Below are positions 1 through 64,000 of a stretch of 64,000 bases of DNA, piece after piece. The notes under the pieces were generated by a model. It saw only the letters and a program-made list of their open reading frames with translations, did not search any database and was not told the origin of the DNA. The stretch's first letter is position 1. Each line of letters opens with the position of its first letter. Both the position numbers and the translations under genes were made by a program. Location: assembly GCA_003707065.3 (NCBI GenBank), contig PPXM03000001.1, positions 1,116,001-1,180,000 of the forward strand, in the 5' to 3' direction. This DNA comes from Trigonopsis variabilis. Taxonomy: Eukaryota; Ascomycota; Trigonopsidomycetes; Trigonopsidales; Trigonopsidaceae.

Positions 1-1013
1 ACCCCCTAAAAATTAAAAGTCCAGCTGTCAATCTAGCGTGAATTTTCAAGCTTGAGCGCGTGGTGTTGTTCTAGCAGGTACCCCGCCATCGTTATGTGGT
101 TCGTACGCGAGGAAGAGAAGAGAATGGGGCCCTGGCCGCGTCTCAGTCACGCGAAACGTTACTAGTATTTCCATAGTTTCTCCCGAATGATAAATATTAG
201 ATCTTCATAATAAATGGGGTTTATATTGTACATATTACAATATGCTGCTTTGAGTTTGAACATGTCTATTATGGTCACTAGAGACCAGAAGGTGTTTCTT
301 ATTTCATGGAAAAGGACAGCAATGGGAAAAATACTGCGAGTCACATGGAGTTTTACGATCGATCTGGATGAATGTCGACGTCGAGAAACGACACAGGTTG
401 TATATGCCTTTCATGAGAGAAGTAAGCGTAGATCTCTGGTAAAACCGTCCATCTATGAATAGAATAGAATGGACGCGCTTAAGTCTGTCATATATCGAAC
501 CCGAAGGATCTCTCAAAGTGCAAGAATTGATTTGTATAGAATTAGTGTTCGTCGGTGGAGAATGACGCTGGGCCTGAGGCTGCTTCTGACTTGACTTGAT
601 GGTTCGCTCCGATTGTCCTCATTTTCCTGTCAATCCATTGTCTGAACTCGCCTTTTCTGTTTCGCTCTGCTGGATTTTAACATTGATTTGCGCGCGATAT
701 TACACGAAACCAAAACTAGGTAATTTTGAAATGATAATCTCAATTTAAACATAGATAAACAGATATTAAGGTACTTATAACCAATCAAATAAGTCAAGTC
801 AAAAATTGTCTTCCACAAATCAAATGATACACTCTGTCTGATGAAACGCCGTATAGAGATAACCAGCCTGGCATCTGTCCGACCAATCCAAAGCCACCCA
901 TGCTACTTTCCTGGTGAAGACATATCCCTTCACAATGTCCCAGGAGAACGGGATCCAAACACACAAAACACACATATACCCAATAAATATTACCACCATA
1001 AGCCACATCGATT
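1..1013. other. Gene-free left edge, 3' flank of SCH9
   Basis: No coding region, RNA gene or repeat can be supported here. Short open frames on both strands, the longest about 80 codons at 214-462, have no family resemblance and irregular composition. The right part is presumably the 3' untranslated and terminator region of the minus-strand kinase whose stop codon lies at 1014. Confidence 0.5.
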
Positions 1014-2976
1014 TCAGATATCGAACTTCTGCCCATGGAAAAAAGCCCCAGACTCGTAATCGGTGTCGAACTCTTCATCTTCGTCACTCTCACGAATAGG
1101 CTCAACTTCGTCCTCATCATCAGTGTCGATAACAGTGTCATCAAGCCCGCCTCTTAGGTTTCGGAAATTGTCCTCAATAGCCGAGTCATCTACATAAGTG
1201 AACCCTTTAAAGTTGGCCTGCTGAGTGGGCGATAATGGTGCGGATCCAGCCATCGATCGGTGAAAAGCACTCGTCGAAGCTTGGGTAAACTCGGGATCAA
1301 AATTTGAAGTATCAGTCTCGGATAAAAGATGAGGCTTGAAAGGAGGGACAATACGTTTGTGTAAGAGAGAGTCCCAGTCGACATCTGCAAAAAAGGGATG
1401 AGCTTTGAGCTCTCGCGCATCATCCAACGCACCTAAACGATGAGCAGGATTCCGGTTCAAAAGTCCCTTAACAAAACTTCTACCCATGGGGGACAGGGCA
1501 TCCTTGGGAAATCTGACCTTGCCAAAGGCGATGTTTTTGTACATCTGTTGCGTATCTTCGGCGAAGAAGGGACTCCAGCCACAACACATTTCAAACACTA
1601 AAACACCTAGAGACCAAAAATCAACCATTTTAGTGTAGCCTTGATCATCGAGAAGTACCTCTGGGGCCAAGTATTCTGTGGTTCCACAGAACGTATTGGT
1701 CGTTGCATTAGATGTCAGATTCGCCTTTGAAAGACCAAAATCACAAAGCGCAATATGTCCTTTGGCATCAAGCAAGATGTTTTCCGGCTTCAAGTCTCGA
1801 TATACAATGCCGTGCTGGTGTAAATGTTCCAGAGCCAGGATGAGTTCTGCAATATAGAACTTGGCTCGTTCTTCGGAGAACCGGCCTTCCTTTTGCAAGT
1901 GCCAAAAGAGCTCTCCTCCCGACATATAGTCAGTGACGAGGTAAAGGTCCGATGGAGTCTGAAAAGAAAATTTCAGGCCCACGATGAACGGTGAATCAGT
2001 AGTTGCAGTGCGAACAAGAATGTTCCTTTCACCTATAGTATGAGCGACCTCTTTCTTTTGGACAATGACCTTTTTGGAGAGGACTTTCATCGCATAGATT
2101 TGGCCGGAGTCGCGCTTTCTGACTTGATAGACTTGACCAAAAGTGCCTTTTCCAATCAGGCGCAAGATTTCAAAGTCTTGAGGACCGAATTGCTTCTTGA
2201 CATTTGATTCGTACCTCATCTGCAGGTGGAGATACCCACCTCCATGCTGGGTAGGAGCGACTTGTTCCAATTTGACCCATTCGTCAACCAAAGAAGATGC
2301 AAATGAAGGTTTGACATGAGCGTGGCCAATAATAGAGTCGCCATGTTTCGAGTCATAGACGGTCACGTCAAGTTCTGAGTTATTGCCAATGACGTCGAAA
2401 GCAGCTTCGTGGTTCCACACCGGATCCACGGGCTTGCTTTGGAAGAAAGGCAGTCGACTTCTTGAATTTTTAGCTTTCAAATCCAAAAGATCAGTTGTAG
2501 AAGACTGACGCGACTTCGACGGAATGGCTATGCTTGAAGTATGAGCATCAGGATGGGTCATTTCGACTCCCTGCATTTGCTGATCCGAGCCAAGCTGATT
2601 ATCCGGCACCGAGGAAATCAATTCACTAGATTCAAACGTAGCCACCACGTAAGGAGAAGCGTCCCTGGGACAATCCAAATCTCTGGCCTCAATAATTTTT
2701 ATAATTAGCTTTCCTTTGGTTGTATGACTATGAGCGATATACTTAATATCGTCTTGCTTGTTTCTAAAACCAAAAGTTGAATCGGAACCCGTATTGATTG
2801 GATAAGCGTGAGGTGCAACTTTGGTGGCATCAGCAGTGATATTGCTAGTTCCTGTCACTGGTTGAGCCTAAAAAGAAAGGTCAGCCAATCGTAGGAAAAA
2901 AACTCATCAGTCGTCCTATACTCACATGAAGATATGAAATAGCCGGGGTACGTTTATCTGCAATATTGGGGATCAT
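1014..2976 (-). CDS. SCH9: Sch9/Sck-type AGC protein kinase with N-terminal C2 domain
   Basis: AGC-family Ser/Thr kinase of the Sch9/Sck1 group, a cytosolic effector of TORC1 in nutrient signalling. Two exons: 2926-2976 and 1014-2867, with a 58-nt intron (2868-2925, GTGAGT donor); 634 aa. The first exon supplies the only ATG, because the long downstream frame has no early ATG in the right place. A C2-like domain spans about residues 65-240. The kinase domain starts near 249 with a glycine loop (GKGTFGQV), the lysine in YAMKV, catalytic YRDLKPEN, DFG and a TFCGTTEY activation loop. The hydrophobic motif FKGFTYVD lies near residue 570, followed by about 55 acidic residues. C2 plus kinase plus FxxFTY separates it from Ypk and PKA. 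The gene is divergent from the neighbour on the right. Confidence 0.93.
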
Positions 2977-3928
2977 GGTAGTACACCAAGTCTCATCACC
3001 AAGAATATAAAACAATCTGAAAAGATCAGGATGATGCTAGCTCTCTAAAATCATTAGTTGCACTTTCTTATCATCGTTTTCTATCATTGAACCACATTGA
3101 TCAAATCAGCAAAACCTCAACTCTCCAAAACCAAGCAACGATAAGCCTCCCAATCAATCAAAAGATCCAGGAAAAAATCCAAGATATGCAGCCGAAACCA
3201 ACTCACTTTTAGGGTTCTTTTATTTTTGTGTCAATTTATGAATCGCACACTAGAAGTTCCGGCTCGATTCCTCTATAGATGAAGGAAAGAGATGACTGAC
3301 AAGCTGATAGATACCACCGTCAGGGTAAGCCCACCGGCTTGCATTCCTGCTTTGCCACTACTCCCATGGCGGTAAGCTACGGAACCATCTACCAAACTGG
3401 AAATATTTACGTTTTTCGTGTAATGTCGTAATACGCGTTCATCGTTCGAAGAAGCTGACGTCTGTTCGTTTTATGGTCAATTGTCATGCTTGTGGCTGGT
3501 TGTCTAGGTTGCATGATGGCCGCTTTCACATTCAATCTAACCCGTTACAGAGAGCCAAGACATATTTCCATCCATTGATATACGGGTATCCTATGACGAG
3601 AATGATGTCTACGGATTACAAGGAAATATACAGATCGTGACATCGGGCTTTGGCTAGTTTCCCTTAGTTTCTATGTAAACCCGGAAAAACGCAACGTAAA
3701 TATCAAACGCGCTCCTATTATCATCCCCAAAAATGTTCAGAAACACACTAGATATTCTTGCTGCTCTTGGATCTTTGATAAGAACAGTCTGCTTTCAGAA
3801 CCGATAAAGTGACCTGCCAGGGGAGCGTTTTCTCAAGACTTGAAAATGGAGTTGAGAACTTGGAACCGGTACATCGAGACATTTGACACCGTCCATATCA
3901 ACCACAACCGCGCTCGGCAATGTCGAGC
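2977..3928. other. Divergent intergenic region SCH9 / HNT2
   Basis: About 950 bases between two divergently transcribed genes, so it should contain both promoters. No convincing reading frame, tRNA or repeat was found. It contains AT-rich tracts, but no regulatory element can be named with confidence. Confidence 0.5.
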
Positions 3929-4676
3929 ATGGTTAAATTCGGTCCGTTCTTGGTAACTCCACAAGTATTATCTTATTTTGTCTTATTCTAACCTAGGTTT
4001 TCTATGTGAGCTCTCGGATGGTTCGTTCTGACCGATGCAGAAATCAAGTCTGTCATTTGCTTTAGTCAACTTGATGCCTTTGGTACCTGGTCATGTAAGC
4101 AAAGGGATGTAGGAGCATGGCAGCTTATGCTAGGTCCTAGTCTGTCCTTTGAGAGTGACGCCCCGGATATCAGATTTATCCCCGGATGAGGTAAAGACAC
4201 TTGCTCGCCTACGAAACTAATATACATAGATGGCTGATCTTTTTCTTACCGTGCAGAAAGTATCTAAAATGATATCCCGGGTCTACGGCGCTGACAGTCT
4301 AAATATCGCTGTCCAAGACGGCCCTGCTGCTGGGCAGTCGGTTCCTCACGTAAGGTCTCGTCCGCTTATCTCGCAATTAACTCTGAAGGTTCATTGCCAC
4401 GTTATTCCCCGTAAATTTGGGGACCTGCCTCATACAGATGATATATATAGATTACTAGAGAGCGACGCTGCCGACTACGAGAAGGTCTTCCATGCCAAGA
4501 AGATCTTGTATCAAGATAGCAAGAGGAAAGCAAACTCTTTCTCGGGGCCAGATGTCAGATTCGAGGGTAACAGAGTGCCTAGGCCAATGGAAGAAATGAG
4601 AAAGGAGGCAGAACTGTTGAGTCGGGAAATGAACAAGGATAAGGAAAAAGATAAGGAAAAGGATGCTAGAATATAG
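3929..4676 (+). CDS. HNT2: FHIT/Hnt2 dinucleoside polyphosphate hydrolase, six exons
   Basis: HIT-family hydrolase that splits diadenosine tri- and tetraphosphate. The open frame at 4230 is only the 3' half. Family matching gives six exons: 3929-3952, 3997-4005, 4041-4094, 4134-4190, 4230-4349, 4389-4676, with introns of 44, 35, 39, 39 and 39 nt. The product starts MVKFGPFLVFYKSSLSFALVN, then PGHVLVCPLR, matching the FHIT N-terminus residue by residue. The catalytic HIT motif is formed only after removing the last intron, giving SVPH-VHCHVIPRK (H-x-H-x-H). Exon 2 is a 9-nt micro-exon (V-F-Y). The last intron is a multiple of three and stop-free, so an unspliced reading stays open but has a broken active site. 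The C-terminus carries a short KDKEKD repeat. Confidence 0.93.
3997..4005 (+). other. HNT2: 9-nt micro-exon of HNT2
   Basis: The nine bases encode Val-Phe-Tyr between a 44-nt intron ending CCTAG and a 35-nt intron starting GTGAGC and ending GCAG. Joining exons 1, 2 and 3 gives FGPFL-VFY-KSSLSFALVN, which matches the FHIT family block V-F-(L/Y)-K. Skipping the exon keeps the frame but removes three conserved residues. Confidence 0.85.
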
Positions 4677-4736
4677 ATAAGATACAGAAAGAGCAACTTC
4701 TACGTCGTGAATCTGTAACCCAGTAAAATACTCATC

Positions 4737-7700
4737 TTAACTTACATCTTCTCTTATTTTCTTCGGACGGTATACCTTAAGCAAGAGAGAACTCGCAATA
4801 ACCGAAACCGAACTCAGCGCCATAGCCATACTCGCCCATGCTGGAGCTAGCCGGGAATGTTTATAAGGATAGATCACTCCAGCCGCAATAGGGATGCCAA
4901 TGCAATTGTAAATAGCAGCCCAAAGAAAGTTAAATTTGACACGGTTGAAGACGACTCGCGATAGTTCGATCAACGTGAGAATCGACGTTAACTCCGACCT
5001 CACTAGAACGAAGGACGCCGACGATTGAGCGATATCGCTTCCAGAACCAATTGCAATACCTATGTCAGCAATGGTCAACGAAGGCGCGTCATTTACTCCA
5101 TCTCCAACCATAGCAACAAGAGCCGCTTTTTCAGCCTTTTTTGATTTAGATGACACGAGAAATTTCGATATTCCCTTGTTTCGATGTTTCCTAGTCCGTT
5201 GAAGCCATTGAATTCTCGCCGCTTTTTCCTGTGGTAGCACCCCAGCGATAACGTTCGACTCGGGAATACCCACCTTCGCAGCGACTGCTTTGGCAGTCAC
5301 TTGGTTGTCCCCAGTTATCATCCATGTCTCCAAACCTTGCCGACGTAGCTCCTTAACTACCGTGGCTGCCTCGGGTCTGATGGTATCCGCAACTGATAAC
5401 AATAGAGTAATCTCAAATTGATCCTTGTTTCTTGCTTTCAACGCCAACAACACAACAGAATGACCTTCCTTTTTCCAACTGTCGATCAATGCCTTGACAT
5501 CATGATCCAATCCTTTCGCATTGTTATCCGTCATCCAACTTTCATTGCCAATTATCGCTTCTGTAAAGTCTTGGACTTTCTTAAACTTGCCTTTCAGTCC
5601 TCGTCCAGCCACCTCCTCAACGTCCTCAAGAGCTACTTCGGTCAAGTCATCATCCTTCTCGCAATAGGCCCTAACGGAAGCGGCCAGAGGATGCCCTGAG
5701 CTCAGTTCCAAATCACGAGCAGCCTGTCGTGAGACATGGGCAGACTGCTCATCTCCCACTGCTTTGACATGCACAACAGAAAGATTTCCGCCTTCAGTCA
5801 GCGTTCCCGTCTTATCAAAGACAATGATATCAAGCTCGGATCCTTGCTGAAAGGCTTCCCCTCCTCCTTGGACAATGATTCCATGTTTAGCAGCTAAACC
5901 AGCTCCAACGAATATTGCCGTAGGTGCGGCAAGGCCAATACCGCAGGGACAGGCGACGACAAAGACGGAGATAGCAAACTCCAACGACCAGACAACCCAA
6001 CCTCCCACATCAGTATCCAAGTAGTGAGAAGGCAGCGATCCTGTCTCGCCAAGAGCGAGCCATATGATCCACGTAGCTACCGCTAAAAGTACCACGACTG
6101 GGACAAAATATCCAGTAATGATATCAGCAACTTGTTCAACTGGAGCACGATGCATTTGACCCTGTCGTACAACATCAACAATGCTATCAATCATTGACTG
6201 TCCTTCGGCCGCTGTGACTTTCATAGATATCGTCCCTTTACCAACATTGATAGTTCCCGCGAACAATTCATCTCCAAAAGATTTTGATACTGGCATCGAC
6301 TCACCAGTCAGTGCCGATTCATCGAAATCGGAATGTCCAGCGATTAAGTAACCATCAAGGGGAGGCGACATTCCTGGAACAACGTTAACGTAATCTCCCA
6401 CATCAACCATATCGACTGGTACCTCAGTTGTTTTAGCTCCATTTAGTTTTGATTCGTCTGAGGATACAGGATCATCAACCAACAAAGCAGTTCGGGGTTT
6501 CAAATCATTCAACAACTGAATAGCACTGGCCGTTTTAGATTTTGAATAAGCTTCCAACAGACGCCCGATTAATAGAAACATAGTGAGAAAGACGACTGAG
6601 TCAAAATATGTGGTTTCTATAGACATATGCATTCCATGGTCGACACGCTTTGCAGATATTGCCAACAGGGCAATGCTTGCGAAATAAGCAACAGAGGTAC
6701 CTAACGACATCAACAAGTCCATTGAGCCGAATTTAAATAGCCTTCGACGCCAAGAGACGTTTGGTTTCCACAGACTAAAAATTTGCTTGAGTGCCTTTCT
6801 ATGAAAGACGTCTGCAGCAAAGAAATAGACCGGAGTTGCACAGAAAAATAACGCCCATATCATTCTGCTAACCTCTCCGACCCACATAGGTTCTTCAAGG
6901 TAAGAACGGAGTGAGTTGGTCTTAGGGACGAGAGACATTGCCACTATGCCGATGATAAACGTTGGGATAGCTGAAGCTATAGCAAGAATAAGGCGCAATG
7001 CCAATCTATTGCGCTCTTTGATAGCAGTTATCCTCGACCTTTCTTCCAGAGACATTGGGTGGACGATCTGAACAGAAAAAGAGGGCGAGAAGTTTTCAAT
7101 TTCGCGGATGAAATGTCGGATAGTAAGAGTAGGAGGATCAGGAATGTAGGTAAATTTAACGACAGGATAGTGAAGGGAGGGCGGGGTATCAATTTGAATT
7201 GCCGAGTCATATGTCTTCAATACATTCAAAATATTTTCAGGACAGTGTCTAGAGTTAGTTATAAAGTTTATCAAATATACTTACTCGCAAAACATGCCTT
7301 CAATAAGCAAGCGGACGGTTCGAGACTTATGCTTTAGAAGTCCTGACCGCTCGGCTGAGATCTCTAAAGGACCACAGTCATAGCCTAAATCGGAGATTAT
7401 ATTCTGGATTTCATTCGCCCGAGCGCGATCTGTGATAATGAATGTACCAGAGTGCAGTAATAAGTTAATGTCGCAGGTCTCAACAAAATCAGCTGACTTG
7501 AATGCTTCGCTGATAGAATTAACACAAGATGCACAAGTCATACCTCCGATAGGGGCAACGACCTTATATCTGACAGACTCAGATCCACCGGTAGCCAAAA
7601 CTTCAACGACATCACAGTCGTAACCAAGATCTTGCACAGTATGAAGAATCTGATCAGCGAGAGCTTTGTCATTGAATAAAACAGTAGCCGATTTCCCAAT

Positions 7701-8207
7701 CAAATCAACACCAACCTGTATAACTCCAGGGATAGCTTTAATGGCGTCAGTAATCGTATTTGAGCATGAAGCACAAGACATGCCCTCAATGGCAAACACC
7801 CCTCGATACTCTTCATCGACAGCAGTCTGTACATTTTCAAGCCCTTCAACGTGTTGGTCTCGTCCTTTTTCATCCTCTAGGCCATTCCTCTTCTTAGCTG
7901 CTCGACAACTCTCGCACGTCCGTTCATGACGACGGTGACGGTACCAATTAGAAAAGTAGTTCGCCTCAGCGTACCATTTTTTCTTGGGCAGTTCAATAGG
8001 TTCGACTATATCAAATCCGTTTTTCGCCAAGGCCTTAGCAATCTTATCCCTCGTTATCGCAGAGTCATGGTCAACTTGGACACGCCTGTTACGTATCGAG
8101 GGCCGTATGTCCTTCTGGGCAATGCCCAATTTCTTGAGAATCTCATTGATCGAGTGGACACATGATTCACAGTGAATATTGTTTATCACTAAAGTATCAG
8201 TTTCCAT
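4737..8207 (-). CDS. CCC2: Copper-transporting P1B-type ATPase with four HMA domains
   Basis: Cu(I) pump that loads copper into the secretory pathway in the trans-Golgi, for delivery to multicopper oxidases. Two exons: 7285-8207 and 4737-7248, separated by a 36-nt intron (7249-7284); 1144 aa. Four N-terminal heavy-metal-associated domains carry IHCESC, GMSCASC, GMTCASC and GMFCEHC. The last CxxC is completed only by splicing (the Glu codon is split). The P-type core has the TGES actuator loop, the CPC membrane metal site (ACPCGIG), phosphorylation motif DKTGT, an HP motif (GHPLA) and GDGVNDAP. A Cys- and Arg-rich linker (CESC) sits between HMA1 and HMA2. Yeast Ccc2 has two HMA domains, so four is on the high side for a fungus. 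ATG at 8207. Confidence 0.96.
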
Positions 8208-8893
8208 TGGATCCTACTCCTGGGGCTTGGGGCCCATTATATAAGTATGCTACACCAGCGGCTTTAGTGCGTACAATGAGCTCCCAAAAGTGTAAGGACG
8301 CCTGCTACGCACAATACTCTCACTACGCAATCGCCACAGTACCACCCTTTCATCGCTATGGCTGATTTGTAATATCTAATCTCGAACATTCCAAGTTTTA
8401 CACGTAAGCAGGTGATGTTCAGAAGCTGAAGAAATGCAATATGGCATACTTCTGCTTTGCAATCATGATGGGCAGGTTTACACTATGTATGATACAGATC
8501 GGATCAGTCAGAGATCTTTTCACAGCACCGTCGTAGAGACAAGTTCGAGGTCATTAGCGTTTTGTGTGAGAGTCGCTAGAAAACTAAGAAGTAAAGTAGT
8601 GCATCTTATTCAGCCAAATTCCCAATAAAGATATATGATAAATATTGGTAATACGTATCAAATAGGTGTTAACAGCTTATAAAGCCACCACTCCAGCATA
8701 ATTCCTGGATGTATCTACTATTCTCGGCAGGCAGTAGTCGCTCCAGGAGGGTATAGTGCACTGGACGGCCGTTCGTTAGTGACAAACCATGAGTCCCCAG
8801 ACTCAGTGACACTACCACCACAGTCGGTCGCGCCCTCGACATCCATCGTTACAAGTTGCATCTTTTCTGCCAAAGAGCGACTAAACCAGGAAC
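8208..8893. other. Divergent promoter region CCC2 / BRF1
   Basis: About 690 bases between the divergently transcribed copper ATPase and TFIIIB gene. Short frames of 60 to 70 codons look like noise. A TATATAAG-like stretch lies around 8238-8246, close to the CCC2 start, but its use as a TATA box is only a guess. Confidence 0.45.
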
Positions 8894-10660
8894 ATGGTTA
8901 AGAAAACATGCTATCATTGTGGCAGTGACCATATAGTGGTCGATCCAGAACGAAGCGTGTCTGTTTGTTCCGACTGTGGTGTCGTTCTGGAAGAGAACCA
9001 GATTGTATCTGAAGTGACTTTTGGAGAGTCCGCCTCTGGCGCTGCCATCGTTCAAGGAAGCTATATTGGTGCAGATCAGTGTAAGTAAGATATTGCTGGT
9101 AGGGACATGGGTTTTTTGGCTGGTTATCCATAGATATTCAGTTGTCGTTTTTACGCGTGCAAATACTCTTGTCCTTATTATCAACTATTGGAACTCAACT
9201 AACCTATAGCTCATGCGCGTGGAATGGGAGGCCCATTTGGCCGACACAGTTCGCTTGAAAGTCGCGAACAGACGTTGGCTAATGGAAAACGACGGATTAT
9301 CAACATCGCGAGTATGCTAGGACTATCGGAATTCCTTTCTGACACTGCTTATCGGTGGTTTCAGTTAGCCGTAACCCATAATTTTGTTCAGGGAAGAAGG
9401 TCTCAATATGTGGTAGCGTCATGTCTGTATGTTGCTTGCCGACAACATAAGACAACTCATATGCTTATAGATTTTGCCGATGCTCTTCAGGTGAATGTGT
9501 TTGCCATTGGTGCGACTTATCTCCGCATGGTTAAGGCCTTGCAGATCCGCAGACTACCTCTCATCGACCCTTCGATCTATATTCAACGCTTCGCGTCCAA
9601 GTTAGAGTTTGGCCAGAAAGTCAAACAAGTCATGGATGATGCTGTGAGATTGGTTCAAAGGATGGGAAAAGACTGGATACATCAAGGACGTCGGCCGGCA
9701 GGTGTTGCAGGCGCGTGTATTTTGGTGGCGGCTCGAATGAATAACTTCCGGAGATCAAAGACTGAGATAGTCCATGTGGCTAAAGTGGCTGAAGATACAA
9801 TCCAGCGAAGGCTGGACGAGTTCAAATCTACACCTGCTGGTCAGCTAAGTATCTCGGAGTTCCGGACTACGAGTATTCTTGAAGAACATGATCCGCCTTC
9901 GTTTATTCGCCAGCGACTGCGCGAACATCGGATGAAGGAGTCGATGACCCCAGAAACTGAGTCAGGAGAGGAGAATGAGCAAGAAAACGACACTACAGAC
10001 ACAGTAGAGAATAATGACCGGCTGATCGATCTGGCTAACACGGCAGCTGCTTTGGAAATGGATGAGACGGCCAACAAAGAACAGCGACAGCTGCTCAAGG
10101 CTCTAAGGACGCGGGCAGATAAGCGAACTGAGGAAGAGGAAGCCGCCGTTCAAGCCGCTCTACTGAATGATGAGGCACGACAGGATCAATTACTGAGGGA
10201 TATAAATGAAGCTATAGATGATCCGGATTTCCAAAGGGTTTCAGGCCAGGCAGAACGAGAAAGAGCAGATGAACAATACGCGATCAAGAGAGTCAAGATT
10301 GCCGATGATCCGGATAATCTGTCGGATGTCGATGACGACGAGATCGAAGACTGCGTTCTGAACGAGGATGAGATTGAGATTAAATCACGGGTGTGGATGG
10401 ATATGAATCGGGCGTACTTGATCGAGCAAGAAGCAAAGAGACTCAAGATGGAGCAAGATGGTAAGAGCGGCGTGGTTCGAAGTCGGCGGCGGCGGAAAAC
10501 TGCAAAAAGAGATAATAGGACCGAGGGATTACCAGAAACCGCGGCAGATAGTGCCAAAGAAATGCTTGAGAAAAAGTCTTTTTCAAAAAAGATTAATTAC
10601 GAGGCTTTAAAGCATCTGTTCGGTACTCCGCTGGCAACCACCTCTGAGGTGAAAGACTGA
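8894..10660 (+). CDS. BRF1: TFIIIB subunit Brf1, RNA polymerase III initiation factor
   Basis: TFIIB-related factor that with TBP and Bdp1 recruits RNA polymerase III to tRNA and 5S genes. Exons 8894-9080 and 9210-10660, with a 129-nt intron (GTAAGT ... CTATAG); 545 aa. An N-terminal zinc ribbon has Cys6, Cys9, Cys25 and Cys28. Two cyclin-like repeats cover roughly residues 85-260 (including the segment from NGKRRIINIASMLGL and RRPAGVAGACILVAARM). The acidic C-terminal half holds the Brf1-specific block around DCVLNEDEIEIKSRVWMDMN, the TBP/Bdp1 contact region that plain TFIIB lacks. The start at 8894 gives the ribbon immediately. Ends about 250 bases before the next gene on the same strand. 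Confidence 0.94.
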
Positions 10661-10911
10661 ATGGTCTTATCTGGGACTACTTTTGGCGGAAGGCGTATGG
10701 GAGTATTTATGTATATTACGGTCAGGATAAATTTTTGTCTTTGTTTTAGAACTCAAGCTCGTAACCAGGAGAGGCTTCGGAATTAAGTTGACGGAGTTGT
10801 TGGGAACCCAAAGTCCGCTCCGCAGAGCGATACGTCAGCAGAGCCTACCGTGCACCCGATCCTTGAACCCTCCCTTGTCTCCTTCATTTTGAAAAGAGAT
10901 AAGCCTGAGAA

Positions 10912-12000
10912 ATGGCGGAACTTACAATGTCAGATCATGACATTATAAACAAACGAATTACCTTAACGGACAAGTTCGACAAGACTGAGAAGAGGGAAGA
11001 CGGAGGGTATGATAGATCTTTTGAAGGCGATAGCGATATTTTACCCCCCACTTACTCTGAGAGCACTGATTCAACCAGTTATACGAGTGTCTACTTTCAA
11101 CATGTTCTTGAATATGAAAAGAACCAACCGGATCTCTTTGAGGGTGAGAGCTACGCCTGTCCGAGCAAGAAATTACTTGAATGTATAAGTTGTCCTTGTC
11201 CTGGAGAAAATAATTTCCGAGAATGCTGGATACGTGAGATAGAAGAAGAAGGTATCCAAAATCCCACGATGTTTGAAGAAATTGAACTACTATCCGTCGA
11301 GCGATTCCTTAGTGGAGGATATCCTGTTCAAACAATTCCAGTGCACCCTTTGCTCAAACGTGATGTGTATATATCAGACTTGAACTGTTTCATACGAGAT
11401 TTATCACAGGAGACGTCATTTCCAATGACGAATTCTCTTTTCAAGTGGTGGCTTGCCTGTTCTCCTTGGTTTTCAAGGCTGTCGGGCTCCTTTGTCCAGT
11501 CAGCGATCAATAAACGATTATCACTGACCTTTGAAAGCAACTTGCAAACTAAAGTTGCCCAATGGAATGAAAATTTCTTTAACCAGCGAGGTCTGATGGC
11601 GTCGCTGGAACGGCAAAGTGAAGCAGAAGAAAGGCAGGTGCGACAAGAAGAAAAGAAGTCACTGGTATACAAACATGTTTCTCAGGATGACGACGATGAA
11701 GAAGATGATGGCGATGATCTGTATGAGACTGGTTTCGATCCGTGTCTATTGAATGAAGTGGCACATACCCTCAACGACCGAATATTTGCTAAACTTCGAT
11801 TCATCCATCGATTTGTCCATATGGCGAAACTCTTATTGGGGATCTCTTTTCTTATGGGTGTTGAGCTCTCGCTCCAGCCCCGTGTCTATTCTCTCCCAGA
11901 GCTAGATTACCTTATGCAAGATCCAATCGTTAAAGAGAGAAAGAGATTCCAAAAGTTCAAACTTAGGATATCGCCGCTTATGGCTAATGAGGTCGATTAG
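10912..12000 (+). CDS. Conserved-looking protein of unknown function with PPTY motif
   Basis: Single-exon 362-aa protein that I do not recognise. Near residue 45 it has LPPTYSE, a PPxY-type motif of the kind bound by WW domains of Rsp5/Nedd4 ubiquitin ligases. A Cys cluster follows (CISCPCPGENNFRECW). The middle is rich in aromatic residues and looks folded (KWWLACSPWFSRL, then ERFLSGGYPVQ). A coiled, charged stretch with QDDDDEEDDGDD comes at about 250-265, and a hydrophobic segment (MAKLLLGISFLMGVEL) near 305-320 could be membrane-associated. There is no signal peptide. It sits between BRF1 and RPT5 on the same strand with its own flanks, so nothing about function follows from position. A real gene by length and composition; function unknown. 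Confidence 0.75.
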   Translation: MAELTMSDHDIINKRITLTDKFDKTEKREDGGYDRSFEGDSDILPPTYSESTDSTSYTSVYFQHVLEYEKNQPDLFEGESYACPSKKLLECISCPCPGENNFRECWIREIEEEGIQNPTMFEEIELLSVERFLSGGYPVQTIPVHPLLKRDVYISDLNCFIRDLSQETSFPMTNSLFKWWLACSPWFSRLSGSFVQSAINKRLSLTFESNLQTKVAQWNENFFNQRGLMASLERQSEAEERQVRQEEKKSLVYKHVSQDDDDEEDDGDDLYETGFDPCLLNEVAHTLNDRIFAKLRFIHRFVHMAKLLLGISFLMGVELSLQPRVYSLPELDYLMQDPIVKERKRFQKFKLRISPLMANEVD

Positions 12001-12232
12001 ATATGTAAAATTCTCGGGGGAGTTATGTCTGTCTTTCATCACTGTTTTGGGTAAAGAATTATGAGTTATGATAATGTATATAAACCTTATGTTCTATAGC
12101 GTGTATAACAAATAAAGCTATCTAGTAGGCATGAACTATGACTGATCTCGTGTGCTTTCTTGGTCGAGACTGCCCTTCGAGTGAGCGTTACCAAGAAGAG
12201 CGACAGCAACACCAGTCCACCTATTTGCCATC

Positions 12233-13599
12233 ATGTCTACTTTAGAAGACTTAGAGGCATTGGAACATCACAATGATAGTGCAATGGAAGGGGTTGAGCC
12301 CACAAAAGAAGAAGGATTGGACGATGATATTTTAAACGCTTCAACGAGTGAGATCCGCAACCGGCGGCGATTATTAGATAATGACATTCGAGTGATGAAG
12401 AGTGAATATCAGCGGTTGACTCACGAGAAAAATAACATGCTTGAGAGCATCAAAGATAATCAAGAGAAGATTGAGAATAATAAACAGCTTCCTTACCTGG
12501 TTGGCAATATCGTTGAGATTCTTGATGTTGAGGCGGATGCGGAGGCGACTGAAGAAGGTGCCAATGTTGATCTAGATGCTGCTCGGACCGGAAAATCAGC
12601 AGTCGTGAAGACCTCTACTCGGCAGACTATATTCTTACCATTGATTGGATTGGTGGATCCCGAAACTCTTAGGCCTGGCGACTTGGTGGGTGTCAATAAA
12701 GATTCATACTTGGTGTTAGACAAATTACCGGCTGAGTACGATAGTCGAGTCAAGGCGATGGAGGTCGATGATAAACCCTCAGAGACATATGCTGATATTG
12801 GCGGGTTGGACAAACAAATCGAAGAGTTGGTTGAGGCTGTAGTATTACCCATGAAGCAAGCCGATAAGTTTAAGAAACTGGGTATTAAGCCTCCAAAAGG
12901 TATTTATTTTCGCGGAAGAATTGCTTGTTAACATTTCTAGGTGCTCTTATGTATGGTCCACCGGGAACTGGTAAGACTCTCTTAGCCAGGGCTTGTGCTG
13001 CTCAGACAAATGCTACGTTCTTAAAGATTGCTGCTCCTCAGCTCGTTCAAATGTTCATCGGCGATGGTGCCAAACTGGTTCGAGATGCCTTTTCTCTGGC
13101 GAAAGAAAAAGCCCCTACCATCATCTTTATTGATGAATTGGATGCAGTTGGTACCAAGCGGTTCGATTCTGATAAATCGGGCGATCGAGAAGTCCAACGA
13201 ACTATGTTGGAGCTTCTTAACCAGTTGGATGGCTTTAGCAGCGATGACCGAGTCAAAGTCTTGGCCGCGACTAATCGAGTCGATGTATTGGATCCTGCCT
13301 TGCTACGAAGCGGTCGATTAGACCGAAAGATCGAATTCCCGCTACCAAACGAAGAGGCTAGAGCTGGTATCTTACAAATCCATTCGAGAAAAATGACCAT
13401 CGATGAAAACAACATCAATTGGCAGGAATTGGCACGGTCGACTGACGAGTTCAATGGAGCTCAACTAAAGGCCGTTGCTGTTGAAGCCGGTATGATTGCC
13501 CTCCGAAACGGACAGAATGTCGTCAAGCACGAAGATTTCGTCGAGGCTATTACCGAAGTTCAAGCTCGCAAGTCGAAAACAGTCTCATTCTATGCCTAG
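12233..13599 (+). CDS. RPT5: 26S proteasome AAA-ATPase subunit Rpt5
   Basis: One of six ATPases of the 19S base ring that unfold substrates and open the 20S gate. Exons 12233-12899 and 12941-13599, with a 41-nt intron; 441 aa. The splice restores [17 protein letters not shown] just before Walker A. N-terminal coiled coil at about 35-80 ([19 protein letters not shown]), an OB fold, then the AAA domain with Walker A near 230, Walker B ([11 protein letters not shown]), and a sensor/arginine-finger region ([13 protein letters not shown]). The C-terminus is SFYA, an HbYX-type tail as expected for Rpt5, which docks in the 20S alpha ring. The next gene downstream on the same strand is RPN13, also a 19S subunit. 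Confidence 0.97.
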
Positions 13600-13846
13600 A
13601 TCATCCTTTCTCCAGTGCCGAAAATGTCATATTCTATGCCGATCTAATGTAGCCGTTATATTCTGTTTATTGAGATATCGTCTTCAAAATGAAGCCGACT
13701 TGCTTTTAGGCCCATTCTATCTGTAGTTTCCGTCCATAGTAAGCTATAATGAGCAGAAGCTGGCAGTTTTCCAAGGTCAGGTGCTGTAACGAATACCTGA
13801 GACAACGTCAACACTTCACCATCCATCTTGAAACCTGACAACATCA

Positions 13847-14823
13847 ATGTCGAGCCAACCCGTTTCTTTCAAAGCTGGGATACTTCATTTAGATTCGTCG
13901 TCGCATATCTTAATTCCTCGCCCTGATCGAGGTCAGATCACCGTCTGGCCTGGCTCATCGGAAGGGTTTGCCACGTTTGTTTGGGAACCACGGACCCAAG
14001 TTGAGGAGATTGCCGAGCCATTGAGCCGGGAAGAACTATTATTAGTTCCTGGAGATGCCGAATGGAAACCTATCTCTTGTCCAACAGGAAGAGTATGTGT
14101 TTTGAAGTTCTCGTCTTCGGGCCAGAGCCATTTCTTTTGGCTCCAGGATCCTGTCGATGATGGAGAGGCGGTGAATACGTTTACGACTGCAGATCGGGAA
14201 CGATGTGCTCAGGTGTCGGCATATTTGAATGGAGAGACAGAGTGGAGTGTGGATAATTCAGCGTTCGATTTTAATAAGAGCAAGAAGGAGGATGATGATG
14301 ATGATGAAGAGATGGGTGATTCCAATAATCCGCCACCATCGGTATCAGAATCAAACGTCGAGAATACCACATCGGAATCTGCGTCTGGATCGGGAACTAG
14401 TGCTACACAAGATGCGTGAGTGAATGCTATATAAGCGTGTACCTAATCTCTAGTCCTTCCGGTGGCAACCAACCTCAGGGCAACAGCCTTCCCATTCTTG
14501 ATATTTTAGATGCTGTTTCAATACAAGATTTGGTGCAATTGGTCCGCGGGTTATCAGATGATGAGTTGAGGAGTTTGTATGACTTATTACCGTCCGATCG
14601 TCACTCAGATGGTCAGTTGATCCTTCCTCATACTCGTGAGAGCTTAATTCGGGTAATCCAAAGTCCACAGTTTCATGCGGCACCAGGAACTCTAAGCAGT
14701 GTATTACGGACGAGTCAGATGGAGGGCGGCCAGATGGGAATGGCTATTACTCGAGATTTAAATCTACCCTATAATGGAGAAGGAGTGGAAGCATTTCTGA
14801 CGAGTTTACGAAGTGTTGCTTAA
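13847..14823 (+). CDS. RPN13: Proteasomal ubiquitin receptor Rpn13/ADRM1
   Basis: 19S subunit that binds ubiquitin and Rpn2 through its Pru domain and, in many species, the deubiquitinase Uch37 through its C-terminus. Exons 13847-14415 and 14454-14823, with a 38-nt intron; 312 aa. Residues about 5-125 form the Pru domain (FKAGI, WKPISCPTGRVCVLKF, HFFWLQD). An acidic, Ser-rich linker follows (KKEDDDDDEEM). The C-terminal 100 residues (LDILDAVSIQDLVQLVRGL, LPYNGEGVEAFL) match the DEUBAD/Uch37-binding domain, which Saccharomyces Rpn13 lacks. So this genome keeps the full two-domain form. Only about 250 bases separate it from RPT5. Confidence 0.93.
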
Positions 14824-14914
14824 TGCTTTTTTCTGAAAGAACCTAGATGACTAGACATTCTGCAGTATCCAGCACCTAGCACACGTTACTTTGCCATGCA
14901 TATTATGTAAGAGA

Positions 14915-16040
14915 CTATTGAATTGTCGTTGGATCGATGGAGACCCTAGAATAGAGGCTTTCTTGAAGCGCAGTGCTGTCGAGATTCTTCCCAATCAGGA
15001 CAAGCTTAGGCTTGCCTGAAGCTGAGGCCGCATCGACAATTTCATACGTTTCACCAACACCTTGAAGAATTTTTGGCTCTGAATCAGTGAGAAGAAAGAG
15101 ACCTTTAGCTCGATGGATTTCCACAGACGAGTTATCCCATAACATATGTTGTAGCCACGATTCCAATTGCGTTAATTGAGCAGAACTTAGGGCGGGGAGA
15201 GGAATAGAGATTGTTGAAATTCGATGATCATGCCAGCCAGTAGTAGCAGCAGTAGCTAGGTCGGAGACGGTCGAGTAGGCTTCTAGATCCAAAATTGACT
15301 CGAGAGGAAGTTTACCGTACGTGGTCTGGGTGATTGGTGCAAGCGCGTTGATAGAACGGACCGTATCGATGATTTCATCTAATTTCTCCGATGAGACCAG
15401 ATCACATTTATTTATGATCAGCCGGTCGGCACATGCGATCTGGATGGCAGCGGTGGAGGTCTGACGTTTCTGGGGATCGTGAGGGTCTATTGTCGAGTCA
15501 TTCAGATTGGCAAGGATATTCTGAGCATCCAGAACCGTGATAACTCCGTCAAGGTAGATTGAAGAACTGAGGGCCTCATCTAGCCAGAACATTGTGGCTA
15601 TAGGACCAGGATCGGCAACTCCAGTTGTTTCCAATAATATATAGTCGAATTTTCCTTTCTTTTCCATTAGTGATTCAATGGCGGCCACCCCATTGTCTTT
15701 AACACTACAACAGAGGCAGCCATTGCCCAAGTCTAGCCATTCTTCATAGACCTGATCTCCCTCGCTGACGGTCAAACTTTTCTCTATATCAGAGGAATCT
15801 CCAAATTCATTCAGAATCACGGCAATCTTCTTTTCACGTTGCTGACAGACATAGTTCAGTAAAGTCCTAGGTCTTAGCTCCTCCCTGAATAATGTACTCA
15901 CGATTTGCCCGATCCCAAATATCCTGTAATAATAGTCAGTGGCACTCTTGTCTATTTAATTAGATTTCCTCTGGTGATGATGTTACCTCTTCGATCAAAT
16001 CGGGAATATCATCTTGCCCTTGGTCTGGTGGTTCATTCAT
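14915..16040 (-). CDS. ZNG1: COG0523 GTPase metal chaperone (Zng1/CobW family)
   Basis: G3E-family GTPase that hands zinc to methionine aminopeptidase 1 in yeast and mammals. Three exons: 15987-16040, 15902-15951, 14915-15866, with two 35-nt introns; 351 aa. The second intron cuts the P-loop: [13 protein letters not shown], so the long open frame starting at 15901 lacks GTP binding and its apparent start is intron sequence. The metal motif CxCC is present (GCLCCSVK). Other G-protein motifs are [10 protein letters not shown] and NKCD. The N-terminal 18 residues ([18 protein letters not shown]) resemble the short acidic tail that Zng1 proteins use to bind their client. C-terminal CobW_C domain from about 240. 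Confidence 0.93.
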
Positions 16041-16787
16041 TCGAGCAGGACGTCCAACACGGCACTCGGTACGCGGCACTCACTAACTTTACACTTACTC
16101 ATTTAATGCAGACGAGACCCCACGACAACCGAACGACTAAAACAAAACAAAGCTCGGAATAGCTACACTTGATTCTAGAGAAACTTTTAGTCCGGCAAGA
16201 AGACTGTCGCTACATCTTAGCTACGTAAATTTAGCAATCAAGGCAAGGCGATTCGCAATTAAAGAGCCAGAGAAAGATCGACGAGTCGGGATGACGATAA
16301 AGCATAGCAACCGGTGGTCTAATCACCCTAATCCGATCGATGCTTATTCTAATCAATCATGACGAAATCTCAGACCGAGACGGGTGGCTAGACATAGACG
16401 CCCATTAAGAACAATCTAGACTAGTAGTGGCGCAATGAGCTGCGCGGTTAGCTAGGTAAAGTGAGCCAATGACAAGGTGGAAGAGTGACCTATGGCGTCG
16501 AGCAAATAGAATGGGCCTGTTACAAGCACACTGAGGGTCAAGGGAAGCATAAATGGGTCCTTAGGAATGACATAATTAGAACTTCATTGAAGTTTAAAAC
16601 TAAAAGAACACAGGCATCCAAATAAGTAATATGAAGGATCTGCCAACGGTAGGACTCTCAAAATGTGTGGTACCTGAACGGTTGCATCTAACCCTTCTCT
16701 TTCTTAGCGGAGGTGGATGTAACCATCGGGTCAGAAAAGTAGAAAAGCCACGTTGACCACTTTGGCCGGGGTCATCTTTCCACCTTC
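16041..16787. other. Divergent intergenic region ZNG1 / PCM1
   Basis: About 750 bases with frequent stops in all frames. I see no gene. A tRNA-like A-box string near 16430 has no matching B box. The region should carry both promoters. Confidence 0.45.
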
Positions 16788-18469
16788 ATGTCACCCAAGA
16801 GTCGATACACCTATGGAACGGCAGGATTTAGGATGAAAGGAGAGCTCTTAGCTCCAGCAGTGTTTCGAGTGGGAATGCTGGCTGCTCTGAGATCGCAGTA
16901 TTTAGGTGGACAATACATTGGAGTGATGATCACAGCCTCTCATAACCCTCCTGAAGATAATGGAGTGAAACTGATCGATCCAGAGGTACGTTGGGGCAAA
17001 CGCTCTATTGAATCTAGATTAACTTTTGTTTAGGGAGAAATGCTCGAGGTTGGTTGATTTTTCGGTCGTGATCTAACCCCGTTTCAGGCTTCATGGGAGA
17101 CTTATGCTACTAGTTTTTCTAACGCATCCTCAGACGAAGAGTTGGTTTCCTTACATGATAAGTTATGTGAGACGATGAGGATAGACTTGTCTATTCATCC
17201 CAAAGTGGCCTTTGCTCGAGATACTCGGTAGGAGAAAGTTGTTACTAAAACTGACGGTACAGTCAAACGGGACCAATGCTGGTTGAAAACTTGAAAAAAG
17301 GACTGAATACTGCGGATGCCGTGTACACAGACTATGGGGTCTTGACTACCCCGCAACTGCACTATATCGTGAGATGTCTCAATACCGTGAATTCTCCAAA
17401 CTCTTATGGCGAGCCGTCGGAAGAAGGATACCACACCAAGTTGTCCCAGGCATTTAAGAGACTCCAGTTTGGTCAGCCAAAGGTTTCTATTACTGTTGAC
17501 TGTGCCAATGGAGTGGGCGCCATTCAATTAGAAAAGTTGCAGGCTCATCTTGCTCGATCCATTCTCGATATAACCATCGTTAATGGCGCCACTAATGATT
17601 ATGCCAGTCTCAACTGTCACTGTGGGGCCGACTACGTGAAGACTCAACAGCGGGCTCCTAAGAACGTGGTGCTCGAGCCCTTCAAACTCTATTGCAGTTT
17701 TGACGGTGATGCTGATCGTATAATCTTTTACTTTTCTGATCAGGACGAGAAATTCATGCTCTTGGACGGTGACCGAATCGCCTCGCTTGTGTCGATGTTT
17801 ATCTCCGACCTCATTCGTGATATCGGCATCGAAGGCCTAAGTGTTGGCGTTGTCCAGACAGCGTATGCCAACGGCAACTCTACTGAATATATCCGGAACA
17901 GTCTCCATCTTCCTGTCGAGTGCACCCCGACTGGAGTTAAGCACCTCCATCATTCAGCACAGCGATACGACATTGGGGTCTATTTTGAAGCCAACGGGCA
18001 TGGAACAGTGCTCTTCTCCGAAGATTGCTTAACTTCTTTAAAAGCTTACGAGGCTAAGACGCCAGCCCAAAAGACTGCTCTCGACCAGTTGTTGGCCCTC
18101 GTGGATGTCATCAACCAAACTGTCGGCGACGCTATTTCAGACTTATTGATGGTCTTGACTATCCTGTCTCATAAGAACTGGAGCGCCAGCGAGTGGGAAT
18201 CAATCTATACGGATCTTCCCAATCGTCTAATCCAGGTGGTGGTAAACGATCGAACTGCTTTCAAGACAGTTGACGCTGAGCGACGACTGGTGTCACCACC
18301 AGGGCTCCAGGACAAGATTGATGCCTTGGTCAAAAAGTATACGCGGGCTCGAAGTTTTGTCCGAGCGAGTGGGACCGAGAATGCAGTCAGAGTCTATGCC
18401 GAAGCCAGTTCTAGGGCCGAAGCGGACGAGTTGGGTCTAAAAGTGACGGAACTCTTGAATCCTTATTAA
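16788..18469 (+). CDS. PCM1: Phosphoacetylglucosamine mutase
   Basis: Interconverts GlcNAc-6-phosphate and GlcNAc-1-phosphate on the route to UDP-GlcNAc, needed for chitin, N-glycans and GPI anchors. Four exons: 16788-16985, 17034-17048, 17088-17227, 17263-18469, with introns of 48, 39 and 35 nt; 519 aa. Exon 2 is 15 nt and encodes GEMLE, matching the family block LxDPxGEML. Substrate and catalytic motifs: YGTAGFR near the start, the phosphoserine loop TASHNP, the metal loop DGDADR, and the sugar/phosphate-binding [14 protein letters not shown] at the end. The N-terminus is about ten residues shorter than in animal AGM1 but reaches the first conserved block. The long frame 17276-18469 alone would be only the C-terminal part. 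Confidence 0.95.
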
Positions 18470-18584
18470 CTCCAAAACCGTTTATGATGAATGACATGGA
18501 TGCCAAAAAAAAGTTGCAACTTAGATCTATATGCTACACTATACATAGATAATATCGTTTTTATCTTTTTACCCTCCAACGAGT

Positions 18585-19640
18585 TCACTCGGTCTTTGGT
18601 TTTGGTTCCATTTGATTGAGCAGGTCTTGGTAGATCCAGATATAGAAAAAGCACGTCGGCGCTACTGTAGACAAATGCCAGAGAGCATGAGCATCGAGAG
18701 AAGCTCCAAAGACTGGCGCAAAGTCGAATAGCTCAAGAGACATCGAAGCAATAACCCAAATGACAAAAATTAGGGGTTTCCAGGCCCAAAGTCTACCGCC
18801 ATAGGGAGGATCGAGTTTTAAAAAGAGGCCATAGTAGAGAGAGGTGCAGACCCAGATAAGATTCTGCAGCATTCCCACAGCGACATTAGCTGCCATATTG
18901 TATGAGTAGGAAAATGTGACGAGAGATAAATAACCAATGTGTAGAGATAGAGCAAAAGCTGCCACCGCAACGAGTGAGAGGCCAATTGCACGGCGAGATT
19001 TTGTATAGAGAAGAAAAGTTCGAACAAGAGCGTAGACGAGACCGTATAATACAAAAGTTCCAGCGAAGAAGTAATCAAGCCGCTCGGTGACAACAGTGTC
19101 TCTGATGTGGAAAACGGTAGAAGCAATCCAGGCTCCAATCCCAATAAAAGACATAACCAAAGCCCACGGACGGAGGGCGTTAGTTGCGATTTGTTCTTGA
19201 CAAAGCAAATGTAGACCAAACAAGTGGGCCACTAGATTAGCCAATGAAAACAAAACCGATGCTGGCTCCTGCATCCCCCACCGGCGAACAAAAGGCCATT
19301 TTCCATGGAATTGGACGACATCATGTCCTTGTTCTATCCGAAGAGCAGTAGTCTCATGCTGGCAGCGGTAGTCGCATTCCGAGAAACAATCCCAGTGAAG
19401 AAGCCCTGCAAGCCGAGGCAGGTTATACTTATCAATTGCCTTCCGAGCTATTGGGCTCGTTAAGTACTCGTTTCGAGGATAATCTCCATGAAAAGGGTGA
19501 GTCGTGAAGTCTATTGAGCCATCCTGAGGGCATTTGGCATCACAACAGGCCAAGCAACACTGCTGGAAGACCACCAAGTTATCACCTGTGGATGCTAGCG
19601 TAAAGGTTAGAAGAGCTAGTAACGCCCACCACTTTATCAT
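18585..19640 (-). CDS. PER1: Per1/PGAP3 GPI-phospholipid remodelling protein
   Basis: ER or Golgi membrane protein of the CREST superfamily, needed for removal of the sn-2 acyl chain of GPI anchors. 351 aa as a single exon. Signal peptide MIKWWALLALLTFTLA, then a Cys-rich luminal domain (CCLACCDAKC, CFSECDYRC) and the block QFHGKWPF. About seven membrane segments follow, with the catalytic-type residues in STVFHIRD and DAHALWHLST. An alternative 5' end is possible: ATG at 19779, a 67-nt exon ending CCCAG|GTAAGT, a 127-nt intron ending CTAAC...CACAG at 19586, joining in frame at Gly-Asp-Asn-Leu and replacing the signal peptide. I prefer the single-exon start because its signal peptide is better. 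Confidence 0.92.
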   Translation of the reverse strand: MIKWWALLALLTFTLASTGDNLVVFQQCCLACCDAKCPQDGSIDFTTHPFHGDYPRNEYLTSPIARKAIDKYNLPRLAGLLHWDCFSECDYRCQHETTALRIEQGHDVVQFHGKWPFVRRWGMQEPASVLFSLANLVAHLFGLHLLCQEQIATNALRPWALVMSFIGIGAWIASTVFHIRDTVVTERLDYFFAGTFVLYGLVYALVRTFLLYTKSRRAIGLSLVAVAAFALSLHIGYLSLVTFSYSYNMAANVAVGMLQNLIWVCTSLYYGLFLKLDPPYGGRLWAWKPLIFVIWVIASMSLELFDFAPVFGASLDAHALWHLSTVAPTCFFYIWIYQDLLNQMEPKPKTE

Positions 19641-20518
19641 GTGATTAAAATGATTGAAGCTTGGGTTGGATCAGACTCCAGATCTGCCTAGCTCAGTGTG
19701 GTTGGGACTTACCTGGGTTGTTCTCTTGGTCTACTAGACAGATCGAACCTATCAAGGCCACCAGGGCCTTGTACGACATGAGTCGTTTGTGCTGCTCTGG
19801 GATATGCTATGTTGGATAGACTATAATTCGTATGGTGGTTGGAAGAGTGGATGGTACTTTTTAATTAATGGCCAGTTCTGAAACCACAAAGACGATCATG
19901 AATTGCTTTAAAGACGTCCGGATGCCATATACTAGGTCTATGATCAGAGATATGGATTGCGGCGAGTTTTCAGGTTAGTTTCTCATGAAGGCTAATATGT
20001 GCTTTGCTCGAGAATACTTGTTTCTCGAGTACATATCTGTATACAGGCAGAGTCATCGTGATCATTCTCTGATTGACATGATCCACTTCGAAGCTTGTTT
20101 AAGAATAGGACTCATAGCCGATAACGAAGAAGAAACAACGTCTAGAGTATATACAGATCACAGGCATTGTGACTGATCAATCTGGCTCGCGTGCATTTCT
20201 TAGACACTAAACGTGTAACACCAACGACCGAGCGATAGTTGCCAGTCTGGAGTCATCGTTACCCTGATGCCATGCTGTAGAGATCAGCGAAGCCGTAGGC
20301 AGAAGAATTCTGGTTATTAAGATCCACCATGTATTCGTTGAGCGAGAGAATGTAGTTCAGTATTTATTTGGTCCTTGGCTCCTCTACAGCTGTGGTCTTG
20401 CATTCGATTGCGATGCCGTAAGCGGTCAAGGTGTTATCGTTGCCAAGGGCAGACCGCAAGTACGCCTTGAGCAGCCGTTGTTTATCAGTCACTTTATAAC
20501 AACCCCACTGTTGAATTA
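19641..20518. other. Divergent intergenic region PER1 / NPC2-like
   Basis: About 880 bases. The part nearest PER1 (19713-19779) may be an alternative first exon of that gene. The rest shows only short noise frames, such as 19985-20176, and no RNA gene that I can recognise. Confidence 0.4.
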
Positions 20519-21085
20519 ATGCGATTGAATTTCTTAGTCAGTTTGGTTGCCAGCTCGAGCTTATTGCTGGCCCCGCTTTCTTATGCGTTGGCGGAAGACG
20601 CTGTGCCGATTGCGGTATTGGACAAAGATGAGCCTGGGACCATTCCTGGTGGGTCCCCGGTGAAGTTGTGCGACTTGGAGGAGGATAGGTCTCTTCATAT
20701 TTGGCTATTGGAAATTGACCCAAACCCACCGGTAGCAGGAAGCACCTTGACCTTTACTGCCAAAGGTTTATTAGACGCCCCCGTGGCAGAAGGAGCTTAT
20801 GTTGACGTTGAGGTGAGATATGGGCTAATTAAGTTGATAGAGGATGAATTCGATCTCTGCGAGCAACTCGGCAAGGCTGACATGGAGTGTCCCGTCCCTG
20901 CTGGAATTATCTCTGTCACCAAAGAAGTCGAGCTCCCTGCCGAAATCCCTCCTGGGACTTATAATGTGATTGCCCGAGCCTACAATGCCGATGACTCGTT
21001 CATTACTTGCTTGACCGCAACGGTCACGTTTGACTCTAGTGGTCTAATGGCCAAACTTGGCGAGAAGCTCAGAATTCAAGACTAG
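20519..21085 (+). CDS. NPC2: Secreted/vacuolar ML-domain lipid-transfer protein (NPC2-like)
   Basis: 188-aa protein of the MD-2-related lipid-recognition family, fungal phosphatidylglycerol/phosphatidylinositol transfer type, expected in the secretory pathway or vacuole lumen. A clear signal peptide covers about residues 1-25 (hydrophobic LVSLVASSSLLLAPLSYALA). The mature part has the ML-domain features: an N-terminal Cys (VKLCDLEE), the PxPPVAGSTL strand, the Cys pair around DLCEQ and MECPVPAG, and YNVIARAYNADDSFITCLTATVTF at the end. No intron. Function in sterol or phospholipid handling is inferred from the family. Confidence 0.9.
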   Translation: MRLNFLVSLVASSSLLLAPLSYALAEDAVPIAVLDKDEPGTIPGGSPVKLCDLEEDRSLHIWLLEIDPNPPVAGSTLTFTAKGLLDAPVAEGAYVDVEVRYGLIKLIEDEFDLCEQLGKADMECPVPAGIISVTKEVELPAEIPPGTYNVIARAYNADDSFITCLTATVTFDSSGLMAKLGEKLRIQD

Positions 21086-21243
21086 TCGCTCTGGATGTAC
21101 GGTAGTAGAGGAGGATTCATTACGTCTTGTACTCTCGTAGACTAGCAATCATTGAATGATTCTCTCTAATAAGCTTTCCATCAAGGACAACTGCCTCCAA
21201 GTGTCACGCCAGGCTCACATAGGGCAGCATCTTTTCGTTCCAT

Positions 21244-21653
21244 TTATTCACCAAACAACCGTCTGACTCGTCGCAAGACACTGTCCTTTTCAGGGTCGTA
21301 GGGATGGTCCTTTGAGGGGATCTCAAGAACAGCAGGAAAGGCATTCGTATACATATCGACTTGATGTCGGATCTTATCTGCCAGATATTGATTGATCAAC
21401 ACGACTGCTATATCTCCCCGGCCAGCTGTGAACTCCTCAAATGCTTTTGACAACTCGCTTGCTTCCGTCTGGGCGTTGGCCACGAAAAAGTTCTTCGACT
21501 TGGTGTCGGGGTCAATGTTTCCTATCCCCGCTAGAAGAAGACCGGTGACGGAGTCCTGTGAATTAGTCCTGCTCTTTCGGCTCTCTAGAGTCTTACTTCA
21601 TCTCCTATCACGGCGAGGTACTCCCGCTTCTTGTATAAATCCGTACTGGCCAT
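21244..21653 (-). CDS. VMA7: V-type H+-ATPase subunit F
   Basis: Central-stalk subunit of the V1 sector, required for vacuolar acidification. Two exons: 21597-21653 and 21244-21555, with a 41-nt intron; 122 aa, close to the usual 115-125. The spliced N-terminus reads [19 protein letters not shown] and continues [14 protein letters not shown], the signature block of subunit F. The C-terminal half contains [18 protein letters not shown] and [20 protein letters not shown]. The open frame starting at 21483 misses the first third, including the conserved DSVTG block. Confidence 0.95.
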
Positions 21654-22032
21654 CGGAGACGCAGTGTTGCTACTGACTCTACCACAGGTGCAACCCCGAA
21701 CTAAGAGGCTCTGGTGTAGTTTAGACAGAGTACGACTGAGCTGATTGCAGCACTAACCTAATAAGTCCCTCACTGTTTGATTATCATGCTCAATTGATAT
21801 TCCAGGATTGCCTAGGAGAGAAATACTGGCTGTCTAAACCGTAAGGGCCCTAGACGATCCCTCACGGAGTGAAACCCATATCATTCTGCTATTTCCCGAC
21901 CGTCTATTTCTCTTGTTAGCAATTGTCTTTGGTCTTCTCCTTTGATGGGCCAGACGTATCGCTTGACATACTCAGAGCTGATGACTCATGATGTCTTTGT
22001 AGACCTCACTACCACTACGCTGATTCAACGGC
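21654..22032. other. Divergent intergenic region VMA7 / SRY1
   Basis: About 380 bases between divergent genes. Nothing beyond presumed promoter sequence is recognisable. Confidence 0.45.
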
Positions 22033-22986
22033 ATGACAATTGAAATCTCAAAGCAAGATATACTGGATTGCGAGACCCGGATTAAACCTTATATCCATAA
22101 GACTCCTGTGCTAACCTCGAAGGCTCTCGATGCCCTATGTGAAACCAGCCTATTCTTCAAATGCGAGAATTTCCAAAAGATTGGAGCCTTCAAAGCTCGG
22201 GGTGGATTCAATGCCGTCATCCTATCGGCTTCATCTGATCGACCGATTGTGACAGAATCGTCTGGAAATCATGGCCAGGCCGTGGCTTGCGCGTGCCAAC
22301 AGTTAGGCAAGAAGGCCTATGTGATCATGCCGAGCACCGCAAATGAGATCAAAAAGTCCGCTGTCAGAGGCTACGGAGCTACTGTTTTAGAGAGCGAACC
22401 TACTCAAGAGGCGAGAGCGGCTTTATCTGCCAAAGTCGTCAAGGATTATAGTGCTATTTTCATTCACCCGTCGGCAGATAACGTTGTGATAACTGGACAG
22501 GCAACTGCAGGGCTCGAATTGATTCAGCAAGTCAAAGATCTCGATCAGACGCTTGACTTTATCGTCACTCCGGTCGGTGGTGGAGGCCTCTTGTCGGGGA
22601 TCGCTTTAGCAGCCCACTATTTCTCTCCTTCTACAAAAGTCATAGGTGCCGAGCCCGAAGGTGCTGCCGATGCAATTCTCTCGTTCAAGTCGGGTAAAGT
22701 CGAAAAAGCTCCCTATATTGATACAATTGCGGATGGAGTCAAGACAACCTTGAGTGAAAATACGCTAGAAATCATTAGAGCTTATGTTACCGATATCCTC
22801 CTTGCATCTGACCAAGAAATCATAGACGCAATGCGTCTCATTTGGGAGCGGATGAAAATTATCGTCGAGCCTTCAAGCGCGCTTGCCTTTGCAGTGGTCA
22901 TCAAAAACAAGGCGTTATTTGAAAATAAGAAGGTTGGCATTGTCCTTTCCGGCGGCAATGTGGATTTGACCAAACTACCATTCTAA
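22033..22986 (+). CDS. SRY1: Fold-type II PLP enzyme, serine racemase / 3-hydroxyaspartate dehydratase type
   Basis: 317-aa single-exon enzyme of the Sry1/serine racemase group. In yeasts this enzyme deaminates threo-3-hydroxyaspartate; in other fungi and animals it racemises or dehydrates serine. The PLP lysine is Lys54 in GAFKARG. The substrate loop is SSGNHGQA and the phosphate-binding Gly loop is GGGGLLSG. The C-terminal SGGNVD contacts the pyridine nitrogen. There is no ACT-type regulatory domain, which separates it from biosynthetic threonine deaminase Ilv1. Which reaction dominates cannot be told from sequence. Confidence 0.93.
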   Translation: MTIEISKQDILDCETRIKPYIHKTPVLTSKALDALCETSLFFKCENFQKIGAFKARGGFNAVILSASSDRPIVTESSGNHGQAVACACQQLGKKAYVIMPSTANEIKKSAVRGYGATVLESEPTQEARAALSAKVVKDYSAIFIHPSADNVVITGQATAGLELIQQVKDLDQTLDFIVTPVGGGGLLSGIALAAHYFSPSTKVIGAEPEGAADAILSFKSGKVEKAPYIDTIADGVKTTLSENTLEIIRAYVTDILLASDQEIIDAMRLIWERMKIIVEPSSALAFAVVIKNKALFENKKVGIVLSGGNVDLTKLPF

Positions 22987-23335
22987 TACTGGACTCTATT
23001 TAAACTGGTGCGGGACCTTATAATATAATCAAGGATTACTTCTCTAACGTAAATCACGACCTTTTCATATCGCATTTTTGTAAGCTACCTGATGTCACAA
23101 TCACTTTACCATACTAAGAAGGCATCTCATTTTGTGAGTAGCTAGATGGGTTACTCTACGACTGTCTGTGTGTTACCCCAATCATTATAATCTATTACAT
23201 ATATATATAGAGTTCGAATTCCACGTCTTTTTTGACGAACAAATAATATCCCAAATCACCCATGTCCAGCGCATATAAAGCTCTTGCAAAATATCGTGCA
23301 AAAAGTTAACAAAAAGATACAAAGAATGAAACGAA
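22987..23335. other. Convergent intergenic region with AT repeat
   Basis: About 350 bases between the 3' ends of SRY1 and the cyclin gene. A short (AT)n run lies at about 23198-23210. No gene. Confidence 0.45.
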
Positions 23336-24505
23336 TCAGCAAGCAGGAGCAGCTGGTCCGAGAAACATGCCCGGACCAGGGTTGAAAGGACTCAGGGCAC
23401 AGAGATGACAGTCACAGGGCACAAGACCATGAACCGGCTGCTGCTGTTGTTGCTGCTGTGTGATTTGCATCCATGCCTGGTGTATCAAAGCAGCATTTAC
23501 TTGCTGTTGATAAGGGTGGGCAGGAAAGGGTTGGTAAGTGGCATCCTGGAGTCCATAGTCGACGTGGTAGGGACCAGGCAAGCGCTGGGGAGTGAGATAT
23601 TCACCATAGTAACCATATGGGGAAGGCTCGAGGTTTTGAGCACAAGATAGCCCAGGGGGGACGGCAAGAGGAGGATGAGTGGATAAGATCCCGTTCGGCG
23701 TTTCATAAACAGACGAGACGCCCGAACAAAGACCGGGGGTGTATTTCGAGTCCTCCATCGATTTGAAACCAATACGACCCATGGGAGGAGGAGGTCTAGT
23801 AGGAATTAATGATTCTCCATTATCGATCCAGTTGTACCAACACTCGAGCCATTTCGACCAAGCATCAATGTCACAAGGAGCAGGGTTCATTGCCCACGAC
23901 ATTGCGCCAAGCCATTCGACTTCGAGACCGGTAAGCTCGTCCAAACCGAGTCCAGAAACCATGCTCCACGACTTATTGGTATATGTGTTGTCGTCATGGA
24001 ACTTATTGGCGAGCATTAGAGAAACGACCACGAGCCTGTAAGCATCGACAGTATCAAACGAGGCTTTATCCTTAATGCTTCGGTTCGATAAGTAAACTAA
24101 ACTTAAAAGCACAGTTGGAACAGAGAGACAGGTTGAAGAGAGAAGTTGCGAAACAAACTTGCGAAAAGCAGGTTGACGAACACCATCTCCACCGACAATA
24201 CCAGACACCATGGTCGATAAAAAGTACGCCATCTGGTCGGCTTGATATTCTTTCTGAGCCGGATTGGCCTCCATGTTATCAGACACAGGACCCAATGGTC
24301 GGCCCATCAAAGAATAAGGATTGCCAGGTAGGTGACAATGAGGGGGGGGTGGAGGATGTGGCCACGAATAAGGAGCTGCAGACATTTTCAAAGGCGAGAG
24401 ATTGTTTTGTAAGGGAGCCATGGGAGCGTTTGAGTATAAGGCCTGTTCTTCACCACAAGGCTGAAAAGAATAAAAGGAGTCATAATAACCACCAAAGGAA
24501 GGCAT
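23336..24505 (-). CDS. Clg1/Pcl-type cyclin, putative Pho85 partner
   Basis: Cyclin-box protein of the fungal Pho80/Pcl family, closest in layout to Clg1. 389 aa from the ATG at 24505; the frame continues upstream only through a non-ATG codon. The N-terminal ~75 residues are Pro-, His- and Tyr-rich. The cyclin box runs roughly 90-205: AFRKFVSQLLSSTCLSVPTV, then YRLVVVSLMLANKFHDD, TYTNKSWSMVSGL and LEVEWLGAMSW. The C-terminal half is Pro/Tyr/Gln-rich and ends in a run of seven glutamines followed by a Cys- and Pro-rich tail. Expected to bind a Pho85-type kinase and direct substrate choice. Exact subfamily is uncertain. Confidence 0.8.
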   Translation of the reverse strand: MPSFGGYYDSFYSFQPCGEEQALYSNAPMAPLQNNLSPLKMSAAPYSWPHPPPPPHCHLPGNPYSLMGRPLGPVSDNMEANPAQKEYQADQMAYFLSTMVSGIVGGDGVRQPAFRKFVSQLLSSTCLSVPTVLLSLVYLSNRSIKDKASFDTVDAYRLVVVSLMLANKFHDDNTYTNKSWSMVSGLGLDELTGLEVEWLGAMSWAMNPAPCDIDAWSKWLECWYNWIDNGESLIPTRPPPPMGRIGFKSMEDSKYTPGLCSGVSSVYETPNGILSTHPPLAVPPGLSCAQNLEPSPYGYYGEYLTPQRLPGPYHVDYGLQDATYQPFPAHPYQQQVNAALIHQAWMQITQQQQQQQPVHGLVPCDCHLCALSPFNPGPGMFLGPAAPAC

Positions 24506-25140
24506 GACTAGGAATATAAGGAAAGGGATGGACAAACGGTCCTAACTTAACCAAAGTAGAAAAAGTTATTCAATATCGGTCTTCGATATTTCCACCACGA
24601 TATTCCATGCGACAATCCCAATTTAAGTAAAACAAGTATTTTTTTGTGATAAAACAAATGGATATTTTTCTCAGACAGTCAATCAAGACCTCCGGGAGAC
24701 TTTTCAAAGATCTAATCGATGAGGGCAAGATGACGCGGCAGTCGCGTATCAAACTCAGCTACCCTATCAGATAGAACAAGTAAAAGAAAAGGCTAGGAAC
24801 GACTACTTAGTAAAAAGGTCGTTCCTCAAGCAAAATTTATAAGTAAAAGTAGAAAGGTAGAAAGTTCCTCGTAGAGGAGTGACTAAGACAAGTCGGTGGC
24901 CGATGAAAATTTTTTTGTCCCCACCTTGACAACGCTGCACGTCTGTAACGGATGCCATCTTACGCCGCTAATATTCGACCAATCTCAGCCTAATTAGGCA
25001 ATGCGTCTGCGCTGACATTTATTTCGCTCATCGAGATGTGTCTTTGTACAATGGCAATCGGGCCTCTCATTTTTTTCCCTACTACGCCACCCATGTATAG
25101 CTTGAGTACATCCGGTTGCTACTTCTAAATTACCTTCACT
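24506..25140. other. Intergenic region, cyclin 5' flank and RSC7 3' flank
   Basis: About 635 bases upstream of the cyclin gene and downstream of RSC7, both on the minus strand. It contains a perfect 9-base inverted repeat (24795-24803 with 24818-24826) and several T-rich tracts. No reading frame of interest. Confidence 0.45.
24795..24826. repeat. Perfect 9-bp inverted repeat with 14-nt loop
   Basis: AGGAACGAC at 24795-24803 is followed after 14 bases by its exact reverse complement GTCGTTCCT at 24818-24826. It could form a hairpin in DNA or RNA, or be a site for a dimeric factor in the cyclin promoter. Chance cannot be excluded for arms this short. Confidence 0.5.
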
Positions 25141-26821
25141 TTAATCTTTTTTGTTCAACCTTGTCGTAGTGTCTGCAGCAACCCATCGCCGTTCCCACTC
25201 TTTTTCTCGGTCCTGCTGCTGGATGATAGCTTGTCGGATGGCCGTATCGGTGACACAAGACACAATGTCCATAGGAACATCCTTCAGACCGGTGATTAGA
25301 CTAGGAGGAATGGCCATGACGGTATCAATCACTAATGCTTTAGACACTGAAGGCTGAGACCCAGGCTCGGTTTTGATTTGGTCAGACGAGTCCTGAGGAC
25401 AGTCCCATCGAGCATGACTAGGCTGACTGGCCTCGGGGAAATGAGTGATTCCAGTGTGAGGTTCGTAGACCCCATCATCCCAAATCTTTCTCCTCTGAAG
25501 CGATAAAGTGTGGTTGTATCCGCTAGATGCTTGAGCATGTTCAAGCATCCAGTTTTCGTCCGTAACAATCACCCGTTTCTTTTTGATTACCAGTGGGTCT
25601 CTGAAAATGTCTCGATTGATCGGCGGAGTGGCCGAATACTGGTGATAGACAGCACTAGCGCCATGCCAGGCCACATATTGGTTCTTATTATATTCCTCCC
25701 CTGGCGGCGGTAGCCGATCTTCGGGTACAGCAATTTCTCCCTCGACCGCTCCTTCTTGTCTAGCGCGAGTCTCGTAATAGTCGTCAATGACTCGCTTGCC
25801 TCCAATTATAATTTTAGCACCAAACTCTCGAAACACCGATCTTGCGGTCACAACACCTATAGCGCGCCCCTTGTAAGAATGAGGAATGATATCTCGATCG
25901 ATCAAATCAAACTTCTCTTCTTCATCCAGAATAATTTTATGTAACAGCGGATGTTTCTGGAAAAATAAATAAGAATCTCGAAAATTCATGCACCGAGCAG
26001 GCTCCGTAGATAGCATGAAAAGCTGCTTGCCATGTCCTCGTATCGTAAATGTCCGACATCTATAATCCCTTCCTCCGGCCAAATATCCATTTTCATCCAC
26101 TTTGGTCTCGCCCAAAGGATCTGTTTCCAATATCAGCTCACCCCGTTCTAACTGGTACGGGTTCCCATTGGGATCAAGTGGTATAGCTGCCGTATGTCTC
26201 CGGCTACCTGATTTTTTTGATCCTGGCTTTCGCCCTCGCCTTGATGGGGTCCCGTCGTGGCCTGACCCCGGTGGTCGTCCGCGTCCGCGTTTCTTAGGAG
26301 GTTCATTCTCGTCGTCGTTCGGAATAAGAGGAGGTCTGCCTCTTCGTCGTCGAGGGGGCTCATCACCCGCTTCTTCTTCTTCCTCCCCTGCTCCCGCTTC
26401 TCCTCCTTCTTCCTCTTCCTCGTCTTCTTCATCTTCGTCCTCGTCATCATCGTCATCGTCGTCGTCATCATCTGGAGGAGGAGGAATATCATCATCGTCG
26501 TTTTCATCCTCTTCGTGTTCCTCTTCACCTGCGCCGGTTTGTTGCTCTTCGTTTTCTTCGTTCTCTTCCTCCTCTGCCTGGTCATTCGCATCAACCATTG
26601 ATGTATCTTCCTGTCCATCGGAGGATTGTGCCTCTTCTTCGGCAGGCGCTTTCACACGCATACTCACGCGGCCTGATTTCCGGGCTGAAGTTAGAACCAT
26701 ATTCAAAGCAGACAAAAGAAAGCCTCGGTAACGCAAGAGCAGCGTGCCAAACAAACAAATCTCCAAAAATCACAGAAGCTTAATTGATTACTAACTTACC
26801 CGATCGTCGACGAGGTGGCAT
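25141..26821 (-). CDS. RSC7: Rsc7/Npl6-family chromatin-remodelling subunit
   Basis: Fungal subunit of the RSC/SWI-SNF remodellers (Rsc7/Swp82 family), nuclear. Two exons: a 22-nt first exon 26800-26821 and 25141-26684, joined over a 115-nt intron (GTAAGT ... CTAACTTCAG); 521 aa. The true N-terminus is MPPRRRSARKSGRVSMRV; the ATG inside the long frame lies in the intron. Residues about 30-190 are low complexity: Glu/Asp runs (EEDEEEEEGG), then RRRGRPPL and RGRGRPPGSG, which are AT-hook-like. The conserved Rsc7 domain follows (GGRDYRCRTFTIRGHGKQLF, RDSYLFFQKHPLLHKI, FGAKIIIGGKRVIDDYYE, VAWHGASAVYHQYSATPPI). The acidic tract makes a long Ser-rich shadow frame on the other strand that is not a gene. 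Confidence 0.92.
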
Positions 26822-27089
26822 GTCGGTCTGACTTGAATTGATGAGACGGTGCTCTCAATAATTTGATGATGGTGAGGTGTCGGTAGCAACAAGATGTAGC
26901 GATTCGATATCGCAGGCCTTCAAAACTTTCACAACTCACAGAAATTGTCTATTGTGTCACCTGCAAAGTTTCTCTAGGGTCATATAAAACTACACTTGGC
27001 TGCCGTCAAGTATAAGAAGTGTCGCCATGAAACTACAAAAAGAGACTCTCCATGCCGTCCTACGAAACGTCGATAGAAATACCAACTAT

Positions 27090-28005
27090 TCAGAATATCA
27101 ATCTACCAATCCAATTTAAAGGTATATAATCATAGAATGTATCATTAACCACGGCCCAACCGAAAACAGAACACCAAAAGAACACCACTGTTTGAGCGGC
27201 CCAGCCGCTAAAAAAATTAAGCCACAATGTCTCTAGAATCTTGGGAAAGGTCATTATTGTAGAAACGCGAATTGAAGGCGATGGGGTTTCTTGCACTAGA
27301 TCTTAAGATGGGTGACTGATCAAGTCCAGCCAAGAGATTAAGACTTGGGGTTCTATCTCTTGACACTGGCGAAACACATCGAGGAGTTTTTGAATTGACA
27401 ATTCGAAGTAACTCATCTAGGGCTTCTTTAGTGGACGATCCGTATAGCGACAAAGTCGATCTTCGGCGTTGAGACATAGATGGACGTCGCGAAAGACGTC
27501 CCTTAGAGGGTGATGATGAATACAACAGTTCATAATCATCCCCAGATACTGTCGGACTCAAAGGACTTCCGAGATCGAGTTTATTAGTAAGAGGGGAGAC
27601 AACATTAAATGCCAGAGGCGGAAAAGGCTTTGGAGATAGAATTTGCTCATCTGGTCCCTCTGCTTTGGGACTTTCAAGAGACGTTGGTTTTTGTGGATCC
27701 GAGTCAATCTTTAAAGGATCTATAGCTTTTTCTTCATCTACCTCTCCGCTGTTGGGTGACCCAGTGCTGTGAGTACCGAGTCGCGAAGGAAGAGCGAGCT
27801 TTAATGTCGGCAGCACAATCGTATTCGGTCTCACAGGTTTTGGGGCAATCAGAGTCGAGTGAACAATCGAAGACCTTCTCAAGTGGTTTCGAGAAGCGTC
27901 ATGCATTGCCAGCATATCCATCAGATTGTCCTGAAGGTTCAACCGGTCTTGTATTGATGTATCATAGTCTTCCGACATTTCGAAAAGCGGCTCAAAGTCT
28001 GTCAT
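27090..28005 (-). CDS. Unknown Ser/Pro-rich protein with C-terminal membrane segment
   Basis: I do not recognise this protein. The first frame, 246 codons from the ATG at 28005, is Ser/Pro-rich and disordered (SPLTNKLDLGSPLSP, SRRPSMSQRRRSTLS), with many potential CDK or PKA sites. A second frame overlaps its end and encodes a hydrophobic helix (FFSGWAAQTVVFFWCSVFGWAV) near the stop. A 34-nt intron at 27233-27266 (GTTTCT ... TTCTAG) joins them in frame, giving exons 27267-28005 and 27090-27232 and a 293-aa product ending IPLNWIGRLIF. The donor is weak, but ERD2 in this window also uses a GTTTGT donor and the length fits the local intron class. A membrane-anchored regulatory protein is an inference only. 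Confidence 0.65.
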
Positions 28006-28269
28006 GACTGGGGACGTGCGTGTTGATCAGGAGAAAGTCGGATAGGAAAAGGTGGGTTCTCTGGGGTAAGCAAAGCCGGCAAGCAGGACGGGTGCGTGTG
28101 TTACATTCGCCCTAGCGACCCGGCCTTTGGCGCGTGAAAATCGGTCCCGAGCCAGCTCAACAAGGATTCATAATCAGCTACGAGTACTGAATTAAATGAC
28201 ATACTTTAGTTTAGGAGACACCACAATAACAGATCTCATGGAAAGATCTAATTAGATGGAAGGAACCGG

Positions 28270-29799
28270 CTATGCTCCGGTGTCTTCTTCCTCTGACCGT
28301 TCTTTAATAATCAAGTCCTTACCCTCTAGGCGGCGATAGATATCTTTGACATCGTCTGTCGTGGTCTCGAAATGACTGGTGGCATCGTAGCTTTTCGAGA
28401 TAAACACATTATCCTTGGTGCCGTCCTCCAAAGGTTCATACAAAGTGGCAATGCCCATGAACTGCTCCTTAATCGGACCCAAGAGCTTCAAAGCAGGAGC
28501 GATTTCGAGATGTGGCTTGTCCGTCTCGATGATAGTAGATACAATGGCCACATAAAAGTTCTTGGGGGTCACATTGTGGTTGGCAGAGACCATGGCCACA
28601 TAGATATCGTGCTTGCGACCCACTTGGTTTTGAGGAATGACAATCTGGAGTGAATCTAAATTGTCCGTTTTGGGAATAGGATGTTCCAAGATACACATTG
28701 CTCGGATTACACGAGCTGTTTCTCGAACTTTATCAGGGAAATAGGTAGGGTCGCCAATTATTTTCTTGGCTCTGGCAATCTCTTCCCCTGAGCGGATCCC
28801 AACTGCTTTTCCGTCCTCATAGATTATCTCATCGACCGGCTTATCCAACATGTATGTGCCACCATAGATGGCCGAAAGACGAGCAAAGCCTTGCGGTAGT
28901 TCGCCCAGCCCGTAAAGAGGATAGATATAAGGAGACTTGCCATATCTGGCCATAGAAGACAAGTACAGTAAAATCCTTTCAATGGTCTCTCTGGCTGGTT
29001 TATGCACATAATCATCGTCAAGATATAAGGCCATGGCGTGTCCGATAAAGTCGCGCGTGCCAGGCTCAAGACCAAATTTATAATAGACATCGCTCATTGT
29101 CGCCTTATCGAGGTCGAATCCTCCATGAGTAGTAGGATCGTCAGCTCGATAAGCTCCAACAAACTCGAAAAACTTCTTCATCCGGCGTTTCTCAAATAGA
29201 CCCATCAACGGCGATCGAACAGCTTCATATTCCGACGAGGGCACTTTAGCAATATTACCTCCGCGGTAAACATAGCTACCGGAAATTTGCTTGAACTCGA
29301 TATATCTAGTCACGCCGGTGTTGTAAAGAATATTGGTGAGTTCACCATTGGCCATAAGAAACTTGGGAATAAGATCGATATTCCAATCTCTATCACGCCC
29401 AAACGCAGGATCGGGAGTATTACCTGGGCGGAACTTATTATAAAGCTATGATTAATCAAATGTCCACTTGATCTCGTTGTACCTGAGTGAGATTGAGACT
29501 AGCGCTCTCCCTAGAAAGAAGGTCAATATGGATGCGTTTTGTTAATATTTACCCTCCATAATGATCTTGGCGATCAATGTGAAGAACCTTCTTTCCTTCA
29601 ACCGAAAGAATTCCCGATAAAAGACATTCAGTAAGTCCTATCGAGTTAGAAGGGGCTGTCCTTATCAAGATCAAATTACCTGTGCCTATAGTGACTCAAA
29701 TCATCCCAAAGAATGGGAATAACCAGTCGTGTTAACATGCTTATTTAAATAAACTAATCAATTCTCACCTAAAACAATGACGTCGTATTCCTCATCCAT
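28270..29799 (-). CDS. GDI1: Rab GDP-dissociation inhibitor
   Basis: Extracts and recycles prenylated GDP-bound Rab GTPases between membranes and cytosol. Five exons: 29769-29799, 29680-29685, 29553-29637, 29483-29510, 28270-29445, with introns of 83, 42, 42 and 37 nt; 441 aa, normal for GDI. The N-terminus reads [21 protein letters not shown], then [27 protein letters not shown]. The 6-nt exon 2 supplies Gly-Thr of the glycine-rich GTGLTE motif. Later blocks include the Rab-binding [21 protein letters not shown] and [26 protein letters not shown], which distinguishes it as GDI. The open frame beginning at 29355 lacks the first 80 or so residues. Confidence 0.96.
29680..29685 (-). other. GDI1: 6-nt micro-exon of GDI1
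   Basis: Read on the minus strand, GCACAG lies between ...CACTATAG and GTAATTTG. It joins a leading G and a trailing GA to make Gly-Thr-Gly, completing VIVL-GTG-LTEC. The GTGLTE loop is invariant in the GDI/REP family. Skipping the exon keeps the frame but yields VLGLTEC, losing two residues of the loop. Confidence 0.88.
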
Positions 29800-30098
29800 G
29801 GCGGTGTTGTCAGGCAAGATTAACCAAGGCTACGCTCGTGTGACGGAGGTGTGGGCAAGGTTGTTATTTAACGTGCTCACAGAGAACCATGTAAGAATCG
29901 CGAGACACTATTTCATTCATTTGAATCCATTCGTTCTAGAATCTGCCTACTGATACTTTCTTCTTAGGACAGATACGTTCGGGATGGCAATCCACAGGAC
30001 GGGCACGTAGCTACGAACTCTGTCCTCGTAGAAAAAAAGATATGATAAGTATAATATATTGTTTAAACATGCCTTGCCACACGGTTGGATATTTACAT

Positions 30099-31002
30099 TT
30101 ATTCTTTTGCTTCCGTAGGGGACTCCGAGTTCGATTCTGGCGATGAAAGTTGTTGGGCAAGTTCCTGCATACCCTGAGTGTCATGATAAGCATGAAAGAC
30201 AGCTAATGCTTGTGGAAACGTCTTTATTGACAGTTCAGCGTCTCCCAATCGAGGAGCAAATCGTTCAATCTTGAGGCCGGCGACTTTGCGGACGACGTCC
30301 TTAATATGAGAGGATGAGATCGCAGTGGGTTCTTCGGGGACTATATCTGAGAGGCCATAGATGGCTATGCAGAATCGATCCAGTTCCTCTCCTAACAATT
30401 CGTCATAATCTTCTGGTAACGATAAATAACGTTCTCTAAAATGCTGAAATTCAACCTCGGGAGAAAACTTCGTTTGAGCATCGCACCACGCATCCTGACG
30501 TTCCAATAAAACTTGACGAATGCCTTTCATGGTCTTTCGTAGTAGTGAAATCTTGTCTTTGGCTCCTCGTAAAGGAGTCTGGGATTCGGTTCGGGCTTTG
30601 GAGACATGTCCACCACTGCCGTACCAATCAAACAAAATAGCTCCCTCTCGTCGTAAAATATTCATTTCTTTCAAGCATTTGTACCAAAGAACATGAAGAT
30701 CTTGGAAACCCTTGCGACGAAGTTCCTGTACAGTCCATGCCCGTATATCTATCAGTCAGTCTCTATTCATTTCCCATTCACTGGATTGTTCAATTACCTG
30801 AATTAAGCAGGACATCTTCTTCTGACAAGAACTTCTTGTCTCGAAAGAAGCCCCAGAGCGGGTGATCATCCGGAGTCTTTATCGAGGCTGTAGTAGGAGT
30901 CACCGGAGGTTCATGACGGACAGTTAACTGCTTTACCTTAATAGGCTGAACTCGTCTATAAAGCCTTGCCGATGTATGAAGGCCCCTCGTCACTCGATTC
31001 AT
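30099..31002 (-). CDS. MRPL4: Mitochondrial large-subunit ribosomal protein uL29m
   Basis: Homologue of yeast Mrpl4 and human MRPL47, part of the 54S mitoribosome near the tunnel exit. Exons 30798-31002 and 30099-30748, with a 49-nt intron; 284 aa from the ATG at 31002. The first residues MNRVTRGLHTSARLYRR are a typical mitochondrial presequence. The diagnostic block spans the splice: HPLWGFFRDKKFL, then RAWTVQELRRKGFQDLHVLWYKCLKEMNIL. A helical domain follows up to about 270, with an acidic Ser-rich end. The frame starting at 30674 lacks the presequence and the signature block. Confidence 0.93.
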
Positions 31003-31338
31003 AGCAGCGAGCCTAAAATTTTGACTTGACAACCTGATCTCAACCTCGGGAACAACGTGTGAGACGGTGACAGATGGACAACGCCATGCACCTATGGAGA
31101 GAATGCAGGAAGGATGAGACTAATTGAGCGTAGTGTAATCTTCTGTTTTTCCTTTGATTTTTGTATGTGACTCTAGATTTTCCATCCTCCTTCGATGCTA
31201 TTTAGCCGGCTTGAATAGTCTACCAAGGGTGCTCACTATTTCCCCCACTAATATAGTAACGACTCCACTGCTACTCTCACTATTTTGGTTCGATCAAGAT
31301 CCGTCACAACAGCAACAAAGAACTTGAGCAAAGACTAA
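31003..31338. other. Divergent intergenic region MRPL4 / NSP1
   Basis: About 335 bases between divergent genes. No feature beyond presumed promoters. Confidence 0.45.
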
Positions 31339-33460
31339 ATGTGTACGTGTTTCTCAAGAACAAAGAGCAATCCCTTACACTTGAAAACTGATTTACAATG
31401 ATATCTATCGGATCTTAGCTCTTGTTGCCCGTTTACAATACTAACTGCAGCTGGTTCCACAGGGTTTGTTTTCGGCCAATCTGGCGCTTCTAGCGGTACA
31501 TACATCACCCAAAACTATCTAATCCCTAGGTTCTAAGAAATCTGGTGGCTCTGATACATCGGACTCGTCCAAAAAGTCGACTGGCTCTACTACAAGTTTC
31601 TTCTCTTTTGGCTCTAGCTCTGGCTCTGGCTCGGGCTCAGGCTCTGGCTCGGACTATAAAAGTGCTTTTGAGTTTCCCTCGTCTTCCACTTCCCAGAGTG
31701 CTAATAAAGGCAGTACGCTGGGGAAATCTTCTCTGAATCAATCCACTACTTTTGGTGACTCTTCCGCTGCACCATCCTTTGGGTCCAAAGCTTCCTCTTC
31801 TGGGTCGACAGCGCCCAGTTTTGGAAACACTTCCTCACCAAAACCATCTTTTAGTTTTGGTGGCGGAGCTTCCTCAGGCACCGGTAGCACAGGAAGTTTC
31901 TACTCTTTTGGGTCTTCAGCCAACTCCGATGATGGCAAGAAATCCGACAAAAGTGGACCGACCTCCTTGGCTGCCTCAAAGCCTTCTGATGAGCCGTCTA
32001 AAGCCGTTTCCACTGATGCATCAACCAATCCTTCATCTGGTAAGCCTGCCTTTACTTTGACTGCTTCTCTTGATGCCTCCCGCAAACGCGATCTATCTAA
32101 TCATAGCTCTGATCACTCAGAAGCTAACAAGCACGTCAATAAGCGTGGTTTTAATTTCGGGCCGCCGGCTTCATCAACTGAAGATAAGCCTGGTGATAAA
32201 CCTACACTGAGGTTTGGGACAACTGGGTCCTGGACTACCACGAGTAGTAATGGCAGCACTGATTCAAAACCTGCTCTTAGCTTTGGCTCTACCGCAGATG
32301 CTGCAAAGAACACTCAAAAGCCAACTTTGTTTTCCGGCTCTTCTGGCTCTGCTGGTTCTGCTGGCTCTGCTGCCTCTGCTGCCTCTGTTGGCTCTGCTGC
32401 CTCTGCTGCCTCTGTTGGCTCTGCTGGCTCAGATACTACTGCTAAGCCTACGCTTAGCTTTGGGTCTACAAGCGATGCAGCTAAGACCAGCGATAAGTCT
32501 GCCTCTAGTTTTCCGTCATCAAATGATGCTGAGAAGACCGGTGTAAAGCCCTCCGGTTCTGGCTTATCAGAAACCGCCACAAATGCCTCAGACAAACCGG
32601 CCACTTTATCATTTGGACAGACAAAGATGAATAATGAAAGTGCAAAGACCGCATCTTTGTTTGGCTCTGGCGGCCAGAACCCTGCAGAAAAGAAGGAAGA
32701 TAGCTCTAAGAAACCCTTCTCTCTAGGACCTAGTGGCCCTTCCCTTACTAGCAAGGATGAAGGGGCTCCCAATGCTGGTAAAGGGGCTTCACAATCAAAG
32801 GCCCTTGCGCCAGTTGCAGCTCCGCCATCTATTAAAAACAAAACAATGGATGATATCATCAGCGACTGGACGGCCGCTTTGGTTAAATGCTCCACCCAAT
32901 TCGAAAAGCAAGCTGAAACGATCGCCCAGTGGGATAAGATCATTATCGAAAATGGAGAGAAGATCTCGATCTTGTTTGGAGAGACCGTCCAGGCAGCTCA
33001 GATGGAGGCCAAGATTGACCAGCTTCTTGCCTTCACGGAAAGTCAACAAGAAGAGTTAGATGCCCTTTTGACGAACTACGAGAAGCAAGCAGATGAAATG
33101 CTGGGAGGGTTCATGGGACTCGATGGAATGCTGCAGCCAGCTGACCAGGAGCGTGAAAAGGCATATCAGTTGGCTGAGCGGCTCGACGACCAACTCGAAG
33201 GCATGGGACGGAATCTCAAGACAATGGTGGACGAAATTAACAAAGCTTCTACCCTGTCAAGTAAACAATCTACCGACAAGTCGATGAATGACGAGGATCC
33301 ACTTTCTCAGATAGTTAAAATTCTCAACTCCCATCTTGCTGGGTTGCAGTGGGTTGATGCGAAATCAGTGGAGCTCGATGGTAAGCTAAGCAAGCTGGGA
33401 AAGATGGAAGCCAAAGGAAGAGGACAACTGGATGTGATGGATGATCATTTTCGCCGATGA
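31339..33460 (+). CDS. NSP1: FG-nucleoporin Nsp1
   Basis: Central-channel nucleoporin. Three exons: 31339-31342, 31451-31495, 31530-33460, with introns of 108 and 34 nt; 659 aa. The first coding exon is only ATG plus one base. The protein starts MSGSTGFVFGQSGASSGSKK and continues through a long FG/FSFG/Ser-Gly-rich region to about residue 440, with KPxLSFGST-type repeats and a (SAG/SAA/SVG)n minisatellite. The C-terminal ~200 residues are the Nsp1_C coiled coil (KTMDDIISDWTAALVKCSTQFEKQ, MEAKIDQLLAFTESQQEELD), which pairs with Nup57, Nup49 and Nic96. The first in-frame ATG after the repeat start is at 31967, so a simple frame search loses the first FG segment. Confidence 0.93.
32334..32432 (+). 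repeat. NSP1: Coding minisatellite in NSP1
   Basis: Imperfect tandem array of GGCTCTGCT / GCCTCTGCT / GCCTCTGTT units, encoding repeated Ser-Ala-Gly, Ser-Ala-Ala and Ser-Val-Gly triplets in the FG region. The unit is a multiple of three, so length change keeps the frame. Confidence 0.75.
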
Positions 33461-33719
33461 GCGGACGGATATTGTAAAATAGTACAAGACTTAATTATGG
33501 AATCGTTGATAACTAATAGTACATGAGAGTTGGAGAGATTATAGAATATCGAGTTAGAGTAGGGGAGCACAATATGAGAGAGCATAGACCAGTAGGGAGA
33601 AATGTCAATGTGTCCTTTATTAGAGGGAGGACTCCAGACGGTGCCCAACCGACGACAGTCGTAACCAGCCAACAGAAAGGTGCAGTTTAGAAACATAGAT
33701 AAAGACAAGGACCATGCAA

Positions 33720-34676
33720 TTAGAAAGGTTTGAGTTTCCTCTTCTCCTTGAGCTTATTAATCTTCTCTTGATCCTGCCGGAACTTCCGCAATAATTCATT
33801 CATTTCCGTCTTTTTCCGTTCTCTGATTTGGAATCTATAGAAATCCTGTAAATCAGTAGATCTGTTCTTCTTCTTCTTCTTCGACTTCAGGGACTGTTCC
33901 ACTTGAACTTGCTGTGCTAGAGCTTTGGCATTTGACGATGCCGACGTGACCATAGTGAAACCATCGTCGTCAACTTGTTTGGCCTTTTGACGTTCCAGCT
34001 CAGCTATTTCTTCCTGTCGTTCATCGTATTTTTTCAAGAACTCATCAGTTTCTTTCTCGTTCTGGGCTGGGTCTATCAGAGTCGTAGACTGGATCCATGA
34101 CAAGTACCGCTGGGACCCCGATAGAGGTGATGGTTCAAGCGCAGCCTCCCACTTCAGCGCAATACTGGTCAGCTTTTTTGGGTTGCCTTGTGCCAGGATC
34201 GAAAGGGTTTGTGATGAAATCTTTTTGAGTTGAGAAAGGGCCTGGGAACATGACTTTTTATCGAGGAAGACGACATGAGCTGAAGCACCAGAATGAGCAA
34301 CCCAGTCAGAGGATTTGGCAACTGGGCTAGAAAAATCTATATTTGAAATTAAAGATCCCAAGCTCATGAATAGTTTGCGCAGACTATCTTGGCTTGAATC
34401 TGCCGGAACATTGACGACAAAAAGAGTTCGGTCCTGGGGGCGAGAAGGATCTTGATCTTTTTTGCTGATATGCGGCCGAATATAGAGATAGTGAAACACA
34501 TCAGGCTCTACCGCTACAGGAATAACATTGTAGCCATTCAAATCTGCGCCCATGGCCAAGTCGTTCTGGCGAGGCGATGTGTTGGTGGACAAACTTTTAG
34601 GGGGTTCGGTGTTACCCTTTTCACCTGGCAACGGAGCAGGCGTGGGTCCATTCTGAAGAATATATGGCATTCGCAT
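33720..34676 (-). CDS. RRP7: Ribosomal RNA-processing protein Rrp7
   Basis: Nucleolar factor of the small-subunit processome (UtpC module) needed for 18S rRNA maturation. 318 aa from the ATG at 34676; the frame is open further upstream but that part is hydrophobic and unlike the family. N-terminal block NGYNVIPVAVEPDVFHYLYIRPH, then an RRM-like domain (DRTLFVVNVPADSSQDSLRKLF ... HVVFLDKKSCSQAL). The C-terminal Rrp7 signature is basic and coiled: DDDGFTMVT, then DFYRFQIRERKKTEMNELLRKF and KEKRKLKPF at the very end. Start choice between Met at 34676 and 34670 is open. Confidence 0.93.
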   Translation of the reverse strand: MRMPYILQNGPTPAPLPGEKGNTEPPKSLSTNTSPRQNDLAMGADLNGYNVIPVAVEPDVFHYLYIRPHISKKDQDPSRPQDRTLFVVNVPADSSQDSLRKLFMSLGSLISNIDFSSPVAKSSDWVAHSGASAHVVFLDKKSCSQALSQLKKISSQTLSILAQGNPKKLTSIALKWEAALEPSPLSGSQRYLSWIQSTTLIDPAQNEKETDEFLKKYDERQEEIAELERQKAKQVDDDGFTMVTSASSNAKALAQQVQVEQSLKSKKKKKNRSTDLQDFYRFQIRERKKTEMNELLRKFRQDQEKINKLKEKRKLKPF

Positions 34677-36566
34677 CAGGCTTATGCAAAAAAAATACAC
34701 CGATCGAAGAAAGCTGGTAGCTTGGGACAACTGAAGAATGATTCGGCTTGGTATATGAATTGCGATCAACAATGGAGTGACTAGAAAGTCGTGGCCCAAC
34801 GTGGAATGACCCTATTGTACATTAGTGGGAACTTTATGCTGTGTAAGGTTAGAGATAATAGGGTGCTCCAGATGTTACTACGGTTCCATTTGATGCAATC
34901 GTTCGCATTGGCTGACCGGAGACCAAATTAGACCTACAAAGTCACGTACGCAGAAAAATAGCGCCTTCGGGTACAGTATCTTAATTAAGCTTCCGTTCTT
35001 AATTCCATGGAGATTTCAATTAGTGGGTGGCTACTGTTAGTGAAACATGGAGCCAGTTGGGTACCAACAAGGCGCACATTTCCTAATTAAAAGGAAGCCA
35101 GGCAACTGGTCCCACACAACCACATAATCAGCTTACAGGAAGGAAGGGACTCGATTAGTTTCCGGCAAGTATTTTTTTATTCAAGTGGTGACTTGGAGCA
35201 AAGCCGAAAATAACAGATAGTTTTGGAAACTTTGCAGTAATCGGCGGATAAAAAAATGTGCACATATTCTTTCCGTTTTCGGTCAAAGAGCTCAATGACA
35301 GAATTTCAGAAATATTTGGAAGCTTGTAATCATTAAAATGCCGGTCATCCAGCTAAACACAACAATCACTCTCTCGTGCCAGCAGTGGTTACATGATCCC
35401 GAAGACGTGGGTCAAAGAACGTGGATCTGTCTCATCGCAATACCCACAGCTCCGGCTCAAACTGAGACCAGGACGAAAAAAACCTCCCCAATGAATATGA
35501 GACATCAACGTTTTATGGAACATGCTACTGGTCTGTTGTCAATTCTTAATAATCTTTATGCTAATCATTTCCTTACATGTCAGAGCGCCAGACCGAAAGC
35601 AGCCTAGCGACAACAAAGGACACATCCACATAAAGTTGCTGCCACTAAGTTCCAGATGAGGCAATCTATTGCCGAGAAACGTCCACACATTCTCTTACCG
35701 AAATAGACAAATTAGGGTAAGACGATGTCCAAGAAAAGGAACTCGGGTCAGAACTATACACTGAGACAAAAGCTATCGTTACCGGAGCTGAAGCCTTACA
35801 TCGATTGACAAGATGAGAGATATTGCTACATTAGATCCAAGTCCTGGTCACTCAGTAGGAAAGAAGATATAAGCTAACTTATCTTTAAAACTATACAGCT
35901 CACTATTTGAATATTTCGAAGAGCAGCGAGCCATTTGTACACCTGGCAATTCAAAGCACTTCGTCATCGAGATAAACCGATCTCATTACATCTTTAACCA
36001 GTTTCTTTAGCCTTATGAGACGCCATCTGTAGATATTGATCGTCGCCTCGTGTGTCAGTGTCACTCTTGCGAGTCAAAATCACGAGACATGAATCAGATA
36101 ATATCAGAAAGCCTTCAGAAAGAGCCGAATAACAAAAGTTGGGATCATCATAACGACGACGTCGACGTCGACGCACGAGACATTGGGCTAAAGGCAAGTT
36201 GTGTAGACATAATGAATTAATATGTACAGATACCACTAGTCGCCTCATGTTTCAAGGGACTTAAAAGACGCAGCACAAGTTATCCGAATCATGACCTGCC
36301 GATAATAGTTCTGGTAGAAAACTCAAAGAGAAGGCAATTTGGTACAAGTTACTTAGATCGTGACAGAGAATTTGAGCTGGATCAGGCTTACAAGAAATGA
36401 TAACAGGGCCAGGAAGTAAGGAACCGGGAAAGAGTAGTGGTAATCGACAAGGAATCTTTATACTAACTCGATAGGTTCGCAATCCCATTGGTCTCTCCAC
36501 AGAGCCAGCGACTCCTGTATCAATTTAGATGGAAGCATTAAGACTAGTAGAAGGCATGGCGACACT
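34677..36566. other. Large divergent intergenic region
   Basis: About 1.9 kb between RRP7 and the tail-anchored protein gene, the longest gene-free stretch of the window. A frame at 35338-35607 (89 codons) has no family match. A 14-base palindrome made of GAC/GTC units lies at 36157-36170. No RNA gene was recognised; a non-coding transcript could be missed. Confidence 0.45.
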
Positions 36567-37508
36567 ATGGGAAACGCAGATAATGAACCAGTCAAGTTAG
36601 TTGTTCCAAGAAACACGAGAAGCGTCAATTCTTTCAGGGAATTTGTCGGCGGTCTGCAGGGTAATGAGAGAAGGTCAAGTATCTCATCAACGTCTAGTTT
36701 CTCCCCGTTCCCTAAAATCAAGCGTTCACGAAACTTGACGAGAATCTCGGATGATCCAACATGGAGCAATACTATTCTCTCATCAAATCATGTGCCGTTC
36801 GCAGAGAAGCAGGTAGAATCGAGACGGTCGAGACAAAGAGCTTGGACGTCCGTTCCTCCAGTGCAGAAGCCATCACTGACAGCCAATGTGGCGGCAACAG
36901 CCAGTGCAATAAACTTAACATTAGAAACACCACGCAATAGGGTAACTAGGAAGAGCTTGTCTCTCCTACTTTCGACTCGACGGTCGTCAACAGAGGAAGG
37001 AGGCGGCGAGGAGACTTTCGCTGATAAGCTCAATCGACAACTGGAAAAAACGAGAAATATTTTCAAAACTTCAAAGCCAACCAAAGATCTAGGATCTCCT
37101 TTATCGACCAGTGAGACACATGATATAAACTGCTCATCTCCCGATGAGATATCGACTGTTCTCGATGGAATTAAACCGGTCGACTTAACAGAGTTTCGAC
37201 CCAACAATAGTCTGACCTGGACCACTGACAATCAAGAAACCGATCTCGCTTGGAAGCTGATGGGTGTAGCTATCCCGACCGGAGCTCGGAGCCGAAGGAC
37301 AAGCAGCCTTTTGAGCATGGCGAGTAGCGATGATATTTATGAATGCGACAGTACCAAATCGCAGGATCATACAATAAAGTCGGACGACCGAGTCTGCGGG
37401 CTCACGCTGATGCATTTAAATTTGTTCCACCATCGAAAACAAATGGGTATCATATGCATTATTGGTTTTGTTTTTCTTTTCTTAATTTTGCCTTGGGCCA
37501 TTCGATAG
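36567..37508 (+). CDS. Unknown tail-anchored Ser-rich protein
   Basis: 313-aa single-exon protein that I do not recognise. Most of it is Ser/Thr/Arg-rich and probably disordered, with clusters such as RRSSISSTSSFSPFP and RKSLSLLLSTRRSS. The C-terminus is one hydrophobic helix (MGIICIIGFVFLFLILPWAIR) ending at the last residue, the layout of a tail-anchored protein with its bulk in the cytosol. There is no signal peptide. A conserved-looking segment is DNQETDLAWKLMGVAIPTGARSRR. Target membrane and function are unknown. Confidence 0.65.
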   Translation: MGNADNEPVKLVVPRNTRSVNSFREFVGGLQGNERRSSISSTSSFSPFPKIKRSRNLTRISDDPTWSNTILSSNHVPFAEKQVESRRSRQRAWTSVPPVQKPSLTANVAATASAINLTLETPRNRVTRKSLSLLLSTRRSSTEEGGGEETFADKLNRQLEKTRNIFKTSKPTKDLGSPLSTSETHDINCSSPDEISTVLDGIKPVDLTEFRPNNSLTWTTDNQETDLAWKLMGVAIPTGARSRRTSSLLSMASSDDIYECDSTKSQDHTIKSDDRVCGLTLMHLNLFHHRKQMGIICIIGFVFLFLILPWAIR

Positions 37509-37703
37509 AGACTCGACCATACGTTTCAGACCAAGACGATCTTGACGCATCCCTCCAATATCACTGATAAAGTGCCGTTGTCCCTAAGGCGGTTTTCCAA
37601 CAGGCACAGAGGCCAGAGTAGAAAAATGTATATTACAGAGTGAGATACCAAAAAAACCTTACCTTATCGTACATAACCAAAATCACAAATAATCTTTTCC
37701 TTT

Positions 37704-38499
37704 TCATATGGGTAACTCTTCAGCCACAGGCGCTGATGTTGGTTCCAATTCGATGGAACCTTTTTGTTTATTTGATTCTATGCTAGTGGGATAATCGTCC
37801 TTAGTACTCATTATTTCGCCAGATTCACCAGATTCGCCAGACTCGCCAGATTTCGATTGTGTAGAAGAAACACGACTTATTGGAGGCCGTGGACTAGATA
37901 CCATAGGTTGATTGATCACCATTACGGGATATTGAGGAGACATATAACCCTGATAGAAGTAGCTATTGACCGGTTGACCATTACTGGCCGGCGACGGTAA
38001 AGGCGATACAAAGGGCGACATCTGGCCGTAGACCGGGTAACCGTTGTAAGGATAAACCACTCGCGGGGGGTATCCCAGATGATAGACTGGATAAGAGCCG
38101 TATGAGTTTGGTCCAAGAGATCCTGGAGGAATCATGCCTCCGCCAGGGCTTGCAAGCCCACTGTTTCCAATCTCCTCTTGTAGCGGACACCCTTTGGCTA
38201 CATGCCCGGGTAGACCACAAACATAACACTTTCCTGCAGCAGGATCACCCGATGAGAGTCGAACTAAAGGACAGTCGGCTTGGATATGACCTAATTGACG
38301 ACATCGATAGCACTGCTTGGCCGCGGCCGACCGAGGAGCAGGACATTTATGAGACTCGTGTCCAGGCTGTTTGCAATTGTAACAAAGCCGGTCTGCGGCC
38401 GGACATTGTTCGGCAAAATGCCCCATGTTACCACATCTATATTAGCCAAATTATCTCTCAAACTCACTTGTAGCATGCTCTTTTCGATAGCGACGACAT
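37704..38499 (-). CDS. GIS2: CCHC zinc-knuckle protein of the Gis2/Byr3/CNBP group
   Basis: Single-stranded nucleic-acid binding protein; relatives act in mRNA translation and stress granules. Two exons: 38468-38499 and 37704-38436, with a 31-nt intron (38437-38467), the shortest in the window; 254 aa. The splice completes the first knuckle: CYK|CGNMGHFAEQC. Three more follow: CYNCKQPGHESHKC, CYRCRQLGHIQADC and CYVCGLPGHVAKGC. Gis2 and CNBP normally have seven knuckles. Here the C-terminal 150 residues are instead Pro/Tyr/Gly/Gln-rich (YPVYHLGYPPRVVYPYNGYP), ending with SGESGESGESGE and an acidic tail. That makes it a four-knuckle protein with a prion-like extension, so orthology to Gis2 is likely but not certain. 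Confidence 0.85.
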
Positions 38500-39385
38500 G
38501 TCGCTCTTTTACAAGAGGATGTAGAAGTCTTTGGCCAGCACCTCGGTCGGCATGGATGTCGCTCAATTGAGGCCTTTGCTCTAACAGGTGCGCTCCCTTT
38601 ACCTCTTTGAGCTCCAGATACGCTATGTCTTCGCTAAGCCTCATTAGGCCCTTATTCCACCTTGTAATCTTTTCCCTCCGCTGTTGGCACCATTCTACCG
38701 GCCTCGATTATCTCTCTCCAAGGGCAAGACCTTAGTAAGCCGTGACGGCTCTGTCTTAAGTATTCACTATCGAGAATTCAACTCGCCCGGAGAGTCTATT
38801 TTTATCTCCGTTGCTCCTATAATCTCAAGCTGACGGGCTGGGACCCCACACCGTCATGAAACCCGTTTTGTCCGTCACCCCATGCTTATCTCCCCTCTAC
38901 AATACCAACTCGTGCCACTTCTTCGACCCGTCTCGACACCATTTTTCTGGCTCCCGTTGTATCGCGTGACCTAGACTCACTCGGAACAGTCTCCAGACGG
39001 TTTGGACAAAACACTAATGACACCTCGATTAACGACACATTTGATCACCATTTTACTATAAGGCCTTGACTCTGACCCACGCTTGGCCGAAGAGAGATCT
39101 CAGACTGTCATCGAGCCCATTCCGCTTTCCAGAGATAGATTCTGGCAGGCAACAGCGCTGTACGTGTAATAAAACGGCTTGGCTTGTAGACATATGTCGA
39201 TGCGTGCGTCCATCTAAAGTAGGCACGCTGCTTCCGGCAGTTCACCTCACCTACAGACCTTTCTCGCCTGGCTGTGCACATTGACTACATACACCTCACA
39301 AGGGATATAAAAAGTAAACCATTATCACAACTTTACAGCCTAAGAGTTATCCCCCTTTATCGTTTTCTACTAAAACCGGCAGAGT
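38500..39385. other. Intergenic region, GIS2 5' flank and 14-3-3 3' flank
   Basis: About 890 bases. Long pyrimidine-rich stretches lie at 38640-39060 on the plus strand, as expected for a promoter with poly(dA:dT)-like or CT-rich tracts. No gene. Confidence 0.45.
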
Positions 39386-40270
39386 TTACTCTTCAGAACC
39401 TTCTTTGCGGGTAGCAGCAGGAGCGGCAGCAGCGTTGGCAGCAGGCGCAGCAGCTGCAGCAGCTGCATCAGAGGAAGCACCCTCGGCTGGGGCCCCCTTC
39501 TCAGGGGCAGCCTCAGACATATCTGACGTCCACAAAGTCAAGTTGTCTCTGAGAAGTTGCATGATAAGAGTTGAGTCCTTGTAGCTCTCTTCATTCAAGG
39601 TATCAAGCTCAGCAATGGCATCATCGAAAGCTTGCTTAGCCAAATGGCAGGCGCGATCGGGAGAATTGAGAATCTCGTAGTAGAAAACAGAGAAGTTAAG
39701 GGCAAGTCCTAGTCGGATAGGATGAGTGGGAGGCAAGTCGGTGACTGCGATATCTGAGGCAGCCTTGTAGGCCTCCAATGAAGCGTTAGCAGAGTTAGTC
39801 CTCATCTCGCCAGTTGCAAACTCGGCCAAGTAACGATAATAGTCACCCTTCATCTTATAGTAGAAGACTTTCGATTCGCCAGTTTGCGAATTAGGAATCA
39901 AATAGGTATCTAAAACAGAAAGAATATCTTCGCAGATCTTAGCCAATTCGGATTCAATCTTCTGTCGGTACTCCCGGATGAGCTTAACATGAGCTTCATT
40001 ATTTTTGGAGGTTTCCTTTTGTTCAATCAAAGAGACAACCCGCCACGAGGCACGTCGTGCACCAATGACATTCTTGTAAGCGACAGAAAGGAGATTTCGC
40101 TCTTCGACTCGAAGTTCAACACCAGAAGAAGCGATGGCTTTCATGTTCTCAACCATTTCTAAAATTAGTTTACAATGTCGCAACTTGTAATAATTACCTT
40201 CATAACGATCAGCCTCTTCGGCAAGTTTCGCCACATAGACCAAGTTCTCACGGGACTCCGGGGTAGACAT
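39386..40270 (-). CDS. BMH1: 14-3-3 protein
   Basis: Phosphoserine-binding adaptor dimer acting in signalling and cell cycle control. Exons 40198-40270 and 39386-40158 with a 39-nt intron; 281 aa. Start [24 protein letters not shown] continues to [10 protein letters not shown] after splicing. Signature 14-3-3 blocks [20 protein letters not shown] and [35 protein letters not shown] are intact. The C-terminal ~40 residues are Ala/Pro-rich ([18 protein letters not shown]), longer than the conserved core. The intron is a multiple of three and has no stop, so an unspliced frame adds 13 residues between helices 1 and 2. Confidence 0.97.
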
Positions 40271-41764
40271 TTTCTAAACATTAGCGCGATTGTTGACTAC
40301 TTCCTCGTAATAGTGCATGAACAAGACAATGAGCTTAAAATAAAATAAGCAAGTTCTGAAACTCAAAAATATCTGTAATCTGTTTCTTCAATTTTCAACA
40401 TTAGAGTCGATAAATAGAGCCTTCATTCTGGTGAGTTTGATCAGTAAAGAAGCATGCGATCATAGCCTCACTCCGGTCGTTGTCAAGCGAGGATGTGACC
40501 AGCGAACGCAGTTGGTCGCTACAACCAGTGAGACGATGCCCAAAAATAATCAGCCAGCTAGAACCAAAGACTAGATGACCCATCGTAACCTGCTTGCGCT
40601 AAAAAATGAAACAATTTGAAGATAAAAGAAAGATGAATTATCAGTCAGGGGGCTAGATGCCAATGGATGACGGAGACATTGGTCTGCTGAGGAAAGCTCG
40701 GAGTCATAGAGCAATCACAACCAAACCCACATAAACCATTCATCTCCAAAAAAAGTTTAATATGTAATTGAAAAAGGTATCATCCGATATGATCGATGGA
40801 TTGGTAGTCGAAAGGCAGTGGAACGCCGCGTGAAAGACAAAATCAGAGCAAGGTCATAGGGATTCTTGATCAGAAAGATGTGACATCCCTTAAATAATCA
40901 TGCCATCGAAAAGGTGAATATTCTGAACATTCAATGCCATAAAGAGGTTAAAGCCTGGAGAGCCGATTTAAAGAGATCCAGTGGCGACTAGCCCTGGTAA
41001 TAGGAAGGGGGCGTAGCTGATGTAAATCAGGCTGCGCGCATCAATCGACAGAAAAAAGGCTCAAACAGAAAAAAACATCAAGAAATAAATTATCTGTCTT
41101 GTTCATGCATCTATGCGTGGATTGATTGATCATACCTCAGACGCTGTTGCAAGTGTTGTTTATGGAGGTAGGGAAGGAAAGGAGGGAATTCGCGCTGCGC
41201 TACGCACGGGCAGGAGGCACAGGCCCCACTCGCGAAGGTTGTTATGGCAACTTTAGTCTAGGTCAATTAGAGCGCGAAAATAGAGTATTAAAATAGTTGA
41301 ATGACATTGATATCGTTTGACAATTATCTAATGCACTTGGATCAATGAGCAGTATCCTACACGTATCAGTGTCTCTTGATCTCTTTCGTCATCTGCATGT
41401 AATAGCCCAAAAAAGAAACAGACAACCAAGTGTATGTGTTTTAGTAGATGGAAGCACTAAGAATTTTCCAGACAGGTGAAGCGGCCATCAATCACAAGTG
41501 CCATATCATTAAACATTGAAACAAAGAGGTTCGGAAAAAAATTAGAGGTAATGGCTCTCACCCTTCATCCTGCCTTCTTTGTTACGGAAAAATGGTGTCA
41601 ATTGACCAATCATTGTATGGCGTTCTGACCAATCAAGTTCGTTCGCCACCGTTCTTCTTAGCAACCGCATGTTTTCTGGAGGCACAACCGGATGACGAGA
41701 CTTACCCTGCCTGCTGGTGGATGGATAGCCCAATTGAGCCCTATCCGTTTTCTTCCTCATCACA
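40271..41764. other. Divergent intergenic region 14-3-3 / INH1
   Basis: About 1.5 kb, probably a long promoter and 5' leader of the 14-3-3 gene. Only short noise frames (40401-40583, 41592-41837) are present. No RNA gene or repeat was recognised. Confidence 0.45.
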
Positions 41765-42101
41765 ATGCTTAGTCGAGTTGCTATTCGAGCTTCAACTATT
41801 TCTGGTACCATCTCTGCACGATCCTTTTCGGCCTTAAGCCGTGTTGCCGTTGAGGGTGACCATACCGGCGCTCCTGCATCGGCTGGTGTTTTTGACAAGC
41901 GTGAGAAAGCTCAAGAGGATTATTACGTCCGCCAGGCAGACAAGGAAAAGATCAAGGCTCTCCGTGCTGCTCTTAAGAAGCAAAAGCAACAGATCGAGGT
42001 GATTGAGAAGGAACTGTAAGTTCTCCGCAAGGATTTTGATGACCAGTGCTAACTTTTCTAGTGATAACTGGGCTGATGATGGTGGACGCACTGATGTCTA
42101 A
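41765..42101 (+). CDS. INH1: Mitochondrial F1Fo-ATPase inhibitor IF1
   Basis: Small basic protein that blocks ATP hydrolysis by F1 when matrix pH falls. Exons 41765-42015 and 42062-42101, with a 46-nt intron; 96 aa. The presequence MLSRVAIRASTISGTISARSFSAL is Arg/Ser-rich. The inhibitory segment is GAPASAGVFDKREKAQEDYYVRQADKEKIKAL, with the family block F-x-K-R-E-x-A-x-E. A coiled coil follows (KKQKQQIEVIEKEL), and the second exon adds the short acidic end DNWADDGGRTDV. Confidence 0.93.
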
Positions 42102-42270
42102 GCAAGTGCTTTGTCAGTATATATTACAGTATATGATCAATTGAGATAGTCTGCTTGCAGTCAAGATAATTTGGCATCTAGTTACGTCATTCTTTCCCAT
42201 TATCCACCAGAAATCGATTAACGACAATTTAACTTCAACATTTCCTATCTAAACCATTTTTACACAAGCC

Positions 42271-43626
42271 TCACTGCATTTTTGCATCCTCCTGCCCTTG
42301 GAAAGGTGCTGATTCTTCTATGATTATACCTAGTCCTTCAGGTTGGAGTAGCGCTTTTATCCGATCGTCCGTGAGCTCCTTCACACTGGTCACCCAGCTT
42401 GGAGGTGCTATCCGTCCTCCAGTCAGTCGTAGTGCGTGAGATCCCCATCCCTGGGGTAATAACATCAATGTAGTACCTTGCCTTGCCACAATTATATCTT
42501 CATTATTGCCTCCTCGTCGTAGGCTCTTATCGATTATGCTGTTGAACGGGATTGCCAAATCCTGGCTAACGATCTCGTTTATTCCTAAGCGACATTGCCT
42601 TAGAGCAGCTTCACTATCACCTCCTTCTCTCCAAACGATCTCTTCTAAACGTTGAGGAAATACACTATTCATTTTAGCAATTAATGCTCTGCTAGCAGCT
42701 AGTTTTAGATCCTTATGCAGTCCGAAATCGCGAGTAAAGATAGTAGGTCGGTCATCATCTTTGACAAGATGGACAGTCTCTCCATCACCGCTAGAAAAAA
42801 GAATATCAATTAGCCAGACCTCACCGGGTTCAACAATGAAATCATCATCGCCTTCGGTGGTTTCGCTGTCCCAGGAAATACCTTTATATCCTTTCTCAGC
42901 ACTATAACTTTCTCCTAGCTGACCCACCAAAAAGCGTCTGATCCTTCTCACTCGGCTATTAGGAAGAACATTGACGTTGAAATCTCTAGCAACTGTATCA
43001 ACTAAGCTTCTGATGTGCTTACCAGTGACAGGTTGTGGCACCTGACTTGCTCTAGAACCTCCAGATGACGCTATTAATCCAGCCAGTGCTTCAGTAGCTA
43101 AGTATCCGGCACATATGGCATCCGCTGCACGTCCAGAAACAGGCTGAGCACTTTTCCGCTGACTAGCAATAATAATTGTATGATACACGATTGCGGAATA
43201 CCCATCCAGATGGACTCCCAAAGAAACCTTAACCACGTCTCCTAGTTGGAACAAGTCTTTCTCTGGATCATATTGGTCGTAGGAAGGTGCATAGCCTTGA
43301 ATGTGGGCATTTTTATCAAGCTGAGTCGGTAAAGCAAATCCTCGTTCGCTGACAGTTTTCTTATATGGTTCACTTATCATTTCCCAAATCAACCTATCTG
43401 ATGCTTCGCAGATCTTTGGAATCCGCAAGTGTTCTCCAAGCTCCGAAGACTCAACACCTTGACTGAGCAGCCAAGCGACCTCATTCAATCGACTCTTTAT
43501 TAGCTCCAATGCCGTCTGAGCAATCCTTCCTGCCAAGTTGTACTTTCTTATGATTGTATCATTTAAAATATTTCGCTCATCGAGCAATAAACTCGAATTA
43601 TCTTGAGTTCGAAGTACCACAGCCAT
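42271..43626 (-). CDS. PA2G4/Ebp1-Cdb4-like pita-bread protein
   Basis: 451-aa single-exon member of the M24 family in its non-peptidase Ebp1/PA2G4 (fission yeast Cdb4) branch, proteins linked to ribosome biogenesis and ribosome-surface binding. Start taken at the ATG at 43626. Family segments: IIRKYNLAGRIAQTALELI, GFALPTQLDKNAHIQGYAP, FQLGDVVKVSLGVHLDGYSAIV, KHIRSLVDTVARDFNVNV, FIVEPGEVWLIDILFSSG and FGLHKDLKLAASRALIAKMN. The metal ligands of active methionine aminopeptidases are not maintained (for example GVHLDGYSA), so no peptidase activity is expected. Divergent from ALG9 with about 310 bases between starts. Confidence 0.87.
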   Translation of the reverse strand: MAVVLRTQDNSSLLLDERNILNDTIIRKYNLAGRIAQTALELIKSRLNEVAWLLSQGVESSELGEHLRIPKICEASDRLIWEMISEPYKKTVSERGFALPTQLDKNAHIQGYAPSYDQYDPEKDLFQLGDVVKVSLGVHLDGYSAIVYHTIIIASQRKSAQPVSGRAADAICAGYLATEALAGLIASSGGSRASQVPQPVTGKHIRSLVDTVARDFNVNVLPNSRVRRIRRFLVGQLGESYSAEKGYKGISWDSETTEGDDDFIVEPGEVWLIDILFSSGDGETVHLVKDDDRPTIFTRDFGLHKDLKLAASRALIAKMNSVFPQRLEEIVWREGGDSEAALRQCRLGINEIVSQDLAIPFNSIIDKSLRRGGNNEDIIVARQGTTLMLLPQGWGSHALRLTGGRIAPPSWVTSVKELTDDRIKALLQPEGLGIIIEESAPFQGQEDAKMQ

Positions 43627-43937
43627 CGAGGAGAAAAAAATTTCCAGCTTGGGAGTTTTCACGACCGTTACTGACCTTGTTACATTTCTCACTGCTGGCT
43701 GGATCCAATAATTTCAGACCTATCTAGAGACAGAACCAAGAATTTTGATACCCAATTAAATGTTGATAGGCCCCATATTCTTGACATATCGAGGTTAGAA
43801 TAATTTGGAACGCGCTACATCGTCGAAATCAAATTTGTTAAGACTTATTTTGTATTTGCTGAAGGACCATCACAGTCTCTTGAGTTCAATCGGACTATTT
43901 TCTTTCAACACAGTTCTTCTCTTTCTCTGTCTTGGCA

Positions 43938-45518
43938 ATGGGATCGAACCAAAGAAGAAGTGCCATCTCTGTTGTGCCCATGATTAACGATGCCTTATTC
44001 CCGATCTTGCTTTTGGTTCGGGTTATGGGAGTAACCTATGCTCCCATCCAAGATTGTGACGAAGTTTTCAACTACTGGGAACCAACTCATTTCCTTACCG
44101 ATGGCTATGGACTCCAAACATGGGAATATTCACCCAAGTACGCAATCAGAAGCTGGGCGTATATCCTACCTCATGCCCTTGTCATATCTCTACTTGAAAA
44201 GATCTTTTCTCAACCTGGCTATGTCTATTTCTATTTCTTGCGATCAGTGATTGCTCTTGTTTGTGCTTGGGGAGAATGGCGGCTGGCAAGCGCTATTCAA
44301 GCACGATATAACGCTACCATCTCTCTACTGTTCTTAATCATCTCCACTACAAGTACCGGTATGTTCCATTCAAGCATGTCCTTTCTTCCGTCGTCGTTCG
44401 CTATGATAACAACCCTTCATGGATTAAGTGATTGGTTAAATGGAAGTACGGCTAGAGGGTTGTTTATTCTGGCTATGGGGGGTCTTTTGGGCTGGCCCTT
44501 TGCACTTTTGATTCCTGTTCCATTAGCCATTTCCTCTTTAGTCGACGGTCAGTTCAAGCCTCTCTTTTTGGCTGCTTTCCTTTCTTCCGCGCTGCTTGCG
44601 TTCATTAGTGCAACTGACACTTTCTTTTATGGCACCTCATACCCTCTAATCGTCCCCTTAAATATCGTACTCTATAACGTTATCAACCGGGATTCTGCTC
44701 ATGGGCCTGAAATCTTCGGTACCGAACCTTGGTACTATTATGTATACAATATTGTTCTCAATTTCAACGTCATGGCTTTTATCGCTCCTTTCGGCATTTT
44801 CGTCTCACCTTCTATTGGAGGGAGATCCTTGTCTGTCGCTCTTGTTCCGCTCTATCTTTGGCTGGCGGTTTTTCTCAGTCAACCACATAAAGAAGAGCGG
44901 TTTATATATCCCGTCTATCCTCTAATAGCGATGTCTGCGGCTTCAATGGTAAGCTTGCTTGTCAAGTATAGACATTTTCTTCTTCGCATGCTCCTCATTG
45001 GTCTCGTCTTGTCCTCCTGTGTGATCTCTCTACTTCGTAATACGGCCCTTGGGACCTACTATAGAGCGCCGTTTCCTATATACGAGAAGCTGCAAGGCAA
45101 AGAAGGCATTATCTGTCTGGGGAAAGAATGGTATAGATATCCGAGTTCTTACTTTCTGGAAGCAAACTCATCTCTGCGATTTTTTGATGCTGGGTTCGAT
45201 GGCATGCTGCCCGTTGAGTTCCAGAATACGTCTTATGCGCCCTCTACGCTCAACAATGAGAATCGAGGTGATTCTGATGCCTTTATCAAACTAGAAAGTT
45301 GCGATTACGTTATAGACCTACTAGAGAATGATGCTGACCAAAATCGATACGCTGATTGGGATACCAAAGCATGTCATCCATTTCTTATAGCAGCCAAAAG
45401 TCGAGGTTTGGGGCGCTTATTGTGGCTTCCCGAGAGGCTCCTCAAGCTGACTCGAACCAAATTAACGTGGGGAGAATATTGTCTGCTGGAGAACAATCGA
45501 ACAGCAGATTCTAGATAA
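43938..45518 (+). CDS. ALG9: Alpha-1,2-mannosyltransferase Alg9
   Basis: ER-membrane GT22 enzyme that adds the seventh and ninth mannose to the lipid-linked N-glycan precursor, using dolichol-P-mannose. 526 aa from the ATG at 43938; single exon. The luminal catalytic loop has APIQDCDEVFNYWEPTHFLTDGYGLQTWEYSP, with the acidic pair DCDE, and continues YAIRSWAY. Many membrane segments follow. The block SQPHKEERFIYPVYPLI is the HKEXRF-type motif of GT22 enzymes. The C-terminal domain is luminal. The sequence separates it from Alg12 and the GPI mannosyltransferases by the QTWEYSP context. Confidence 0.95.
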   Translation: MGSNQRRSAISVVPMINDALFPILLLVRVMGVTYAPIQDCDEVFNYWEPTHFLTDGYGLQTWEYSPKYAIRSWAYILPHALVISLLEKIFSQPGYVYFYFLRSVIALVCAWGEWRLASAIQARYNATISLLFLIISTTSTGMFHSSMSFLPSSFAMITTLHGLSDWLNGSTARGLFILAMGGLLGWPFALLIPVPLAISSLVDGQFKPLFLAAFLSSALLAFISATDTFFYGTSYPLIVPLNIVLYNVINRDSAHGPEIFGTEPWYYYVYNIVLNFNVMAFIAPFGIFVSPSIGGRSLSVALVPLYLWLAVFLSQPHKEERFIYPVYPLIAMSAASMVSLLVKYRHFLLRMLLIGLVLSSCVISLLRNTALGTYYRAPFPIYEKLQGKEGIICLGKEWYRYPSSYFLEANSSLRFFDAGFDGMLPVEFQNTSYAPSTLNNENRGDSDAFIKLESCDYVIDLLENDADQNRYADWDTKACHPFLIAAKSRGLGRLLWLPERLLKLTRTKLTWGEYCLLENNRTADSR

Positions 45519-45632
45519 CTATAGCATACCTCGTGTTTATTCTCTGCCAGCCTCCGTAGCGCTGTTGCTCCTTCTGGACTAGGCTTAGCTGAAAAAGAGT
45601 TGTTTATCGGAATGAATCCGAATTTGCCCGCT

Positions 45633-46583
45633 TCAGTTTCCAGCTGCTACTGAAGCCTCCTCTCGAACTGCCTTCCTCCGAAGCCGTTCCTCTCGATGTT
45701 TGCGCCGCTGCTCTTTGAGTTGACGCTCGTGCAAGGCTAATTTACGAGCTGCCTTCCGGAAAGCTTTTCGCGACCTTCGCCGCTGGTTCGCGGACTTTTC
45801 CTCCTCTTTTTTCTCCCTTGCTGTAGAGTCACCCTGGTTATTACAATTATTTTCGCCTGTATGAGAGGCGAAGGCTGCTGCTGCTGCTCGTTTTTGGGCT
45901 CTTCTTGCTTGACGTTCCCGTCGGCGTTCTATGATTCGAAACCTCTGTTCATTGAGCATTTTCCCCTGAACGACGTGCATGACATGGACAAGATCATCCC
46001 ATTTTGTGTTTTGATCGTCACAATCCAATAATTGATCGACCTGATGAGAGAAGTTAGGAGGAAAGGTAGCAAGAGTTAGGGCAATTTTTGAGGATTCGGG
46101 AATAGCATAGCGAGTAGGTTCTAAAAGCATGAAGTTACTTTTTAGTGTGGCCATGAATTGTGTGATGTCGCCGTGAACATCAAACTTGGTAGCAAGAATC
46201 CGTCGATAAATGCCCATGTCGATATGTTCGCGATCTGAGCGTCGGTCGTACAAACTAAGCAGTGATTTCCACGCAGCAAAGGCAGTACCACTAAAAACCA
46301 CAATGTCTGAGGTGGCGTGAGGTAAACAAGAAATTAGTAGAAGGCGCACATGAGCATCCATTCGCCTCCATTCACCAGACCGATCTTCCGGAGGATCTTG
46401 GGTTATTATATGGTACAGATCTTGGACCTGCAGCGTGAGCTCAATCATCAATTTCCATCGAGGCCAGTCTGATTCGCCATTTAGGAGGCCGGTGATCTTG
46501 ACAAAGTGATGGATTTCTTCTGGCCTCCCAATCCATTCGTTTCTTGTTGGTACCGCAGCTGTTTCAGGGTTGTCTTCGCTCAT
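45633..46583 (-). mobile_element. Copia-type (Ty1/copia LTR) Gag-like frame, stand-alone
   Basis: 316-codon frame resembling the Gag polypeptide of Ty1/copia LTR elements (UBN2/retrotran_gag type): the NGESDWPRWKLMIELTL block, then TAFAAWKSLLSLYD, and a segment with KFDVHGDITQFMATLK. A very basic, coiled C-terminus follows (RRRERQARRAQKR). No zinc knuckle, protease, integrase or reverse transcriptase is visible in or next to it, and I saw no terminal repeats. The frame itself looks whole. It may be an old remnant of an element or a Gag-derived host gene kept for a cellular role. Age cannot be judged without relatives. Confidence 0.6.
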
Positions 46584-47749
46584 GCTCAGAGCAGATGAGC
46601 GACTTGTCTTGGAATAGGTTGCGCCTTGTTCCGTTGGGGCTATAAGGAGATGATCTGAAACGGGTCACTGGGACTTCGAATTCAACGTCAGAGCAAACTG
46701 CTAGGCGCCTATCAATATATCATTCGAATGTTGCTCCTTGCAAAAAAAGTGCATCTGGGACGTACCGAAAGCATCTCTACAGTATAACTCTGTCCCACAA
46801 GAGCAAGGTCAGCGGTGATATCAGATAGCATTTTCTTGTGCCTGATGCACAGCTTGAACTGTAGTGATTGATTCCTTGATATTATACACAGAGCTTATGT
46901 AGAGTAAAGGCTTTACTCAGACCTTGGCATGCCGTGCCATAGGTCATGTGGCATGTCGAGAAGGATTTATCAACTCTCCACACTTTCTTATAACAATGCT
47001 AGACATGGTTTGAGTAGATTAATTGTACTATGTGCACTCTCGTCTTTTTTTCACGATTTCAGTACAGAGTCGGGCGGTACTTTTTCTAGAGCGCGAGTGG
47101 GTTTGTGAGAGAGTAAGCCTTTTTTTGTATTATGGAGAGTGTTTTGTACTCATAGATGTTCATAGACTAGCTTCTGTTAATTATTTAGCATTTCTTTTCA
47201 ATTATCTAAGCGTTTGGCGGGACTTTTGCCATTTGCTGTATATGAACTCCAAAAAGAGAGTAACGGTAGGCTGTAACGGCCTCACTCATAGGAGTGGCTC
47301 CAGCATCTTGTTTGAGCGTGTATGAATTCGTTGTCCCCGTTTCGAGTCCTGTGGTGGGTCAATTGGCCGGCACGAGTAATCTGCCACGCCTTTGGCTGTA
47401 AACTCACTGTCACACTTGAGCAGAGAAATCTGGCAGAGAAACAGTGGCCGTGGAGACGGCGTCGGGGATGGCAGCGGGTTTTTCGTCAAGCGAGAAGCAT
47501 AGGGAGGTGCGACTATCTTTTTGGTCTTCCACGGTAGTGGATTTGACTTTTACTATTATTATCCGGCTTAATATGTCTATCTCGTCCTTTTCACACTGCG
47601 CTTCTGACCAGTAACATTTTGCTCGCGTGCCCGACTCTAGATCATCACATTCTCAAACTCCCATCTCACAGACAGACAACTGTACGAATTATGTCGTCTA
47701 CAATACTGATGACGATCCTTTGTCCGTAGAGGCCGAATCAGGGCCTAAA
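46584..47749. other. Intergenic region between Gag-like frame and transporter
   Basis: About 1.2 kb. T-rich stretches around 47045-47120 are visible. Frames in the segment 47023-47540 look like noise. The last ~120 bases may include leader or further 5' exon sequence of the transporter. Confidence 0.4.
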
Positions 47750-50289
47750 ATGAGCAAAAGCGCGAGGAACTTCCCCGGTGGAGGGTCCGTAGCAACAATC
47801 AACCTGTCTTTACGGCTTCAATCTCTCTTAAACTGATCACGATTCTGTCAATCCTCAAGAAAAGGATAAACAAAGAGATATTTATTCAGAGTTCCTGCGA
47901 TCAAATCTACGAATTGATCCCGACCGGGCTGGAGGAGTAGGACGGCCCTGAGCGACAGTTGAGAACTCGAGTTTATTATCTAATCACTCTGAAGGAGTAA
48001 AGGAAAAACTAACCTTCAACATTACGGCGTCAAGAACAAGTAACATTGAGTTGGAACGCATTGGGCGTTCGAAGCGGCCTCATTTCTCTGACCTCGAGCT
48101 TGAACAAGGAGTCGGTCGTCGTCGTGTTGCTGACTTCGACATTCCCAAGCCAACCAAGCGGCCATCAAAGACTATTCTTTGGCTTGCGACACGCTTCAAT
48201 ATGCCGCGATTCCGTCATGGATTGACCGGGAAGGCGCTTCTGTGAGTATTGGTACAAGTTGAAATGACTGACAGGTTCGACTATGGTTAGAGAGTGGATG
48301 GGTAACTCGGGTTAAAGCGTTGGAATAAAGATGGAGCTGAATGAACAAAGAATTGAGGCTCTCTATTGAGGAAGACTATTACAAGTGAAATGGTGATTAT
48401 GGCAGTTCTTCTATTTCATAAGAAGCACGAACGAGCCGATGTTCCGTACTGTAGCTCTGGATATCACAAGTGTTGAGAATAATCATGTATGTGGTCCTCT
48501 TTTGTTCATTCAAGTTATCTGATATCCAACTATGCTTACTCGGGGCCGGGACTCATAGATTGAGGCCTGACGTATCTATCTCTCTAATCTTTGTGGCTAT
48601 AGATATTTCACATCGATTTTTGTATCGTTAGGAGTCTTTTTATTTGGATATGACCAAGGAGTGATGTCGGGGATTATTACTGGTCCCTATTTTAAGGATT
48701 ATTTTAATCAACCGTCCCGGACTACGGTTGGCACCATGGTTGCTATTCTTGAGGTAGGAGCATTTGTATCATCATTAGTGGTGGGAAGAATTGGAGATAT
48801 TATTGGTAGAAGGAAAACTATCTTATACGGAGCTTTTATTTTCACTCTCGGGGGTCTCTTTCAGTCGTTTGCTATCTCAATGCCAATCATGATGCTAGGA
48901 CGGATTATTTCTGGTGTCGGAGTCGGTATGCTGTCGACCATTGTCCCAGTTTACCAGAGTGAAATCAGTCCTCCTCACAATCGCGGTAAGCTTGCATGTA
49001 TAGAATTTACGGGAAATATTTTCGGATATGCATCATCTGTTTGGGTGGATTATTTCTGCTCCTTTATCCAGAACGATGTGAGTTGGCGGCTGCCGCTTAT
49101 TTTCCAATGCGTCGGAGGACTACTGCTTGGGCTGGGAGCTTTTGTCATCGTTGAGACCCCCCGATGGCTATTAGATCATGACCATGATGAAGAAGGCATG
49201 ATAGTTATCGCCGATCTTCACGGTGGAGGAGATCCTAGTCATCCTCGTGCCGTGACTGAGTATCGCGAAATCAAAGAGAACGTTTTGGCCTTGCGAGCAG
49301 AAGGCACTCGCTCGTATGGGGAAATGTGGAGACGATATCGGACTCGGGTCTTGATTGCAATGTCATCTCAAGCTTTGGCGCAGCTGTCTGGCATCAATGT
49401 GATTTCCTACTATGCCCCCTTGGTGTTTGAGCAAGCAGGCTGGGTTGGAAGGAATGCCATTCTTATGACGGGAATTAATGGTCTCGTTTACATTTTATCT
49501 ACGATTCCACCGTGGTACTTGGTCGACCACTGGGGTCGTCGAGTGATTTTACTTAGTGGAGCTGCTGGAATGTTTATTGCTTTGAACCTCATTGCATATT
49601 TCATCTATATTGATAAAGCCTACACGCCTACAATGGTCGTCATTTTCGTTATCATTTATAATGCCCTCTTTGGTTATTCTTGGGGGCCCATTCCCTGGCT
49701 CTATCCTCCCGAGATCCTTCCTCTCAAAGTGCGCGCCAAAGGTGCATCTCTCTCAACTGCATCCAATTGGGCTTTCAACTGGCTTGTCGGTGAAGTCACT
49801 CCAGTCCTTCAGGAACTGATTGGCTATCGACTGTATATGATGCATGCTTTTTGGTGCGCCGTTGGTTTTCTTACTGTATACTTTGTCTACCCGGAAACTA
49901 TGGGTGTCAACTTGGAAGATATGGATTCACTCTTTGGAGACGCTACCCCCGCAACCGACGATGCAAGATCGATTGCCTCCTCCGCGCCGTTTGGCATCGT
50001 GGCTTCATCGGGTATGAGCATTGCTGGAGACCGAGGGCCAGCGAGTCGACTGATTGGAGATGAAGATAATCTTGGTCCCTATGGAGCCAGCCCTCGAGGT
50101 TCCTCGGAACTCGGAAGAAGTCCTTACCACGGAGGAATCCTCCACCATCGCTCGCGGTCGTCGCTCAATCTGCAGGCAGATCTGCCCACGACCGAGAATG
50201 AATCGGGGCCTGGCCCATGGAGTGCGCTGGCGGACAAAATGCGACCTGACTCAAAACACGGGTATCGGCCGCTACATGATGACTCGTGA
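47750..50289 (+). CDS. MFS sugar transporter, 12-TM, with long cytosolic ends
   Basis: Proton or facilitated sugar carrier of the plasma membrane (sugar-porter family); substrate not predictable. The secure part is exon 48051-48241 plus exon 48603-50289, joined over a 361-nt intron ending CTATAG: HGLTGKALL|YFTSIFVSLGVFLFGYDQGVMSGI. Sugar-porter motifs: GRIGDIIGRRK, RIISGVGVGM and PVYQSEISPPHNRGK in the first half; QLSGINVISYYAP, DHWGRR and WLYPPEILPLKVRAKG in the second. The C-terminal ~110 residues are Ser/Gly-rich. The 5' end is tentative: ATG 47750-47777, 47860-47936 and 48051 join in frame over 82- and 114-nt introns, for 660 aa in total. The internal 361-nt intron is about ten times the local norm. 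Confidence 0.88.
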
Positions 50290-50541
50290 GAAATGGCTGT
50301 ATAGGAGAGATACAATTGATCTAGTCTACGCTTGTAATAAGCTTATTGGAAGACAATGTCGACCTTGGCTGCGTCTGCTGTGGAGAGTCTCGCGTAGAAT
50401 CTCTGTGACCCCTACGTACTAGTGAATATCACAGACACAAAAAATCCTGCGGATACACCAAATTTAGGGTGAAAAACACATGTAATTGCCCGTAGGAATG
50501 GCTGTTGAGAAAGTGGTTGGCCCATCTGCGCGACCTTGTCG

Positions 50542-50553
50542 CCCCCCCCCCCC
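50542..50553 (+). repeat. C12 homopolymer upstream of DOT5
   Basis: A run of twelve C, then TT and five more C, sits about 20 bases before the DOT5 start codon, in the presumed leader or core promoter. Length is prone to slippage and sequencing error. Confidence 0.7.
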
Positions 50554-50573
50554 TTCCCCCACAACCAAGTTAA

Positions 50574-51257
50574 ATGTCTGAAGTCCAAGCACGACCAAAA
50601 CGAGCAGCAGCTACTAGAGCGGCAAGTCTTGTCTCGAGAGGGAAGCGAGTCCCTGTGAAGAAAGGCGCAGAGGGCAAAATTACTAAGGCGAAGGCACCCA
50701 AGAAGGAGAAAGAAAACGGTAAGGCGGCAGCTATATTGGATAAGATTGAAAAACCTGAAAAACCTGAACAAACAAAGACAGCTGTAAAGGAGGAGGGAGA
50801 CTCCAAGCCAACTAAGTTATCGATTGGAGATGCGGTTCCCGATATCGAGCTGCTGGATGAGAATGATAATACTGTCAATATCAAAGATGCCTTTTCTCAT
50901 GGCACTGTGATCCTATTTGCCTATCCAAAGGCGAGCACTCCTGGATGTACTCGCCAAGCCTGTGGATTTCGCGATAAGACCCCCGATTTCAACAAAGTCG
51001 ATGTAAAGGTCTATGGTATTTCCACCGACTCACCCAAGGCTCAATTAAATTTCAAGACCAAGCAAAAGCTGCCCTATACGTTGTTGTCGGATCCCAAATC
51101 TGAGCTTCTCGGCCTTTTGGGAGCTAAAAAGGTTCCTAGAGGTACTATTCGATCGCATTGGATCTTTACGGACGGCAAACTGGTGGATGCTGAAGTGGGT
51201 ATTTCTCCCGAAAAATCATTTACCTCGGCGCTTGAATATGTTCAGGAATCAAAATGA
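50574..51257 (+). CDS. DOT5: Nuclear thiol peroxidase Dot5 (BCP/PrxQ-type peroxiredoxin)
   Basis: Reduces alkyl hydroperoxides; the yeast homologue is nuclear. 227 aa, single exon. The first ~80 residues are Lys/Ala-rich and basic (GKRVPVKKGAEGKITKAKAPKKEK), an apparent nuclear-localisation region. The AhpC/TSA fold follows: LSIGDAVPDIELLDENDNTV, then the catalytic block YPKASTPGCTRQACGFRD with peroxidatic Cys and the second Cys five residues later, as in PrxQ. Also ISTDSPKAQLNFKTKQKLPY and RSHWIFTDGKLV. A C12 run lies just upstream of the start. Confidence 0.93.
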   Translation: MSEVQARPKRAAATRAASLVSRGKRVPVKKGAEGKITKAKAPKKEKENGKAAAILDKIEKPEKPEQTKTAVKEEGDSKPTKLSIGDAVPDIELLDENDNTVNIKDAFSHGTVILFAYPKASTPGCTRQACGFRDKTPDFNKVDVKVYGISTDSPKAQLNFKTKQKLPYTLLSDPKSELLGLLGAKKVPRGTIRSHWIFTDGKLVDAEVGISPEKSFTSALEYVQESK

Positions 51258-51670
51258 GAGATAGTCCTAGTTTACGTTGTGATAAAATTTTAGTTGATGC
51301 GGTTTTTACGCTCTTCGCTCGAGCTCCTTTGTACTAATATGATTATTGAAAAAGGGCGATGCATCTGTCTTTGTCTCGCTCTCTCTGTATTAATAAGATA
51401 ATGAAAATAGGGTGATGTGAATGATTAAACACATTATTGATGCGGACGACTTGTAAACTCCCAATGACATCTACAGGTACCATTTTTCACGCTTTGACAG
51501 GTTCCTCGATTTCCACGACTTCACTAAGAGAAGAAGTTCCGAGTAAAATCTTCAATAGCAATGTAAGCCTCAACATGATCGTTCAGATAGAAATGGGATC
51601 CCGCACTCCAATGTCAACACCGTTGCAAGAGTTACTTCCTGTCAGGGTTTAAGAAGCGCTCACTCTCCAC
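51258..51670. other. Intergenic region DOT5 / SelO
   Basis: About 410 bases on a run of plus-strand genes. A frame at 51437-51652 has no support. The end of this interval may be the 5' leader exon of the SelO gene. Confidence 0.4.
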
Positions 51671-51719
51671 AGTGTAGACCCAGTATTGTCCTCTCTTTAC
51701 ATCATTTCCTTAATTCACA

Positions 51720-53747
51720 GTGATTTCTTTACGACGATTAGCGCCTTCGAAGGCGCTTCCCTGTGCTCGATCTTTAGCTTCAATGTCTTCAGAAAAGCCT
51801 AAATATACGCTGGAATCTCTACCCAAGAGTAGTGCCTTCACGGCCGCTTTGCCTCCTGATCCTCAAGTCCCAGACATTGCGACTTCTAAAGAAGCAAGCC
51901 TAGAATTGTTAAGAGCAGACCGACCTGTCAGTGATGGTTTTTACACTTGGGTACGACCTGCCAATCGGGACAATGGGGTTTCTGGACCTGACGTTCCTCC
52001 GCCCTTTGTCCTCTTATCGGTTTCACCGCCGGCACTAAAGGACTTGGGCTTGGATTTCAATTATGAGGTTCATTCGGATTACTTCAGAAAAATTGTGTCT
52101 GGAGAGTCTTATGAAGAAAATATTGAGAAAGGAATTTATCCTTACGCCCAACTCTATGGGGGATATCAATTGTAAGCAGACATTAATGCAACCGCAAGAC
52201 TAACAACTTATAGTGGTGAATGGGCTGGGCAACTAGGAGATGGACGAGTGGTTACTTTGTTTGACGTTAAAAGTCCGGTGAATGGAGAAAAATACGAAAT
52301 TCAACTCAAAGGAGCAGGAAGAACTCCGTATTCACGCTTTGCGGATGGTAATGCGGTGCTGCGTTCGAGTATACGGGAATATCTGATCTCGGAGACTTTG
52401 AACGCTCTGAAGATCCCCAGTACGAGAGCCTTAGCTCTCACTTTGCTCCCTCGAAATTATGCTAGAAGAGAAGAACTAGAGCCTTGTGCCATTGTCACTC
52501 GGATGGCCCCCTCATGGGTCCGGCTAGGCACCTTCGACATCTTTGCGCATCGCCAGGAATTTCTCAACGTCCGCAAGCTAGCTGATTACTGTATTGATCA
52601 GGTCGTCGGAGGTCAAGACAAACTTGAAGTTGATTGGAAAGGATCAAGTCATTCAAACTCGACTCGATACGTCCAATTTTTCCGTCATGTGGTCATCCAA
52701 AATGCAAAGACAGTGGCCTTGTGGCAAGCCTACGGATTCATGAATGGAGTGTTGAATACTGACAATACATCTATTCAAGGCTTGTCTCTTGACTTTGGCC
52801 CGTTTGGTTTTATGGATGCCTTTGACCAGTACTACACCCCCAACCATGACGATGGAAGCCTGCGCTACTCATATAGAAGCCAACCTACAACTATTTGGTG
52901 GAATCTTACCCGATTCGGTGAAGACCTCGGGCCACTTTTGGGAGCCAATGAAGAGGAACTGTCGCGTGACACATTCGTCAATCACGGCTTGCCTGAAAAT
53001 GAAGAGCAATCTACCAAGTTTGTCAAACAAGCTGAATCAGTTATCGATGAAGCCGGTGAACTGTATCAGCAAGTGGTCCAGGATCACCTATTGAATGCGT
53101 TCAAGGATCGACTGGTGTTGAAGGCGGCTGAAAAGAAAGACTTTGACAATCTCATCTTCCCGTTGACTTCATTGCTCCAGTCTCAGGAACTTGATTTCAA
53201 CTTATTCTTTAGACGTCTTGGTCATACTCGTCTATTTGACTCGGCCACTAGCTTGGAGGATCAGGCCAAGACTCTGGCACCGAGCCAAGAGACCACTAAG
53301 GAGACCGTTGACAAGATTCAGACCTGGCTTGCATCTTATAAGGCTCGATTGGAGCAGGAGGGAAGCACGGACGATGTTGCTAGAGCTAAAGCTAGCGATC
53401 AAGTCAATCCTAAATTTATTCTTCGGGGACACATTTTGGAAGAACTGATTCGCCGCGTGTACGACCTCGTTGGAGCTACTGCTATCCAGCGTCTCATTCG
53501 CCAGCCAAATCGAAAGGATGAACAGGTACAAATTCCTTTTGACTATAATACGGCAGGACAGCAGATCTCGATCGTCCTTTATATGGCTACTCATCCATTT
53601 GATGAAAACTTCAATGGCCAAGATGCCAGGCAGTATATTCCTCATTTCACCGAGCAAATTGCTCAGCAGGCCAATGAAGATTACGAGCGATGGTGTCGCG
53701 AGCCTCCCAAGTCCAAGCGCCTCCAACAATGTTCATGTTCATCTTAA
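51720..53747 (+). CDS. FMP40: SelO/YdiU-family protein AMPylase (Fmp40), mitochondrial
   Basis: Pseudokinase-fold enzyme that transfers AMP to Ser/Thr/Tyr of proteins in redox response. Two secure exons: (51720)-52171 and 52214-53747, with a 42-nt intron. The splice joins LYGGYQ-FGEWAGQLGDGR. Conserved blocks: QLKGAGRTPYSRFADGNAVLRSSIREYL, NGVLNTDNTSIQGLSLDFGPFGFMD, and a C-terminal Cys-Ser-Cys-Ser-Ser, the position occupied by selenocysteine in animals. The frame opens with ISLRRLAPSKALPCARSLAS, a good mitochondrial presequence, but no ATG precedes it directly. A 49-nt intron at 51672-51720 would create a split start codon (A|TG), giving 661 aa with Met first. Otherwise the first ATG is at 51783, giving 640 aa without presequence. 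Confidence 0.92.
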
Positions 53748-54033
53748 TCTGGGTCCATATTATTGGTCCCTTGGAGACCTTAGAGTCTCACTTAAATCTC
53801 CTGTCTATAACTTGAATACATGATTTTGTACGCGTCGTAAGAATATATTGTATTGCGTAACTGTGAATTGCACATTCGTGGGAATCGTCGCTTTGACCCT
53901 TGGTGTTCATTCATCATATCCCCTAAGGGCGTGGTCATCCGTTGCCAGGTCAGGGATCCAACGACTCTCGCTCCATCGCTTTGTTCCAAGTCTACTCCAA
54001 CGCTCTCTATCCCTTCCATCTCGTCGTCTGACC

Positions 54034-54778
54034 ATGAATATCTTTCGATTTCTGGGTAAGTGTCCGACTGGATCCGTGACTGGAACCATCTCAAATCATC
54101 AAGAAGCCGAATTGACTCTTAGGTGACCTTTCCCATCTGGTCAGCATCTGGCTCCTGATCGACAAGATGAAGACCTCGCGGTCATGCGCCGGTATTTCAT
54201 TCAAGACCCAAGTTCTGTTCGCCCTGGTGTTTTTGACGCGTTATATCGACGTCTTATTCACTTGGATCTCGCTCTACAACTTTCTGATGAAGCTCTTCTT
54301 CATTGGATCTTCGCTTTACATTTGTTTTCTAATGAAAGTCAAGTACAAGGCAACCCGAGACCCCACTAATGACACGTTCAAAGTCGAGTATCTTCTGGGA
54401 GCCTCCTTTGTCATGTCCATTCTCTTTACCTACCGCTACACCCTTCGAGAGGTCCTCTGGTCCTTTTCGATCTGGTTGGAGAGCCTGGCCATCTTGCCTC
54501 AACTGTTTTTGTTACAGCGGACGGGCGAGGCTGAAACAATCACGGCTCACTACTTGGCTTCGCTAGGATTGTACCGGGCGCTTTACGTGCCAAACTGGAT
54601 CTATCGCTACGTCACCGAAGGTCGTCTAGAGCTCATCTCGGTCGTCGCTGGAATCATCCAGACAGCCTTATACTCCGACTTCTTTTATGTCTACTACACG
54701 AGGTTTGTGTTTATTACCAGGGCTTCCGTCTAACACTCTAGGGTCATGAAAGGCAAAAAATTCGAACTCCCCCAATAA
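54034..54778 (+). CDS. ERD2: HDEL/KDEL receptor Erd2
   Basis: Golgi receptor that returns ER-resident proteins carrying C-terminal HDEL/KDEL signals. Three exons: 54034-54055, 54123-54702, 54742-54778, with introns of 67 and 39 nt; 212 aa, the family length. Start MNIFRFLGDLSHLVSIWLLI, then the signature CAGISFKTQVLFALVFLTRYIDVL. The last exon gives VMKGKKFELPQ, matching the conserved cytosolic tail K-G-K-K-x-x-L-P; without that splice the frame ends in an unrelated stretch. Seven membrane helices. The last intron has a GTTTGT donor. Confidence 0.95.
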
Positions 54779-54842
54779 TGACGGTAATATAAAAATGAGC
54801 CCATACTACGCCTTTTTCTCGTAGTTCAATCCCAGTGCGCGT

Positions 54843-57262
54843 TCAATTAAAGTAGCTGCGAATTTGATATAACCTCTCCCGCCGCCGTTTCATCTCCCTA
54901 TCCCGTTCCTTTATGCCCCCCGCTGGATAGATCCATCCTCGGACCTTCCGATGCCACCTCTCATCTTCAGCCCGTTGCAGATTCACAAACTCTGTTCCCA
55001 CCCGGAACTCGTCGCTATCTTCAACCATCGCTCCCATGCTCTGTCGTCCTCCACTTCGCCCTAAGGAATCTTTGCCAGATACGGTCGAGGGCCGACTTGC
55101 TATCCTCCGTTGGCTACCATGATCGCCTAGTTGGGGTGTAAAAGGAGGTACAGGGTCATCCTGCAAATCTTCCAGACCAGCAAACACGTCTTCGTCTTCT
55201 TCCTCGATTTGTTGGTCGTCTCGTCGTTGAGGAAGCTTTACCCACCGCATCTGATTTGGATCAAACATCATTTCACCGACAATTTGCACTCCTTTTGTAG
55301 ACGTTATGTTTGAAATAAGTGCCGGTCTAGGAGGAGTCAAAGCGTTCTCAAACCTGGCCAATTCTCGCTCGTTGCCTTCCCATTTGAAGGTCGAAGGATT
55401 ATACCGCATTCCTTTCTCATCTAAATCGTTAGCACTAGTCTTTATTGTCTTGTCGTTTACTTACTTCTTGTACTTGTAGCAAAGGACCCCATCGGCTTAA
55501 TCAAATGCGGTCTTTTCTGGACATTCTTCTTGCGCAAAGTTGCCCTTGGAAAAGCCTCATAGTTATCTCCTATCGTTCGAAGAGTACCGCCCGTAATTGT
55601 TTTTCGTCCAGTTAAATTATTGGTGGATCGCACTGATGATGGAACACGAGCATTGGTGCGGTCCAAATGTCTTGACGTAACCCGCAGCGTCGAATCGGGG
55701 TCCCGGTGACTAAGACCACGCAAACTAGCGATACTTTTGCTGTTTCTCAAGCTCTTTGGCTGAACAAGGAACTCTTGCTCTCGAACGTAGGACGTGGGTA
55801 GTTCGTCTAGCTCATCGAGCTCAGTCCCATCTCCATAGAGAAAATGCAGGCGTTTTGAAATCTTTGAAGGAGAGTCCTTAATCCTTATGGCACCAAAGGA
55901 TTTAGAAAAAGCACCCCTTGGCTCATCTTCGTCCATCACCGATTCCAAGCGTGCTCTCGAGGCTAATCGTCGTAGCGGTGACTGATTCACTCGATCGTGC
56001 CCCAACATCATTGATGATTGAGACGTTCTTAGATTATGACGAGAAATATGGTCATCCGAGCTCGGAATAGGGTGTTTGGAAGGAGAAGCTCGTAGGTTAG
56101 TGGTGCTAGGCCGATAAAGCCTTGACGGAGAATCTTGAAGGTTGATGCTTGAGGCCACTGGCCGGGGAATACGAGAAGGCCTTGGAGTGGAATTAGGATC
56201 AGCTTCGCGAACAGGAGACAAGATTCGAGTTCCATCATCCAGAATAGCTCTTCTTCTGATGTTGCGATTCAGGGTTGTCCGGCCATCCAACAGGTCACCC
56301 TCACCGATATCTAGGTCAGCAAAAAAATCTTCTCGAGTACTTGAAGTGGCATTAGTGACTGCTGAAACCTTTCGAAGTCCCATGCTATCAGACTGGGCGG
56401 CAGCAGCTTTCGCCTCAGCCAGACGCTGTCGGCGATCCAGGATCGCTTTGAAATCGACTTGCCCTTGAGGCAGGCATATACCCAAGAGACCCATATCATC
56501 ATCACTATCAAATCCAGTCGTTGACGAGTTTGTTGGTGATGTAACGGATCCTCCCATACTTGACGAGTCCCTGCCTCCTCGTCGCACACCAATAGATTCC
56601 TCACCCCATAGATCATTATCACTCAGAGCAGGCGTCATATGAGGTTGAACTGGTTGGACTTTTAATTTCAGTGGCTCTTCTGTAGATAGTTCAAATGCAT
56701 CTGAAAAATCGTCAGGAGGAGGAGGAGGTGCCTGTTTCCGGGGTGAATGATAACGCCTGACTTTAGATTCCAAAGGCGGTTCGAAGAATGATCCGTCGAG
56801 AATTGGGCTAAAGACCTTGCTTTTAGTCCCAGCTTCGCCAGTCTGGGATTTTAACCATTCTCTGGTAGTCTCATGAGCTCTAAGAGTAGCTTCATTGAAC
56901 CCAATTTGATCGCGTCTAACTTCCTTTTCCCACTTCTCTTCCACCGTCGTCATCCTATTCTTTCCTAAGGCTTTTATAGTCCCGCAGCTGAAAGCATTGA
57001 CGCCAGCGTTCGAGTCACGAAAGGAGGTCTCTGCTTGTTCCTGACTCGCGGACTTTAGGTGACTAGTCGAAATCTTGTTCTGTCGTCCGAGTGTATTCTT
57101 ATCATCCAACTCGAAATCTTGAGAGAAAAAATCATCCTCTTCTTCTCCATCCCTAATCTCATCGTTGGCTTCATAAAACGTAGGAGCTGGAGTCTTTAAA
57201 TTCTCAAAGTCATCTGCGAAATCTGGATCATCATCCCAAGATTCCAAATCAATTGTATTCAT
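54843..57262 (-). CDS. BYR4: Byr4/Bfa1, SIN/MEN two-component GAP subunit
   Basis: Scaffold that with Cdc16/Bub2 forms the GTPase-activating complex for Spg1/Tem1 at spindle poles, controlling septation and mitotic exit. Exons 55465-57262 and 54843-55420, with a 44-nt intron; 791 aa. N-terminal SWDDDPDFADDFENL and a repeat-like TVEEKWEKEVRRDQIGFNEAT segment; a long Ser/Arg-rich middle. The most conserved part lies across the splice: KGMRYNPSTFKWEGNERELARFE, RPALISNITSTKGVQIVGEMMFDPNQMRWVKL, and DEDVFAGLEDLQDD. The C-terminal end EFVNLQRAEDERWHRKVRGWI also fits the family. Confidence 0.92.
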
Positions 57263-57629
57263 TGATTATTTATAAGGCTCCTGGATCTCTATCCATGTCA
57301 GTATTCTAGGTCCCCTTGCTTCTAATCACTCACCCTCACTAGTGATAGTATATAACACAGTTTCCAGGTAATTATAGAGCCTCCTTTCTATGTTTGCCGT
57401 CTTACGAGTTGCTCCGTCAACAGACCTCTATCTTTAGCCAGCTTTCTTTTTGTTGTTGATGGGAGGTAAGGAGGCAGGTCGAGTCACGTGTTGTCGCAAT
57501 TGCAATCAGTCACTTTACGACTTTGGACACGGTGACGAGGGCGACATAGACGACTGCGACGTGTTTACGAATATTAGACCACACAAAAAAATTAGATTTA
57601 TAGAGAGAGAATAATTGTATACATGATTT
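57263..57629. other. Intergenic region BYR4 / DAO
   Basis: About 370 bases between co-oriented minus-strand genes. No feature seen. Confidence 0.45.
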
Positions 57630-58738
57630 CTAAAGGTTTGGACGAGTAAGAGCTCTTTCGACGTAAGAAACAGCTTCATCAGCCATGCCGTAAGAGGACT
57701 GGTAACCAGCACCGGCGGCACCATAGTTATGGACAACAAAGCCAACGCCGGGGATCTTCTCTAATTCTACTCGGGGACCGCCCTCTCTACCAGGACGGTG
57801 GCCAACGCATTCGCGCACAATGTCAAGAGGGCCATCTTTGGTCAGTTCCGGGAATCGGTCGAGGGCTCTAGACAGGATTCGATGGGTGAGAGAAGGATCG
57901 GGTTCGGATGACCAGTTGTTGGGTTGGAAACAACCGCCAATGATAGAAGTACCATCGAATCGGGTCATGATATATAGAGCTTCGTCTTCATTTTCTTTTT
58001 CAGGAGTGCTGGAAAAGGAGGCCATAAAAGGAAGAGAGTTTCGAACAAGGACGACTTGTCCTCGAATAGGGTACATCTTCTTGTCCTCGACGCCTCCCAA
58101 GAACCGGGCAAAGAGACCACTACAGTTGACAATCACGTCGGGGCGTGATCCTGAGGAGTGTAGTAAATTGGCATCCTTGATATGGTTCACTCGACGTTTA
58201 ACCACCGTGGCGCCGAGCGATAAGCATTGGGACATCAGCCAGTTCAAGTAGACTCCGGTGTGGATACAAACGGAAGCAAATTCGACTAGATAAGCCACAT
58301 CATCGTGGACAATCCTGGACCTGTCCTCGATAATCTCGAAAGAATCGACTGTGTTTTTGAACCAGGGGTTGCGTTGACAGATGGCCGACATGGCACCTTC
58401 CAGTTTAGGAAGATCACGCTTGAGAACATGGGAGCGTTGGTTGATGAGTCGAATTCCAGCCTCGGGGCTGCTTCGAGCCAGCTCTCGCAAGATAGGATAA
58501 GAGACGGCATCGTAGTCGGCTAACTTGCCTCCATCGTAAAATGTGAGCCAGTTGGCACCTGCCCAAGGCGAGGTATATCCGATACTAAGATCACCGGGCG
58601 TAAACTCGGACACAATTGTAACCTCATGTCCTTTACGAAGAAGTTGAAGAGCTGTAGTTAAACCGGCAACACCGGCACTAAACAAATGTCAGCCGTCTGG
58701 TATCAAGGCACTTACCCAATAACAACGATTTTAGCCAT
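57630..58738 (-). CDS. DAO1: D-amino-acid oxidase
   Basis: FAD enzyme that oxidises D-amino acids to keto acids, ammonia and H2O2. Exons 58716-58738 and 57630-58677, with a 38-nt intron; 356 aa. The intron splits the FAD-binding glycine loop: MAKIVVIG|AGVAGLTTALQLL. Other blocks: YTSPWAGANW, VNCSGLFARFLGG, YPIRGQVVLVRN, and the active-site/FAD block HRPGREGGPRVELE followed by VVHNYGAAGAGYQSSYGMA. The C-terminus is TRPNL, not a canonical SKL-type peroxisomal signal, unlike many fungal DAOs, so localisation is uncertain. Confidence 0.94.
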
Positions 58739-59424
58739 TTTTATTGATCCGTTGAATCGACTTTTGCCTTATATATAATCCGAGCACGGATTTGCCTATC
58801 AAGAGTGTAACGCTATAACCCTTTGGCTAGAATGCGGCTCTGACCGGCCAACTCATGCAACCAAGATAAGTAGGGCAAAACGATCAGGCGATCTTAGCTC
58901 CAAGATAGGAAGCTTTCGCCGATGAGTCAACTGAGTCAGGCTTACAAGTCTCCAGCCTTACAAAAACTATCCAAAAGTAATTCTATAAGGTGACAGTTTC
59001 CAAATTCATCTGGCACCAAGTGCTTTAGACCGGTGGACTGAGACGGTGCTGCCATGAGTCACTTGTCTCGTTTACGAACGGCCAACTGTAGTGGCCGTTA
59101 AATTCTGCCATGTCTGGAATTCCAAACTAAGGACTTTTCGTTGACTTCTCGTATGATTTTTTGTGGTAGAATCATCAAGTTGGCCGTCAGCCGTTGGCCG
59201 TCAGCGGGCAACAGAGCCTTACTTATCATATCACGTTATAGTGCTGTCATGGCTGATTGTCTAATCATGGCTGTTTTACTCTCAGTCAGTGGCTTTTCTC
59301 TAGTCTCACATTTCCTTCACTCCCCAGTCCATCTACTCCCTTAGTCGTTGTCCTTATCGTCACGCATCTTTCGCGTACGGTTGTCACCTTCGATGTCATC
59401 CCGCGCGATCAATCATATTGAGCA
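58739..59424. other. Divergent intergenic region DAO / XRCC4-like
   Basis: About 690 bases. Imperfect direct repeats of TTGGCCGTCAGC occur around 59180-59204 (GTTGGCCGTCAGCC). No gene. Confidence 0.4.
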
Positions 59425-60315
59425 ATGAGTCGAATTAACTCGTTCGGTATTGAGATTGGTGGATCTAAGCGTTTGATCGTCAGAGTTGAGACTGGCGAAA
59501 CAATCACATTCACAGCCTGTATGAAGCCATCGTTAGACCTCTATCAAACCTCTGGTGAGGACATGTTGAAAGCTTCCAGCTAACTTTCAGTAACTGGAAA
59601 TGAGTCAATTAAAGATCTACGGTCAAATAGAAGTCCTCAAAGTGAAAGTGAATGGAATGACTTATTCCAACAACTGTTCACGCGGTCGCTTACAGATGAA
59701 GACCAACGTAAGAGTCCGAGGCTTTCTAGCGAAAACATTCAATTGAACGCCAAGCCATCACAAGATTTGAGTTCGGTTATTATCTCGATTACCCAGAAAG
59801 TTCAGGATCTATCAATTACTTTGGGATCACTGTCCCTATCCCGACAAGGAACATGTACCGATCCTGGTGTTCTTTTTGATTGGTTCTGGTCAGAGCTATC
59901 GCTCAAGAAGGAGGTCCAAGAGGAGATTGATCGCTTAACTGGCATGGTAGATCTACTAACCAAAGAAACGAAGGACCTTCAGAAGGAACTAGATACAGTT
60001 GCCGTGAAGACAAAGAATAATGATCTACAAATGTTGGAGCGGTTTGCAGCTTTATTGAATGAGAAGAAACTACGAATTAGAACCTTGGAAGATGAAGTGT
60101 TGAAGGGAACAAAACCTCAAGCAGCCGATTTGTCAGTGGTTCCATTACCCGAGGAACCTGCAAGTCATGGCATAAAGCGAGAGAATTCTCCATTATCAGA
60201 TCTTCCTCGTAAGGATCCTAATTCCCCGGAACCAGAACAACCTGAATCTGAGGCTGATACCCAATCTGACCAAGAAGGAGGCACCACCGCCAGTGAAAGT
60301 GATGACGAGGTATAG
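59425..60315 (+). CDS. XRCC4/Lif1-like NHEJ factor
   Basis: Likely partner of DNA ligase IV in non-homologous end joining. Exons 59425-59554 and 59591-60315, with a 36-nt intron; 284 aa. The N-terminal ~140 residues have the alternating pattern of the XRCC4 head domain, ending with VIISITQKVQDLSITLGSLSL. A coiled coil follows, from about 165 to 220 (EEIDRLTGMVDLLTKETKDLQKEL). The most specific evidence is the stalk segment RFAALLNEKKLRIRTLEDEVL, which parallels the KFxLxLNEKKxKIRxL segment of XRCC4 where ligase IV binds. The acidic Ser/Pro-rich tail holds probable phosphosites. Paralogues XLF and PAXX lack the NEKK segment. No database search backs this. Confidence 0.75.
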
Positions 60316-61012
60316 GTATTATTATCATGGCCCTGTCATCCTATAGTTTGCTCCTGCTTGTCTAGCTTGTCTGGCTTTACCTTATCTCCTCAGAGAGTAT
60401 CCAAAAGATCACAGTGCCGGTCTCTATGGTTTCTCTACAGTTTGACTATCTTACCAACAACCAATTGCTCATCTTGTCACTTGGCACTCAGCGCTGCTGC
60501 ATTGTTCCACAGCCCAATCAAACAATCACTGCTGTTTTGGTCGGCACGCTATATTGTTTTCTCAGCGTGTACTGCCTGTCTATCTGAACACGCCAACACT
60601 AGTCATATTCCGCCAAATGTACTCGAAATTCGCTGACCAGAAGAGTCTTTATATTCTTCTATAATACTCATGTATTTGGATCTCTTGGCATTTTGTTCTA
60701 GTGTACGCTGCATCCTGACAAGCCCGCCTCGTAGCCTTAGTAAGGGATTCCCTTCTAATTAAGTCGCCTTGGTAACCTTGACAAAGTCGCAGAAGCCAGA
60801 CTCGACACTCCAATTGAACGTGAATTCCCTAGAGACTGATAATTTTTTCTACTCCTTGGGTTTAAGTTCAATCTGCACATTTTGAAATTGCGGTTTGTTT
60901 GCTCAAGGGGCTTCCAACGAGATCAAGACCTTGCTTCACGTCGTTCTCCACCCTACTGTTATCGCTTCTTTTGTCGCCGACTCGGTTTTAAACCATCTTT
61001 ATTGGTGGCTTG
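60316..61012. other. Intergenic region upstream of AF4-like gene
   Basis: About 700 bases. A frame at 60358-60636 has no support. No RNA gene or repeat was recognised. Confidence 0.4.
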
Positions 61013-62887
61013 ATGAGTTCTGAGTCTCTTGGAGGCGGAGGAGCCGGTGAAGATGATCGAGAAATGCCTCTAGACTATGGGACAGACGAAGAGTACGATA
61101 ATTCTCTACTAGAAGCCAATACTCACAATGGCGAAGGGTAAATTAATAATACGGAATCAAATGCTTATTCTAGATCATCTAGTCGTCATGATACCCCTGA
61201 TTTAGACCTCGATTCTCCGAGTCCTAGAAAGGTGCAGTAACCCCTATTATCATGACGCTTGTTATTAACCATTAAGAAAGCGAAACTATCTGACGACCTT
61301 CCGAGTAAACTTAGTCCCACGCTGCCGCCTTTTTTTGCGAGCGCCTTTGAGCCGTTAGATGGACTCAATCTACCAAAGCTTAGTCCGACCCTACCCAAGT
61401 TCTTTGAACCTTCTGGAGAGGAGTCTCGTACTGACTGCTCAGCTACCACTAAACTAAAAAATACCTCCAACAATAGCCCAAAGCCGTTCGGTTTAGGTAT
61501 CTCTACTGATTCCTTCCCTCCTTCCCCCGAGCAACCACCCGCGAAATTTCCTTCTACCATACGCTCACCGGGTACTAATTCCTCTCACCCTTCTCCCAGT
61601 GTGTCTCCTTCAAAGTCTTCTTCCAAAGTCTCTCCAACTAGACCCTCTCCTAAAGCCAAGCGTTCTCCCTCTATTTCACCTCTCAAGGCTTCGCCTTCTA
61701 TCTCGACCAAAACTTCTCCCAAAGCATCCCCTCCTTTGGCTACTGATGATCTCGAGTCTTCCAAGACTGATATTTCTATTTTAGCTCCTTCAAATCGAGA
61801 GTGGACTCCAAGTCCTCCTCAATCTCCCAGTTTGCAGCCTTTAATATCCTCCAAATCTACAATGGAGCGAGTTTCTAAATCGGTGACTTCAAGCCCTAAA
61901 CCACGTACGATGGCAAAACTCTTTTCTAGACCGGAAGGGCGGGCCCCTAAAAAGAGAGCCAAGAGTGCTAACCAATCCGACCATAAACCTAGTCAGTCTT
62001 CTTCTAATAATAATGATCCCAGCTCTTCTAATGGCACCGCTAAACTTTCCACATCCCATAATAAAAAGCCCTCTCCCTCCTCTTCCTCATCGTCTTCTTC
62101 TCCTCCCTCTACGCCTACGTTAGACGATTCTGTTCTAAGGTTCCAGTTTTGGTCTGACCTCGGGAAAGATCGTAAACATCTGGCAGATAAAGTCATGAAA
62201 GATCAAAAATATAATCTCGCTTTCCTTGCTGGTGTGGACTCTGTTCTATGTTATATTGTTGCTTTCGACTATGAAGATAAGGCGCGGATCTTATCAAAAA
62301 AGGCTCTAAGAGATGGCTCATGGACTAGTTTGAGACCTTATTTGAGTTATATGGCAAGCTGGTGTGAAGAGCACGGCGAACCTTGGCTTGCTTCTGTCTT
62401 GCATCAACTGCGGGCAGTCATTTATCAAAACCGTCTTCTTCCAATGTACCGACAAGTCATTCAAAAGTCTGGCGCTGGTCTACAACACAATCTCAAAAAG
62501 AACAAAGGCCAGGTAGAGTCAGATACAAAAGCAACTTTAGACTTATTAGACCTCCTTTCCCGATATTCAGCTGCAGAGGAGTATGCGGCAGTGGAATGGA
62601 AACGCGCTTTTAAGAACTTGTCTCTTGATGATCTGGCCAGCAAGTTTCCTGAAACTCATTCAGCCAAGCATCGTAAACGTTTGCCTTCCGATCACGATAA
62701 AATCGTCGACCTCAACGTCATTATGAAACCAAGTCTGGACAATTTCTCCGTCCCTCTTACTTGCTCATCTCCAATCTCCGAAGCGGTTTCTTTTTGCTTC
62801 TCAATTGTCGAGGAATGGAGAAAATCAATCGGCATTGATTATGAATGGTCAATCAGGTCAAAAGAACCAGTCAAGGGTAAAGAATGA
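61013..62887 (+). CDS. Possible AF4/FMR2-type C-terminal homology protein
   Basis: Three exons: 61013-61137, 61174-61231, 61277-62887, with introns of 36 and 45 nt; 597 aa starting MSSESLGGGGAGEDDREM. The first ~330 residues are Ser/Pro/Lys-rich and disordered (SPSISPLKASPSISTKTSPKAS), with probable proline-directed phosphosites. The C-terminal ~250 residues are helical: FWSDLGKDRKHLADKVMKDQKYNLAFLAGVDSVLCYIVAFDYED, then SYMASWCEEHGEPWLASVLHQLRAVIYQNRL. Spacing and pattern recall the AFF1-4 C-terminal homology domain (helices with KHRAD, ALSFIE and LRCQALLYWRM). If correct it would be a scaffold of an elongation complex. This is pattern memory only; a fungal-specific unknown family is the alternative. 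Confidence 0.6.
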
Positions 62888-63438
62888 TGGACTTTTTTTG
62901 TTTCAATCTGTATATTTAGCGTCTATTTTTCCTCGGTCATGTCTTTTCTAGCTCTCATTCATCACAGTCTACTCTCTTAAAACACTGCTTGTCTCTCTTG
63001 AACGTCTACAGAGCTCGTTAATCGCAAATGAGTGAATTTAGGTTATTGTACACAACACGTAGGTGCTATCTTCTGTAGGTTTCCGTCCCGAAATCGCATA
63101 GTATACAAGTCCTCCTAACTTGACCGAGGGTAATCCTAGCTTGTCTCTTGAGCAAGTCCAGTAAACACTCACTAGACCTCTTCCCCGACACCGTAATCTC
63201 AAAGAGCAAGAAATTCGTCCGCTCGTCACCCCGGAAAGTTAAAGGAACTAACTGGAAAAAAGAAAAAGAAAAAGAAAATAATCCGAGCGAATCTCGAAAA
63301 TTATAGCATAGAATTGTTCATCCATCTCGTAGCCAATACATCATAAGCTGTATCGATCATATACAGTACAGAGCAATCTCACTTCCCCTCCTGGCACGCC
63401 AAACGTGACTTGCCGATCCGACTCCAAGGATTTCTAAA
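62888..63438. other. Convergent intergenic region
   Basis: About 550 bases between the 3' ends of the AF4-like gene and the Pumilio gene. An A/G-rich tract lies at 63254-63280. No gene. Confidence 0.45.
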
Positions 63439-64000
63439 TTATACATAGTTATTGTATCCATGAGACCCACCCACGTCTGATCGGAATCCAATAGCTGCCG
63501 CAGACGCAGGCTGAGGGTAAACAAAAAAGTTTGCTTGCCCAGATGGATGTCCATGGTGATGAGGACCAAGCCCACCGTGGCCCCCGCCGATGCGACCAAG
63601 ATTTGCTCCCCCAGACTTGTCATGATGGCCGCCTTGATGCTGTCCATGATGAGATCCATGTCCATGTCCTCCACCAAGCTGTTCCTTTTTCAGCAGTCCT
63701 TGACTCGGTGCAACGATCTTAGATTGAATTCGACGCCCGTAAGGGGTGTTGCGAATTGAAGGCAAGATTGGACGGATGGCATCGACAAGAAGCTGACGGG
63801 TTGCAGGCAGAGCATAGTCAAGAGCAGTCTGAATCACATAGTTCGCGTATGAATCGCGAAGCAACTTTTCAAGATTAGGCGAAGACAGAATTTCCTCAAT
63901 AAGAAGATTCCTGGTCGAGGATTCAGCAATTCGAATGCACTTCTCTATAACGTTGGATGAGAACTTCTGCATGGACAAGGAGCAGACGTGACCAATGAAC
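63439..64000 (-). CDS. Pumilio-family RNA-binding protein, 3' end only
   Basis: The gene enters from the right edge, so only the C-terminus is present. In-frame residues before the first internal Met already read FIGHVCSLSMQKFSSNVIEKCIR, a canonical PUF repeat. The last repeats follow: LLRDSYANYVIQTALDYALPATRQLLVDAIRPILPSIRNTPYGRRIQSK. PUF proteins bind 3' UTRs and repress or localise mRNAs. The tail after the repeats is Gly/His-rich (GGGHGHGSHHGQHQGGHH). Which PUF subfamily (Puf3, Puf4 or Puf5 type) cannot be told without the other repeats. Confidence 0.93.
   Translation of the reverse strand, partial: FIGHVCSLSMQKFSSNVIEKCIRIAESSTRNLLIEEILSSPNLEKLLRDSYANYVIQTALDYALPATRQLLVDAIRPILPSIRNTPYGRRIQSKIVAPSQGLLKKEQLGGGHGHGSHHGQHQGGHHDKSGGANLGRIGGGHGGLGPHHHGHPSGQANFFVYPQPASAAAIGFRSDVGGSHGYNNYV

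Follow-up and report, generated by a model that had tools for sequence, protein, structure and literature searches.

The micro-exon of chicken cardiac troponin T (cTNT) depends on an intronic splicing enhancer. It is constitutive and 6 nt long, as cited in PMC4674806. Among fungi, P450 genes of Phanerochaete chrysosporium carry predicted exons of 6 bp, and introns of 45–55 bp are reported to be frequent (PMC1184071). In Trichoderma virens, a micro-exon of Xlr2 forms a switch that is regulated by glucose (PMC11121469). The plant literature adds a 9-nt exon in potato invertase, for which the second intron is removed first, and a 1-nt exon in Arabidopsis APC11, preceded at a distance of 44 nt by a putative branch point; removal of the flanking introns in two sequential steps is proposed (PMC4674806). 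Plant micro-exons are also described in PMC8831610.

Here we describe a putative 6-nt exon in a fungal gene for Rab GDP-dissociation inhibitor (GDI), which lies in the window, that is, the whole 64,000-nucleotide stretch of DNA that was analysed. This exon resembles those of the P. chrysosporium P450 genes in being fungal, in its length of 6 bp (2 aa) and in its small flanking introns. However, the gene family is different, as probably is the species, and GDI is a housekeeping gene in which inclusion can be judged by homology. The size of 6 nt and a putatively constitutive use are shared with the micro-exon of cTNT, which is a vertebrate gene. Plant micro-exons likewise combine a tiny exon with conserved coding sequence, and the branch distance of 44 nt in APC11 is close to the 46 nt of the candidate in GDI. 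In contrast to GDI, where the exon is predicted from sequence, potato invertase and Arabidopsis APC11 are other genes, from plants, and were verified experimentally. Xlr2 and GDI both represent fungal micro-exons, with glucose regulation being a feature of Xlr2.

A search of part of the literature found no report of a micro-exon in a GDI gene, fungi included, and a search for 6-nt exons and fungal micro-exons found nothing beyond the precedents in P450, cTNT, plants and Trichoderma. Exons of 6 nt are already published for fungi (as predictions) and for animals, so the phenomenon is not new, and GDI is a well-supported further example.

Gene structure and identity

The GDI gene occupies positions 29799–28270 on the minus strand and encodes 441 aa in five exons, with no internal stops (Table 1). 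The protein scores 754.1 bits against the PF00996 profile (cut-off 23), with residues 1–433 aligned to profile positions 1–434 of 436. It is 67% identical to yeast GDI and 61% identical to bovine GDI, and it lies nearer to GDI than to REP, since yeast GDI is matched with 673 bits and bovine GDI with 580, against 134 for REP1. Searches for relatives gave no match in viral contigs. In prokaryote genome contigs, the sole match was a weak and partial one of 55 residues in Campylobacter, which for these reasons was rejected as a GDI orthologue.

Table 1. Positions of exons, introns and splice signals of the GDI gene, numbered along the window
Feature	Position	Strand	Basis
Coding exon 1, 31 nt, with the first G of the Gly11 codon at its end	29769..29799	−	splice enumeration and homology
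Intron 1, 83 nt, GTGAGA...CACTATAG	29686..29768	−	splice enumeration
A of TTAAC, the leading candidate for the branch point in intron 1, 46 nt before AG	29732	−	inference
Pyrimidine-rich stretch (13/15) between intron 1 branch candidate and acceptor	29708..29722	−	sequence reading
Micro-exon, 6 nt, GCACAG	29680..29685	−	enumeration, ab initio model, Pfam score, shuffles
Intron 2, 42 nt, GTAATT...CTAAC...GATAG	29638..29679	−	splice enumeration
Exon 3, 85 nt (GLTECLLSG...YGG)	29553..29637	−	splice enumeration
Intron 3, 42 nt	29511..29552	−	splice enumeration
Exon 4, 28 nt (ESASLNLTQ)	29483..29510	−	splice enumeration
Intron 4, 37 nt	29446..29482	−	splice enumeration
Exon 5, 1176 nt, ends at stop codon	28270..29445	−	splice enumeration
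Predicted exon joins: included form, exon 1-GCACAG-GACTTACT; skipped form, exon 1 directly to GACTTACT			

Protein evidence for the micro-exon

The initial annotation had placed GCACAG between introns of 83 nt and 42 nt; both sizes and the position (29685–29680, minus strand) proved exact, and the gene is intact to its stop. The six bases are flanked by ...CACTATAG on the 5' side and GTAATTTG on the 3' side. They complete Gly11, encode Thr12 and begin Gly13, whose last two bases open exon 3. Introns 1 and 2 are both phase 1, and together they split the Gly-Thr-Gly codons of the N-terminal loop. The conserved loop, GTG-x-TEC, is complete in this GDI only when the 6-nt exon is spliced in.

Enumeration of splice forms agrees with the earlier claim that the loop can be obtained solely through GCACAG. 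Forms with one intron, at any boundaries, never restored VLG-T-GLTEC, with the best of them placing I, V or E at the Thr position. When all forms with two GT/GC-AG introns were enumerated, VLGTGLTEC came from the combination of 83-nt intron, 6-nt exon and 42-nt intron alone. In an alignment of three sequences (yeast, bovine and the present GDI), VLGTG and TEC were identical, Thr12 and Gly13 included. The residue between GTG and TEC is leucine in the present and bovine proteins and isoleucine in yeast. Describing GTGLTE as invariant was therefore too strong, since yeast has GTGITE, but GTG and TEC are unchanged across all three proteins of the alignment.

The skipped form stays in frame and loses 2 aa, as had been predicted and as the spliced forms confirmed, and retention of intron 2 also stays in frame, meets no stop and adds 14 aa. 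Since skipping and retention both leave the frame open, only homology argues for inclusion. The Pfam GDI score falls from that of the included form to 741.0 bits (a loss of 13) when the exon is skipped and to 735.5 bits when intron 2 is retained. We put the probability at about 0.9 that GCACAG is a genuine coding micro-exon of this fungal Rab GDI and is predominantly included.

Splice signals and ab initio models

As a reference, 20 introns were chosen from the ab initio gene models of the window; these are model-predicted, and GDI introns 1 and 2 were excluded. They range from 34 to 129 nt (median 38.5) and show that this genome favours very short introns; their donors are mostly GTRAGT-like, their acceptors have the form YAG, and a CTRAY-like branch site sits 6–13 nt from the 3' end. 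The AG and GT sites reported to flank the micro-exon are present, and all four splice sites around it score inside the range of these 20 introns. Donor 1 scores above 11 of the 20 and acceptor 1 above 16, and the corresponding counts for intron 2 are 19 (donor) and 4 (acceptor). The branch sequence of intron 2, CTAAC, sits 8 nt from the intron end.

Intron 1 would be the second-longest when set beside the reference introns, and a good branch site is missing at the usual 6–13 nt from its AG. The closer candidates are weak (ATGAT at 15 nt, TTGAG at 10 nt and GTCAC at 6 nt before the AG), and a TTGAG precedes the TATAG taken as acceptor. The poor branch site and this TTGAG speak against the micro-exon. 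The last five bases of the micro-exon and the start of intron 2 (CACAG|GTAATT) have the form of an AG|GT ratchet, in which the donor is re-created after the first splice. The score of this distal CACAG acceptor falls in the range of the reference introns, and its use would delete the invariant residues. The distant branch site, the CACAG|GT acceptor at the exon end and the stop-free, in-frame character of intron 2 had been overlooked in the initial annotation.

When the gene was modelled ab initio, with training on the window only and no use of homology, exons of 31, 6, 85, 28 and 1176 nt were chosen. With a looser intron penalty and length prior, the 0-nt ratchet was chosen over the 6-nt exon; this loose-penalty run was dropped for intron counting as it over-predicted introns. 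By splice-site and composition scores, the 6-nt exon reached 8.5, the 0-nt ratchet via CACAG 8.4 and the skip 4.9. It is homology that decides for the micro-exon, not splice scores, and ab initio support is weak.

Similarity between introns 1 and 2, as expected of an origin by duplication, was no better than that of shuffled sequences. A search for structured RNA at the locus gave a single match below threshold (17.2 bits vs 43), which we take as chance.

Alternative readings of the locus

Sequences of the form AG-N6-GT are common, at about 3.5 per kb per strand, and the exon could be a chance occurrence in a gene whose functional GDI simply lacks Thr-Gly. AG-N6-GT alone is indeed meaningless; it is the protein constraint that makes the micro-exon significant. 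Dinucleotide shuffling of the interval, repeated 20,000 times, produced an exon restoring VLGTGLTEC in 8 cases (~4e-4), and in 57 when T, A, S, V or I was permitted at the Thr position. With exactly the missing residues restored, in phase, we regard a chance exon as hardly credible. A reading in which intron 2 is not an intron, and 29685–29638 is exonic and adds 14 residues to the loop of a constant or alternative isoform, draws on the length of the 42-nt intron, a multiple of three, and on its stop-free frame. Residue-by-residue matches to yeast and bovine GDI lack any insertion at the loop, and matches to other GDI and REP chains also span this position. Retention moreover lowers the Pfam score by 18.6 bits, and the segment carries both a donor stronger than that of nearly all reference introns (19/20) and the CTAAC branch at a standard distance. 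The 14-3-3 gene of the window has a 39-nt intron that shares this donor and is likewise in frame, so short in-frame, stop-free introns also occur outside GDI, and this counts further against retention. We consider retention highly improbable.

Skipping could also be a real second isoform within a regulated switch, formed by joining donor 1 to the intron 2 acceptor or by the ratchet at CACAG|GTAATT. The resulting GDI, with VLGLTEC in the loop, would be altered or inactive, and Rab recycling would be tuned. Skipping is frame-neutral, the distal CACAG is usable as an acceptor by its score, its use would create a donor anew together with GTAATT, the branch site of intron 1 is weak or distant, and a glucose-responsive micro-exon has been reported in Trichoderma (PMC11121469). 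Against this, the skip form scores below the 6-nt exon ab initio (4.9 vs 8.5) and is without the invariant residues, and an in-frame length by itself has a chance of 1/3. We judge such a switch unlikely. Very unlikely is the more specific proposal that regulation turns the 6-nt exon on and off, in which the competing TATAG and CACAG acceptors, six bases apart, together with the displaced branch would set the share of GDI with an intact loop; if true, splicing would tune Rab recycling in this fungus.

Proposed order of intron removal

For the preferred reading, a constitutively coding micro-exon that is predominantly included, the spacing of the splice sites suggests how splicing may proceed. 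Only six bases separate acceptor 1 from donor 2, so that U2/U2AF on the former and U1 on the latter probably cannot both be bound at once. We therefore infer two successive intron-definition events; in a genome whose introns are mostly 35–50 nt long, the unit of recognition is probably each single intron. Two-step removal of this kind is also what has been put forward for plant micro-exons (PMC4674806). The initial annotation held that recognition must be by intron definition. This is plausible, as introns in the window have a median of 38.5 nt and the paper on the 1-nt exon argues alike (PMC4674806), but "must" is too strong.

Intron 2 would probably be removed first, since it has the stronger donor and, in CTAAC, a standard branch site. 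GCACAG would thereby be fused to exon 3 and would need no later recognition as an exon. Intron 1 would follow, via a branch far from its AG, and this distance may relieve crowding or let the sites coexist. Skipped or retained forms would be in frame and would damage the loop, and we expect them to be noise or minor products. For an intron-defined genome, the GDI locus is a small natural experiment on how splice sites separated by only six bases are used, and it poses the question of whether a distant branch site makes such a close pair possible.

The locus also bears on annotation. Gene finders that bar very short exons would drop two invariant residues from a core trafficking protein or add fourteen to it, and neither error would be noticed, as all the forms keep the frame.

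Other genes in the window

The gene for AGM1 (phosphoacetylglucosamine mutase) contains a 15-nt exon, encoding GEMLE, at 17034–17048 on the plus strand, between introns of 48 nt and 39 nt. This exon is required to match solved AGM1 proteins, and the joined protein is gap-free in alignment with them through DPxGxMLE. Read by eye, both flanking introns hold in-frame stops if retained. Backed by homology, it shows that micro-exons recur in the window and that this genome tolerates them.

The 39-nt intron of the 14-3-3 gene (40197–40159, minus strand) is in frame and stop-free and has the GTAATT donor seen in GDI intron 2. Its removal yields ADRYEEMVENMK, which we take to be the usual 14-3-3 sequence. 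A gene finder relying on open frames would overlook it.

The window also contains a gene for fungal signal recognition particle RNA at 47268–47520 on the plus strand (95.8 bits), which, like the genes present, indicates that the DNA is fungal. On the minus strand, an open reading frame at 45633–46664 resembles, by eye, the gag region of a Copia-type retroelement.
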